Origin: Selenomonadales bacterium
Lineage (GTDB): Bacteria > Bacillota > UBA994
Direction: 5' to 3'
Length of the DNA stretch: 43,345 nt
Assembly: GCA_018335585.1 (NCBI GenBank)
Contig: JAGXRZ010000021.1
Location: forward strand, 1 to 43,345
Shown: one piece after another, positions 1-43,345 of the stretch
Layout of the letters: every line of letters begins with the position of its first letter
Position numbering within the stretch: the first letter of the stretch is position 1
The notes under the pieces: generated by a model
Told to the model about the DNA's origin: nothing
Seen by the model: only the letters and a program-made list of their open reading frames with translations
Database searches by the model: none
Program-made: the position numbers and the translations under genes

Positions 1-281
1 TTATCCGTGGGTTGCGAAAAATGACAATGCGGTGCACGCTAGCGCTGGCCGTAATGCTGGCAATGGCCGTAGGACGAATAAGAGCAAATCAGCACGATAA
101 AATGCGGAGCCTAGTGAAGGCAGCGTAGAGTTGCTGGTCTAATCGAATCAAAAACCTAGCATCAGCGCCAAGGGATGACTACGCCCTTATACAGGCCCAG
201 ATGTCATATTATGGATGTCTAGTGGCTAGCATGCCCGAAAAACCACGGCGTTGCCCCTGTTCCCTTTGTTGAACACAGCGG
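1..281. other. Window edge without a supported gene
   Basis: I see no confident gene here. One plus-strand frame stays open from base 2 to a TAA at 98-100 and would encode a 32-residue hydrophilic tail rich in Asn, Arg and Lys. It could be the 3' end of a gene that starts outside the window, but it is too short to judge. An ATG at 231 is in frame with the following ORF but meets TGA at 270-272. Confidence 0.3.
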
Positions 282-1427
282 TTGGTTGAGAAAAAAGCTA
301 GCAACGCAAAACGCTTTGAACAGGATTTACTTGCGCTTGAGCATGCTTTTAAGACGCTGCAAAAAGAAGGAAAACTTGACCCAGATTTCCCACGGCTTGT
401 CATCATTGCCTCAAAATACTATAGATTGGATAACAGGTTTGGAACAGCCCCGGCAGAGCTTTCTTTCACTAATTCCGCAACTTTTGTTTCCAATCTCCCG
501 GACTCGCCTCATTTTGCACCAAAGGAATTGGGTCCGGCTTATGTGATCAGGATAAGCACAGGACTTTTAAATTACCGGGATTTAGCTGCAATGCTGCCTC
601 TTTTAGGCGGGTTGAATGACAGGAATCCAAAAATAACGATTAATAGTGAAGAGGAACTGGCTGTGTGGAAAAGACAGCCTGACTTTGAAAGGTTAACAAG
701 TTTAATTAATGTTCCCGAAGAATTTGGTGCTGTTGCAGGCGGGTTGAGAATAGCCGCGTTGTGGAAAGCAGAAACAACGTTTTATTCGCTGACAGATGAG
801 GAGGGCAACAAAATTCTTGACCTTTTTCCCGCAAATATCTACATGGGTAGGCCGGCATGGGTGCCCGTTGAACGTCCCGAACTCCACGACCGAGTTTTAG
901 CATATGCGACTGATGAGCAAGTAATTATCCATGACATTGCTGGAGGCAATCGCTATCACCTAAACCTTGATTTTACTTTTAATAACCCCGAAATTCAGGG
1001 AGTATTTGATGCAATGCGAATGCGCGATGGTATACAAGTGAATTTTGCCGTAGATGCTGTGAGAAATAAGGTATATGTTTTGCCTTTTGGCACAATGGAA
1101 TGGATGCCCGTTGTCTATGCGCTGGATTTGGATACAGGCGAATGGACAAGAGAATTGGAGGGCGATCTTCTCACTTATGAGGCGCGGGAAAACATCTACA
1201 ATAACAGCTGGATTAGTTTTGTTTCCGCAGCGCCGGATAGAAAAACCGTCGGAAATGTTGACATTTTGACGGAAGAATGGACTGCAGGACAAAACTTCCC
1301 TCATAGGAAAAATGTTGTTGTCTGGCCATGGCTCGGCTTATTGATTATTTCCGGAGCAATGCTGATCTATTTTATAAACAAGCTAAGGAAAGTGCGGGCT
1401 TCGTCAAGCTCTACTTTGAGCGATTGA
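282..1427 (+). CDS. Unrecognised protein with C-terminal membrane anchor, probably 5'-truncated
   Basis: I do not recognise this 381-residue protein. The frame opens after a TGA at 270-272 and the first usable codon is a TTG at 282 with no convincing ribosome binding site. The N-terminus is hydrophilic and lacks a signal peptide. Residues about 345-366 form one strongly hydrophobic segment followed by a basic, serine-rich tail (KLRKVRASSSS), as in a type I membrane protein whose bulk lies outside the cell. A missing signal peptide combined with a C-terminal anchor suggests that the real 5' end is lost or frameshifted. The middle alternates short aromatic strands and turns and may be beta-rich. 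Base composition is visibly more AT-rich than the core genes downstream, consistent with acquired DNA. No neighbour hints at a function. Confidence 0.55.
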   Translation: MVEKKASNAKRFEQDLLALEHAFKTLQKEGKLDPDFPRLVIIASKYYRLDNRFGTAPAELSFTNSATFVSNLPDSPHFAPKELGPAYVIRISTGLLNYRDLAAMLPLLGGLNDRNPKITINSEEELAVWKRQPDFERLTSLINVPEEFGAVAGGLRIAALWKAETTFYSLTDEEGNKILDLFPANIYMGRPAWVPVERPELHDRVLAYATDEQVIIHDIAGGNRYHLNLDFTFNNPEIQGVFDAMRMRDGIQVNFAVDAVRNKVYVLPFGTMEWMPVVYALDLDTGEWTRELEGDLLTYEARENIYNNSWISFVSAAPDRKTVGNVDILTEEWTAGQNFPHRKNVVVWPWLGLLIISGAMLIYFINKLRKVRASSSSTLSD

Positions 1428-1433
1428 CTGCAA

Positions 1434-1462
1434 TTGACTATCCCGACACATATGCGTACACT
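1434..1462 (+). promoter_or_regulatory. Sigma-A type promoter of the Phd/PIN module
   Basis: TTGACT at 1434-1439, a 17-bp spacer, then TACACT at 1457-1462. The predicted start is near 1469, giving a short leader before the antitoxin ribosome binding site. A second TTGACT lies 10 bp upstream (1424-1429). Confidence 0.5.
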
Positions 1463-1470
1463 ATAGGTAG

Positions 1471-1480
1471 CACAATTGTG
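1471..1480. promoter_or_regulatory. Palindromic candidate operator of the toxin-antitoxin module
   Basis: CACAATTGTG is a perfect 10-bp palindrome placed between the predicted transcription start and the ribosome binding site (GAGGTGG, 1480-1486). Type II antitoxins usually repress their own promoter at such palindromes, so this is the likely binding site of the adjacent Phd-like protein. That role is inferred from position and symmetry. Confidence 0.4.
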
Positions 1481-1491
1481 AGGTGGTCAAA

Positions 1492-1779
1492 GTGAAGCTT
1501 GTCTCTGTCCGTGAACTAAGGCAACACCTATCCGAAATCTGGGGTCTCCTGCGGGAAGAAGGGGATCTAGTCGTCACTTCCAATGGCACCCCTATTGCCT
1601 TACTCTCGGATATCAGTGGAGGCAATCTAGAGGAGTACTTGCGTCATATCCGCCGGATTCGTGCAACACTGGCGGTCAACTCCATGCAAACACGCTCGCA
1701 CAAACTAGGCTTAGACCGCATGCCTGATGAAGAGATCGACGCCGAAGTAGAAGAGACTAGGCGGAATCGCCCGCGATGA
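1492..1779 (+). CDS. Phd/YefM-type antitoxin
   Basis: This is the antitoxin of a type II toxin-antitoxin pair. Such proteins neutralise the partner nuclease and repress their own operon. The N-terminal half, starting MKLVSVRELRQHLSEI and continuing into the DLVVTSNGTPIALLS segment, is the typical Phd/YefM DNA-binding fold. The Glu/Arg-rich C-terminal half would wrap the toxin. I chose the GTG at 1492 over the one at 1483 because GAGGTGG at 1480-1486 sits 5 bases upstream of it and it restores the usual antitoxin N-terminus. The product is 95 residues. It overlaps the toxin gene by 4 bases (ATGA), indicating translational coupling. Confidence 0.8.
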   Translation: MKLVSVRELRQHLSEIWGLLREEGDLVVTSNGTPIALLSDISGGNLEEYLRHIRRIRATLAVNSMQTRSHKLGLDRMPDEEIDAEVEETRRNRPR

Positions 1780-2207
1780 ACATTGTGCTTGATACCAACG
1801 TATTGGTGTCTGGGCTGCTCAAAGCATACAGCGACGCGGGCTCGATTGTAGGACTGGCAGTATCCGGTTCCCTGGCCGTTGTTTATGACTCCCGTATCTT
1901 AGCGGAGTATCGCGACGTGCTGAATCGACCGAAGTTCAGGTTTGAGCAGTTTGAGATTGAGGCGATCTTAGCTCAGATTGAAGCCGAAGGCATCCTAGTT
2001 ATGCCTCAGCCCCTGCATTCAAAACTGCCTGACAGGCATGACGAGCCATTCTTGGAGGCAGCCCTTGCCGTCAATGATGCGGTCCTTATAACAGGCAATA
2101 AAAAAGACTTCCCGCTCCCTTCCGGAAGCGGGCTCTTAGTTCTCAACGCGGCCGAGTTTATTGCTCACTGGCGATCAAAAATCGACTGCAGTTCCGACAG
2201 CAAATAG
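1776..2207 (+). CDS. PIN-domain toxin, putative ribonuclease (COG1569 type)
   Basis: Toxin partner of the upstream antitoxin and a predicted Mg-dependent RNase of the PIN family. The 143-residue protein starts with the PIN signature NIVLDTNVLVSGL, giving the first acidic residue (Asp6). A conserved acidic residue follows in the SRILAEYRDVL helix, then the DRHDEPFLEAALA and ITGNKKDF segments that supply the remaining metal-binding acids. The layout matches the family of putative toxin component PIN proteins with an N-terminal DTNVLVS motif. Its last 43 bases overlap, tail to tail, the end of a decayed TPR gene on the other strand, which suggests that the module was inserted next to or into that gene. 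RNase activity is inferred from the family. Confidence 0.82.
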   Translation: MNIVLDTNVLVSGLLKAYSDAGSIVGLAVSGSLAVVYDSRILAEYRDVLNRPKFRFEQFEIEAILAQIEAEGILVMPQPLHSKLPDRHDEPFLEAALAVNDAVLITGNKKDFPLPSGSGLLVLNAAEFIAHWRSKIDCSSDSK

Positions 2208-2614
2208 TCTTTATTCTCTTGCTTCGCAATCGTCTCCGCAGCCGCAAGTGCCTCTTTAAGATGCACTTGCTTTTGCGTCTCATCACCTAACACTTGATAA
2301 GCCCTGGCCATGGCTTCATGCGCAAAAGCAAGATCGAAATCGCCGATGTTTTCGGACTCACACATGCTAAGGCAGTGTCTGGCATGATACAGTGCGCTTT
2401 CACCCATGCCTGCAAGCGCGTACGCTCGTGCTATCTGCCATTCACCCCTAAGGAAGTGTAGCGGCGTCCCCACTTCACCCCAGTGAAAGCGAGAAGCATG
2501 TGCCATGTGAATCATCTTAAGTGTATCGAGAGGGGTGCGGACGGTTTTGTCGATGTAGTTCCATGTTTCATTGAAGCACTGTACCGCTAAAAGCCACCGA
2601 TGCTAATCTTTCAT
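2165..2614 (-). pseudogene. Decayed TPR-like protein with in-frame stop
   Basis: The intact part (ATG at 2515, 116 residues) is a helical TPR-like protein containing GEWQIARAYALAGMGESAL and GDFDLAFAHEAMARAYQVLGD. The same frame stays open further upstream and reads HRWLLAVQCFNETWNYIDK and on to TPLDTLK, which looks like the natural N-terminus of this helical family. Only three codons before that lie ATG (2614-2612), AAA and GAT, with a TAG at 2605-2603 between them and the His codon. The simplest reading is a nonsense mutation at codon 4. Neither ATG has a convincing ribosome binding site, and the 3' end overlaps the PIN gene by 43 bases. Function is unknown; some relatives I recall are annotated only as tetratricopeptide proteins. 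Confidence 0.6.
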
Positions 2615-2645
2615 TACAGATTGGCATCACTGCGCCTATATTTGC

Positions 2646-2674
2646 TTGGCAGGGGGAGGTAATTTCGCTACACT
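2646..2674 (+). promoter_or_regulatory. Promoter of the MFS gene
   Basis: TTGGCA at 2646-2651, 17-bp spacer, TACACT at 2669-2674. The -10 hexamer is the same as that of the toxin-antitoxin promoter. The leader to the ATG at 2714 contains the ribosome binding site AAGGAGGG (2698-2705). Confidence 0.45.
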
Positions 2675-2713
2675 AAGGAGGTTGAGACAGGCTAGCAAGG
2701 AGGGAGAAGAGAC

Positions 2714-3946
2714 ATGGGTGCGTTACTTGAATACATCGCGCGGATAAAAGCGTTCAGTCGCAACGCTAGGCTCTTTCTCTTGGCGGGACTGCTAGGGTCT
2801 CTTTACCAACAGGTGTACGGCGTATTGGGGAACTTGTTTTTGCTTGAGGCGGGGCTAAGCGCAGATTTCCTTGGGGTAATGCTAGCTGTGTCATCGTTAA
2901 GTAATGCCGTGTTTGCATTACCGGCAGGCATGTTAAGCGACCGCTTCGGCCGCAAGCGCCTGGTAGTAGCGGGAGCCCTGCTCGGGTTTGTTGGCCAGCT
3001 AATGCTCATAGCCAGGCCAAGTCCTAGTTTTGTTATCCTCTCGGCCTTAGTAGGAGGAGCGGGTGGCGCAGTGCTCATGGTCTCAACGTCGCCCTTTCTG
3101 GCGGAGAACAGCACAGGCGAAGAGCGCGCCCATCTCTTTAGTGTCAATGCCGCCACTTGGACGATTAGCGGAGTGTTAGGGAGCTTTCTTGGCGGCGCCA
3201 TGCCCCTTATCTTCGGGCGCCTAGTGAGTAGCGCACCTGACTCGCTGCTCTCCTATCGCCTTACTTTGCTTAGCGCTCTGCTTTTGCTTGCGCTTTCTAT
3301 CGTGCCGTACTGCATACTGCAGGAGAGGCGCCTGCCGCGAGCCGAGCGTCAAGCTAAGCCGATGCGACTCGTCCTGCCGTCAAAGGACTTGATGTATAGG
3401 ATTCTTGTTCCTGAGGTGATTCTCGGGCTAGGCGCGGGCCTCATTATCCCTTTTCTAAATGTCTATTTTGTCCGCCATCTTGGGGCTTCGGCCGCCCAAG
3501 TGGGAACCATTTTTTCGGTTATGTCCTTGGCTACAACCGTTGCCATCCTTGGGGCGCCCCTGCTAGACCACAAGTATGGCACGGTAAGGACCGCTGTCTA
3601 CACACGCATCCTTTCCGTGCCTTTGCTGCTTACTATCGCCCTTACGAACAGCCTGTGGGTGGGAGCTGTGGCGGCTTGGTTTCGTTCGGCGCTTATGAAC
3701 GCGAGTATGCCGCTAGTCAGTAAGTTTAACATGGAAGTCTCATCACCTTCCGAGCGGGCCACCCTCAGCAGCCTCGTCGGCATGACCTGGACAATTGGCT
3801 GGGCCTTAGGTGCGCGCATTGGCGGACGCTGGATGGAAGTCTACAGCTACAACTTCCCTTACTTCTTTACTGCCGCGCTGTACGTCATCAGTGCCATAGT
3901 CTTTTATCATTTGTGTCATCCGCTCGAAGCGCGCAATCAGCAGTGA
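2714..3946 (+). CDS. MFS transporter, probable drug/metabolite exporter
   Basis: A 410-residue major facilitator superfamily protein with about 12 hydrophobic segments. The loop between membrane helices 2 and 3 carries the family signature GMLSDRFGRKR, and a related but weaker motif (LDHKYGTVRTA) occurs in the second half, as expected from the internal duplication. It would move a small molecule across the cytoplasmic membrane by proton coupling. The substrate cannot be read from the sequence. The ATG at 2714 follows a strong ribosome binding site. Its stop codon lies inside a 7-bp tandem repeat array that fills the gap to the ABC-F gene. It is followed in the same direction by the ABC-F gene, and the two could share a resistance role, but that is only suggestive. 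Confidence 0.85.
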   Translation: MGALLEYIARIKAFSRNARLFLLAGLLGSLYQQVYGVLGNLFLLEAGLSADFLGVMLAVSSLSNAVFALPAGMLSDRFGRKRLVVAGALLGFVGQLMLIARPSPSFVILSALVGGAGGAVLMVSTSPFLAENSTGEERAHLFSVNAATWTISGVLGSFLGGAMPLIFGRLVSSAPDSLLSYRLTLLSALLLLALSIVPYCILQERRLPRAERQAKPMRLVLPSKDLMYRILVPEVILGLGAGLIIPFLNVYFVRHLGASAAQVGTIFSVMSLATTVAILGAPLLDHKYGTVRTAVYTRILSVPLLLTIALTNSLWVGAVAAWFRSALMNASMPLVSKFNMEVSSPSERATLSSLVGMTWTIGWALGARIGGRWMEVYSYNFPYFFTAALYVISAIVFYHLCHPLEARNQQ

Positions 3947-3998
3947 GTTGTGATCTGTGAGTTGTGATCTGTGAGTTGTGAGTTGTGAGCAGTGAACG
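3943..3998 (+). repeat. Tandem array of 7-bp units (GTGAGTT/GTGATCT)
   Basis: Eight successive heptamers: GTGAGTT, GTGATCT, GTGAGTT, GTGATCT, GTGAGTT, GTGAGTT, GTGAGCA, GTGAACG. The array starts one base before the stop codon of the MFS gene (TGA 3944-3946) and fills almost the whole gap to the ABC-F start at 4012. Arrays with the same 7-bp period but other units occur at 36365-36413, 38857-38884 and 38912-38982. Confidence 0.85.
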
Positions 3999-4011
3999 GT
4001 AGGGTGATTTT

Positions 4012-5856
4012 ATGTCTGTTCTCGTGGTCAAGGACGTCACTAAATACTACTTGGACAAACTTGTGCTCGACACGGTTAGCTTTGCCATTGGCGCAAAAGA
4101 AAAAGTAGCGCTTTTGGGCAGCAATGGGTGCGGCAAGACTACGCTCCTAAAAGTCATCAGCAAAAAGCTGCAGCCTGATGAGGGTGCTGTTGTGTTGCAG
4201 GGCGGGGCTAGGACACACTACCTCGCGCAAGACCCCAATCTGCCCTCGGGCAAGAGCCTAGAGGACGCCGTTACCGAGGTGTTTGCCGACCAGAAGCGGC
4301 TAGAGCAGGAAATAAGGGCGCTAGAAGTAGAGATGAGCGCCGCGAGCAATCTTGATAAGCTCATGCGCCGCTACGGGGAGTTGACAGCGCGTTTTGAGGC
4401 CCACGGAGGCTATGAGCTCGATTTTAGGGTTCGCTCCGTGTTGTTTGGGCTTGGCTTTAGCGAGCGCGACCTTGCGTTAAGCGTCGAGCTCTTGAGCGGA
4501 GGACAAAAAGTACGGGCTGCGCTGGCCAAGGCGCTGCTGGAAGAGCCAGAAGTCTTGTTGCTAGATGAACCGACCAATCATTTGGACTTAGCGGCGGTAG
4601 AATGGTTAGAGGGCTTTCTGCCTTCCTACAGCGGTGCCGTGCTGATAGTTAGCCACGACCGCCACTTCTTAGACCGAGTGGTGACGCGCTGCCTTGAGCT
4701 TGAAAACCATAGGCTGCAGGATTATCCCGGCAACTTCAGCAAATACCGCGCCCTGAAGGCAGTGAGTGCTTCGCTGCAGGTCGGCATTTACGAGCGTGAG
4801 CAGGCAGAAATGCGCCGCCTCAAGGCACTGGTTAACCGTTTTCGCGCCGGCACACGCGCCACCATTGCTAAGAGCTGGGAAAAGAAGCTGGAGCGCATGA
4901 GCCATCGTGCCGTAGCAAAACCACTAGGTAAGGCGACTCTTAAGCTCAACATAAAGGAGCACGCTCGGAGCGGGCGTGATGTCTTAGAGCTCGCTGATTT
5001 TCAGGTCGGCTACAGCGGCGAGATGTTGTTCGCGCCGTTCTCGGCAGAGGTGCGCCGCGGTGAACGCATCGCGCTCTTGGGACCTAACGGCAGCGGTAAG
5101 ACATCGCTGCTTAAGGCGCTAATAGGAGACATACCCTATCGCGGCAGGCTTCGTTTTGGGGCAGGCGTAAGTGTAGGCTACTTTGACCAGGAGCTTAAGC
5201 TCACGAATCCCCACCATACCGTGCTCGAGGAAATAATCCTAAGTTTCCCCCACCTATCAGAGTGGGCAGCACGCGACTATCTGGCGGGTTTTCTCTTCCG
5301 AGGTGATATGGTGTTTCAAGGGGTCGCTACACTTTCGGGGGGCGAGCGTAACCGCTTGAGTCTAGCTAAACTCATGCTTACGCCGCACAACGTGTTGGTG
5401 CTTGACGAACCCACTAACCATCTCGATATCGAGAGCAGGGAAATGCTTGAGCTCGCCTTGTTAGGCTACACAGGAGTCGTTTTCTTTGTCTCCCATGACA
5501 GGTACTTTCTTGGCAAAGTGGCGACACGGGTATGGCAGTTTGTCGACCGGAGAATCGCCGACCATCGGCAAAACTACAGCGATTGGCGGCAGAGCTTGCT
5601 CGCGCAGAAGGCACGGGTTAATGTTCCTGCGCGCAACGAAAAGGCCGCTCTGGATAAGCACAAGCAAACCAACATCGCGGCCTTAGAAAACGAAATAGGG
5701 CGGCTAGAGCAGGAAAAGGTCGCGCAGGAGGACCGTATGGCCAGAAGCGATTTTCTGCGACAAAAGGACGGCGGCCGCGAAACCATTGCTCGCTACATGT
5801 GGGTCTGCTCGCGGCTCAAAGAGCTCTACGCTTTGTGGGAGCGCGAGGCCGAATAG
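4012..5856 (+). CDS. ABC-F family ATPase
   Basis: A soluble 614-residue protein with two ABC ATPase domains in one chain and no membrane segment, the ABC-F layout. Such proteins act on the ribosomal E site as translation factors or antibiotic-resistance factors rather than as transporters. Domain 1 has Walker A GSNGCGKT (36-43), signature LSGGQ (161-165) and Walker B VLLLDEPTNHLD (from 181). Domain 2 has GPNGSGKT (357-364), LSGGE (441-445) and VLVLDEPTNHLD (from 461). The linker at about 241-310 is charged and helical and corresponds to the P-site tRNA-interaction motif region. The tail after about 545 is a predicted coiled coil, as in Uup/YfmR-like members. Its 3' end overlaps the converging TRAP permease gene by 31 bases. 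The subtype is unresolved. Confidence 0.88.
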   Translation: MSVLVVKDVTKYYLDKLVLDTVSFAIGAKEKVALLGSNGCGKTTLLKVISKKLQPDEGAVVLQGGARTHYLAQDPNLPSGKSLEDAVTEVFADQKRLEQEIRALEVEMSAASNLDKLMRRYGELTARFEAHGGYELDFRVRSVLFGLGFSERDLALSVELLSGGQKVRAALAKALLEEPEVLLLDEPTNHLDLAAVEWLEGFLPSYSGAVLIVSHDRHFLDRVVTRCLELENHRLQDYPGNFSKYRALKAVSASLQVGIYEREQAEMRRLKALVNRFRAGTRATIAKSWEKKLERMSHRAVAKPLGKATLKLNIKEHARSGRDVLELADFQVGYSGEMLFAPFSAEVRRGERIALLGPNGSGKTSLLKALIGDIPYRGRLRFGAGVSVGYFDQELKLTNPHHTVLEEIILSFPHLSEWAARDYLAGFLFRGDMVFQGVATLSGGERNRLSLAKLMLTPHNVLVLDEPTNHLDIESREMLELALLGYTGVVFFVSHDRYFLGKVATRVWQFVDRRIADHRQNYSDWRQSLLAQKARVNVPARNEKAALDKHKQTNIAALENEIGRLEQEKVAQEDRMARSDFLRQKDGGRETIARYMWVCSRLKELYALWEREAE

Positions 5857-7826
5857 GCTCCCTCGTTCTTCGCTCTCCTCTTCTGCGCAAAGTACACCGC
5901 GCCAAGCGCTACTAGGCCAAAGGTATCCGTCAAAAGGCCTGGTACGATTAGGCCCAGCGCTGCGCTAAAGAGGAGTGCGCGCTCCCACAAGCGAGCCGGG
6001 CCGACAAAGTAGGCTTGCACGGCTGCGGCAAGAGCGATAATGCCCATAAGTGCTGTCGCGATGTGGTGCAGCGCTTGGAGCCAAGTCACATCGACAAGCA
6101 GCAGCCCAGGCGAGATGGCAAAGATATAAGGGATAAGAAACGCAGCCAAGGCAAGTTTTGCGGCTGTAAGTCCAGTTTTCATGGCATTGCCCCCGGCAAT
6201 GCCCGCGCCTGCATACGCAGCTAGGGCTACCGGCGGGGTAATGTCGGCGATAATGCCAAAGTAGAAGATAAAGAGATGGGCGGCGATAAGCGGTATTCCT
6301 AGTCGTACTAGGGCAGGCGCTGCCATTGTGGCCAGCACAATATACTTCGCCGTTGTCGGGAGGCCCATGCCCAGGATAATCGATGCGACCATAGTCAGGA
6401 ACAACGTCAGCAAGAGGTTCCCACCGGCTACCTGCAGCACGAGGTGAGCAAACTTTAGTCCAAGCCCGGTAAGCGTCACTACCCCGACCACAATGCCGGC
6501 ACAAGCGCAGGCGGCGGCTACCCCAATAGCACTGCGCGCGCCGTTTTCAAAGGCCTTAGGAATCCCAAGCAGAAGTTCTTTGGCCGCCTTAGAATCGCGC
6601 TTTAACACAAAGCCTAAGAGCGCTACCACCACGGCGATGTTAATGCTCTGGAATGCCGCCCAAAAAGGCGAACGACCCGCCATTAGGAAGTACACGATCG
6701 TGAAGAGAGGTATCAGTAGGTGCCATCCTTCCCTTAAGGTTTGGCGAGCGCTTGGTAGCATGGACTTTGGTAAGCCTTTAAGTCCAGTCTTGACGGCCTC
6801 CAAATGTACCATTGTCCCTACCCCAAGGAAGTAGAGGATAGCTGGGATAGCCGCGGCCTTTACGATGTCAATATAGGCAAGGCCTGTCATCTCTGCCATA
6901 ATAAAGGCCGCGGCTCCCATCACTGGGGGCATAATCTGCCCGCCGGTCGAAGCTGCTGCCTCCACAGCCCCGGCGAATTCGGGCCTATAGCCTACTTTTT
7001 TCATGGCGGGGATGGTAAAGGCGCCGGTAGTTACCGTGTTGGCCACCGAGGAACCCGAGATTGAGCCCATTAAGCCTGATGCTAGAACTGCGGACTTTGC
7101 GGGGCCGCCGCGCATATGTCCGGTGGCAGCGAACGCTAAGTCAATAAAGAAACGGCCTACGCCAGTCTTCTCTAAAAATGCCCCATAGAGAATAAAAAGA
7201 AAAACAAAAGTTGAGCTTACCCCCAGCGGGATGCCAAAAACGCCCTCTGTGGTAAAGAAGAGGTGGTCAACTATGCTCCGAATTGTGTAGCCGCGATGCA
7301 CCAAGGGGCCCGGAAAGTATCTACCAAAGTAGGCGTAAAGGATAAACACCAATGCTACTAACGGCAACTCCGGTCCAACCGCGCGACGAGCAATTTCCAG
7401 GACTAACAAAATGCCCACGATGCCGACATAGACATCGAGCGCAGTCGGTAATCCGGCGCGAAAAATCAGAGCCTCGTAGTTTACTAGCAAATACATACAG
7501 ACACCGACTCCGAGAAGAGCTAAGACCACGTCGTACCACGGGAGTTTGTGCTTGCTTAGCTTTTTTGTGGCAGGCCATAGCAAAAACGCTAGAACCATAG
7601 CAAACATTAGGTGAACTGCGCGCTGCTGCATCGCCACCAATACACCCATGGCGGCAGTGTAGTAGTGAAACAAAGACATGGTGATAGCTATGGCTGAAAT
7701 CGCTATGCCTACCCAACCAGCAATCTTACGGAATTGTGAGTCTGGGTCGTATTTTTCAAGCGTGGCCTGCACGTCGATCGGTTCGAGGTGCGCCGCTACG
7801 CTTGGCTTACGCTCTTCGCTGCTCAC
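5826..7826 (-). CDS. TRAP transporter fused permease (4TM/12TM), TAXI type
   Basis: Membrane component of a tripartite ATP-independent periplasmic-type transporter in which the small (DctQ-like) and large (DctM-like) subunits are fused in one 666-residue chain. About the first 200 residues hold the N-terminal helices. The rest carries the DctM-type core with Gly/Pro-rich hairpin motifs such as GSISGSSVANTVTTGAFTIP, GGQIMPPVMGAAAF, GMGLPTTAKYIV and ITPPVALAAYAGAG. It uses an ion gradient to import a substrate, probably a carboxylate or amino acid, delivered by the TAXI lipoprotein encoded first in the operon. Its start overlaps the end of the DUF1850 gene by 4 bases. Its 3' end overlaps the ABC-F gene by 31 bases, with no terminator visible between them. 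Confidence 0.93.
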   Translation of the reverse strand: MSSEERKPSVAAHLEPIDVQATLEKYDPDSQFRKIAGWVGIAISAIAITMSLFHYYTAAMGVLVAMQQRAVHLMFAMVLAFLLWPATKKLSKHKLPWYDVVLALLGVGVCMYLLVNYEALIFRAGLPTALDVYVGIVGILLVLEIARRAVGPELPLVALVFILYAYFGRYFPGPLVHRGYTIRSIVDHLFFTTEGVFGIPLGVSSTFVFLFILYGAFLEKTGVGRFFIDLAFAATGHMRGGPAKSAVLASGLMGSISGSSVANTVTTGAFTIPAMKKVGYRPEFAGAVEAAASTGGQIMPPVMGAAAFIMAEMTGLAYIDIVKAAAIPAILYFLGVGTMVHLEAVKTGLKGLPKSMLPSARQTLREGWHLLIPLFTIVYFLMAGRSPFWAAFQSINIAVVVALLGFVLKRDSKAAKELLLGIPKAFENGARSAIGVAAACACAGIVVGVVTLTGLGLKFAHLVLQVAGGNLLLTLFLTMVASIILGMGLPTTAKYIVLATMAAPALVRLGIPLIAAHLFIFYFGIIADITPPVALAAYAGAGIAGGNAMKTGLTAAKLALAAFLIPYIFAISPGLLLVDVTWLQALHHIATALMGIIALAAAVQAYFVGPARLWERALLFSAALGLIVPGLLTDTFGLVALGAVYFAQKRRAKNEGAYSASRSHKA

Positions 7827-8341
7827 GATAACACTCTCCTTAATCGCAGCCAGACGACGGGCCGCGTGGCAAGGTATATGTCTACGGTAGTTCCGGATGG
7901 GTATTGCCCTAATTCGACACGGTCGTTGCCCAGTAGGATAGCTTGAGAAGCCTCCGGTGAGACGACTAGGCTTAGCGCGGGTAAGGCAACATCATGGGGG
8001 ACAAAAAACCAGCCGTCTTCCACGCGAAATCCGGGTGCGTTGTCTGTGGGCATACCGGCATTGTAGGACTTCATTCTGGTGCCGACTAGCCGTAGACCTT
8101 CCTCTTCAACTGACAGATACTCGAAAATTGGTGTGCGTTCTACTGAGTGCATGAAATAACTGGTTACTGTGTCTCCTACCGCCACCTCAAACGTATGTGC
8201 GGAATGTCCAGCTGCCTGTATGACTAATACGCGGGAAGTGGGGAAGAAAGAGGATACAAGTATAGCCAAGGCGAACAAACTACCGAGCAGGGCTATAAAC
8301 GAAGGGGCACCGCGCTGCGGTGCCCCACGATAAGGGGCCAC
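7823..8341 (-). CDS. DUF1850 protein of the TAXI-TRAP operon
   Basis: A 172-residue protein with one N-terminal hydrophobic segment (about 15-34) followed by a beta-rich extracytoplasmic part. The pattern VGDTVTSYFMHSVERTPIFEYLSV, then GTRMKSYNAGMP, then DGWFFV is characteristic of DUF1850, a family regularly found beside TAXI-TRAP permeases and of unknown biochemical role. The GTG start shares its G with the stop of the binding-protein gene (TAGTG), and the 3' end overlaps the permease start by 4 bases, so it is translationally embedded in the operon. The first residues (YRGAPQRGAP) are encoded by a perfect DNA hairpin, so the true start might lie just downstream. Confidence 0.82.
   Translation of the reverse strand: MAPYRGAPQRGAPSFIALLGSLFALAILVSSFFPTSRVLVIQAAGHSAHTFEVAVGDTVTSYFMHSVERTPIFEYLSVEEEGLRLVGTRMKSYNAGMPTDNAPGFRVEDGWFFVPHDVALPALSLVVSPEASQAILLGNDRVELGQYPSGTTVDIYLATRPVVWLRLRRVLS
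8304..8326. other. Perfect 10-bp inverted repeat at the binding-protein/DUF1850 junction
   Basis: GGGGCACCGC (8304-8313), a 3-base loop, then GCGGTGCCCC (8317-8326). It lies 15 bases downstream of the binding-protein stop codon on the minus strand, inside the first codons of DUF1850, with no T-run after it. Such a structure could stabilise the 3' end of the upstream message rather than terminate transcription. Confidence 0.7.
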
Positions 8342-9300
8342 TAGCGCCGTTCCCTAAAGAATCTCGCTGCGCCAGGGTGAAGCGGAATTGGCATTGCTTC
8401 CTGCGCCGTAGCGAGGGAGAGATCTCTGCCGCGCACGTGGGCGGCGCCGAAGTCATCTAGGTGCTTGAACAAGGCTCTAGTGATGTCATAGACCAGTCGA
8501 TCAGAGAGGCTGCCCTTGACAGCAATCATGGCCCGCACAGCTACGGTTTCCACCGGCTCCGTTATGCCGCGATACGTTGCGGCCGCGATAGTGTGGCGGG
8601 TGTAGAATGGGTGAGTGGTGCGTAGCGCGTCTACTTCCGGTCCGGTAATCGGGACCAGCGCGATGGCGATGCTGTTGGCTAACTCCGTTACCGCAGCTGT
8701 AGGAGTTCCCGCAGTAACAAATGCGGCATCTAGGTGTCCGTCCCTGATTTGCGCCGTGGCGTCACCAAAGGGCAGGTACTCTACTTTGGCTAGTGCCGTG
8801 TACTGTACGCCGAAAGCTGAGAGAATTTGGCGAGCATTGGCTTCTGTTCCGGATCCTGCAGCGCCTACCGCTACGCGGCGTCCGACTAGGTCACGCACCG
8901 ATCGAATGCCCGATGCCTGTGTAACAATCAGTTGGATTACCTCTGGATAGAGGGTGGCGATGCCGCGGATTTGGTCGTTCTTGCGATCTCTAAACATCTC
9001 TAGCCCATGGAATGAATAATAAGCAATGTCATTTTGCAGGAAGGCAATCTCCACACCATCGGCCCCTGCTGTAGCAAGGAGATTGGCGTTTGCTACCGAA
9101 GCGCCGGTAACTCGGGCCGAAGCTTCCATATTGCGGATATCCTTGTTAAGGATCTGAGCGAGTGCCCCGCCGAGCGGGAAGTAGACCCCACCCGTACCCC
9201 CGGTAGCGATACTAAGGAACTGCTTCTGCGGTGTGCAACCGGTGATGACGGCGGCTAGAGCAACGATGAGAACTAGGGTGACGATAAGTACACGTTTCAT
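8341..9300 (-). CDS. TAXI family TRAP transporter solute-binding lipoprotein
   Basis: Extracytoplasmic substrate-binding subunit of the TRAP system. I chose ATG 9300 because AGGAGGGG sits 5 bases upstream of it, giving 319 residues that begin with a lipoprotein signal peptide (MKRVLIV, hydrophobic core) and a Cys at 22 preceded by ITG. The mature part begins with the typical TAXI sequence LSIATGGTGGVYFPLGGALA and continues with the AVGAAGSGTEANARQIL ligand-binding segment. TAXI proteins bind carboxylates such as glutamate or 2-oxoglutarate in characterised cases; the ligand here is not known. It is the first gene of the operon, transcribed away from the PHP-rapZ-yvcK genes. Confidence 0.92.
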   Translation of the reverse strand: MKRVLIVTLVLIVALAAVITGCTPQKQFLSIATGGTGGVYFPLGGALAQILNKDIRNMEASARVTGASVANANLLATAGADGVEIAFLQNDIAYYSFHGLEMFRDRKNDQIRGIATLYPEVIQLIVTQASGIRSVRDLVGRRVAVGAAGSGTEANARQILSAFGVQYTALAKVEYLPFGDATAQIRDGHLDAAFVTAGTPTAAVTELANSIAIALVPITGPEVDALRTTHPFYTRHTIAAATYRGITEPVETVAVRAMIAVKGSLSDRLVYDITRALFKHLDDFGAAHVRGRDLSLATAQEAMPIPLHPGAARFFRERR

Positions 9301-9340
9301 TTTTTCCCCTCCTGTTAGTTTGTACCTAAGCTTAAGCCGC

Positions 9341-9370
9341 ACCCTACAGAATCCTACAGAAAACTACAGA
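9341..9370. promoter_or_regulatory. Three direct repeats with a 10-bp period in a divergent intergenic region
   Basis: CTACAGA occurs at 9344-9350, 9354-9360 and 9364-9370, exactly 10 bases apart, so all copies face the same side of the helix. They lie about 45-70 bases upstream of the TRAP lipoprotein gene and about 90-115 bases upstream of the PHP gene. This arrangement is typical of a multimeric regulator site. The regulator is unknown. Confidence 0.45.
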
Positions 9371-9435
9371 AAAATACTTGCACAGTTCAGAAGATTGCTT
9401 AGAATTGGACGACTGCAGAGCGTGGCTAAATCAGG

Positions 9436-9441
9436 TATAAT
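9436..9441 (+). promoter_or_regulatory. Consensus -10 box upstream of the PHP-rapZ-yvcK genes
   Basis: TATAAT matches the consensus exactly. No good -35 hexamer is seen 16-18 bases upstream, so activation or a different start is possible. The expected transcription start is near 9448. Confidence 0.35.
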
Positions 9442-9458
9442 GAACGGGACAAGCCTTT

Positions 9459-10217
9459 ATGGGGGTGCGCTTTTTGGTCAAAGCCGACACACACGTGCAT
9501 ACTATCGCCAGCGGTCACGCTTACGGAACAGTACAAGAGATGGCCGTCGCCGCGCGCGAGAAAGGATTGGAGCTAATTGCGCTTTGTGACCACGGGCCGA
9601 GCCTGCCTGGTGCTCCGCACCGCTACTACTTCAGCAACTTGCTCGTACTGCCGCACTTTATCGCGGGGGTAGAGGTCTTGCGCGGCATCGAGGCAAATAT
9701 GCTTAATGAGCGCGGCGAACTCGACCTGGAGCGGCGTTTTCTTGAGCGCCTAGACTGGGTCGCGGCCGGTTTTCACGACGACTGCGTCACGCCCATGTCG
9801 CGCGACCTTAACACCCAGGCCATTCTAGGCGCGATTAGCACCGGCCTCGTCGACGTCATTGTTCACCCGGGCAACCCGCAATTTCCTATTCACCACGAGG
9901 TGGTCGTGCGGGCGATTGCCGAGGCGGGCATCGCCATGGAAGTAAACAACGCCTCACTTATCTATCCGCATCGTCGCGGGAGCGACAAGAACTGCGTGGA
10001 GCTTATTAAGCTAGCCATTCTGTACGGGGCAAACATTGTCTTGGGCAGTGACGCACATTCGCCCTGGCAGATTGGCGAAGTCTCGCAAGCCTACGCCTTA
10101 GCCGCAAGCTGTGGCGTGCCGGCTGCGCAAATACTCAACCTTACCGCCAGCGGCGTGCGCGAGTATCTTAAAAAACGGGGCAAGCCGCGCTACATCGCTG
10201 ATGCCCCCGTGGTTTGA
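9459..10217 (+). CDS. PHP-domain phosphoesterase (YcdX-like)
   Basis: A predicted metal-dependent phosphatase/phosphoesterase of the PHP superfamily. The metal ligands are visible in order: ADTHVHT near the N-terminus, CDHGPSLP, the Glu of GIEAN, AGFHDD, the HPGNP segment and GSDAHSP near the C-terminus. This set resembles the YcdX trinuclear zinc subgroup. The frame opens at ATG 9459, but that codon has no good ribosome binding site. A TTG at 9474, preceded by GGGGGTG at 9461-9467, gives MVKADTHVHT and may be the true start. Length is about 247-252 residues. It stands directly before rapZ, an arrangement that I recall from other Clostridia. The substrate is unknown. Confidence 0.85.
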   Translation: MGVRFLVKADTHVHTIASGHAYGTVQEMAVAAREKGLELIALCDHGPSLPGAPHRYYFSNLLVLPHFIAGVEVLRGIEANMLNERGELDLERRFLERLDWVAAGFHDDCVTPMSRDLNTQAILGAISTGLVDVIVHPGNPQFPIHHEVVVRAIAEAGIAMEVNNASLIYPHRRGSDKNCVELIKLAILYGANIVLGSDAHSPWQIGEVSQAYALAASCGVPAAQILNLTASGVREYLKKRGKPRYIADAPVV

Positions 10218-10231
10218 GGCAGGTGATGCTT

Positions 10232-11101
10232 ATGAAAGGCGCGGTCAAGTTCGTAATTATTACCGGGTTGTCGGGTGCGGGGAAGTCGCAAGCGATTAAA
10301 GTCTTTGAGGATGCCGACTACTTTTGTGTCGACAACCTTCCTCCGGCGCTTTTGCCGAAGTTCGCGGAACTCTGCGCCTCAGGCGGCACGATCAAGCGAG
10401 CCGCGCTCGTCATGGACATTCGCGGCGGGGAGTTCTTTAAATCGCTCTTTGATGCGCTTGCTTACCTTAGCTTCCACGAGTGGCCGCATGAGGTGTTGTT
10501 TTTGGAGGCGTCTGAAGAGGTCTTGGTGCGCAGGTTTAAGGAAACACGGCGCCGACATCCGCTTGCCGGCGAAGGCAGTATCCAGGATGGCATTAGGCGC
10601 GAAGTGGAGATGCTCGCGGAGATAAAGCGACGTGCCGATAAGATTATTAATACTTCCAGCCTCACCCCGGCGCAACTAAGGGAAGAGGTGCAGGCTCTCT
10701 TTCAACAAGGCGAATCAGGCGGGAAACTGCAGATTAGGTTGCTCTCGTTTGGCTTCAAGAAAGGGATTCCGCTCGACGCCGACTTTGTCTTTGACTGCCG
10801 TTTCTTGGCTAACCCCCACTACGTGCAGGAGCTAAAACCACTCACGGGGATAGACGCGCGGGTCAAGCAATTTGTGTTTGAGGACGAGGCCAGCCAGGAT
10901 TATCTCGCCATGATGCAGGAGATGGTGGAGTTCGTAATCCCGCGCTGCATCAAGGAAGGGAAGACCCAGTTGGTGGTCGCTATCGGCTGCACCGGCGGCA
11001 GGCACCGTTCGGTAGCTATGGCCGAAGCGCTAAAGGAGAGACTCGTGCTTGCGCGCCACCGGGTGGCGATAGAGCACCGGCATATAAGCGAGGAGGTGTA
11101 G
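10232..11101 (+). CDS. rapZ: RapZ/YvcJ nucleotide-binding protein
   Basis: A P-loop protein of the RapZ (YvcJ) family. In Escherichia coli RapZ delivers small RNA GlmZ to RNase E; the Bacillus relative YvcJ binds and hydrolyses nucleotides and affects competence. With the ATG at 10232, chosen for the preceding AGGCAGGTG and for family length, the product is 289 residues. It has Walker A GLSGAGKS (12-19), the VDNLPP motif (from about 33) and the conserved C-terminal GCTGGRHRSV (252-261). Upstream TTG, GTG and ATG codons at 10214-10226 are alternatives. It is followed after 2 bases by yvcK, as in many Firmicutes, but whiA is not next in line here. Confidence 0.94.
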   Translation: MKGAVKFVIITGLSGAGKSQAIKVFEDADYFCVDNLPPALLPKFAELCASGGTIKRAALVMDIRGGEFFKSLFDALAYLSFHEWPHEVLFLEASEEVLVRRFKETRRRHPLAGEGSIQDGIRREVEMLAEIKRRADKIINTSSLTPAQLREEVQALFQQGESGGKLQIRLLSFGFKKGIPLDADFVFDCRFLANPHYVQELKPLTGIDARVKQFVFEDEASQDYLAMMQEMVEFVIPRCIKEGKTQLVVAIGCTGGRHRSVAMAEALKERLVLARHRVAIEHRHISEEV

Positions 11102-11103
11102 CC

Positions 11104-12381
11104 TTGCGCTGGCTCAAGTGGCTTTACCCGGGTCTGCGAGTTAAGCGCTACATCTTTTTGGCGACGTGCGGCGTCTGCCTAAGTATGGTGGGCTTAGGGC
11201 TCCTATGGGGACGTCGGCTGCTGGGCTTTATTGAGGAACAGCTGGTAGTATATCTGCAGGCCTCAGCCGGCACGACCGCTCTCTACGTGACAGGTATGCT
11301 ACTAGTCATCAGTGGATTAGTACTGGTGGGCGTAGCGGTAAGAAGCGTCGTGCGCTCAATCCTCGAAATCATCACGCCCGAGCAAGAAGACAGGCTTGTC
11401 GATGTGCTGTTTAGGCGGCGGTTGCTTAAGAGCGGTCCGCGCATAGTGGCGATTGGCGGCGGCTCGGGCCTCTCGGTACTCTTGCGCGGGATAAAGAGCT
11501 ACACCAGTAATATCACCGCGATTGTCACTGTTTCGGACGACGGCGGCAGCTCGGGACGCTTGCGCGGTGAGATGGGTATACTGCCGCCCGGCGATATCCG
11601 CAATTGCGTGTTGGCCTTAGCCGACACCGAGTCGCTGTTAGAAAGCCTCTTCCAGTATCGCTTTAAGAACGGCGAGCTGGACGGACATAGCTTTGGCAAT
11701 CTGTTGATTGCCGCCATGACCTCGATTACGGGGGATTTTCAGCTAGCCGTCAAGGAGTTTAGCAAGGTTTTGGCTGTGCGGGGGCGGGTCTTGCCGGTGA
11801 CAAATGCCGATGTGCGCCTGCGGGCCGAACTTGAAGATGGCACGGTCGTAGAGGGTGAGACCAACGTCAGCTTGTGCGGCGCTCAGGTACGCGCACTCAG
11901 CCTTATCCCGAGCGACGCCGAGGCACTGCCGGAGGTGCTTAAGGCCATTGACGAAGCAGATGCCATAGTGCTTGGCCCCGGGAGCTTGTACACCTCAGTC
12001 ATCCCAAATTTGTTGGTGCGCGGCATGGGCGAAGCGCTGACGGCGGCTAAAGCTCCGAAAATCTACATCTGTAATGTTATGACGCAACCGGGGGAGACAG
12101 ATGGCTTTACCGCCTCACAGCACGTCACGGCCATAGAACGTTTTTCGTCGCCCCGTCTAATTGACTGGATTGTAGTTAACAGCGCGAGAGTGCGCCCGCA
12201 TTTAGTGTCCAAATATGCCGCGGCTAACTCCGCGCCGGTGGTATTAGATCTCCCGCGCCTAAGTCAACTCGGCCTGCGCATAGCCACAGGCGACCTACTA
12301 CAGCAGGGAGATGTAGTGCGACACGACCCCGAGAAGCTAGCGCGTCGCCTCATGGAGTTAATTGCCTCTGCCAAGAAGTGA
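11104..12381 (+). CDS. yvcK: YvcK/GlmR-type gluconeogenesis factor with membrane N-terminus
   Basis: A UDP-GlcNAc-binding regulator of the YvcK/GlmR (CofD-like) family, which in Bacillus supports cell-wall precursor supply during gluconeogenic growth. Conserved elements are VAIGGGSGLSVLLRGIK (GGGSG 118-122), SDDGGSSGRLR (144-154), PPGDIRN (161-167), GHSFGNLL and GPGSLYTSVIPNLL. Compared with the 317-residue Bacillus protein this one is 425 residues long, because about 110 N-terminal residues carry two hydrophobic segments (about 16-34 and 58-80) that should anchor it to the membrane; such extended forms occur in other Clostridia. It uses a TTG start preceded by AGGAGGTG at the end of rapZ. 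Confidence 0.93.
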   Translation: MRWLKWLYPGLRVKRYIFLATCGVCLSMVGLGLLWGRRLLGFIEEQLVVYLQASAGTTALYVTGMLLVISGLVLVGVAVRSVVRSILEIITPEQEDRLVDVLFRRRLLKSGPRIVAIGGGSGLSVLLRGIKSYTSNITAIVTVSDDGGSSGRLRGEMGILPPGDIRNCVLALADTESLLESLFQYRFKNGELDGHSFGNLLIAAMTSITGDFQLAVKEFSKVLAVRGRVLPVTNADVRLRAELEDGTVVEGETNVSLCGAQVRALSLIPSDAEALPEVLKAIDEADAIVLGPGSLYTSVIPNLLVRGMGEALTAAKAPKIYICNVMTQPGETDGFTASQHVTAIERFSSPRLIDWIVVNSARVRPHLVSKYAAANSAPVVLDLPRLSQLGLRIATGDLLQQGDVVRHDPEKLARRLMELIASAKK

Positions 12382-12401
12382 AATAAGCGAGGAGGGCCCA
12401 C

Positions 12402-13781
12402 ATGCCAAGAACAATTCCCACCGCCGAACCGTTTCGCATCAAAGTTGTCGAACCCGTAAAAATGACTACGCGCGAGGAACGCGCCGAGAAGATTGCCGCC
12501 GCCGGGTATAATCTCTTTGGCCTTAGGTCGACCGAGGTGTATATAGACCTGCTTACAGACAGCGGCACGTCGGCCATGAGCGACAATCAATGGGCGGGCA
12601 TGATGCTCGGCGACGAGGCCTATGCCGGCAGCAAGAACTACTTTAATCTCGAGCGGGCGGTACAGGAGATTACCGGTTTAAAACATGTGCTGCCCACGCA
12701 CCAAGGACGCGCCGCCGAGAACCTGCTGCTTTACGTGCTGCTTAAGGAAGGGCAGTTTGTACCCAACAACATGCACTTTGACACCACGAAAGCGCATGTT
12801 TTGCATAAGGGCGGAGTCCCAGTGGATTTGGTTACGCCGGAGGCCTACGACCCGACCTCGCAGTATCCCTTTAAGGGAGATATGGATGTCGCGAAGCTAG
12901 ACGCTTTTCTGGCGGAACATGCCGCTAAAGTCCCCTTAGTTATGCTGACTGTCACCTGCAACAGCGGCGGCGGACAGCCCGTATCGCTAAAAAACATTCG
13001 CGCCGTCAGTGAGGTAGCGAGGAAACACGGCAAGCCTTTCTTTATTGACGCCTGTCGTTTCGCGGAAAACGCCTACTTTATTAAGCAGCGCGAGGCAGGG
13101 TATCAGAGCAAAACAATTGCCGAAATCGTAGCCGAAATGTTCTCGTATGCGGATGGTTGCACGATGAGCTCTAAGAAGGATGCCTTAGTAAATATTGGCG
13201 GTTTCCTGGCTGCGAACGACCACGCCTTGTATCAGGCGGCGAGTGGGCTGGCCGTTTTGTTTGAAGGCTTCCCGACTTATGGTGGGTTGGCCGGGCGCGA
13301 TATGGAAGCGATGGCGAGGGGTTTACGTGAGGTCATCGAGGAAGACTATCTCGCTTACCGCGTGGGCCAAGTCAAGTACCTAGGGGATAAACTGCTTGAG
13401 TACGGCGTCCCGATTATTGAACCTATCGGCGGGCATGCAGTCTATCTTGACGCTAAGCGCTTCTTGCCGCATATCCCGCAGCAGCAGTTCCCGGCGCAAG
13501 CCTTAGGTGTCGAGCTGTACATCGAGGGGGGCGTGCGCGGCGTAGAGATAGGCACTAATTTGGCTGGGCGGAATCCTACGACCGGCGACCACGACTACCC
13601 TAAGCTCGAAATGCTCCGCCTGACCATCCCCCGCCGCGTTTACACCAACCGCCACATGGATGTAATTGCCGTGGCCTGTGCTAACGTCTACGAGCGCCGG
13701 GAGGAGATTCGTGGGTTGGAGTATACCTACGAGGCCCCGATTCTCAGACACTTTACGGCGAGGTTTAAGAGGCTCCCATAA
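12402..13781 (+). CDS. tnaA: Tryptophanase (tyrosine phenol-lyase family)
   Basis: A PLP-dependent beta-eliminating lyase of 459 residues that converts tryptophan to indole, pyruvate and ammonia. Family landmarks are the N-terminal EPFRIKVVEPVK, LLTDSGTSAMSDNQWAGMM, PTHQGRAAEN, PLP-binding Asp216 in DACRFAEN and the PLP-lysine pair MSSKKD (Lys259 the likely Schiff base). The close relative tyrosine phenol-lyase is distinguished by a Thr before TT and an Arg in its SMERG motif. Here the first is Asp127 (HFDTT, like tryptophanase YFFDTT) and the second is Ile383 in GVEIG, both pointing to tryptophanase, although the N-terminal region resembles tyrosine phenol-lyase. It lies 20 bases after yvcK with ribosome binding site GAGGAGGG, so read-through is likely. 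No TnaC-like leader was seen. Confidence 0.85.
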   Translation: MPRTIPTAEPFRIKVVEPVKMTTREERAEKIAAAGYNLFGLRSTEVYIDLLTDSGTSAMSDNQWAGMMLGDEAYAGSKNYFNLERAVQEITGLKHVLPTHQGRAAENLLLYVLLKEGQFVPNNMHFDTTKAHVLHKGGVPVDLVTPEAYDPTSQYPFKGDMDVAKLDAFLAEHAAKVPLVMLTVTCNSGGGQPVSLKNIRAVSEVARKHGKPFFIDACRFAENAYFIKQREAGYQSKTIAEIVAEMFSYADGCTMSSKKDALVNIGGFLAANDHALYQAASGLAVLFEGFPTYGGLAGRDMEAMARGLREVIEEDYLAYRVGQVKYLGDKLLEYGVPIIEPIGGHAVYLDAKRFLPHIPQQQFPAQALGVELYIEGGVRGVEIGTNLAGRNPTTGDHDYPKLEMLRLTIPRRVYTNRHMDVIAVACANVYERREEIRGLEYTYEAPILRHFTARFKRLP

Positions 13782-13834
13782 CCCGCGTCAGGCGTGCCGG
13801 GCACGTTTCCACATAGAGAGATGAGGTGTCGGAT

Positions 13835-14521
13835 TTGACTCTAGGCATTGTGTGCGCCATGCAAGCCGAAATCGATGTTCTCAGGGATTCCCTCGAGCTG
13901 CGTGAGTTAGGGAGCGGTAGCCCGTGGGACCTTTACGCCACGCGCCGGGAAGACACGCTTGCTTTAGTCTCGGGTGTCGGCAAAGTCAGCGCGGCGGCAG
14001 GGCTTAGCTACCTGCTGTCACACTACAAGGTTACGCGGCTGATAGGCATCGGAGTGGCCGGGGGTATCGCCGAAGACTTGCGCATCGGAGACATTGTCAT
14101 TTGTCGTGGCGCGGTGCAGCACGACATGGATTTGACGGCGTTTGGCTACGAGCTAGGGATGGTGCCCGGCGTACGCATCAAGGAGTTTAAGGCCGACCGC
14201 GCGCTGGTGGCTAAGGCTGTCGCCGCCGCGCAAGAAGTGAACCTCAGCGTGCAGATTCGGCCGGGACTTGCCCTAAGCGGCGACAAGTTTATCGCCCGCG
14301 ACGAAGGGGCGAAACTGCGGCAGTTGTATCGCGGCGATTGTGTAGATATGGAGACGGCCGCGTGGGCGCACGTCGCCCACCTCTTTGGCGTGCCGTGGGT
14401 AGGCATTCGCAGTATTTCTGACCAGGCCGACGGCGAAGCCCCCGCGAACTTCAAAGCCTTTCTTAGCCAAGCAGTCGAAAACATGAGCCATCTCGTCCTG
14501 CGCCTCTTAGAAACAACTTAG
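13835..14521 (+). CDS. mtnN: 5'-methylthioadenosine/S-adenosylhomocysteine nucleosidase
   Basis: Hydrolyses the glycosidic bond of methylthioadenosine and S-adenosylhomocysteine, recycling products of methylation and polyamine synthesis. I chose the TTG at 13835 over the GTG at 13826 because GAGGTG lies 6 bases upstream of it. This puts the catalytic acid of AMQAEID at Glu12, exactly as in the Escherichia coli enzyme. Substrate-binding Glu173 in VDMETAA and catalytic Asp196 in SISDQAD also fall at the expected positions (174 and 197). The GIGVAGG loop marks the phosphorylase-like fold. Length is 228 residues. It follows tryptophanase by 53 bases and precedes tldD. Confidence 0.9.
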   Translation: MTLGIVCAMQAEIDVLRDSLELRELGSGSPWDLYATRREDTLALVSGVGKVSAAAGLSYLLSHYKVTRLIGIGVAGGIAEDLRIGDIVICRGAVQHDMDLTAFGYELGMVPGVRIKEFKADRALVAKAVAAAQEVNLSVQIRPGLALSGDKFIARDEGAKLRQLYRGDCVDMETAAWAHVAHLFGVPWVGIRSISDQADGEAPANFKAFLSQAVENMSHLVLRLLETT

Positions 14522-14587
14522 AGGGAGGATTTTTCCCATACGCGGCAAATACTATTAGATAGTGTGTTAAAGATTGGAGGCAAGTGT

Positions 14588-15964
14588 TTGAAAGAACTTC
14601 TGCGACAGGCACTCAACGCGTCAACGGCTGACTACTGTGAGATTCGCCTAGAGGAAACGCATGTCACTTCGATTGAGTATCGCGGCAAGAACCTTGACCA
14701 GCTCTCCCAGCGCCTGCAATACGGGGGCAACGTCAGGGCCTTAGTCGACGGCGGGTGGGGGTTCGTCTCGTTTAACCGCCTCGACAACCTAGAAGAACAG
14801 GTTAGGCAGGCCTGTGCGCAGGCGCGTGTGCTCGGAGCCATAAAACAGGGGAAGAGCCAGATGGCCCAAGTACCGGTGGTCGACACCGAAGTAAAGACCG
14901 CCGTGCAGCAGGACCCCCGCGCAGTCACGCTCGAGGAAAAGATTAACCTGTTTTCTCGTTATAACGACCTGATTCTAAACTTCCATCCCGCGATTACCGG
15001 CTCGGTCATCCGCTACTTTGACCGCTACATAAACCTTTATTTCGCCAATACTGACGGCTCCTACGTCGCGCAGGAAAAATTCGATATCGGCTGCGGTATG
15101 CGGGCGGTAGCCACGCGCGGTAGCGTCACGGTCATGGAAGGCGTGAGCAGCGGCAGCAACAACGACTTCGGCTGTGTGCTCAACTTAGAGGATGAGCTTA
15201 AGAAGGCCTGCCAGCTAACGGTAGACTTGCTCGATGCCCCCACCGTTAAGGGAGGCGAGTACACCGTTATTCTTGACCCTAGGATGGCCGGGCTTTTCGT
15301 GCATGAGGCGTTTGGCCACTTAAGCGAAGCCGACGACATCAGCGAGAACGAAGCCTTGCGTGAACTAATGACGCTTGGCAAGAAATTTGGGCGAGAGATT
15401 CTACATATCTACGACACCGGCGTAGAACACGGCAATCGCGGTGCGTTGGTGTACGATGATGAAGGCGTCGCCGCCGAAAAGACGTACTTAATTAAGGACG
15501 GCGTGCTTGTCGGCAGGCTCCACTCCCGCGAAAGCGCCGCCAAAATGGGCGAGGCGCCGACAGGCTCCGCGCGGGCTATGTCCTATACCTTCCCGCCCAT
15601 TGTGCGCATGCGCACCACCTGTATTGAGGCTGGCACGAGTTCATTTGCAGACATGATTAAGGACATAGAGCTTGGGGTGTATGCTCTAGGCGGGTACGGC
15701 GGGCAAACCAACGGCGAGATGTTTACCTTTACCGCGGGGCACGGTTACATGATTCGCAACGGGAAGATTGCCGAGCTAGTTAAGGACGTTACCCTAAGCG
15801 GCAATGTCTTTACTACGTTGGCGAACATCGATATGGTAGGTAACGACTTCGCCTACGATAACGGGGCCGGGGGTTGCGGTAAGTGGATGCAGTCGCCGCT
15901 ACCCACCAGTGAGGGTTCGCCTCATATTCGCGTACAGAAAGTCGTTATCGGGGGTGCGAGCTAA
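14588..15964 (+). CDS. tldD: TldD metalloprotease subunit
   Basis: Catalytic half of the TldD/TldE heterodimer, a zinc protease that degrades unfolded peptides and matures some peptide products such as microcin B17. The HEAFGH motif (His239, Glu240, His244 with the chosen start) supplies the zinc site. Other conserved parts are IEYRGKNLDQL near the N-terminus and LGGYGGQTNGEMFTF near the C-terminus. The TTG at 14588 is preceded by GGAGG at 14576-14580, and the open frame continues upstream to a GTG at 14564. Length is 458 residues, close to the family norm. It overlaps tldE by one base (TAATG), so the two are coupled. Confidence 0.92.
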   Translation: MKELLRQALNASTADYCEIRLEETHVTSIEYRGKNLDQLSQRLQYGGNVRALVDGGWGFVSFNRLDNLEEQVRQACAQARVLGAIKQGKSQMAQVPVVDTEVKTAVQQDPRAVTLEEKINLFSRYNDLILNFHPAITGSVIRYFDRYINLYFANTDGSYVAQEKFDIGCGMRAVATRGSVTVMEGVSSGSNNDFGCVLNLEDELKKACQLTVDLLDAPTVKGGEYTVILDPRMAGLFVHEAFGHLSEADDISENEALRELMTLGKKFGREILHIYDTGVEHGNRGALVYDDEGVAAEKTYLIKDGVLVGRLHSRESAAKMGEAPTGSARAMSYTFPPIVRMRTTCIEAGTSSFADMIKDIELGVYALGGYGGQTNGEMFTFTAGHGYMIRNGKIAELVKDVTLSGNVFTTLANIDMVGNDFAYDNGAGGCGKWMQSPLPTSEGSPHIRVQKVVIGGAS

Positions 15965-17250
15965 TGGAAGGATTACTGGGCAAGGCTCTTAAGCTAGCCG
16001 ACCAGGCGGACGTTTACGCCAGAAAGTCGGTACAGCACGCTGTGTCGTTCCAAGCGAGTAAGCTCAAAGACATCACCTACAACGAAGAAGAAGGGTGGAC
16101 GCTACGCCTAATTAAAGACGGGCGCCTCGGTTCGGCCACCACCAGCAAGCCCGGCAGCTTCGATGTCCTGCTGAGTTACGCAGCGAATACCGTGAAGTAT
16201 GGCAGTCCGGTAGGGTATAGTCTGCCTGGGGCAAGTGCGCTGCAGGCACCGCGCACGTTCGACCCGCGCGTCAAAGAAGTGACCCAGCAGGAAATGCTAG
16301 ATATCGCCGGGGACTTAGTCGGCGCCCTTAACAGCTATGACCCAAGAATTAAGGCCATGGCTGGTGTCAGCAAGGCCTTTGGCACGGTTGAGCTTGTAAA
16401 CTCGGCCGGGTTTCAGGGGATGGGTGAAGTCACCGGATGGCAGATGTATTTTGGCGGCGAGCTAGTTAGCGAGGACGGCTTCCTGCAAGTTTACGACTGG
16501 ATGGCGCAGTCCGACTATTTGCCGCACACAGAGAGCATGAAGGCGAGCGTTATCGAGTCCTTCCGCTTGGCCAAAGAGAACGTCAGCATAAAGCCCGGGC
16601 AATATCCGGTCATCTTTGCACCGGGTGAAGTAAGCTGCGTGGTCGACCCGCTCTTAGCTTGCCTTAACGGCGTAGGTATTTCGCGCGGCTTCTCGCCTTT
16701 TAAGGGGCGCATCGGAGAACTGGCCTTTGACCCGCGCTTTAGCTTGATTGACGATGCCTTGGTCGACGGGGCCTTGGGCAGCAAGGGCTTTGACCGCGAG
16801 GGCGTACCGACGGCGCGGCGGGCTCTAATCGACAGCGGCAAGATAAGCGGCTATTTGCTGGATTTACAGACGGCCCATCTCTTAAATATGTCCCCGACCG
16901 GCAACGGCGGCGGCGCAAGTCCGGTATCCAATAACACCATAGTGCTAGGGGGCGACAAATCCTATGGCGAAATGCTCGCCGGCATTGACGAGGGCGTGCT
17001 TATCGAAAACACCATGGGCGCTTGGGCGGGCAACCCCTATGGCGGTCAGGTCAGCGGCAACATTGCGCTCGGGTACAAAATAGAGAAGGGCAGAGTTGTC
17101 GGGCGCATTAAGGACTGCATGTTCTCAGTCAACGTCTTTACCGACCTGCGCGACAACCTAGCGGCCCTCAGCCGCGAGCAACACTGGCGCGGCAACACCT
17201 GCTACCCCTACCTCCAACTCGCGAACGTCAACATCTCAACCAAGAGCTAA
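15964..17250 (+). CDS. tldE: TldE/PmbA metalloprotease subunit
   Basis: Partner of TldD. It has the same modulator-of-DNA-gyrase fold but lacks the HExxxH zinc motif, in line with its non-catalytic role in the heterodimer. Conserved features include the GxFxGxxxxxF-type motif seen here as SRGFSPFKGRIGELAFD, then DGALGSKGFDREGVPTARRALI and NTMGAWAGNPYGGQVSGNIALGY. Length is 428 residues, typical for the family. The ATG shares its A with the tldD stop. The gene is followed within 11 bases by the first GGGACGG palindrome, which may serve as its terminator. Confidence 0.92.
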   Translation: MEGLLGKALKLADQADVYARKSVQHAVSFQASKLKDITYNEEEGWTLRLIKDGRLGSATTSKPGSFDVLLSYAANTVKYGSPVGYSLPGASALQAPRTFDPRVKEVTQQEMLDIAGDLVGALNSYDPRIKAMAGVSKAFGTVELVNSAGFQGMGEVTGWQMYFGGELVSEDGFLQVYDWMAQSDYLPHTESMKASVIESFRLAKENVSIKPGQYPVIFAPGEVSCVVDPLLACLNGVGISRGFSPFKGRIGELAFDPRFSLIDDALVDGALGSKGFDREGVPTARRALIDSGKISGYLLDLQTAHLLNMSPTGNGGGASPVSNNTIVLGGDKSYGEMLAGIDEGVLIENTMGAWAGNPYGGQVSGNIALGYKIEKGRVVGRIKDCMFSVNVFTDLRDNLAALSREQHWRGNTCYPYLQLANVNISTKS

Positions 17251-17260
17251 GAATAGAAAA

Positions 17261-17307
17261 GAAACAAAAGGGACGGTTCTTTTTGGAAAGAAGAGCCGTC
17301 CCTTTGT
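17261..17307. repeat. GGGACGG palindromic repeat, copy 1
   Basis: A long imperfect inverted repeat: AAAGGGACGGTTCTTT, short loop TTGG, then the complementary arm ending CCGTCCCTTTG. It sits between the converging ends of tldE and the GNAT gene, where it could terminate both. Related copies are at 18476-18525, 19608-19690 and 20494-20532. Confidence 0.85.
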
Positions 17308-17310
17308 ACG

Positions 17311-17784
17311 TTATAAGACCTTTTCTGCAACTTCACGCCTGGCAAAGCTCAAGCTGGGATTCCTATGATAGAAAGCCTGCGCTTCCTCATTATCGGCTGT
17401 AAACAAATAGTAGCGCTTACACCCTGCGTCCCTGAAAAACCCCTCCGCAGCTAACAGCAGCCTTGCGGCAATTCCTTGGCACCGACTAGGCTTTAGCACA
17501 TAAATCCAATCAATGTACCCGGTCACCATTCCATCCATGGTGCTTCTAATTATCGCCACGTCGCATCTTCCGACCAGGCGATTACCTTCGGCCGCTATAA
17601 GGATGGCACTGTCACGTGAACTGCTGAGCCGTAATGAATCCAAGAAATGAGCGTAAAGCTCCTCGTCAAACTCAGCGGAGAGGACTCCTGGCTCCGTAAC
17701 CCTGGCCTGGCTTTCAAAGTTACACAGGGCGGCGATGTCAGCTTCACCCGCACGGCTAATTGTCACGTTAGTTCCTTCCCCCAT
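17311..17784 (-). CDS. GNAT family N-acetyltransferase
   Basis: A small acetyl-CoA-dependent acetyltransferase of the GNAT fold, about 158 residues. The central strand IDWIYVLKPSRCQGIAARLLLAAEGFFRDAGCKRYYLFT includes the acetyl-CoA pyrophosphate-binding pattern (R-C-Q-G-I-A), and the final part (NEEAQAFYHRNPSLSF) is the usual last helix and strand. The acceptor substrate cannot be predicted. ATG 17784 has a GGGGG ribosome binding site, but the GTG at 17766, preceded by GGGGGAAGGA, is an equally good start (MTISRAGEADI). It is flanked downstream by repeat copy 1 and upstream by the YafQ/DinJ module, in a stretch of small, individually acquired-looking units. Confidence 0.82.
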   Translation of the reverse strand: MGEGTNVTISRAGEADIAALCNFESQARVTEPGVLSAEFDEELYAHFLDSLRLSSSRDSAILIAAEGNRLVGRCDVAIIRSTMDGMVTGYIDWIYVLKPSRCQGIAARLLLAAEGFFRDAGCKRYYLFTADNEEAQAFYHRNPSLSFARREVAEKVL

Positions 17785-17857
17785 ACAAATCCCCCTTGCC
17801 AAGCCTCATTATTGCCTTTTAGCAGACGAAGTGCCTCGGAATGTATGTCTGAGCGCT

Positions 17858-18133
17858 TTAGAACAAGTCGCTGTGAGTCCCCGTGCGGGTTAGCGTCAGA
17901 ACAAGAACTTCGTTCTCGATGCGATAGATCAGCAACCAATCGGGCTGGATGTGACACTCTCGATGTCCGACATAGTAACCAGCTAATTCATGGTCGCGGT
18001 TGTTCGAAGGAAGCGGCATGCCCTGCGCTAGCTTAGCGATGATTTCATCGAGCAAGGACATGTCGAGGTTGCGCTTTGACATCAGCTTGTAGTCCTTGCG
18101 GAATCTGCTTGTTAGCTTGACAGTGTACTTCAC
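17858..18133 (-). CDS. yafQ: YafQ-family toxin (mRNA interferase)
   Basis: Toxin of a type II pair in the RelE/ParE superfamily; YafQ cleaves mRNA on the ribosome. The 91-residue length matches the family. Residues equivalent to the Escherichia coli active site are present: His48, His57, His61 and Asp65 in NNRDHELAGYYVGHRECHI and QPDW, and the terminal His87 and Phe91 at identical numbers. The gene overlaps its antitoxin by 4 bases and is transcribed from the promoter at 18434-18462. With all catalytic positions filled it should be active. Confidence 0.88.
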   Translation of the reverse strand: MKYTVKLTSRFRKDYKLMSKRNLDMSLLDEIIAKLAQGMPLPSNNRDHELAGYYVGHRECHIQPDWLLIYRIENEVLVLTLTRTGTHSDLF

Positions 18134-18402
18134 GCTTTCAAGTCCCTAAACAACGAGGCAAGATCAGTATACCCCTTTGCATTCGGGTCGCGAACAATGA
18201 TTTCGGCTTCTTTCATTGCGGCAATGGTGTCAGCGTTCGGAACACGCGAAATCTCAAACGGGATCCCTTGGCTGCGAACGGCTTGACGAAGGAAAATCGT
18301 CATCGCCGTCGTCATATTAAGTCCCAAGTCCGAGAAGAGCTCTTCGGCCTGCTTCTTAAGTTGAACATCAATCCGGATGCTTACATTCGTCGTGTCGCTC
18401 AT
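18130..18402 (-). CDS. dinJ: DinJ/RelB-family antitoxin
   Basis: Antitoxin partner of YafQ. The N-terminal part has the ribbon-helix-helix pattern (TTNVSIRIDVQLKKQAEELFSDLGLNMTTAM) used for DNA binding and dimerisation, followed by the DinJ segment IFLRQAVRSQGIPFEI. The C-terminal arm would mask the toxin. It is 90 residues and starts with ATG preceded by AAGGGGG. It is first in the operon and probably represses it together with YafQ. Confidence 0.9.
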   Translation of the reverse strand: MSDTTNVSIRIDVQLKKQAEELFSDLGLNMTTAMTIFLRQAVRSQGIPFEISRVPNADTIAAMKEAEIIVRDPNAKGYTDLASLFRDLKA

Positions 18403-18433
18403 GGTAGCGCACCCCCTTCGGTATTATATGTCC

Positions 18434-18462
18434 ATTGTACTGCGTGGAGTGGACGCTGTCAA
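18434..18462 (-). promoter_or_regulatory. Promoter of dinJ-yafQ
   Basis: Read on the minus strand: TTGACA (18462-18457), a 17-bp spacer, then TACAAT (18439-18434), a near-perfect housekeeping promoter. The spacer contains a short inverted GCGT/ACGC pair that could contribute to antitoxin binding. Confidence 0.65.
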
Positions 18463-18475
18463 TACAACCACGAAT

Positions 18476-18525
18476 GAAACAACGGGGACGGTTCTTTTTG
18501 GAAAGAAGAACCGTCCCTTTTGTTC
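18476..18525. repeat. GGGACGG palindromic repeat, copy 2
   Basis: GGGGACGGTTCTTTTTGG, then an AAAGAAGAACCGTCCC arm, flanked by GAAAC on the left and GTTC on the right. It lies between the dinJ promoter and the end of the M42 peptidase gene and is nearly identical to copy 1. Confidence 0.87.
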
Positions 18526-18534
18526 TTTCGTTTT

Positions 18535-19572
18535 CTAGCTCAGCAAATACGCCACGCAAAGCTTAGCTGTTGCTTCGAGTGCGCTTTGATGGGTGCGCTC
18601 GTGCGCGTGGGATGCGTCTACGCCCGGCCCAATCAGGGCTGTGCGCACGTCTGCGCCGGCACGCAAGGCTGCTCCGGCGTCGGAGCCATAATAAGGATAG
18701 ATGTCCACAGCGTACGGAAGTTTTAGCTCCTCGGCGAGTGCTACGAGCTGCTGGCGGAGCGCATAGTCGTAGGGGCCGCCGGAGTCTTTGGCGCAAATCG
18801 ACACGTCGTGTTCGGTGCAGCTTAGCCCTTCGCCGATGCAGCCCATGTCGACGGCCATAAACTCCGTAGTCTTAGGCGGCGTGCCCACACTCGCCCCGTG
18901 GCCGGTTTCCTCATAATTAGTGATAAAGAAATGCGTAGTGCGCGCGGGAGACAGCTTGTTGTCGGCAAAGTATTTGGCTACGCCAAGTAGCACAGCTACC
19001 GAGGCCTTGTCGTCGAGGTGTCGCGACTTTACAAAGCCCGACTCGGTTACGGTCGTGCGCGGGTCAAAGGCGATGTAGTCGCCGACGCTAATGCCTAGCT
19101 TCGTGACGTCTTCTTTGTTCTTAACCACTGCGTCAAGCCGAATTTCCATATTGTCATCACTGCGCTCTTGCTTACTCGCATCCGGTCCATAGACATGCAC
19201 GGACTGCTTTGTCGTCAGGATAGTGCCTGTAAACTTTGCGCCTGTTGCGGTAATGACCGTGCAGTGCTCGCCCTCGACGGAGTTCATGGTGTAGCCGCCA
19301 ATCTTGGCGAGCTTGAGTCGGCCGCTGCTCTTAATTTCCTTAACCATGCCGCCGAGCGTGTCGACATGGCCGCTTAGCGTGCGATGCTCATCATCGTTTT
19401 TGCCTGGCAGAGTGGCTAGGAGCCCTCCCTTGTTAAGTAGCCGGGTGGAGAGGCCGAGCTTGTCGAACTCCGCCCGTAAGTACTCGATGACTTCTCCCGT
19501 ATACCCCACCGGGCTCGGAGTCATGGCGATGTGCACTAGTTGCTGGACAATGTAGTTGACGTCGATGTTCAT
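18535..19572 (-). CDS. M42 family metallopeptidase (aminopeptidase-like)
   Basis: A dinuclear metal aminopeptidase of the M42 (tetrahedral aminopeptidase/glutamyl aminopeptidase) family, cytoplasmic and normally forming dodecamers that trim peptides. Metal and catalytic residues are visible in order: His69 and Asp71 in LSGHVDTLG, Asp187 in RHLDDKAS, catalytic Glu221/Glu222 in NYEETGHG, Asp242 in AVDMG, and the last His in the SHAHERTH segment (322-328). Length is 345 residues, normal for the family. ATG 19572 has an AAGGAGG ribosome binding site. It is bracketed by repeat copies 2 and 3. Peptide specificity is not predictable. Confidence 0.92.
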   Translation of the reverse strand: MNIDVNYIVQQLVHIAMTPSPVGYTGEVIEYLRAEFDKLGLSTRLLNKGGLLATLPGKNDDEHRTLSGHVDTLGGMVKEIKSSGRLKLAKIGGYTMNSVEGEHCTVITATGAKFTGTILTTKQSVHVYGPDASKQERSDDNMEIRLDAVVKNKEDVTKLGISVGDYIAFDPRTTVTESGFVKSRHLDDKASVAVLLGVAKYFADNKLSPARTTHFFITNYEETGHGASVGTPPKTTEFMAVDMGCIGEGLSCTEHDVSICAKDSGGPYDYALRQQLVALAEELKLPYAVDIYPYYGSDAGAALRAGADVRTALIGPGVDASHAHERTHQSALEATAKLCVAYLLS

Positions 19573-19607
19573 TTGATGACCTCCTTGTATTTAGAACTTG
19601 AACAACG

Positions 19608-19690
19608 GAAAACAACGGGGACGGTTCTTTTTGGGAAGTTGGATAAGGATGAGTAGTCCGCGAAACAGGAAGAACCGTCCCTTTTGTTTC
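19608..19690. repeat. GGGACGG palindromic repeat, copy 3 (expanded)
   Basis: The same outer arms as copies 1 and 2 (GGGGACGGTTCTTTTTGG and AGAACCGTCCC) but with about 30 extra bases in the centre, including GATGAGTAGTCCGCGAAACA. Nearly the same central sequence is present in copy 4. It lies between the start of the M42 gene and the end of the nucleotidyltransferase gene. Confidence 0.85.
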
Positions 19691-19711
19691 TCTTTTGTTC
19701 TCTTTCGGTTC

Positions 19712-20455
19712 TCAACTATACCTATGACCTTGTTTGTCTAACTCGCTCTCTAACACATCAGCAAACCGCTGAATGATTGCATTATCTATACTATTTTCGT
19801 CCGTGGGGCAGGCTTCCTTGCGGCATTTGACAGCCTTTCGCATGGCGTCAGCGTCAGGGCATATTCCGTTTTCCAATGCCCATTCGCCGGCAGCGGTCTT
19901 GGCGACAATCTTTCCTGTGCGGAGGGTATAAATCCCTCGCGCTATGTCCAATAGCCAACCAATCACGGCGCCATGTCTCCGAGCCACCTGTGCGTGCTGG
20001 GAAATGTCTTTGCACATTTGTGTGTATGACGGATAGATCATCCTCTCACGAAGATCATTGCCGTGAAGAAGAATGCCGTTATCAAGCAGCACTGCCATAC
20101 CCAAACTGCTCATTCTATAGTTATCGGTGATGCGCTCGCCGCTCGTTCCCCAATACACCGCCCGCTCTTTTTTGCCGTTCAGGAACGCATCGGCAGAAAG
20201 CATACCGCCTTCAAACAACCTAAAATAAGGGTTGCTGGGATAGCATTCTAATAAAGCCTCGCGAAGCCTAACTAGAGCCTCTGCCTGCTGTTCGCTTATT
20301 TCTCGCTCGGTCAGCACGAGTATGTCAATATCACTCCAGCCGAGTCGAAAGTCATCAAGCACAACCGATCCATGGAGATACACTGTTGGCGTGTTATCTG
20401 CAAGGATAGATGCTATTTTGTCTGTCATGATTTGAATGGCCTCATTTAGAGTCAT
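19712..20455 (-). CDS. Nucleotidyltransferase-domain protein, aminoglycoside adenylyltransferase-like
   Basis: A 247-residue protein of the DNA polymerase beta-like nucleotidyltransferase superfamily. The motif LHGSVVLDDFRLGWSDIDILV (Gly29, Ser30, Asp42 and Asp44 with the chosen start) supplies the nucleotide and metal site. The C-terminal half (DLRERMIYPSYTQMCKDI, then GWLLDIARGIYTLRTGKIVAKTAAGEWAL) resembles the helical substrate domain of AadA-like enzymes. It may adenylylate an aminoglycoside or another small molecule; resistance is only one possibility. ATG 20455 was chosen over an upstream start because GAGGAT precedes it. It is flanked by repeat copies 3 and 4, which supports recent mobility of this segment. 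Confidence 0.75.
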   Translation of the reverse strand: MTLNEAIQIMTDKIASILADNTPTVYLHGSVVLDDFRLGWSDIDILVLTEREISEQQAEALVRLREALLECYPSNPYFRLFEGGMLSADAFLNGKKERAVYWGTSGERITDNYRMSSLGMAVLLDNGILLHGNDLRERMIYPSYTQMCKDISQHAQVARRHGAVIGWLLDIARGIYTLRTGKIVAKTAAGEWALENGICPDADAMRKAVKCRKEACPTDENSIDNAIIQRFADVLESELDKQGHRYS

Positions 20456-20493
20456 GATGTATCCTCGCTCTTTCGTTTGAGAAGTCAAATGCA

Positions 20494-20532
20494 GATGAGT
20501 CCGCGAAACAAGAAGAACCGTCCCTTTTGTTT
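20494..20532. repeat. GGGACGG repeat, copy 4 (half element)
   Basis: Only the right half is present: GATGAGTCCGCGAAACAAGA followed by AGAACCGTCCC and TTTTGT. It matches the centre and right arm of copy 3. It abuts the stop codon of the DUF362 gene (20534-20536), so in that direction it follows translation immediately. Confidence 0.8.
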
Positions 20533-20533
20533 T

Positions 20534-21697
20534 TTAGAAGCGGGTTAGGATGCGTCCGAGCAAAGAGCGCTCTACCTCGACGGCGTGTTCGGGGCAGAGC
20601 TCTTGGCAGCAGAAGCAGCGAATGCACAAGGCTAGGTTTAACTCGGGCACGTCTTTTTTGCGCGCCGTAAGTGCGCGGGGCGGGCAACTACGCACGCAGA
20701 TGCCGCAGGCCGTGCATTTTTGCCTAACGAAACGCGGTCGCGGCCGCAAGTAGAGTGCCAGGACATCCGCGGCTGGTTTAGGGAGCGTCTTCTCAAAGAG
20801 GTTGGTGTTCTTGGCGGCCACCGGTAGCCGCACCTTGTGGGGCGTAAGCGCTTCTCCTAGCACCACAACATCCAGAAGGTTCAGGGGAGCAAGTCTTGGC
20901 GAGGCTTGCCGGGCTGCGACTATGGTCGGCACCTGCTCCGGTTTTATCCCTAAAAGCTCGGCCGCAACCATATCCACTGCGTGCATATTGCATCCCACCA
21001 AGAGATAGCCGAGTTCCTTGGGCTTGCCGCCGGACGGGCCTTCGCCCTCCATGGCCACGACCGCATCTACAATCGTAAGTTCCGGCTGCGCGAGCTCCGC
21101 AATCCCTACGAGTGCCGCGCAAAAGTCTGGCACCTCAGGCATGCGCATGTGGTAGTCAATCTTAGTCAAGCCCGGTATCAAGCCGAACATGTTTTTTACG
21201 GCGCAGGTCATTACTGTGAGGCCGTGTGTTTTTAGTTTGGGCAAGTTAATTAAGACATCGGCCTGCACAGCCGGAGCCAAAAGCTCAGCCGCATTCACTA
21301 AAGTCCCTGTCGCGCGGCCTACCTTTTCCACCGCTGTGTCAAAGTTAAGTAGTGCACCGGTCTCGCGGGCCACTTCCGCAAAGCCGCACCTTTCGTATGC
21401 CGACTTAAGCATGGCAGGGGTATACGGCCCGCCCGGGCTGTCAATAATCAGCGGGATGCCCCCACACGACAACACTGCCTTACAGACAGCGCGCACTACC
21501 GCCGGATGCGTGGTGATGGCTCGCTCCGGCCCTTTGCCCATGAGCATGTTTACTTTGAGCGCTACCTTAGCGCCCGGCTTAATCAAGTGTGCGAGTCCTT
21601 CGGGATAAACTAAGCGCAAGCCTCTCTCTAGTGCTTGCTCTATTTCTGCGGGCGCATAACTTGACGCCTTCGTAACAGCTACTTGGCTCACGCACAC
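20534..21697 (-). CDS. DUF362 protein with C-terminal 2x[4Fe-4S] ferredoxin domain
   Basis: A 387-residue protein. The first about 310 residues are a DUF362 domain (HPAVVRAVCKAVLSCGGIPLIIDSPGG, INLPKLKTHGLTVMTCAVKNMFGLIPG). The C-terminus has two ferredoxin motifs: Cys328, 331, 334, 338 followed by Pro, and Cys358, 361, 364, 368 followed by Pro. DUF362 proteins are common in anaerobes and are of uncertain function; a redox or metal-centre role is suggested only by the clusters. The GTG at 21697 is preceded at short distance by GAGGAG, and a second GTG two codons later is possible. It is divergent from glnA. Confidence 0.88.
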   Translation of the reverse strand: MCVSQVAVTKASSYAPAEIEQALERGLRLVYPEGLAHLIKPGAKVALKVNMLMGKGPERAITTHPAVVRAVCKAVLSCGGIPLIIDSPGGPYTPAMLKSAYERCGFAEVARETGALLNFDTAVEKVGRATGTLVNAAELLAPAVQADVLINLPKLKTHGLTVMTCAVKNMFGLIPGLTKIDYHMRMPEVPDFCAALVGIAELAQPELTIVDAVVAMEGEGPSGGKPKELGYLLVGCNMHAVDMVAAELLGIKPEQVPTIVAARQASPRLAPLNLLDVVVLGEALTPHKVRLPVAAKNTNLFEKTLPKPAADVLALYLRPRPRFVRQKCTACGICVRSCPPRALTARKKDVPELNLALCIRCFCCQELCPEHAVEVERSLLGRILTRF

Positions 21698-21724
21698 ACG
21701 CTCCTCGAAATTGTTGCATTTCTA

Positions 21725-21753
21725 TAGACAACTGCCCGGTGGTTCTGTATCAT
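21725..21753 (+). promoter_or_regulatory. Promoter of glnA
   Basis: TAGACA at 21725-21730, 17-bp spacer, TATCAT at 21748-21753, each one mismatch from consensus. The predicted start is about 25 bases before the ATG at 21786. I did not see a clear GlnR-type TGTNAN7TNACA site. Confidence 0.5.
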
Positions 21754-21785
21754 AGTCGCATTATAGTTTGGAAAGGGTGAAGGGT

Positions 21786-23111
21786 ATGGCCAGTAGTTAC
21801 GACGTGCTGCAGCGAGTGAAAGAGGACAATATCAGGTTTGTGAGGTTGCAGTTCACGGACATCCTAGGCGTCAACAAGAACGTCGCCATTTCAGTGGACG
21901 AGATAGAACAAGCGCTCGAAGGACAGATGATGTTTGACGGCTCTTCTATTGAAGGATTTGCTCGCATTGAGGAATCCGACATGCTGCTTAAGGCCGACCC
22001 CGACACCTATGCCGTGTTTCCGTGGACGAAAGATAAGGCACCCACGGCACGCCTCATCTGCGACATTCTGAACCCCGACGGCACGCCCTTTAGCGGTTGC
22101 CCGCGCGGTACGCTAAAGCGTGCGGTGGCCGAGGCGCAGTCTCTCGGCTACACCATGCAGGTAGGGCCTGAGGCCGAGTTCTTCCTCTTTAAGCGCGACG
22201 CGGAAGGCCGCCCCACCACGATTACCAACGACCGCGGTGGCTACTTCGACCTTTCTCCCATTGACCGCGGCGAAGACGCGCGCCGAGACATTGTTCTGAC
22301 GCTTGAGGAAATGGGCTTTCACGTCGAGGCCTCACACCACGAGTGTGCACCCGGCCAGCACGAAATAGATTTCCGCTACGCGCCGGCGGTAACCACTGCA
22401 GATAATGTTACCACATTTAAGCTCGTGGTGCGCACTATCGCCATGCAGCACGGCTTGCACGCTACCTTTATGCCGAAGCCCCTCTTCGGCGAGGCCGGTT
22501 CCGGTATGCACATTAACCAGTCCTTGTTCACGAATGGGACTAACGCCTTCTACGACCCCTCCGCCCCGCATCAGCTAAGCGCAGTGGCCATGCAGTATCT
22601 GGCCGGTTTGATTAAATACGTGCGCGAATACACGGCCATCACCAACCCCTTGGTCAACTCCTATAAGCGCCTAGTCCCGGGGTACGAGGCCCCGGTCTAC
22701 ATTGCTTGGTCGGAGCGCAACCGCAGCCCGCTTATCCGCGTGCCCGCCAGGCGCGGCAACGCTACCCGGCTTGAACTGCGGAGCCCCGACCCAAGCTGTA
22801 ACCCCTACCTAGCGTTTGCGGTTGCCCTGCGCGCCGGGCTACAAGGAATTAAAGATGGTCTGGTGCCGCCGCCGCCCGTAGAGCGCAACATCTATGACAT
22901 GTGCGAACATGAGCGCGCCCACGCGGGAGTCGAGGCATTGCCCGGCACCCTGACGGAAGCACTGCACTATTTTGCCCAAAGTAAGTTGATGCGCGAGACG
23001 CTTGGAGACCACATTGTGGAGCGTTACCTGGCCGCTAAGCGAGAGGAGCAGCACATCTACGAGAAGACCGTGCACCCGTGGGAGCTCGAGCGCTACCTGT
23101 CTATCTTTTAG
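21786..23111 (+). CDS. glnA: Glutamine synthetase, type I-alpha
   Basis: Makes glutamine from glutamate, ammonia and ATP, the central ammonia-assimilation step. I chose ATG 21786, preceded by AAGGGTGAAGGG, rather than the in-frame TTG at 21768; the product is 441 residues. Conserved parts are DGSSIEGF with the Arg of FARIEESDM (the position of Bacillus Arg62, important for feedback inhibition), GPEAEFFLF, FGEAGSGMHINQSLF, NPLVNSYKRLVPGYEAP, the latch-containing SERNRSPLIRVP and RLELRSPDPSCNPYLA. The length and the NIYDM, ALPGTL pattern fit the I-alpha class, which is controlled by feedback rather than by adenylylation. It has its own promoter. Confidence 0.96.
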   Translation: MASSYDVLQRVKEDNIRFVRLQFTDILGVNKNVAISVDEIEQALEGQMMFDGSSIEGFARIEESDMLLKADPDTYAVFPWTKDKAPTARLICDILNPDGTPFSGCPRGTLKRAVAEAQSLGYTMQVGPEAEFFLFKRDAEGRPTTITNDRGGYFDLSPIDRGEDARRDIVLTLEEMGFHVEASHHECAPGQHEIDFRYAPAVTTADNVTTFKLVVRTIAMQHGLHATFMPKPLFGEAGSGMHINQSLFTNGTNAFYDPSAPHQLSAVAMQYLAGLIKYVREYTAITNPLVNSYKRLVPGYEAPVYIAWSERNRSPLIRVPARRGNATRLELRSPDPSCNPYLAFAVALRAGLQGIKDGLVPPPPVERNIYDMCEHERAHAGVEALPGTLTEALHYFAQSKLMRETLGDHIVERYLAAKREEQHIYEKTVHPWELERYLSIF

Positions 23112-23122
23112 CGGTAGGATTT

Positions 23123-23151
23123 TGCGCTAGCGTGGCGAACTAACTATAGTT
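23123..23151 (+). promoter_or_regulatory. Promoter of the cyclophilin gene
   Basis: TTGCGC at 23123-23128, 17-bp spacer, TATAGT at 23146-23151. The -10 box is embedded in a perfect palindrome, AACTATAGTT (23143-23152). Confidence 0.45.
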
Positions 23152-23166
23152 GGGAGGGATGTTTGC

Positions 23167-23601
23167 TTGAGCGAAAACAAAATCTGTACCATGGAGACCG
23201 AGAAAGGCACCTTTACGATTGAACTTTACGCAGAAGACGCGCCCGGCACGGTAGAGAATTTTACAAAACTCGCTAATGCCGGTTTCTACGACGGCCTTAC
23301 CTTTCACCGCTGCATCAAGAATTTCGTGATTCAGGGCGGATGCCCCGAAGGCACGGGGCGCGGCGGCCCGGGCTACAAGATTAAGTGTGAAACCGCCGGC
23401 AATCCCCATAAACATGTGCGCGGGGCCCTTAGTATGGCTCACGCGGGCAAAGATACAGGCGGCAGCCAGTTCTTTGTGGTGCGTCAGCCGCAGCCTCACT
23501 TAGACGGCGTGCATACCGTGTTTGGAAAGGTTATCGACAATGTCGACTTAGTGGACCACATCGAGCAGGGAGATAAAATGCAGAAAGTCAGAGTGCAATA
23601 A
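23167..23601 (+). CDS. ppiB: Cyclophilin-type peptidyl-prolyl isomerase
   Basis: A cytoplasmic single-domain cyclophilin of 144 residues that accelerates proline isomerisation during folding. The active-site Arg lies in [15 protein letters not shown], with the Phe-x-x-Gln pair, followed by [26 protein letters not shown] and [11 protein letters not shown]. Cys replaces the usual Val after the active-site Arg and the Asp of GGDP, a minor oddity. It has no signal peptide. The TTG start follows GGGAGGG, and a strong terminator follows the gene. Confidence 0.93.
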
Positions 23602-23605
23602 CGAA

Positions 23606-23641
23606 CTGACCTCTGGCTAATGGCCGGAGGTCAGATTTTTG
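23606..23641 (+). terminator. Rho-independent terminator after ppiB
   Basis: Arm CTGACCTCTGGC (23606-23617), loop TAATG, arm GCCGGAGGTCAG (23623-23634), giving a 12-bp stem with one G-U pair, then a run of five T. It separates ppiB from the 4-hydroxybutyrate genes. Confidence 0.85.
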
Positions 23642-23658
23642 CTTAGGAGGGAAGTAAT

Positions 23659-25122
23659 ATGGCGTTAAAGACTGCCGCCGAGTACATCGACTCCCTGCGA
23701 CGCATGAAGTTTGAGGCCTACCTGCTTGGAGAGCGCATAGAAAACATCGTCGACCATCCCCTGGTTAGGCCTTCGCTTAATGCGGTGGCCCTTACTTATG
23801 AGCTGGCACTCAACCCAGAATACGCCGCCTTGCTGACGACGAGTTCGAGCTTAACCGGCGAGAGAATCAGCCGCTTTTGCCATCTGCACCAAAGCGCCGA
23901 CGACTTGGTGGCGAAAGTTAAGATGCTGCGCCTCTTAGGGCAAAAAACTGCTGCCTGCTTTCAGCGGTGTGTCGGTATGGACGCCATTAACGCCGTCGAC
24001 AGCGCTACGTTTGAAATCGACCGCGCCTACGGCACCAAGTACCACGAGCGCTTCCGCCGCTGGCTCTGCGATATGCAGGCAAAAGACGCGACGATAGACG
24101 GCGCCATGACCGACCCTAAGGGCGACCGCAGCAAGTCACCCTCCCAGCAACCAGACCCAGACATGTACCTGCGTGTCGTCGCAGAGCGCCCAGACGGGAT
24201 AGTGGTGCGCGGGGCAAAGGTGCACCAGACCGGTGCGCTTAACTCACACGAAATATTGGCCATGCCGACCATAGCGCTTGCGGCGAGTGACCGAGCCTAT
24301 GCCGTCGCTTTTGCCGTCCCGGCCGACAGCGCTGGGCTCATCTACATTTACGGTCGCCAGTCATCCGACACGCGCAAGCTTGAAAACGGCAGCCTCGACG
24401 TCGGCAACGCGCGCTTTGGCGGTCATGAATGCCTAGTCGTCTTTGACGACGTGTTTGTGCCGTGGGAGCGCGTGTTTATGTGCGGGGAACACGACTACGC
24501 GGGACTATTGGTTGAGCGGTTTGCCGCTTATCACCGCCAGAGCTACGGCGGCTGCAAGGTTGGGGTAGGCGACGTCTTAATTGGGGCGGCCGCGCTAGCC
24601 GCGGAGTACAACGGCGCAAGTCGCGCAAGCCACGTCAAGGACAAACTCATCGAGATGACGCATCTTAACGAGACGCTCTACGCCTGTGGCCTTGCCTGCT
24701 CGTCCGAGGGGCGCGCCACTGCCACCGGCACGTATCTCGTCGACCTGTTGTTAGCTAACGTCTGCAAGCAAAACGTCACGCGCTTCCCCTATGAGATATC
24801 CCGCCTCGCCGAGGACATCGCCGGCGGCTTAATGGTAACGATGCCGAGCGAGCGCGACTTAAGTAACCCCGCCACTAAACCTTGGCTAGAGAAATACCTG
24901 CAGGGGGTAGCGGGAGTCCCCACAGAGCATCGCCTGCGCGTACTTCGCCTGATTGAAAATCTTACGTTAGGCGCAGGAGCAGTAGGTTACCGCACGGAAT
25001 CCATGCACGGCGCGGGCTCGCCACAGGCGCAACGTATCGTGATTGGGCGGCAGGCAGATTTTGCCGCCAAACAGAAGCTAGCCAAGGCCATAGCAGGGAT
25101 TACGGAGGGCTGCGAAGCATGA
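23659..25122 (+). CDS. abfD: 4-Hydroxybutyryl-CoA dehydratase / vinylacetyl-CoA delta-isomerase
   Basis: A FAD- and [4Fe-4S]-containing radical-type dehydratase that converts 4-hydroxybutyryl-CoA to crotonyl-CoA. It belongs to the 4-hydroxyphenylacetate 3-monooxygenase (HpaB) fold family, but the cluster ligands that define the dehydratase are all present: Cys100 and Cys104 (AACFQRC), His292 and Cys299 (YHRQSYGGC). Those of the Clostridium aminobutyricum enzyme are Cys99, Cys103, His292 and Cys299. Length is 487 residues against 490. Start ATG follows TTAGGAGGG. It overlaps the dehydrogenase gene by 4 bases. A promoter is not visible in the 17 bases after the upstream terminator, so expression may depend on read-through or an upstream start. 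Confidence 0.92.
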   Translation: MALKTAAEYIDSLRRMKFEAYLLGERIENIVDHPLVRPSLNAVALTYELALNPEYAALLTTSSSLTGERISRFCHLHQSADDLVAKVKMLRLLGQKTAACFQRCVGMDAINAVDSATFEIDRAYGTKYHERFRRWLCDMQAKDATIDGAMTDPKGDRSKSPSQQPDPDMYLRVVAERPDGIVVRGAKVHQTGALNSHEILAMPTIALAASDRAYAVAFAVPADSAGLIYIYGRQSSDTRKLENGSLDVGNARFGGHECLVVFDDVFVPWERVFMCGEHDYAGLLVERFAAYHRQSYGGCKVGVGDVLIGAAALAAEYNGASRASHVKDKLIEMTHLNETLYACGLACSSEGRATATGTYLVDLLLANVCKQNVTRFPYEISRLAEDIAGGLMVTMPSERDLSNPATKPWLEKYLQGVAGVPTEHRLRVLRLIENLTLGAGAVGYRTESMHGAGSPQAQRIVIGRQADFAAKQKLAKAIAGITEGCEA

Positions 25123-26237
25123 GGCTGTTTAGTCTGCCCACACAAATACACTGCTTTGATACCGCCGGTGAGTTTTGGCGCGAGTTTAATGTCGGCGCGG
25201 GCGATTTAGTGTTTACTCACCGCTTTATCTACGACGCGTATTTAGCTGCTTTGCCCTCCGCGTGTGACTTCCTGTTCTACGAGCAGTTCGGGACAGGGGA
25301 GCCCACCCACACCCTAGTTGACGCCGTCCGTCGGGCCATTAGCCCACGCGCTTACCGGCGCATCGTGGCCGTAGGAGGAGGGGCAGTCGCCGACACGGCA
25401 AAGTTCTTAGCGCTAGACGGGTCACATCCCACCCTCGACTTCTTAGAGAAACGTGCGCCCCTCGTCAAGGGGAAGGCCTTGGTTATCGTGCCTACTACCT
25501 GCGGCACCGGTAGCGAAGTGACAAATCTGGCGGTCTTGGCAGTAGAAGAAAAAGAGACCAAGTTTGGTCTCGGCGGTGATGCCTTTTATGCTGAGTATGC
25601 CGTCCTTATCCCGGAGTTGCTGGCGAGCCTGCCCTACGACTACTTTTTCTACAGCGCAGTCGACGCGCTGATTCACGCTGCAGAATCCCTGGTCTCGCCG
25701 CGCTCCAATAGCTACACCGAGCTATTTAGCCTGCAGGCCATCTCGCTGATTCTTGCAAGCTTTAGGCACATTGCCGAGCATGGGCGCGACGCGCGCTTTG
25801 GCCAACTCAAACAGCTCCTCCTTGCCAGCAACTACGCCGGCATCGCCTTTGGCAATACCGGCGTGGCAGCAGTTCACGCACTTTCCTATCCGCTTGGCGG
25901 CAAGTACCACGTGCCGCATGGGCAGGCGAACTACCAGTTCTTTGTGCCGGTGTTTCGCGCCTACGACCGGCTGAAGCCGGGCGGACACATTCGCGTGTTG
26001 CGCAGCGCTATCGCCACCGCCCTTACAGTAGACAGCGACCACGGCGTATGGTCGGCCCTTGACCTGCTGCTTAGTCGCTTGCTCCCACAGAAGCAATTAA
26101 GAGAATACAGCATGACAATCGACGAAATAGATTCCTTTACAGACAGCGTCCTAGAAAAACAGCAGCGCCTGCTCTCAAATAACTACGTAGAGCTAGATCG
26201 CGCCTGCATCCGCGCTATATACGCCGCGCGCTACTGA
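25119..26237 (+). CDS. 4-Hydroxybutyrate dehydrogenase (iron-type alcohol dehydrogenase)
   Basis: A group III (iron-containing) alcohol dehydrogenase of 372 residues. The NAD-binding GGGAVADTAK motif and PTTCGTGSEVT are present. Metal-binding His residues lie in HAAES and in HALSYPLGGKYHVPHGQAN. The coupling to the dehydratase gene (ATGA overlap) points to 4-hydroxybutyrate dehydrogenase, reducing succinate semialdehyde to 4-hydroxybutyrate in the route from succinate or GABA to crotonyl-CoA and butyrate. The CoA transferase that would link the two steps is not in the window. Its 3' end overlaps the converging MFS gene by 7 bases. Confidence 0.85.
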   Translation: MRLFSLPTQIHCFDTAGEFWREFNVGAGDLVFTHRFIYDAYLAALPSACDFLFYEQFGTGEPTHTLVDAVRRAISPRAYRRIVAVGGGAVADTAKFLALDGSHPTLDFLEKRAPLVKGKALVIVPTTCGTGSEVTNLAVLAVEEKETKFGLGGDAFYAEYAVLIPELLASLPYDYFFYSAVDALIHAAESLVSPRSNSYTELFSLQAISLILASFRHIAEHGRDARFGQLKQLLLASNYAGIAFGNTGVAAVHALSYPLGGKYHVPHGQANYQFFVPVFRAYDRLKPGGHIRVLRSAIATALTVDSDHGVWSALDLLLSRLLPQKQLREYSMTIDEIDSFTDSVLEKQQRLLSNNYVELDRACIRAIYAARY

Positions 26238-27415
26238 GTAGTAGGCGCATCCTGCCAGCGCGCTTTCTCTAGGGCTAGTGCTACAACGGCAAGCAATACC
26301 CCCATGCCAATAAACACGGAGGGGAGACCGAAGGCTAGTCCCATATAGCCGCCTAGAGTCGGTCCGATGGCGCCGCCTAGTTGTCCGAAGCTGTTGTTAA
26401 GAGCTAGCACGCGGCTGCGGAAGTTTGTCGGCACGGACTTAGCAATAAGCGTAGTGCTGACCGGCATTAGCGCGGCGATAAACAGTCCGAGCACAAAGCG
26501 GAGCCCGCCAAGCATATACAAGTTGTTGGCCCAGGCTGTAAGTACGCTTACTGCGGCAGCCCCGATAAGCGCTACGCGCAGAACCTTTCTCTCGCCCCAA
26601 GCCGCGCCCACGCGTCCCCAGCGCGGGGCGGCCAGCACCGTAGCGATGCCCGCGAGCGCGAAGATTATGCCGGTTGGCACTGCCGCGTCGCGGTCGCCTG
26701 CTAACCGCAGGATAAAAATAGGCAGTACAGGCTGAATCACCATTAGGGCAATATTAAACATCAGCACCAGCACAAACATTTGCACTAAAAACGGCTTGCT
26801 GAGCGACTGGCGGATGTCGCCGAGGACATCGCGCACGATGGAGCGGTCACCTTTGTGTTCCTCATTGGTGCAGAGCACGGTAAAAACCGTCGCCACGAAC
26901 AAGCTACCCCCGGCGATAAGCAGTGTCTGCTGTATGCCAAGAAAGTGGCTCATGTAACCGCCAATCAGCGGTCCGACTACCGAGCCAAAGGCGCCGCCAC
27001 TTTGAATTACGCCAAGTGCCGGGCCCATATGTTCTTCCGGCGTGTTGACGGCGACCATAGCGATGGCCGTCGGGATAAAGCCGTTAAACAGCCCAAGCAG
27101 CAGGCGGAGGAAAATAACCTGCCAGGCATTAGTCGCAAGTGAAAGAAAAATATACGTCACGCCAATACCTATACCAGCCCGCACTAACTGGAGTCTGCGC
27201 CCGTACTTGTCGGCCAAAGACCCCCACACCGGCGCCATGAGGGCGCTGGTGAAAAAGGTAGAGGCAAAGGCCCAGCCGGACCACACCTCGAGATTTTCGA
27301 CCACACCGACCTGCTTAAGTAAGAGTGGCAGAAACGGCGCGACCAACGAAAAGGATATGCCCGCAAAGACGGTTCCCACCCAAAGTACCAACAAGTTGCG
27401 CCGCCATAGCTCCAT
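26231..27415 (-). CDS. MFS transporter, MdtG-like multidrug exporter
   Basis: A 12-helix major facilitator of 394 residues with the start at ATG 27415; TAGGGGG lies 6 bases upstream of it, and an N-terminal extension to 27565 reads like non-coding sequence. It starts MELWRRNLLVLWVGTVFAGISFSLVAPFLPLLL, and the 2-3 loop carries GSLADKYGRRLQLV. The pattern of paired halves and the PLIGGYM and GPTLGGYMG motifs place it near the MdtG/YfmO-type multidrug exporters. The substrate is not predictable. It converges on the 4-hydroxybutyrate operon with overlapping 3' ends. Confidence 0.87.
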   Translation of the reverse strand: MELWRRNLLVLWVGTVFAGISFSLVAPFLPLLLKQVGVVENLEVWSGWAFASTFFTSALMAPVWGSLADKYGRRLQLVRAGIGIGVTYIFLSLATNAWQVIFLRLLLGLFNGFIPTAIAMVAVNTPEEHMGPALGVIQSGGAFGSVVGPLIGGYMSHFLGIQQTLLIAGGSLFVATVFTVLCTNEEHKGDRSIVRDVLGDIRQSLSKPFLVQMFVLVLMFNIALMVIQPVLPIFILRLAGDRDAAVPTGIIFALAGIATVLAAPRWGRVGAAWGERKVLRVALIGAAAVSVLTAWANNLYMLGGLRFVLGLFIAALMPVSTTLIAKSVPTNFRSRVLALNNSFGQLGGAIGPTLGGYMGLAFGLPSVFIGMGVLLAVVALALEKARWQDAPTTQ

Positions 27416-27579
27416 GCGCATCCCCCTAGTTGCATCTTTTTGTGATTGTACTATTTCTAGAGGCGAATTACTAGGCAGTCGCGGAGCTTGACCGACATTG
27501 CCAATGAGGTCGTCGCCCTTACATGAATCTCGCCCCTTAACGCATACTAAACGCAGTATACGCAAAGGGGGTGAATGCG

Positions 27580-27750
27580 ATGAACGTTGAAGGAACCAGT
27601 CGTCATCTTCCCGGGGTAAAGTGTGTGGTGAACACCTGTCGCTATCACGTGAACACCAATCACTGTAGCGCCAAGGAGATTGAAGTGCAGTCGCCTAATG
27701 CTCGCAGCAGCAAAGACACCGACTGCAGGACATTCTCACCACGGACTTAA
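27580..27750 (+). CDS. DUF1540 mini-protein
   Basis: A 56-residue Cys-rich protein easily missed because of its size. The central block KCVVNTCRYHVNTNHCSAKE continues with IEVQSPNARSSKDTDCRTF; four Cys (15, 20, 29, 49) have the DUF1540 spacing and probably bind a metal ion. DUF1540 proteins are widespread in spore-forming Clostridia and Bacilli and have no defined function. ATG 27580 is preceded by AAAGGGGGTG with 6-base spacing. The gene stands alone between the divergent MFS gene and whiA and is followed by a hairpin. Confidence 0.85.
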   Translation: MNVEGTSRHLPGVKCVVNTCRYHVNTNHCSAKEIEVQSPNARSSKDTDCRTFSPRT

Positions 27751-27761
27751 GCAGCCACAAG

Positions 27762-27791
27762 CGACAGGCTCATCTTTGGATGGGCCTGTTG
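27762..27791 (+). terminator. Hairpin downstream of DUF1540 (weak terminator or leader structure)
   Basis: A 13-bp stem with two G-U pairs: CGACAGGCTCATC, loop TTTG, GATGGGCCTGTTG. There is no T-run after it, so it could be a weak terminator of DUF1540 or part of the 145-base leader before whiA. Confidence 0.45.
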
Positions 27792-27895
27792 TGCTATATT
27801 AGTGTGCGGAGGCAGAGGATTTGGAGCAGGGAAAACCGCGCACAAGTGGAATACTAAGTGAAGGTGCAAAGGCCGTAGGAGCGAGGGAGTGCGAA

Positions 27896-28840
27896 GTGAC
27901 CTTTACCGAGGATGTCAAAAGTGAACTCGTACGAGTTATTGACGAAGACCTCTGTTGTCGCCGCGCAGAGTTGGTTGCTATCATAAGGCAGCATGCCACC
28001 CTGCAGCTATCCCGCGGCGGCGGCCTCGGGTTAAACATTGCCACGCAAAGCCCCGGTGTGGCGCGGCTTATTTTGCGCCTTGTCAAGGAACATCAACCTG
28101 AGGCGCGGGTGTTTATCAGGCGCAGGTCGGCATTTCGCAAGAACCGCATGTACCTTATTTTCTGCCCGCAGGCCGAGGAAGTGCTATCTGCGGTAGGACT
28201 TTGGGACGCGAGTCACCGGCGAATCGAGTTAGTGCAGCCGGAGCTATCACAGGATTGTTGCCTGCGGGCTTATCTGCGGGGTGCATTCATTATCTCCGGC
28301 ACAATCACAGACCCTAATCGCGTGTCTTATCACCTTGAAATGGTGACCGAGTCCGAGGGACAAGCCGAGTACCTGTGCAGAGTAATGGAAAAGTGCAGCT
28401 TGACGCCGCGCATAGTCAGGCGTAAGGAGCTCTTTGTCGTATACCTGAAGGAAGGCGAGCAAGTAGTGGATTTTCTAAACCTCGTCGGAGCGCACGCCGC
28501 GCTCTTGCGAGTAGAAGAGGCTAGGGTGCGCAAGTCCATGCGCAACCAAGTTAACCGGCTAGTTAACGCCGAAACGGCTAACCTAAACAAAACCATGCAA
28601 ACATCGTGGCGGCAAACAGACGCCATTCGGCACATCGATCAGACAATGGGCAGTGTGAACTTGCCGGCACAGCTACGGGAGGCTGCGGACATACGCGCGC
28701 GGTACCCGGAGGCTAGTCTCGAAGAACTTGGCCTTTACTTTAAACCGCCGCTCAGCAAGAGCGCGGTAAATCATCGCCTGCGCAAACTAGAAAACATTGC
28801 GCGGGAGTTAGGGTTTAGAGGAGGGGAGGGGGAACGGTGA
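27896..28840 (+). CDS. whiA: WhiA sporulation/cell-division regulator
   Basis: A DNA-binding protein with an N-terminal LAGLIDADG homing-endonuclease-like domain and a C-terminal helix-turn-helix, which controls division and, in actinobacteria, sporulation genes. The GTG at 27896, after GAGGGAG, gives MTFTEDVKSEL, the standard WhiA N-terminus, and 314 residues; the longer frame from 27821 is unlikely. Conserved segments are LRGAFIISGTITDPNRVSYHLE, NRLVNAETANLNKTM and the C-terminal PPLSKSAVNHRLRKLENIA. It overlaps the HPr-like gene by 4 bases (GTGA). In Bacillus the order is rapZ-yvcK-whiA-crh; here rapZ and yvcK are about 15 kb upstream. Confidence 0.95.
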   Translation: MTFTEDVKSELVRVIDEDLCCRRAELVAIIRQHATLQLSRGGGLGLNIATQSPGVARLILRLVKEHQPEARVFIRRRSAFRKNRMYLIFCPQAEEVLSAVGLWDASHRRIELVQPELSQDCCLRAYLRGAFIISGTITDPNRVSYHLEMVTESEGQAEYLCRVMEKCSLTPRIVRRKELFVVYLKEGEQVVDFLNLVGAHAALLRVEEARVRKSMRNQVNRLVNAETANLNKTMQTSWRQTDAIRHIDQTMGSVNLPAQLREAADIRARYPEASLEELGLYFKPPLSKSAVNHRLRKLENIARELGFRGGEGER

Positions 28841-29112
28841 AAGAAGCAGAGCGCTCTGCGGTAATCTCTAACGAAGTGCTACACTTTCGCCCCTTTGCCC
28901 GCCTGCGCGAGCTCTGCGGGAAACTTAATGTAGACGTGCGGCTTAGCCACGGCGACGACACGCTCTCTGCCGCGAACATTCTTGCGCTGACCGGCTGGGA
29001 ACTTACCGCCGGCGACCGCGTATTAGTTACTGTGCGCGGCAGCGGCGACGTGCAGGCTGCATTAGACGCGATTATACAGTTTATTGAAGAGGGGTTTGGC
29101 GAGAGGCAGTGA
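28837..29112 (+). CDS. HPr-like phosphocarrier with His but without regulatory Ser46
   Basis: A 91-residue HPr/Crh-family protein. The catalytic loop is VLHFRPF, with His16 aligned to HPr His15 and the following Arg retained, so phosphorylation by enzyme I is plausible. In Bacillus HPr the second site is Ser46 in LKSIMGV. A gap-free alignment of that region places Asn47 (AANILAL) there, so HPr kinase should not act on it. This is the opposite of Crh, which lacks His15 but keeps Ser46 and is encoded at the same place after whiA. The C-terminal helices (AALDAIIQFIEEGFGE) are normal. It overlaps both whiA and the enzyme I gene by 4 bases. Confidence 0.85.
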   Translation: MKEAERSAVISNEVLHFRPFARLRELCGKLNVDVRLSHGDDTLSAANILALTGWELTAGDRVLVTVRGSGDVQAALDAIIQFIEEGFGERQ

Positions 29113-30545
29113 TAATAGCAGAAGGAACCGGTGTAGCAGGGGGAGCCGCTTCCGGCATAGCCTACCGGGCGTCAGCGCGGCGGCAGGCGGTCCTAAGCGT
29201 CGAGCAGGTATATAGCTCCGCAGAGAGGCGGTACGAGCGATGGGCGGAGGATGCATCTCTTCCCGGCGCGGCGCGTGAACTCGCGCTGGTCTATCTAGCG
29301 CTACTTGAAGACCCAGAGCTGCGGACTACCGTAGAGAAAGCCGTGTCTCGGGGGCGTTCCGTAGCCGAGGCTATCACAGAGGCCTGTGAACAACAAGCCA
29401 AGTTGCTTGACGGAGCGCGCCATCCGTACCTGCGGCAGCGTGCGGAAGACCTACGCGCGCTCGGGCAGGAGCTTTTGGCCATGGAAGACGCAGAAAGTCA
29501 AGGCGGCATATTGTTATCTGACTCGCTTACTCCGTTGGGCCTATACGAAGCCTACGGTAGCGGTGTGCGCGGCATCGTGCTGCGCGAACCCTTAGCTGCC
29601 ACTTCGCACTTAGCTATTTTGGCCCGCACGTTAAGTGTGCCACTGGTGGCCGATGTCTCGTTCGACATCAAAGCTTGGCAGGGACAGCTCTTAAGCATAG
29701 ACGGTGCAACCGGCCAGATTTGGGCCGGCGAGCGCAGCTTTGTCTCGACCCAGGTAGACTATACGCCCTTTCCGCTGTGGCTAAATGCAGCTTCGGCACG
29801 GGATATCGCGGCCGCGCAAGGCTATAAAGGCGTGGGGCTCTTCCGCACCGAGTTTCTCTATCTGCAATGTGGGGGCATGCCCGGCATAGAACAGGAAGAA
29901 GAGCACTATATCGCTGCGGTAAAGGCCGCGCTCGGTAGACCGGTCATCTTCCGCCTACTTGACCTAGGTTCCGACAAGCCCATACCGGGGGTGACGCGGG
30001 AGCGGGAACCTAACCCAATGTTAGGCGAGCGGGGCGTACGAGTTCTGCTCAGGCGGCGCGACATTCTGGAGCGGCAAATAAAGGCCTTGGTTAAGGCTTC
30101 GGCCTACGGGTCGCTCAGCATCATGGTACCTATGGTTACCAGTGCGCAAGAGATGTCTGCCGTCAGAGCCGTGCTTAGCGAGCAAGGTGCCGCGCATATT
30201 AAACTGGGGGCCATGCTGGAGACGCCTGCCGCTATGCTGATGGCCAGAGAGCTAGCCGAGGTAACCGACTTTTTTAGCCTCGGCACCAATGATTTGGCGG
30301 CCTATGTTTACGCGTACGATCGCGCGGGGGACTGGCAGTTGCCGGATGCCGGAGACGCCATGTTTCGCCTCATCGACTACGCGCTGCCCTTTGCCAAACA
30401 GCGAGGGCGTGAAGTCGGCGTCTGCGGTGAGCTTGCGGCTGACGCGGGGTATGCGGCGCGTTTTCTCGACGCCGGCTGTGACTACTTAAGCATGGTGGCT
30501 TCGGCATTTTCTGTTGTGGGGAAAGCTCTGCGCGGGAGAAACTGA
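29109..30545 (+). CDS. ptsI: Short enzyme I (phosphoenolpyruvate-protein phosphotransferase)
   Basis: Transfers phosphate from phosphoenolpyruvate to HPr. The phosphohistidine motif is TSHLAILAR with His167 (His189 in Escherichia coli). The PEP-binding barrel follows, with GLFRTEFLYL, LLDLGSDK, NPMLGERGVR, MVPMVTS, FFSLGTNDL and the active-site Cys439 in GVCGELA. At 478 residues it is about 90 shorter than the usual 570; most of the loss is in the N-terminal helical HPr-binding domain, with some at the C-terminus. The residues just before TSH (PLAA) differ from the usual GGR. The GTG start overlaps the HPr-like gene by 4 bases, so it probably serves that partner. Confidence 0.85.
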   Translation: MIIAEGTGVAGGAASGIAYRASARRQAVLSVEQVYSSAERRYERWAEDASLPGAARELALVYLALLEDPELRTTVEKAVSRGRSVAEAITEACEQQAKLLDGARHPYLRQRAEDLRALGQELLAMEDAESQGGILLSDSLTPLGLYEAYGSGVRGIVLREPLAATSHLAILARTLSVPLVADVSFDIKAWQGQLLSIDGATGQIWAGERSFVSTQVDYTPFPLWLNAASARDIAAAQGYKGVGLFRTEFLYLQCGGMPGIEQEEEHYIAAVKAALGRPVIFRLLDLGSDKPIPGVTREREPNPMLGERGVRVLLRRRDILERQIKALVKASAYGSLSIMVPMVTSAQEMSAVRAVLSEQGAAHIKLGAMLETPAAMLMARELAEVTDFFSLGTNDLAAYVYAYDRAGDWQLPDAGDAMFRLIDYALPFAKQRGREVGVCGELAADAGYAARFLDAGCDYLSMVASAFSVVGKALRGRN

Positions 30546-30585
30546 GCGCTTAGTATAAAGAGAATTTATCAGAGGAGGATGTTAC

Positions 30586-31587
30586 ATGAGAATCGCAATC
30601 AATGGTTTTGGACGCATCGGACGACAAGTATTTCGTATTGCCCATAAACGTGAGGATCTGACGATTGTAGCTATTAACGACCTTGCCCCTCCTAAAGCGC
30701 TGGCGCATCTTCTGCAGTATGACTCCAACTACGGGCGTTTTGACGCTAAGGTCGAAGTTACGGCCGAGGGCTTTAGCGTAGACGGCAAAGTTATTCGCGT
30801 CACGGCAGAGAAGGACCCAACCCGCTTGCCTTGGCGCGAGCTAGAAGTTGACGTCGTCGTTGAATGCACAGGGAAGTTTAAGGAACGCGATACCGCGGGC
30901 AAGCACCTGCAGGCAGGGGCCAAGAAGGTACTTATCAGCTCTCCGGCTACAGGCGAGGACATCACCATAGTGCTTGGCTGCAATGATGACAAGTACAGCC
31001 ATGCCGACCACCACATAATCTCGAACGCTTCCTGCACCACCAACGGCTTAGGACCGATGGCTAAAGTGCTGCATCAGGAGTTTGGCATCGTCAAGGGCTT
31101 AATGAACACGGTGCATGCCTTTACCAACGACCAGAGCATTCTCGACCAAGTCCACTCGGATTTGCGCCGCGCCCGCACTGCCGGGCAGTCGATTATTCCT
31201 TCGAGCACGGGTGCCGCCAAAGCCATCGGCTTAGTGCTGCCGGAGCTTAAGGGCAAGCTTAACGGTTTCGCCTTGCGCGTGCCCACAACTACCGTGTCTA
31301 TCGTCGACCTAACCGTAGAAGTCTCCAAGCCGACGACCAAAGAGGCCGTGAACGCCGCGTTTTGCCGGGCGGCAGCAGGCCCCTTGGCCGGAATCCTCGG
31401 CGTCAGCGACGAGCCGTTAGTTTCGGTTGACTATTTGGGAGATACTCGTTCGTCGATTGTCGACCTCGAACTTACACAGGTAATTGGCGATACTCTCGTC
31501 AAGGTCTGCAGCTGGTACGACAACGAGTGGGGATACTCCTGCCGCATGGTTGATGTGCTGTCGCTTATCGCTAAGCACATGCAGTAG
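30586..31587 (+). CDS. gap: Glyceraldehyde-3-phosphate dehydrogenase (phosphorylating)
   Basis: Oxidises glyceraldehyde 3-phosphate to 1,3-bisphosphoglycerate with NAD. The 333-residue protein starts MRIAINGFGRIGRQVFR, has Asp32 in AINDLAPP (NAD preference), catalytic Cys150 in SNASCTTNG and His177 in NTVHAFTNDQ. The second Cys of the common SCTTNC motif is Gly154 here. AGAGGAGG precedes the ATG. It is first in the glycolytic block, 40 bases after the enzyme I gene. There is no CggR-type repressor gene in front of it, unlike in Bacillus. Confidence 0.97.
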   Translation: MRIAINGFGRIGRQVFRIAHKREDLTIVAINDLAPPKALAHLLQYDSNYGRFDAKVEVTAEGFSVDGKVIRVTAEKDPTRLPWRELEVDVVVECTGKFKERDTAGKHLQAGAKKVLISSPATGEDITIVLGCNDDKYSHADHHIISNASCTTNGLGPMAKVLHQEFGIVKGLMNTVHAFTNDQSILDQVHSDLRRARTAGQSIIPSSTGAAKAIGLVLPELKGKLNGFALRVPTTTVSIVDLTVEVSKPTTKEAVNAAFCRAAAGPLAGILGVSDEPLVSVDYLGDTRSSIVDLELTQVIGDTLVKVCSWYDNEWGYSCRMVDVLSLIAKHMQ

Positions 31588-31598
31588 GAAGACTTGCG

Positions 31599-32798
31599 AT
31601 GGAAAAACTTACGTTAAAAGATATCGAGGTTAGCAACAAGTGTGTATTTGTGCGGGTCGACTTTAACGTGCCGCTTGATGACAGCGGCGCGGTTACCGAC
31701 GACACTCGCATTCGGGCTGCTTTACCCACCATTCGTTACTTGCGCGAGCAGTCGGCGAAAGTGATTTTGGCAAGCCACCTCGGGCGCCCGAAGGGCGGGT
31801 TCGAGGCTCGCTACAGCACAGCGCCGGCGGCGCGTAGGCTCGCGGAGTTGCTCGGGGTTGATGTCCCGGTTTTGCCCGACTGCATCGGGCCGGAAGTAGA
31901 AGCGCGCGTCGCCGCCATGAACCCCGGCGATGTAGTGATGCTGGAAAACCTGCGCTTTCATGTGGCAGAAGAAAAGAACGGCGCGGAGTTTGCGCAGGCC
32001 TTAGCGCGCTTAGGCGAAGTGTATGTCAATGACGCCTTTGGCGCTGCTCACCGCGCCCACGCCTCCGTCTCCGGCGTGCCTGCGCTCCTTACGCCCGCTG
32101 CAGCAGGCTTTCTGATGAGCAAAGAACTAGACTTTCTCGGCGGTGCGCTCGAGAGCCCGCGGCGGCCTTTTGTGGCGATTCTAGGCGGCGCTAAAGTCTC
32201 GGACAAAATTAAGGTCATCGAAGCGTTGCTTAGGCGCGCCGATAGCCTAATTATCGGCGGCGGCATGGCCAACACCTTCCTTAAGGCGCGGGGCGTCGAT
32301 GTAGGCAAGTCGCTCTATGAGCCGACGCAAGTAGAGCTAGCCGCCGAACTGCTTGACCTAGCCGAGCGCAGCAAGGTAGCCGTGCACCTGCCAAGCGACG
32401 TCGTGGTCGCGTCAGACATTAACGCCGAAGAGGGCGAGATAGTGGGCCTCGCGGACATTCCAAAAGATGCGGCCATCGTCGACATAGGCCCCGCTACAGG
32501 CGAGAGCTTTGCTGCCGTTATCGCCGCGGCAAGACTCGTGCTGTGGAACGGTCCCATGGGCGTGTTTGAGAACCCGGTCTTTGCCGTGGGCACGTTTGGT
32601 ATTGCCGAGGCCTTAGCGGCTTCACAGGCAGTCACCATTGTAGGCGGCGGGGACAGTGTCGCGGCCGTCGAGCAGTCCGGCTTAGCCGCGCGCATGACAC
32701 ATATGTCGACCGGAGGCGGGGCTTCCCTCGAGTTTCTGGAAGGGAAGGTATTGCCGGGTGTAGCCGCGCTGACCGATAAATATGGAAAAAGTGAGTAG
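31599..32798 (+). CDS. pgk: Phosphoglycerate kinase
   Basis: Transfers phosphate from 1,3-bisphosphoglycerate to ADP, the first ATP-forming step of lower glycolysis. The 399-residue protein shows [15 protein letters not shown] near the N-terminus, [35 protein letters not shown], the ADP-binding [14 protein letters not shown] and the C-terminal [12 protein letters not shown] and [13 protein letters not shown]. It begins 11 bases after gap and overlaps tpiA by 17 bases. Confidence 0.97.
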
Positions 32799-33554
32799 GG
32801 TAGCCACGCCCTTAGTTATTGGCAATTGGAAGATGAACGGCATGCTCGCCGCGAGCGGCAAGCTGACTCGCGAGTTAGTAGCGCTGCTTGCCGAACATGC
32901 GACGTGCGAAGTCGTCGTCTGCCCACCGTTTACGGCCCTGCTGTCGGTGGCCGGAGTTCTCAGTGCTGCAAAGATTCGCCTCGGCGCGCAAAACGGCTAT
33001 CCCGCCGAAAAAGGCGCCTTTACCGGTGAAGTTTCGATGCCGATGCTGCGCGACCTAGGCTGCGACTACGTTCTCGTAGGCCACTCCGAACGCCGGCAAC
33101 ATCTAGGGGAGGATGACGGATTTATTGCGCGCAAAGTTCGGGCAGCGGTAGAGAGCGGTCTTACCCCCGTGCTCTGTGTCGGTGAAAGCCGCGCAGTGCG
33201 TGCGGCAGGAGAGAGCGAGCGTCATGTGCTAAGGCAAATCGAACTGGGCTTAGAGCTACTGCCGAGCGAGGCGAGCTTTGTCGTGGCCTACGAGCCGGTT
33301 TGGGCTATCGGTACCTCTCTTGCGGCCAGCGCACAGGACGCGAGCGCTGTGCTTGCGGCAGTGAAGGCGTGGTTATGCAAAGAGCGCGGCATCCGCGAGC
33401 AGGCTTTTAGGCTACTTTACGGCGGCAGTGTCACGCCGGAAAACATCGCGGAGTTCACCGCCCAAAGCGAAATAGACGGGGCCTTAGTCGGCGGTGCGAG
33501 CCTAAGCGCAGAAACTTTTGCGGCCGTGGTAGTCGGCGCCGCGCGGGGGTATTT

Positions 33555-33570
<16 letters not shown>
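32782..33570 (+). CDS. tpiA: Triosephosphate isomerase
   Basis: Interconverts dihydroxyacetone phosphate and glyceraldehyde 3-phosphate. Catalytic residues are Lys17 (IGNWKMN), His101 (VGHSERR) and Glu171 (VAYEPVWAIGT), and the phosphate-binding YGGSV lies near the C-terminus. Length is 262 residues. ATG 32782 lies inside pgk; a GTG at 32791 is an alternative giving a shorter overlap. The 3' end overlaps gpmI by 16 bases, so translation of the three genes is interlocked. Confidence 0.96.
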
Positions 33571-36361
<2,791 letters not shown>

Positions 36362-36364
36362 CTT

Positions 36365-36413
36365 CCAGCCGCCAGCCGTTGGGCGTGTCGCTTGTCGCTT
36401 GTCCCTTGTCGCT
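36365..36413 (+). repeat. 7-bp tandem repeats between eno and secG
   Basis: Two units of CCAGCCG (36365-36378), then four units of TGTCGCT with one substitution (36386-36413; third unit TGTCCCT). The array lies between the eno stop and the secG promoter. A single TGTCGCT unit also stands beside the array at 38857. Confidence 0.82.
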
Positions 36414-36436
36414 TGGGGAAGAGGGGCTGCGCCCAG

Positions 36437-36465
36437 TTGTCAACGCTAGCCCGCTATGCTAAAAT
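36437..36465 (+). promoter_or_regulatory. Promoter of secG
   Basis: TTGTCA at 36437-36442, 17-bp spacer, TAAAAT at 36460-36465, each one mismatch from consensus. Start expected near 36472, leaving a 27-base leader with GAGGGGAGG before the secG ATG. Confidence 0.65.
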
Positions 36466-36498
36466 CAGTGGAGTTCACGCGAGGGGAGGTAGGGCATA

Positions 36499-36720
36499 AT
36501 GCTCACGGCTTTAAAGATTGTCCAAGCCTTAGTGGCTATAGGGGTAATCCTTTCAATCGTTATGCAGAGCGGTCGTGCCGCAGGGCTTGGAGCTATTGCC
36601 GGAGGCGCGGAGGCATTGTTTGGGCGCAAAAAGAACATGGACGCCTTTTTCAGCAAGCTGACGATTGGCCTAGGCATCGCCTTTATGGCTTTGTCTCTCG
36701 CTGTTGCCGTTTTGCAGTAG
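36499..36720 (+). CDS. secG: SecG, protein-export channel subunit
   Basis: A 73-residue subunit of the SecYEG translocon that assists SecA-driven protein export. Two membrane helices (about 5-22 and 52-72) flank the conserved cytoplasmic loop MQSGRAAGLGAIAGGAEALFGRKKNMDAF. ATG 36499 follows GGGGAGG. The gene commonly follows enolase in Firmicutes, and it has its own promoter here. Confidence 0.93.
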   Translation: MLTALKIVQALVAIGVILSIVMQSGRAAGLGAIAGGAEALFGRKKNMDAFFSKLTIGLGIAFMALSLAVAVLQ

Positions 36721-36762
36721 CGTCAAAACGATATCAGCCCTACTCCTAATAGTTCGAAAGTT

Positions 36763-36797
36763 AGGGGCAGATTCACCGGCAAGGTGTATCCGCCCCT
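36763..36797 (+). other. Inverted repeat between secG and the pyrophosphatase gene
   Basis: AGGGGCAGATTCACC pairs with GGTGTATCCGCCCCT in a 15-bp stem with two mismatches. There is no T-run after it, so it may be a weak terminator of secG or a structured leader of the pyrophosphatase message. Confidence 0.45.
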
Positions 36798-36829
36798 TCT
36801 CAAAGTAGTAGATTAAGGGGGACGTAATT

Positions 36830-38827
<1,998 letters not shown>

Positions 38828-38856
38828 TTGACAGGCGCAAGGGATTGTCGCTTGAG

Positions 38857-38884
38857 GAATCGTGAATCATGAATCGTGAATCAT
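38857..38884 (+). repeat. 7-bp tandem repeats (GAATCGT/GAATCAT)
   Basis: Four units: GAATCGT, GAATCAT, GAATCGT, GAATCAT. They begin 30 bases after the pyrophosphatase stop. A single TGTCGCT unit, identical to the unit of the eno-secG array, lies at 38846-38852. Confidence 0.85.
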
Positions 38885-38911
38885 GAACTGCGAGATTGCG
38901 GTATTTCTACC

Positions 38912-38982
38912 AGGAGCCAGCAGCTAGGAGCCGGTAGTCCCCTCGTCCTCCACGAAGTGCTAAGTGCAAAGTGCGAAGTGCG
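38912..38982 (+). repeat. 7-bp tandem repeats (AGGAGCC and AAGTGCN units)
   Basis: A degenerate set AGGAGCC, AGCAGCT, AGGAGCC, GGTAGTC (38912-38939) is followed after 15 bases by AAGTGCT, AAGTGCA, AAGTGCG, AAGTGCG (38955-38982). Together with the preceding array it fills most of the gap before the HD-domain gene. Confidence 0.78.
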
Positions 38983-39019
38983 CTCTACTAGGAATCAGCC
39001 GCAAGCGAAAGGAGATCCC

Positions 39020-39571
39020 ATGCAACGTACCGATGCCCTAGAGCTTGTCAGGCAGCACGTGAAGAACAAGAACCTTATTAAGCACATGGTGGCAGTGGAA
39101 GTCGTCATGGGTGCTTTGGCGCGACGCTTAGTCGAGAACGACGCCCTTTGGCGGCTGACCGGCTTGCTGCACGATATCGACTACGACCAAACGGCCGAGA
39201 AGCCCGCAGAGCACAGCAAGCTCGGGGCGCAGATGTTAGCGGAGCTACAGCTCCCGGCTGAACTGGTTCAGGCAGTGCTGGTGCATAACGAGGCGCACGG
39301 AATCCCGCGCAGCACTAGGCTCGACAAAGCGCTCTACTGCAGCGACCCCGTGACTGGGCTTATTGTGGCCGGTGCGCTGATACATCCCAGCAAAAAAATA
39401 GCTAACATCGACCCGGACTTTATCCTAAACCGCTACGGCGAGAAGAGCTTTGCCCGCGGGGCTGACCGAGAGGCCATCGCCTCCTGCGAGGAACTCGGGT
39501 TAACCCTGCGAGAGTTTGTCACCCTCGCCCTTGCGGCTATGCAGGATTCGGCGACCGAGTTAGGACTATAG
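39020..39571 (+). CDS. HD-domain phosphohydrolase-like protein
   Basis: A 183-residue HD-superfamily protein. The motif residues are His22 (LIKHMVAVE), His51-Asp52 (LLHDIDYDQ) and a later His/Asp set (VHNEAHG, YCSDPVTGL), typical of the small predicted hydrolases related to HDIG proteins. ATG 39020 was chosen because AAAGGAG lies 6-7 bases upstream; the open frame extends further upstream through the heptamer repeats, which is not coding. The substrate is unknown; nucleotide or phosphate-ester hydrolysis is a family-level guess. A strong bidirectional terminator follows. Confidence 0.85.
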   Translation: MQRTDALELVRQHVKNKNLIKHMVAVEVVMGALARRLVENDALWRLTGLLHDIDYDQTAEKPAEHSKLGAQMLAELQLPAELVQAVLVHNEAHGIPRSTRLDKALYCSDPVTGLIVAGALIHPSKKIANIDPDFILNRYGEKSFARGADREAIASCEELGLTLREFVTLALAAMQDSATELGL

Positions 39572-39577
39572 CGTTAA

Positions 39578-39616
39578 AAACAGGGGTGTTGCGAAGTATC
39601 GCAACACCCTTTTCTA
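39578..39616. terminator. Bidirectional rho-independent terminator
   Basis: A perfect 11-bp stem, GGGTGTTGCGA (39584-39594), loop AGTA, TCGCAACACCC (39599-39609), with TTTTCT on the right and a run of five A on the left. It serves the HD gene on the plus strand and the converging IseA-like gene on the minus strand. Confidence 0.9.
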
Positions 39617-40783
39617 TTTGATTAACCAAGTGTCCCCGTGCCGAACGAACTCGATGATAGATGTTTTGTCGGGGGAATCCCATACGGATGGTATGCGCAG
39701 TTTGACTCTCACAAAATCCTTGCGTGATTCTAAGACAACCAGCCTATAAAGGTCCATGCGGTACGCCGATCCCATTTCTCCCGGAGAAACAAACAGCCTC
39801 CCATTTATGCTTACATATCGGTCAAGCTTTAAGTATTCTTCGGCTCGTTCAGGGACGAAGGTGCTGCGGATGTATTCCTCGAAATCGGCGTAAGTCGGAA
39901 ACCTCACATCAGCTACTCGGTGGTACGTGTACCCGTTGTACTCTGCTGTCTCACCGCTCTCCATTAATGTCCCCGTCCAGTGCCAGCTATCTATGGCAGT
40001 AGAACGGGCGACTAGATACACAAGGGCGTGGGTTAGCGGTGGCATCGGTGGAGTCACGTCTGCAGCGCTCCGGCGATACACAATCTCCCCTGTCTCCCAA
40101 TCGCGCATAAGCACAATTTCACCATGCCTGATATAGGCAACTTCGTTTTTTCGCACCGCTTCCCCGTGTCCCCCGGTGGTTTCGTACTCAACTCGCAACA
40201 CCCAATACCATTCGTTTTGGTACTCGTACGGACGAGATGACACCCGCCAATCGATAGGTTTGACATCACGTGCACCGAGCGTGCGCTCCACATACCTCTC
40301 TAAGATTTGACGCACTAATGGGTACAGCACATAATCGGGAAAGGGGCCAACGATGTCGGCAACCGCCTGCCAAGCTGCAAGGCGCTCCCTAAAAAAGCTT
40401 AGCTCCTCAGGGGTGAGTAATAGCTCCGCCCATTCTAAGGCCAGAGCAGCTTCCTCTAGCTTAGAATCATACATGCTAGTGACAGCCTGCGCCCTAAATT
40501 CCCTTCCCACCTCGGCAACTTCTTGCGCTTGATCCGCCCAGAGACGAGCTATACGTGGGTCTCTGGGTGACAGCTCTGCCGCCTCTTCCGCCTGTTGAAC
40601 GAGCGCGCTAACCTCTGCCCGAACCGAATTAAGACGGTAATAGTAGAAAATACCTACGGAAAATGCAGCTAGCACAGCCAGTAACATTGCTTTGGCATAT
40701 TTTCGGGACACTATTTGCGATACAGCTCCCTTTCCTTGAAGTAGACGTAATGCCCGTCTCTGCACAACACAACGCGACAACAT
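39614..40783 (-). CDS. Membrane-anchored protein with IseA-like C-terminal region
   Basis: A 389-residue protein with one membrane segment (about 31-49) and the rest probably outside. Residues about 55-150 are helical and rich in Ala, Glu and Leu (EAAELSPRDPRIARLWADQAQEV). The C-terminal about 110 residues (HRVADVRFPTYADFEEYIRSTF, KLDRYVSINGRLFVSPGEMGSAY, IIEFVRHGDTWLI) resemble the IseA/DL-endopeptidase-inhibitor family of Firmicutes, which inhibits cell-wall hydrolases in Bacillus. That resemblance is from memory of the pattern and is moderate. The start is uncertain: ATG 40783 has a poor ribosome binding site, and a GTG at 40711 would remove residues 1-24. The 3' end runs into the shared terminator. 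Confidence 0.65.
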   Translation of the reverse strand: MLSRCVVQRRALRLLQGKGAVSQIVSRKYAKAMLLAVLAAFSVGIFYYYRLNSVRAEVSALVQQAEEAAELSPRDPRIARLWADQAQEVAEVGREFRAQAVTSMYDSKLEEAALALEWAELLLTPEELSFFRERLAAWQAVADIVGPFPDYVLYPLVRQILERYVERTLGARDVKPIDWRVSSRPYEYQNEWYWVLRVEYETTGGHGEAVRKNEVAYIRHGEIVLMRDWETGEIVYRRSAADVTPPMPPLTHALVYLVARSTAIDSWHWTGTLMESGETAEYNGYTYHRVADVRFPTYADFEEYIRSTFVPERAEEYLKLDRYVSINGRLFVSPGEMGSAYRMDLYRLVVLESRKDFVRVKLRIPSVWDSPDKTSIIEFVRHGDTWLIK

Positions 40784-40864
40784 GCTTTCGCCGCATGTCT
40801 ACCCGCCATCCTCGCGAAGTTTGGATTGCCCGAGCTCCAAAGGCGCATTCACGCCCAAGGCGAA

Positions 40865-41320
40865 TTAGCGAAGGGCAGGCACAAGGAACGCGTAGAGCTG
40901 TAACCCAAGTGAGACGTAGAGGACAGCCCAAGCCCACCCAAGCCACAAAGAAACCAGCCCGACACGCCCTTTGTCTCCCGACATGAGCGATGTTGCACCA
41001 TCAAATATTGCGAAAAATACTGCGAACAGCAGGCCTCCGGCAATCATGTACGCATATAACAACACATGGTTTGCGACCCAGTTGTTTCGAATGCTGTTTA
41101 CAGTGAGTACGGTAGCTCCCAGTGTGCCGAACACAAATGGCATGAAGAGAATGGCAAAGCGTGAAAATATCACGCGCAGCCACTTGTTAGGCTCTGCCAT
41201 TCCTCCATGCTGACTAGCAAGTGCTGCGAATGCATCAACAATGTCGTGGGACAGAGGGAATGCTAACACCGCCATAATTGGCGTTGTCCAAGCCACTAGC
41301 GTCAGTAACCCATCAATCAT
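40865..41320 (-). CDS. Small integral membrane protein of unknown function
   Basis: I do not recognise this 151-residue protein. Four hydrophobic stretches are visible, at about 3-24, 48-72, 82-106 and 120-147. The loop between the first two carries the polar segment SQHGGMAEPNKWLRV, and the loop between the last two carries DGATSLMSGDKGR. ATG 41320 has only a distant GGGGG upstream, so the start is tentative. It lies between the IseA-like gene and a secreted-protein gene on the same strand, with gaps of 34-80 bases, so the three may form one unit. Confidence 0.6.
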   Translation of the reverse strand: MIDGLLTLVAWTTPIMAVLAFPLSHDIVDAFAALASQHGGMAEPNKWLRVIFSRFAILFMPFVFGTLGATVLTVNSIRNNWVANHVLLYAYMIAGGLLFAVFFAIFDGATSLMSGDKGRVGLVSLWLGWAWAVLYVSLGLQLYAFLVPALR

Positions 41321-41354
41321 AGGCAGTTTAGTTGGCCCCCTTTTGTGTAATGGT

Positions 41355-42263
41355 CTATGGGCGAGTCACGGCTCCAGTAAAGATGTTAAGGTTGCCAGCA
41401 TCGTAATCGTAATTGACCCAAAATCCAGCCCAATTTATAGACACATCAAAACCGCCGAGTATGCTCCAGCCCGGGGTCAGCGCGAGTATTGAGGCCCGAT
41501 GGCCATAGGATACAAAAAGGTTAATAGAGTCTTCCGGTCCTGGGTCAAACACCCTAATTCGAGCACTTCCGTCAAGGGCCCTGCACCATAGTCCTCTGAT
41601 TCCCTTTCGCATGTCGATGACAAACTCTGCCGAGTTAATGTCTGTCCCAGGATGGTTTGCATCGGGGGACGGCAAAACCGTCTCGGTTGCCCAATACCCA
41701 AACACCGACTCGTAGTAGTAGTTGACGCTTGCGTAGGTCACTGATGGATTTCTGTCTAACCGAAAACCATGCGACCACCCCAATACTAATCTGTCGTGTA
41801 AGCTGCCCCCAGGGACACCGGACCAAGCCCATGACACCCACATGCGTACCCAGCTATTGTTAGCGGGATTTGGTTCATAGTGCCATTCCTGGAATCCTGC
41901 CCAAATGAACAACGTAGCGGCTAACGCCCGCATCTGTTCATCGCTACCATCAAAACGACGAAACAAACTGATCTGTTCTTCGGTGTATCTTAGCCTGCGC
42001 AAAGTACGAGTGTCCAATTTGGAAAGGGCCCGGAGATGTTGGCCATAGTCTATAGCGCGAGCCGCAATGATTTCCGCTTTGGTGTAGCCTTTAGCCATGA
42101 GCTCCTCGTCAGACAGCGACTTGATGTGTTGTAGCACGTCATACTCATTCACTTGTAGTAGTGGGGGCATCGTCGCGCGCTGCGCGAAGGACGTTGCGTA
42201 GTTCCCGGCACAACTTAGCAATAGTGTTGCTACCACGATCGCAGATACTAACTTTTTCAACAT
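41355..42263 (-). CDS. Secreted lipoprotein-like protein with repeated YT(K/E)xxI helices
   Basis: A 302-residue exported protein. The N-terminus is a signal peptide ending in a lipobox-like LLSC with Cys18, although a type I cleavage after TSFA is also possible. Residues about 45-115 contain two related helical units, SLSDEELMAKGYTKAEIIAA and LDTRTLRRLRYTEEQISLFR, followed by FDGSDEQMRALAATL. The remaining half is rich in Trp, Tyr, Asn and Gly and looks beta-stranded (VRMWVSWAWSGVPG, INWAGFWVNYDYD). I recall similar uncharacterised secreted proteins in Bacilli, but no function. ATG 42263 follows AAGGAGG. Confidence 0.75.
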   Translation of the reverse strand: MLKKLVSAIVVATLLLSCAGNYATSFAQRATMPPLLQVNEYDVLQHIKSLSDEELMAKGYTKAEIIAARAIDYGQHLRALSKLDTRTLRRLRYTEEQISLFRRFDGSDEQMRALAATLFIWAGFQEWHYEPNPANNSWVRMWVSWAWSGVPGGSLHDRLVLGWSHGFRLDRNPSVTYASVNYYYESVFGYWATETVLPSPDANHPGTDINSAEFVIDMRKGIRGLWCRALDGSARIRVFDPGPEDSINLFVSYGHRASILALTPGWSILGGFDVSINWAGFWVNYDYDAGNLNIFTGAVTRP

Positions 42264-42708
42264 TTCAATCCTCCTTTATTTTCGAGCAAAACGGCCATAT
42301 GAACCCCAACAGATGGAGGGCTCAATTGCCATAACTCCCAGCAGACGCAACTATTTGCTGTCGTTCGCAACTACCACTTTCTAGTAGGCGGGGGATGCGT
42401 CACTGTTTTCTTTACATCTTGGGCACCTCCCTTCTGCGAGACGACCGTGCGAATGGGGCAATCAACGACGGCCTGTCGATACCCCACTCCTTTTATGTGA
42501 TTCCTGATGATTTTTGGAGCGGGGTGTCTTCACTTAGACATGTTCGCAGTTACCTTCGCTTAATGAGACACTTGAGGCAACAAAATGCAACGCCTCCGTG
42601 GAAATCTTCTTTCTCCCCGCGACTGACGCGAGAGCAGAGGCTGTGACGCACCAGGCAGCCTTGCACGCTAATCGCGCCGCTCCACTAATCGGGCGAGGCT
42701 AGCTGAGT
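42264..42708. other. Intergenic stretch without a supported gene
   Basis: A plus-strand frame at 42395-42646 is open for 83 codons but has no ribosome binding site, no recognisable motif and unusual composition, so I do not call it. The only structure I see is an inverted repeat, ACCCCACTCC (42481-42490) and GGAGCGGGGT (42516-42525), with one mismatch and a 25-base loop. The region should contain the promoter of the secreted-protein gene, but I could not identify it. Confidence 0.5.
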
Positions 42709-43011
42709 TTATTTCCCTTCTGTCGCGACTACATAACACCCGAAGGCTAAGACCGCATATGCAACCCGAGTTAGGACAAAGTTGGCCTGACTCACTATGA
42801 GCAGGACGCGAACGTCTGCGATGGTAGACGGGTCTACGGCTAGGAGTTGCAGCAGCCCCACTAGCTGCGTGAGCAGCGTGATAAGGAAAAACAAGAATAT
42901 GTACTTCGAGATGCTGCTAGCGCTCTTACTAATGTTCTTGTAGCTAAAATACGCACCAAGCGCCATAATCAGTGCTGTCACAAGGGCAACCGGAACCTGT
43001 ATGTCGAGCAT
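42709..43011 (-). CDS. Small three-helix membrane protein of unknown function
   Basis: A 100-residue protein with hydrophobic segments at about 5-22, 35-57 and 70-95, separated by short loops (SYKNISKSASSISK, AVDPSTIADVR). I do not recognise the family. ATG 43011 was chosen because TTGGAGGTG lies just upstream; the open frame to 43125 extends into the gap before the next gene. It sits directly downstream, on the same strand, of the leucine-rich-repeat gene, about 80 bases away. Confidence 0.65.
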   Translation of the reverse strand: MLDIQVPVALVTALIMALGAYFSYKNISKSASSISKYIFLFFLITLLTQLVGLLQLLAVDPSTIADVRVLLIVSQANFVLTRVAYAVLAFGCYVVATEGK

Positions 43012-43090
43012 TGTATTCACCTCCAATGTCCCCGCTTGGCTTATAGTCATCCACTCATTGGCAGCCTGTATTGCCGGGCACCGCTCGCCA

Positions 43091-43345
43091 TTACCGCGCC
43101 GACGGATTTTGGGGGTGGAATACAAAGTTCATCTCAGCGTCTCCGGGTTCTCTCCTTAGCCTCAGGCCGATGTCCTCCCAGCCTACCACATCGCTAGGCG
43201 AACGCATATTGTTATAGCTGACATCCAGCCAACGTAACATTTTGTTGCGTGAAACATCCAACCCCGTGAGCTGGCTTCGGCTAACTTCAAGCCACCTAAG
43301 ATTTGTGTTGTGTGACACATTCAACGCGGTTAGCTGACTCGTGCC
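43091..43345 (-). CDS. Leucine-rich-repeat protein, C-terminal end (cut by the window)
   Basis: The frame is open through the right edge, so only the last about 84 residues are seen. They contain repeats of about 20-21 residues with the pattern L-T-x-L-x-V-S-x-N-x-x-L-x-W-L: QLTALNVSHNTNLRWLEVS, QLTGLDVSRNKMLRWLDVS, then a short non-repeat tail. This is the bacterial internalin-like type, usually on surface or secreted proteins that bind other macromolecules. The N-terminus and any signal peptide are outside the window. The ligand is unknown. Confidence 0.8.
   Translation of the reverse strand, partial: GTSQLTALNVSHNTNLRWLEVSRSQLTGLDVSRNKMLRWLDVSYNNMRSPSDVVGWEDIGLRLRREPGDAEMNFVFHPQNPSAR

What the first reader, a model, noticed from the sequence alone, without database searches (positions are those of the whole stretch)
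28837..30545. WhiA-coupled HPr with His but no Ser46, paired with a shortened enzyme I
The HPr-like protein keeps the enzyme I phosphorylation site (His16) but has Asn47 in place of Ser46, the reverse of Crh at the same locus in Bacillus. The following enzyme I is about 90 residues short and has an altered phosphohistidine motif. All three genes overlap by 4 bases. This suggests a private phosphorelay linked to WhiA or to a DhaK-like or regulatory target rather than to sugar uptake and CcpA control.
Basis: partly seen in the sequence, partly recalled or inferred. Interest (0 to 1): 0.7.

Follow-up and report, generated by a model that had tools for sequence, protein, structure and literature searches.

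The report
Sole divergent PTS phosphorelay beside WhiA
Two adjacent genes encode an unusual, trimmed-down version of the bacterial phosphate relay that powers sugar uptake; it is the only such relay found in this genome and most likely serves its single sugar transporter, rather than being a private side circuit.

Summary
Window 28837-29112 encodes an HPr fold with His16 at the His15 site and Asn47 at the Ser46 site. Window 29109-30545 encodes a 478-residue enzyme I with an altered phosphohistidine motif. Both junctions are 4-base GTGA overlaps.

The "private phosphorelay, not sugar uptake" reading does not fit. This pair is the only HPr and only enzyme I found in a 96%-complete genome, which also encodes an intact glucose/GlcNAc-type EIICBA. 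The same holds in three relatives. The three relatives that lack the short EI carry an ordinary HPr/EI instead; one has both. All EI catalytic and PEP-site residues checked are kept in all five short EIs. The missing ~95 residues lie in the start of the helical subdomain, the interdomain linker, a loop and the C-terminal tail. The "lost Ser46" is not a fixed trait: the site is N, S or R among relatives, and no HPr kinase was found (weak control).

Most likely this is a lineage-restricted, fast-diverged but functional general PTS chain that can replace the canonical EI/HPr. The WhiA linkage (and RpoN linkage in four relatives) of this HPr, kept even where a second HPr exists, leaves an extra His-phosphate regulatory role open.

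The parts
27896..28840 (+). whiA (sporulation/division regulator WhiA); GTG at 27896 is the start that matches the relatives, the TTG at 27821 being an upstream extension
   Evidence: TIGR00647 6.1e-84; Pfam WhiA domains; relatives begin MTFTE..; DNA at 27896
28837..29112 (+). HPr-like phosphocarrier, 91 aa, His16 = His15 site, Asn47 = Ser46 site
   Evidence: PF00381 5.8e-11; alignments; AF2 model pLDDT 94, Z 13.5 to E. coli HPr
28882..28884 (+). codon of the predicted phospho-acceptor His16
   Evidence: alignment to HPr His15; sequence
28975..28977 (+). codon of Asn47, the position of regulatory Ser46; N/S/R among relatives
   Evidence: sequence
29109..30545 (+). short enzyme I, 478 aa, His167 (= H189), the PEP-site residues and Cys439 (= C502) kept
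30586..36361 (+). downstream glycolytic genes gapA-pgk-tpiA-gpmI-eno, same strand, 40 bases after the EI gene
   Evidence: ORFs; same order in relatives
10214..12381 (+). rapZ and yvcK/glmR, the usual whiA neighbours, here about 15 kb upstream of whiA
   Evidence: Pfam RapZ domains and CofD/YvcK

Best explanation
The pair is a functional, lineage-restricted general PTS phosphoryl chain. Short EI autophosphorylates on His167 from PEP, passes the phosphate to His16 of the WhiA-linked HPr, and HPr passes it to the EIIA domain of the genome's single EIICBA glucose/GlcNAc-type permease, which imports and phosphorylates sugar feeding glycolysis, whose genes lie next door. Shown here: presence, intact residues, fold, purifying selection, sole-copy status, and the partly complementary distribution with canonical EI/HPr. 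Inferred: the actual phosphotransfer steps and the sugar. Seryl control by an HPr kinase is probably absent, and the Ser46 site has drifted.
For: Only HPr and only EI (the other PEP-utilizers_C protein is a 902-aa frame of PPDK size) in a 96%-complete genome. One EIICBA with EIIB Cys394 and EIIA His514/His529 intact, an EIIC of this kind in all 8 family genomes. Short EI present in G000-G003 and G005; G004, G006 and G007 lack it and have canonical HPr+EI; G001 has both. H189, R296, R332, D335, K340, R358, E431, N454, D455, R465 and C502 equivalents invariant in all five short EIs. The EI model superposes 460 residues on phosphorylated E. coli EI, Z 42.8, and keeps a helical HPr-binding subdomain. 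dN/dS for HPr and EI 0.06-0.23 within the genus.
Against: No biochemistry. The Thr168 equivalent, thought to contact the phosphohistidine, is Leu, and the GG before the His motif is lost, so activity may be altered. The EIICBA gene is not linked to the pair. EII families other than PF02378, PF00359 and PF03610 were not searched genome-wide. The WhiA-linked HPr is kept in G004, G006 and G007 beside a second HPr, which suggests more than supplying EII. The sample is 8 genomes from one family, so the complementary distribution may reflect few events.
Confidence: 0.7

Rival explanations
1. Regulatory His-phosphate relay: the WhiA/RpoN-linked HPr reports PEP/sugar flux by its His16~P to WhiA, RpoN-dependent activators or another non-PTS target, with the short EI as its dedicated kinase. 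It would be a mirror image of Crh, and sugar transport would be secondary or unrelated.
For: whiA-HPr linkage in 8/8 family genomes, including four with a separate canonical HPr. The HFRP-ARL and WEL segments are conserved in this HPr regardless of partner EI. rpoN sits in the locus in G004-G007, recalling ptsO/rpoN clusters in Proteobacteria (PMC2405797).
Against: In G000, G002, G003 and G005 it is the only HPr/EI beside an EIIC-bearing permease, so a purely regulatory role leaves the permease without a phosphate donor. No EIIA-Ntr or EIIA-Man found in G000.
Confidence: 0.2
2. Decaying remnant: a degenerate EI and HPr on their way out, the EIICBA being inactive or facilitating diffusion.
For: Long stem branch (2.1 + 1.3 changes per column), deletions and loss of motif glycines and Thr168.
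Against: dN/dS 0.06-0.23, comparable with TpiA and GpmI; no frameshifts or stops; catalytic residues invariant; same length in 4 species.
Confidence: 0.06
3. Assembly gap: a canonical ptsHI exists in the organism but is missing from the draft, so the short pair is a dispensable second chain.
For: Genome is a 69-contig draft, 96% complete; G001 has both pairs.
Against: Four drafts (95-97% complete: G000, G002, G003, G005) all lack a canonical pair.
Confidence: 0.04

Closest known systems
Canonical PTS enzyme I and HPr (PtsI/PtsH) of Bacillota and E. coli
   Same: Fold, domain order, phospho-His, PEP-site residues, gene order HPr-EI
   Different: EI 478 instead of about 570 aa (interdomain linker, start of the helical subdomain, a loop and C-terminal tail shortened); GGRTSH is LAATSH; Thr168 is Leu; about 30% identity; scores below NCBIfam cut-offs TIGR01417 and TIGR01003; located beside whiA
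Crh of Bacillus (whiA-linked HPr paralogue)
   Same: Position directly downstream of whiA, HPr fold (Z 10.1 to 1mu4)
   Different: Keeps the His (Crh lacks it, general knowledge) and has no fixed Ser46; paired with its own EI; no HprK found
PTS-Ntr (PtsP-NPr-PtsN) of Proteobacteria
   Same: Parallel EI/HPr chain, in four relatives with rpoN in the same locus
   Different: No GAF domain in EI, no EIIA-Ntr found, and here a PTS permease is present
DhaM phosphoryl donor of dihydroxyacetone kinase
   Same: Weak similarity of HPr and EI-N parts
   Different: No EIIA-Man domain in this genome and only one Dak2-domain protein, a single 547-aa ORF; the Dha operon with canonical HPr-EI is in relative G004

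Membership tests
PTS enzyme I | Three EI domains in order (N-terminal, mobile His, PEP-binding) | tested here: met
   PF05524, PF00391 and PF02896 all above cut-off; model 4-478 on E. coli EI 2-541
PTS enzyme I | Active-site His and PEP/Mg ligands, catalytic Cys | tested here: met
   H167, R246, R282, D285, K290, R308, E371, N394, D395, R405, C439
PTS enzyme I | Curated full-length model TIGR01417 cut-off (341.7 bits) | tested here: not met
   257.2 bits in two stretches; a divergent member by domains and residues, below the equivalog threshold
PTS enzyme I | PEP-dependent phosphorylation of HPr | not testable with these tools
   needs biochemistry
HPr | HPr fold and PF00381 | tested here: met
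   42.7 bits, cut-off 23; Z 13.5
HPr | His15 and Arg17 (HxRP) | tested here: met
   HFRP in 8/8 relatives
HPr | Curated model TIGR01003 cut-off (47.9 bits) | tested here: not met
   27.2 bits; divergent
Gram-positive HPr with seryl control | Regulatory Ser46 | tested here: not met
   Asn47 here; N/S/R in relatives
Gram-positive HPr with seryl control | HPr kinase in the genome | tested here: inconclusive
   no HprK match in 15 genomes, but those searches also missed B. subtilis among the controls
Crh | Next to whiA | tested here: met
Crh | No His15, Ser46 present | tested here: not met
   His16 present, Asn47
PTS-Ntr | EIIA-Ntr partner and GAF-EI | tested here: not met
   no PF00359 match in genome; no GAF hit in EI
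DhaM/Dha PTS | EIIA-Man domain in the genome | tested here: not met

The most novel reading that the evidence does not exclude
The WhiA- and RpoN-linked HPr is a reverse Crh: a His-phosphate-only reporter of PEP/sugar flux that acts on WhiA, sigma-54 activators or another regulator, fed by its own minimal enzyme I, and secondarily recruited as the sole donor for the sugar permease when the canonical ptsHI was lost.
Probability: 0.2. Interest if true: 0.7.

Novelty: new variant of a known kind. Interest (0 to 1): 0.42.

Why it matters
It is a natural minimal enzyme I (478 aa) that appears to replace the canonical one within a single bacterial family, so it suggests which parts of EI (linker helix, C-terminal tail, motif glycines, Thr168) may be dispensable. 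It also keeps an HPr at the whiA locus with the phosphorylation logic opposite to Crh, which makes the old question of why HPr paralogues sit beside whiA testable in a setting without an evident HPr kinase.

Tried and rejected
Outside the family, the HPr profile score drops from 127-168 bits to 41 or less, and no whiA was detected beside those HPrs. An apparent 554-aa frame around the G004 HPr looked like a fusion, but HPr and RpoN are separate ORFs. DhaK coupling rejected. The short EI as a recent copy of the family's canonical EI is rejected: the two form separate fully supported clades (midpoint root, long branches). Promoter and terminator scans were near chance. Papers on whiA-crh linkage were found (PMC10714963); no paper describing this pair was found.

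Full report
OBSERVATION. The whiA start is probably GTG 27896, which matches the relatives, rather than the TTG at 27821. The HPr-like protein hits PTS-HPr (5.8e-11) and the EI hits all three EI domain families, but both score below the NCBIfam cut-offs for ordinary HPr and EI, so both are divergent.

RESIDUES AND STRUCTURE OF HPr. Sequence alignment places His16 on His15 and Asn47 on Ser46. The AlphaFold2 model (pLDDT 94) is an ordinary HPr fold, with residue 47 just before the short helix 48-52, and residues 3-89 superpose on E. coli HPr 1-85 at Z 13.5, rmsd 1.6 over 84 residues. In the eight genomes of the family the residue at the Ser46 site is N, S, N, S, S, R, R, R (G000, G003, G002, G001, G005, G006, G007, G004). 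Even G002 and G003, whose other operon proteins are 91-99% identical, differ there. The HxRP motif is kept in 8/8. So the missing serine looks like drift at an unconstrained site rather than a conserved reversal of Crh.

STRUCTURE OF EI. Aligned to E. coli PtsI, the short EI lacks about 14 residues at the start of the HPr-binding helical subdomain, 9 after it, 25 of the interdomain linker, 10 in a loop of the PEP domain, about 4 near residue 475, and 34 at the C-terminus. His189, Arg296, Arg332, Asp335, Lys340, Arg358, Glu431, Asn454, Asp455, Arg465 and Cys502 are all matched in all five short EIs. The changes near the active site are the loss of GGR before TSH and Thr168 to Leu. The model (pLDDT 81) keeps the helical subdomain and superposes 460 residues on phosphorylated E. 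coli EI, Z 42.8, rmsd 6.1.

GENOME CONTEXT. In the own genome this is the only HPr and the only EI; the second PEP-utilizers_C match is a 902-aa frame of PPDK size. There is one EIIC, in a 610-aa EIICBA with EIIC, EIIB and EIIA domains, closest to GlcNAc- and glucose-specific permeases but below their equivalog cut-offs, with EIIB Cys394 and EIIA His514 and His529 intact. It sits between ydjC and a patatin gene, and homologues with the same neighbours are seen in G001 and G005. No EIIA-Fru/Ntr, no EIIA-Man, and a single Dak2-domain protein of 547 aa, the size of the FakA/YloV type. No HprK by two models in 15 genomes; the same searches failed to ring in B. subtilis, which has HprK (general knowledge), so this absence is not firm.

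RELATIVES. Of 398 phylum genomes only G000-G003 and G005 carry the short EI at 1e-90. The WhiA-linked HPr is in all eight family genomes, and the profile score falls from 127 or more bits to 41 or fewer outside. Gene orders: whiA-HPr-EIshort-gapA in G000-G003; whiA-HPr-EIshort-rpoN-gapA in G005; whiA-HPr-rpoN-gapA in G004; whiA-HPr-rpoN in G006 and G007, with gapA further along on the same strand. So the ancestral order was probably whiA-HPr-EI-rpoN-gapA (inference). G004, G006 and G007, which lack the short EI, have a canonical HPr+EI elsewhere: in a dhaK-dhaL-dhaM operon in G004, unlinked to EII genes in G006 and G007. G001 has both, the canonical pair beside nagA/nagB-like and EII-like genes (neighbours judged by eye). 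An EIIC is in all eight. Thus every genome with the permease has at least one EI/HPr, and in four of eight the only one is the short pair; that this is an assembly gap in all four (95-97% complete) is unlikely.

EVOLUTION. In a maximum-likelihood tree the five short EIs form one clade (100/100) on a very long stem and the family's canonical EIs another. The place of the short clade is unsure because of long-branch effects. dN/dS within the genus is 0.06-0.23 for HPr and EI, like TpiA and GpmI and higher than GapA and Eno: functional, fast-evolving proteins.

MECHANISM. Best supported: PEP to His167 of EI, to His16 of HPr, to the EIIA domain of the single EIICBA, supplying glucose or amino-sugar phosphate to glycolysis, whose genes follow in the same direction 40 bases later. 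Shown: genes, residues, fold, selection, sole-copy status. Inferred: every transfer step, the substrate and co-transcription. The whiA-crh linkage known from Bacillus (PMC10714963) and the rapZ-yvcK genes 15 kb upstream in this window suggest that the HPr occupies the Crh position of an ancestral rapZ-yvcK-whiA-HPr cluster that has been split here.

WHAT REMAINS OPEN. The WhiA-linked HPr is kept beside a second HPr in G001, G004, G006 and G007, and its HFRP-ARL and WEL segments are conserved whichever EI is present. This is the best hint of an additional, probably regulatory, role. PTS chains thought to serve only regulation are known (PMC2405797, PMC2937029), so such a role would not be without precedent.

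Noticed in passing
window 10214-12381: rapZ and yvcK (GlmR), the usual upstream neighbours of whiA, lie about 15 kb upstream with glutamine synthetase, TldD/PmbA and other genes in between; the classical cluster has been split.
   Followed up: partly
window 27580-27750: A small DUF1540 Cys-rich protein (56 aa) just upstream of whiA, not in the ORF list because of its size.
   Followed up: partly
L038, L142, L143, L178 (relatives G005, G006, G007, G004): rpoN (sigma-54) lies directly after the WhiA-linked HPr (or after its EI) in four relatives; it is absent from this spot in the window's genus.
   Followed up: partly
L039 (relative G001): A sugar-PTS-like cluster with nagA/nagB-like genes carries its own canonical HPr and EI; this HPr and those of G006/G007 read HARA instead of HARP after the active His, and this EI ORF is only 503 aa, matching the TIGR01417 profile to position 490 of 565.
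   Followed up: no
window 23659-26237: An HpaB-family (4-hydroxybutyryl-CoA dehydratase-like) gene overlapping an iron-containing alcohol dehydrogenase gene by 4 bases.
   Followed up: no
window 36830-38827: A membrane proton-pumping pyrophosphatase follows the glycolytic operon, as in the relatives.
   Followed up: no
The genome search control set: Both HPr-kinase models failed to ring in the B. subtilis control genome although it should have HprK; absence calls for HprK with this tool need care.
   Followed up: partly
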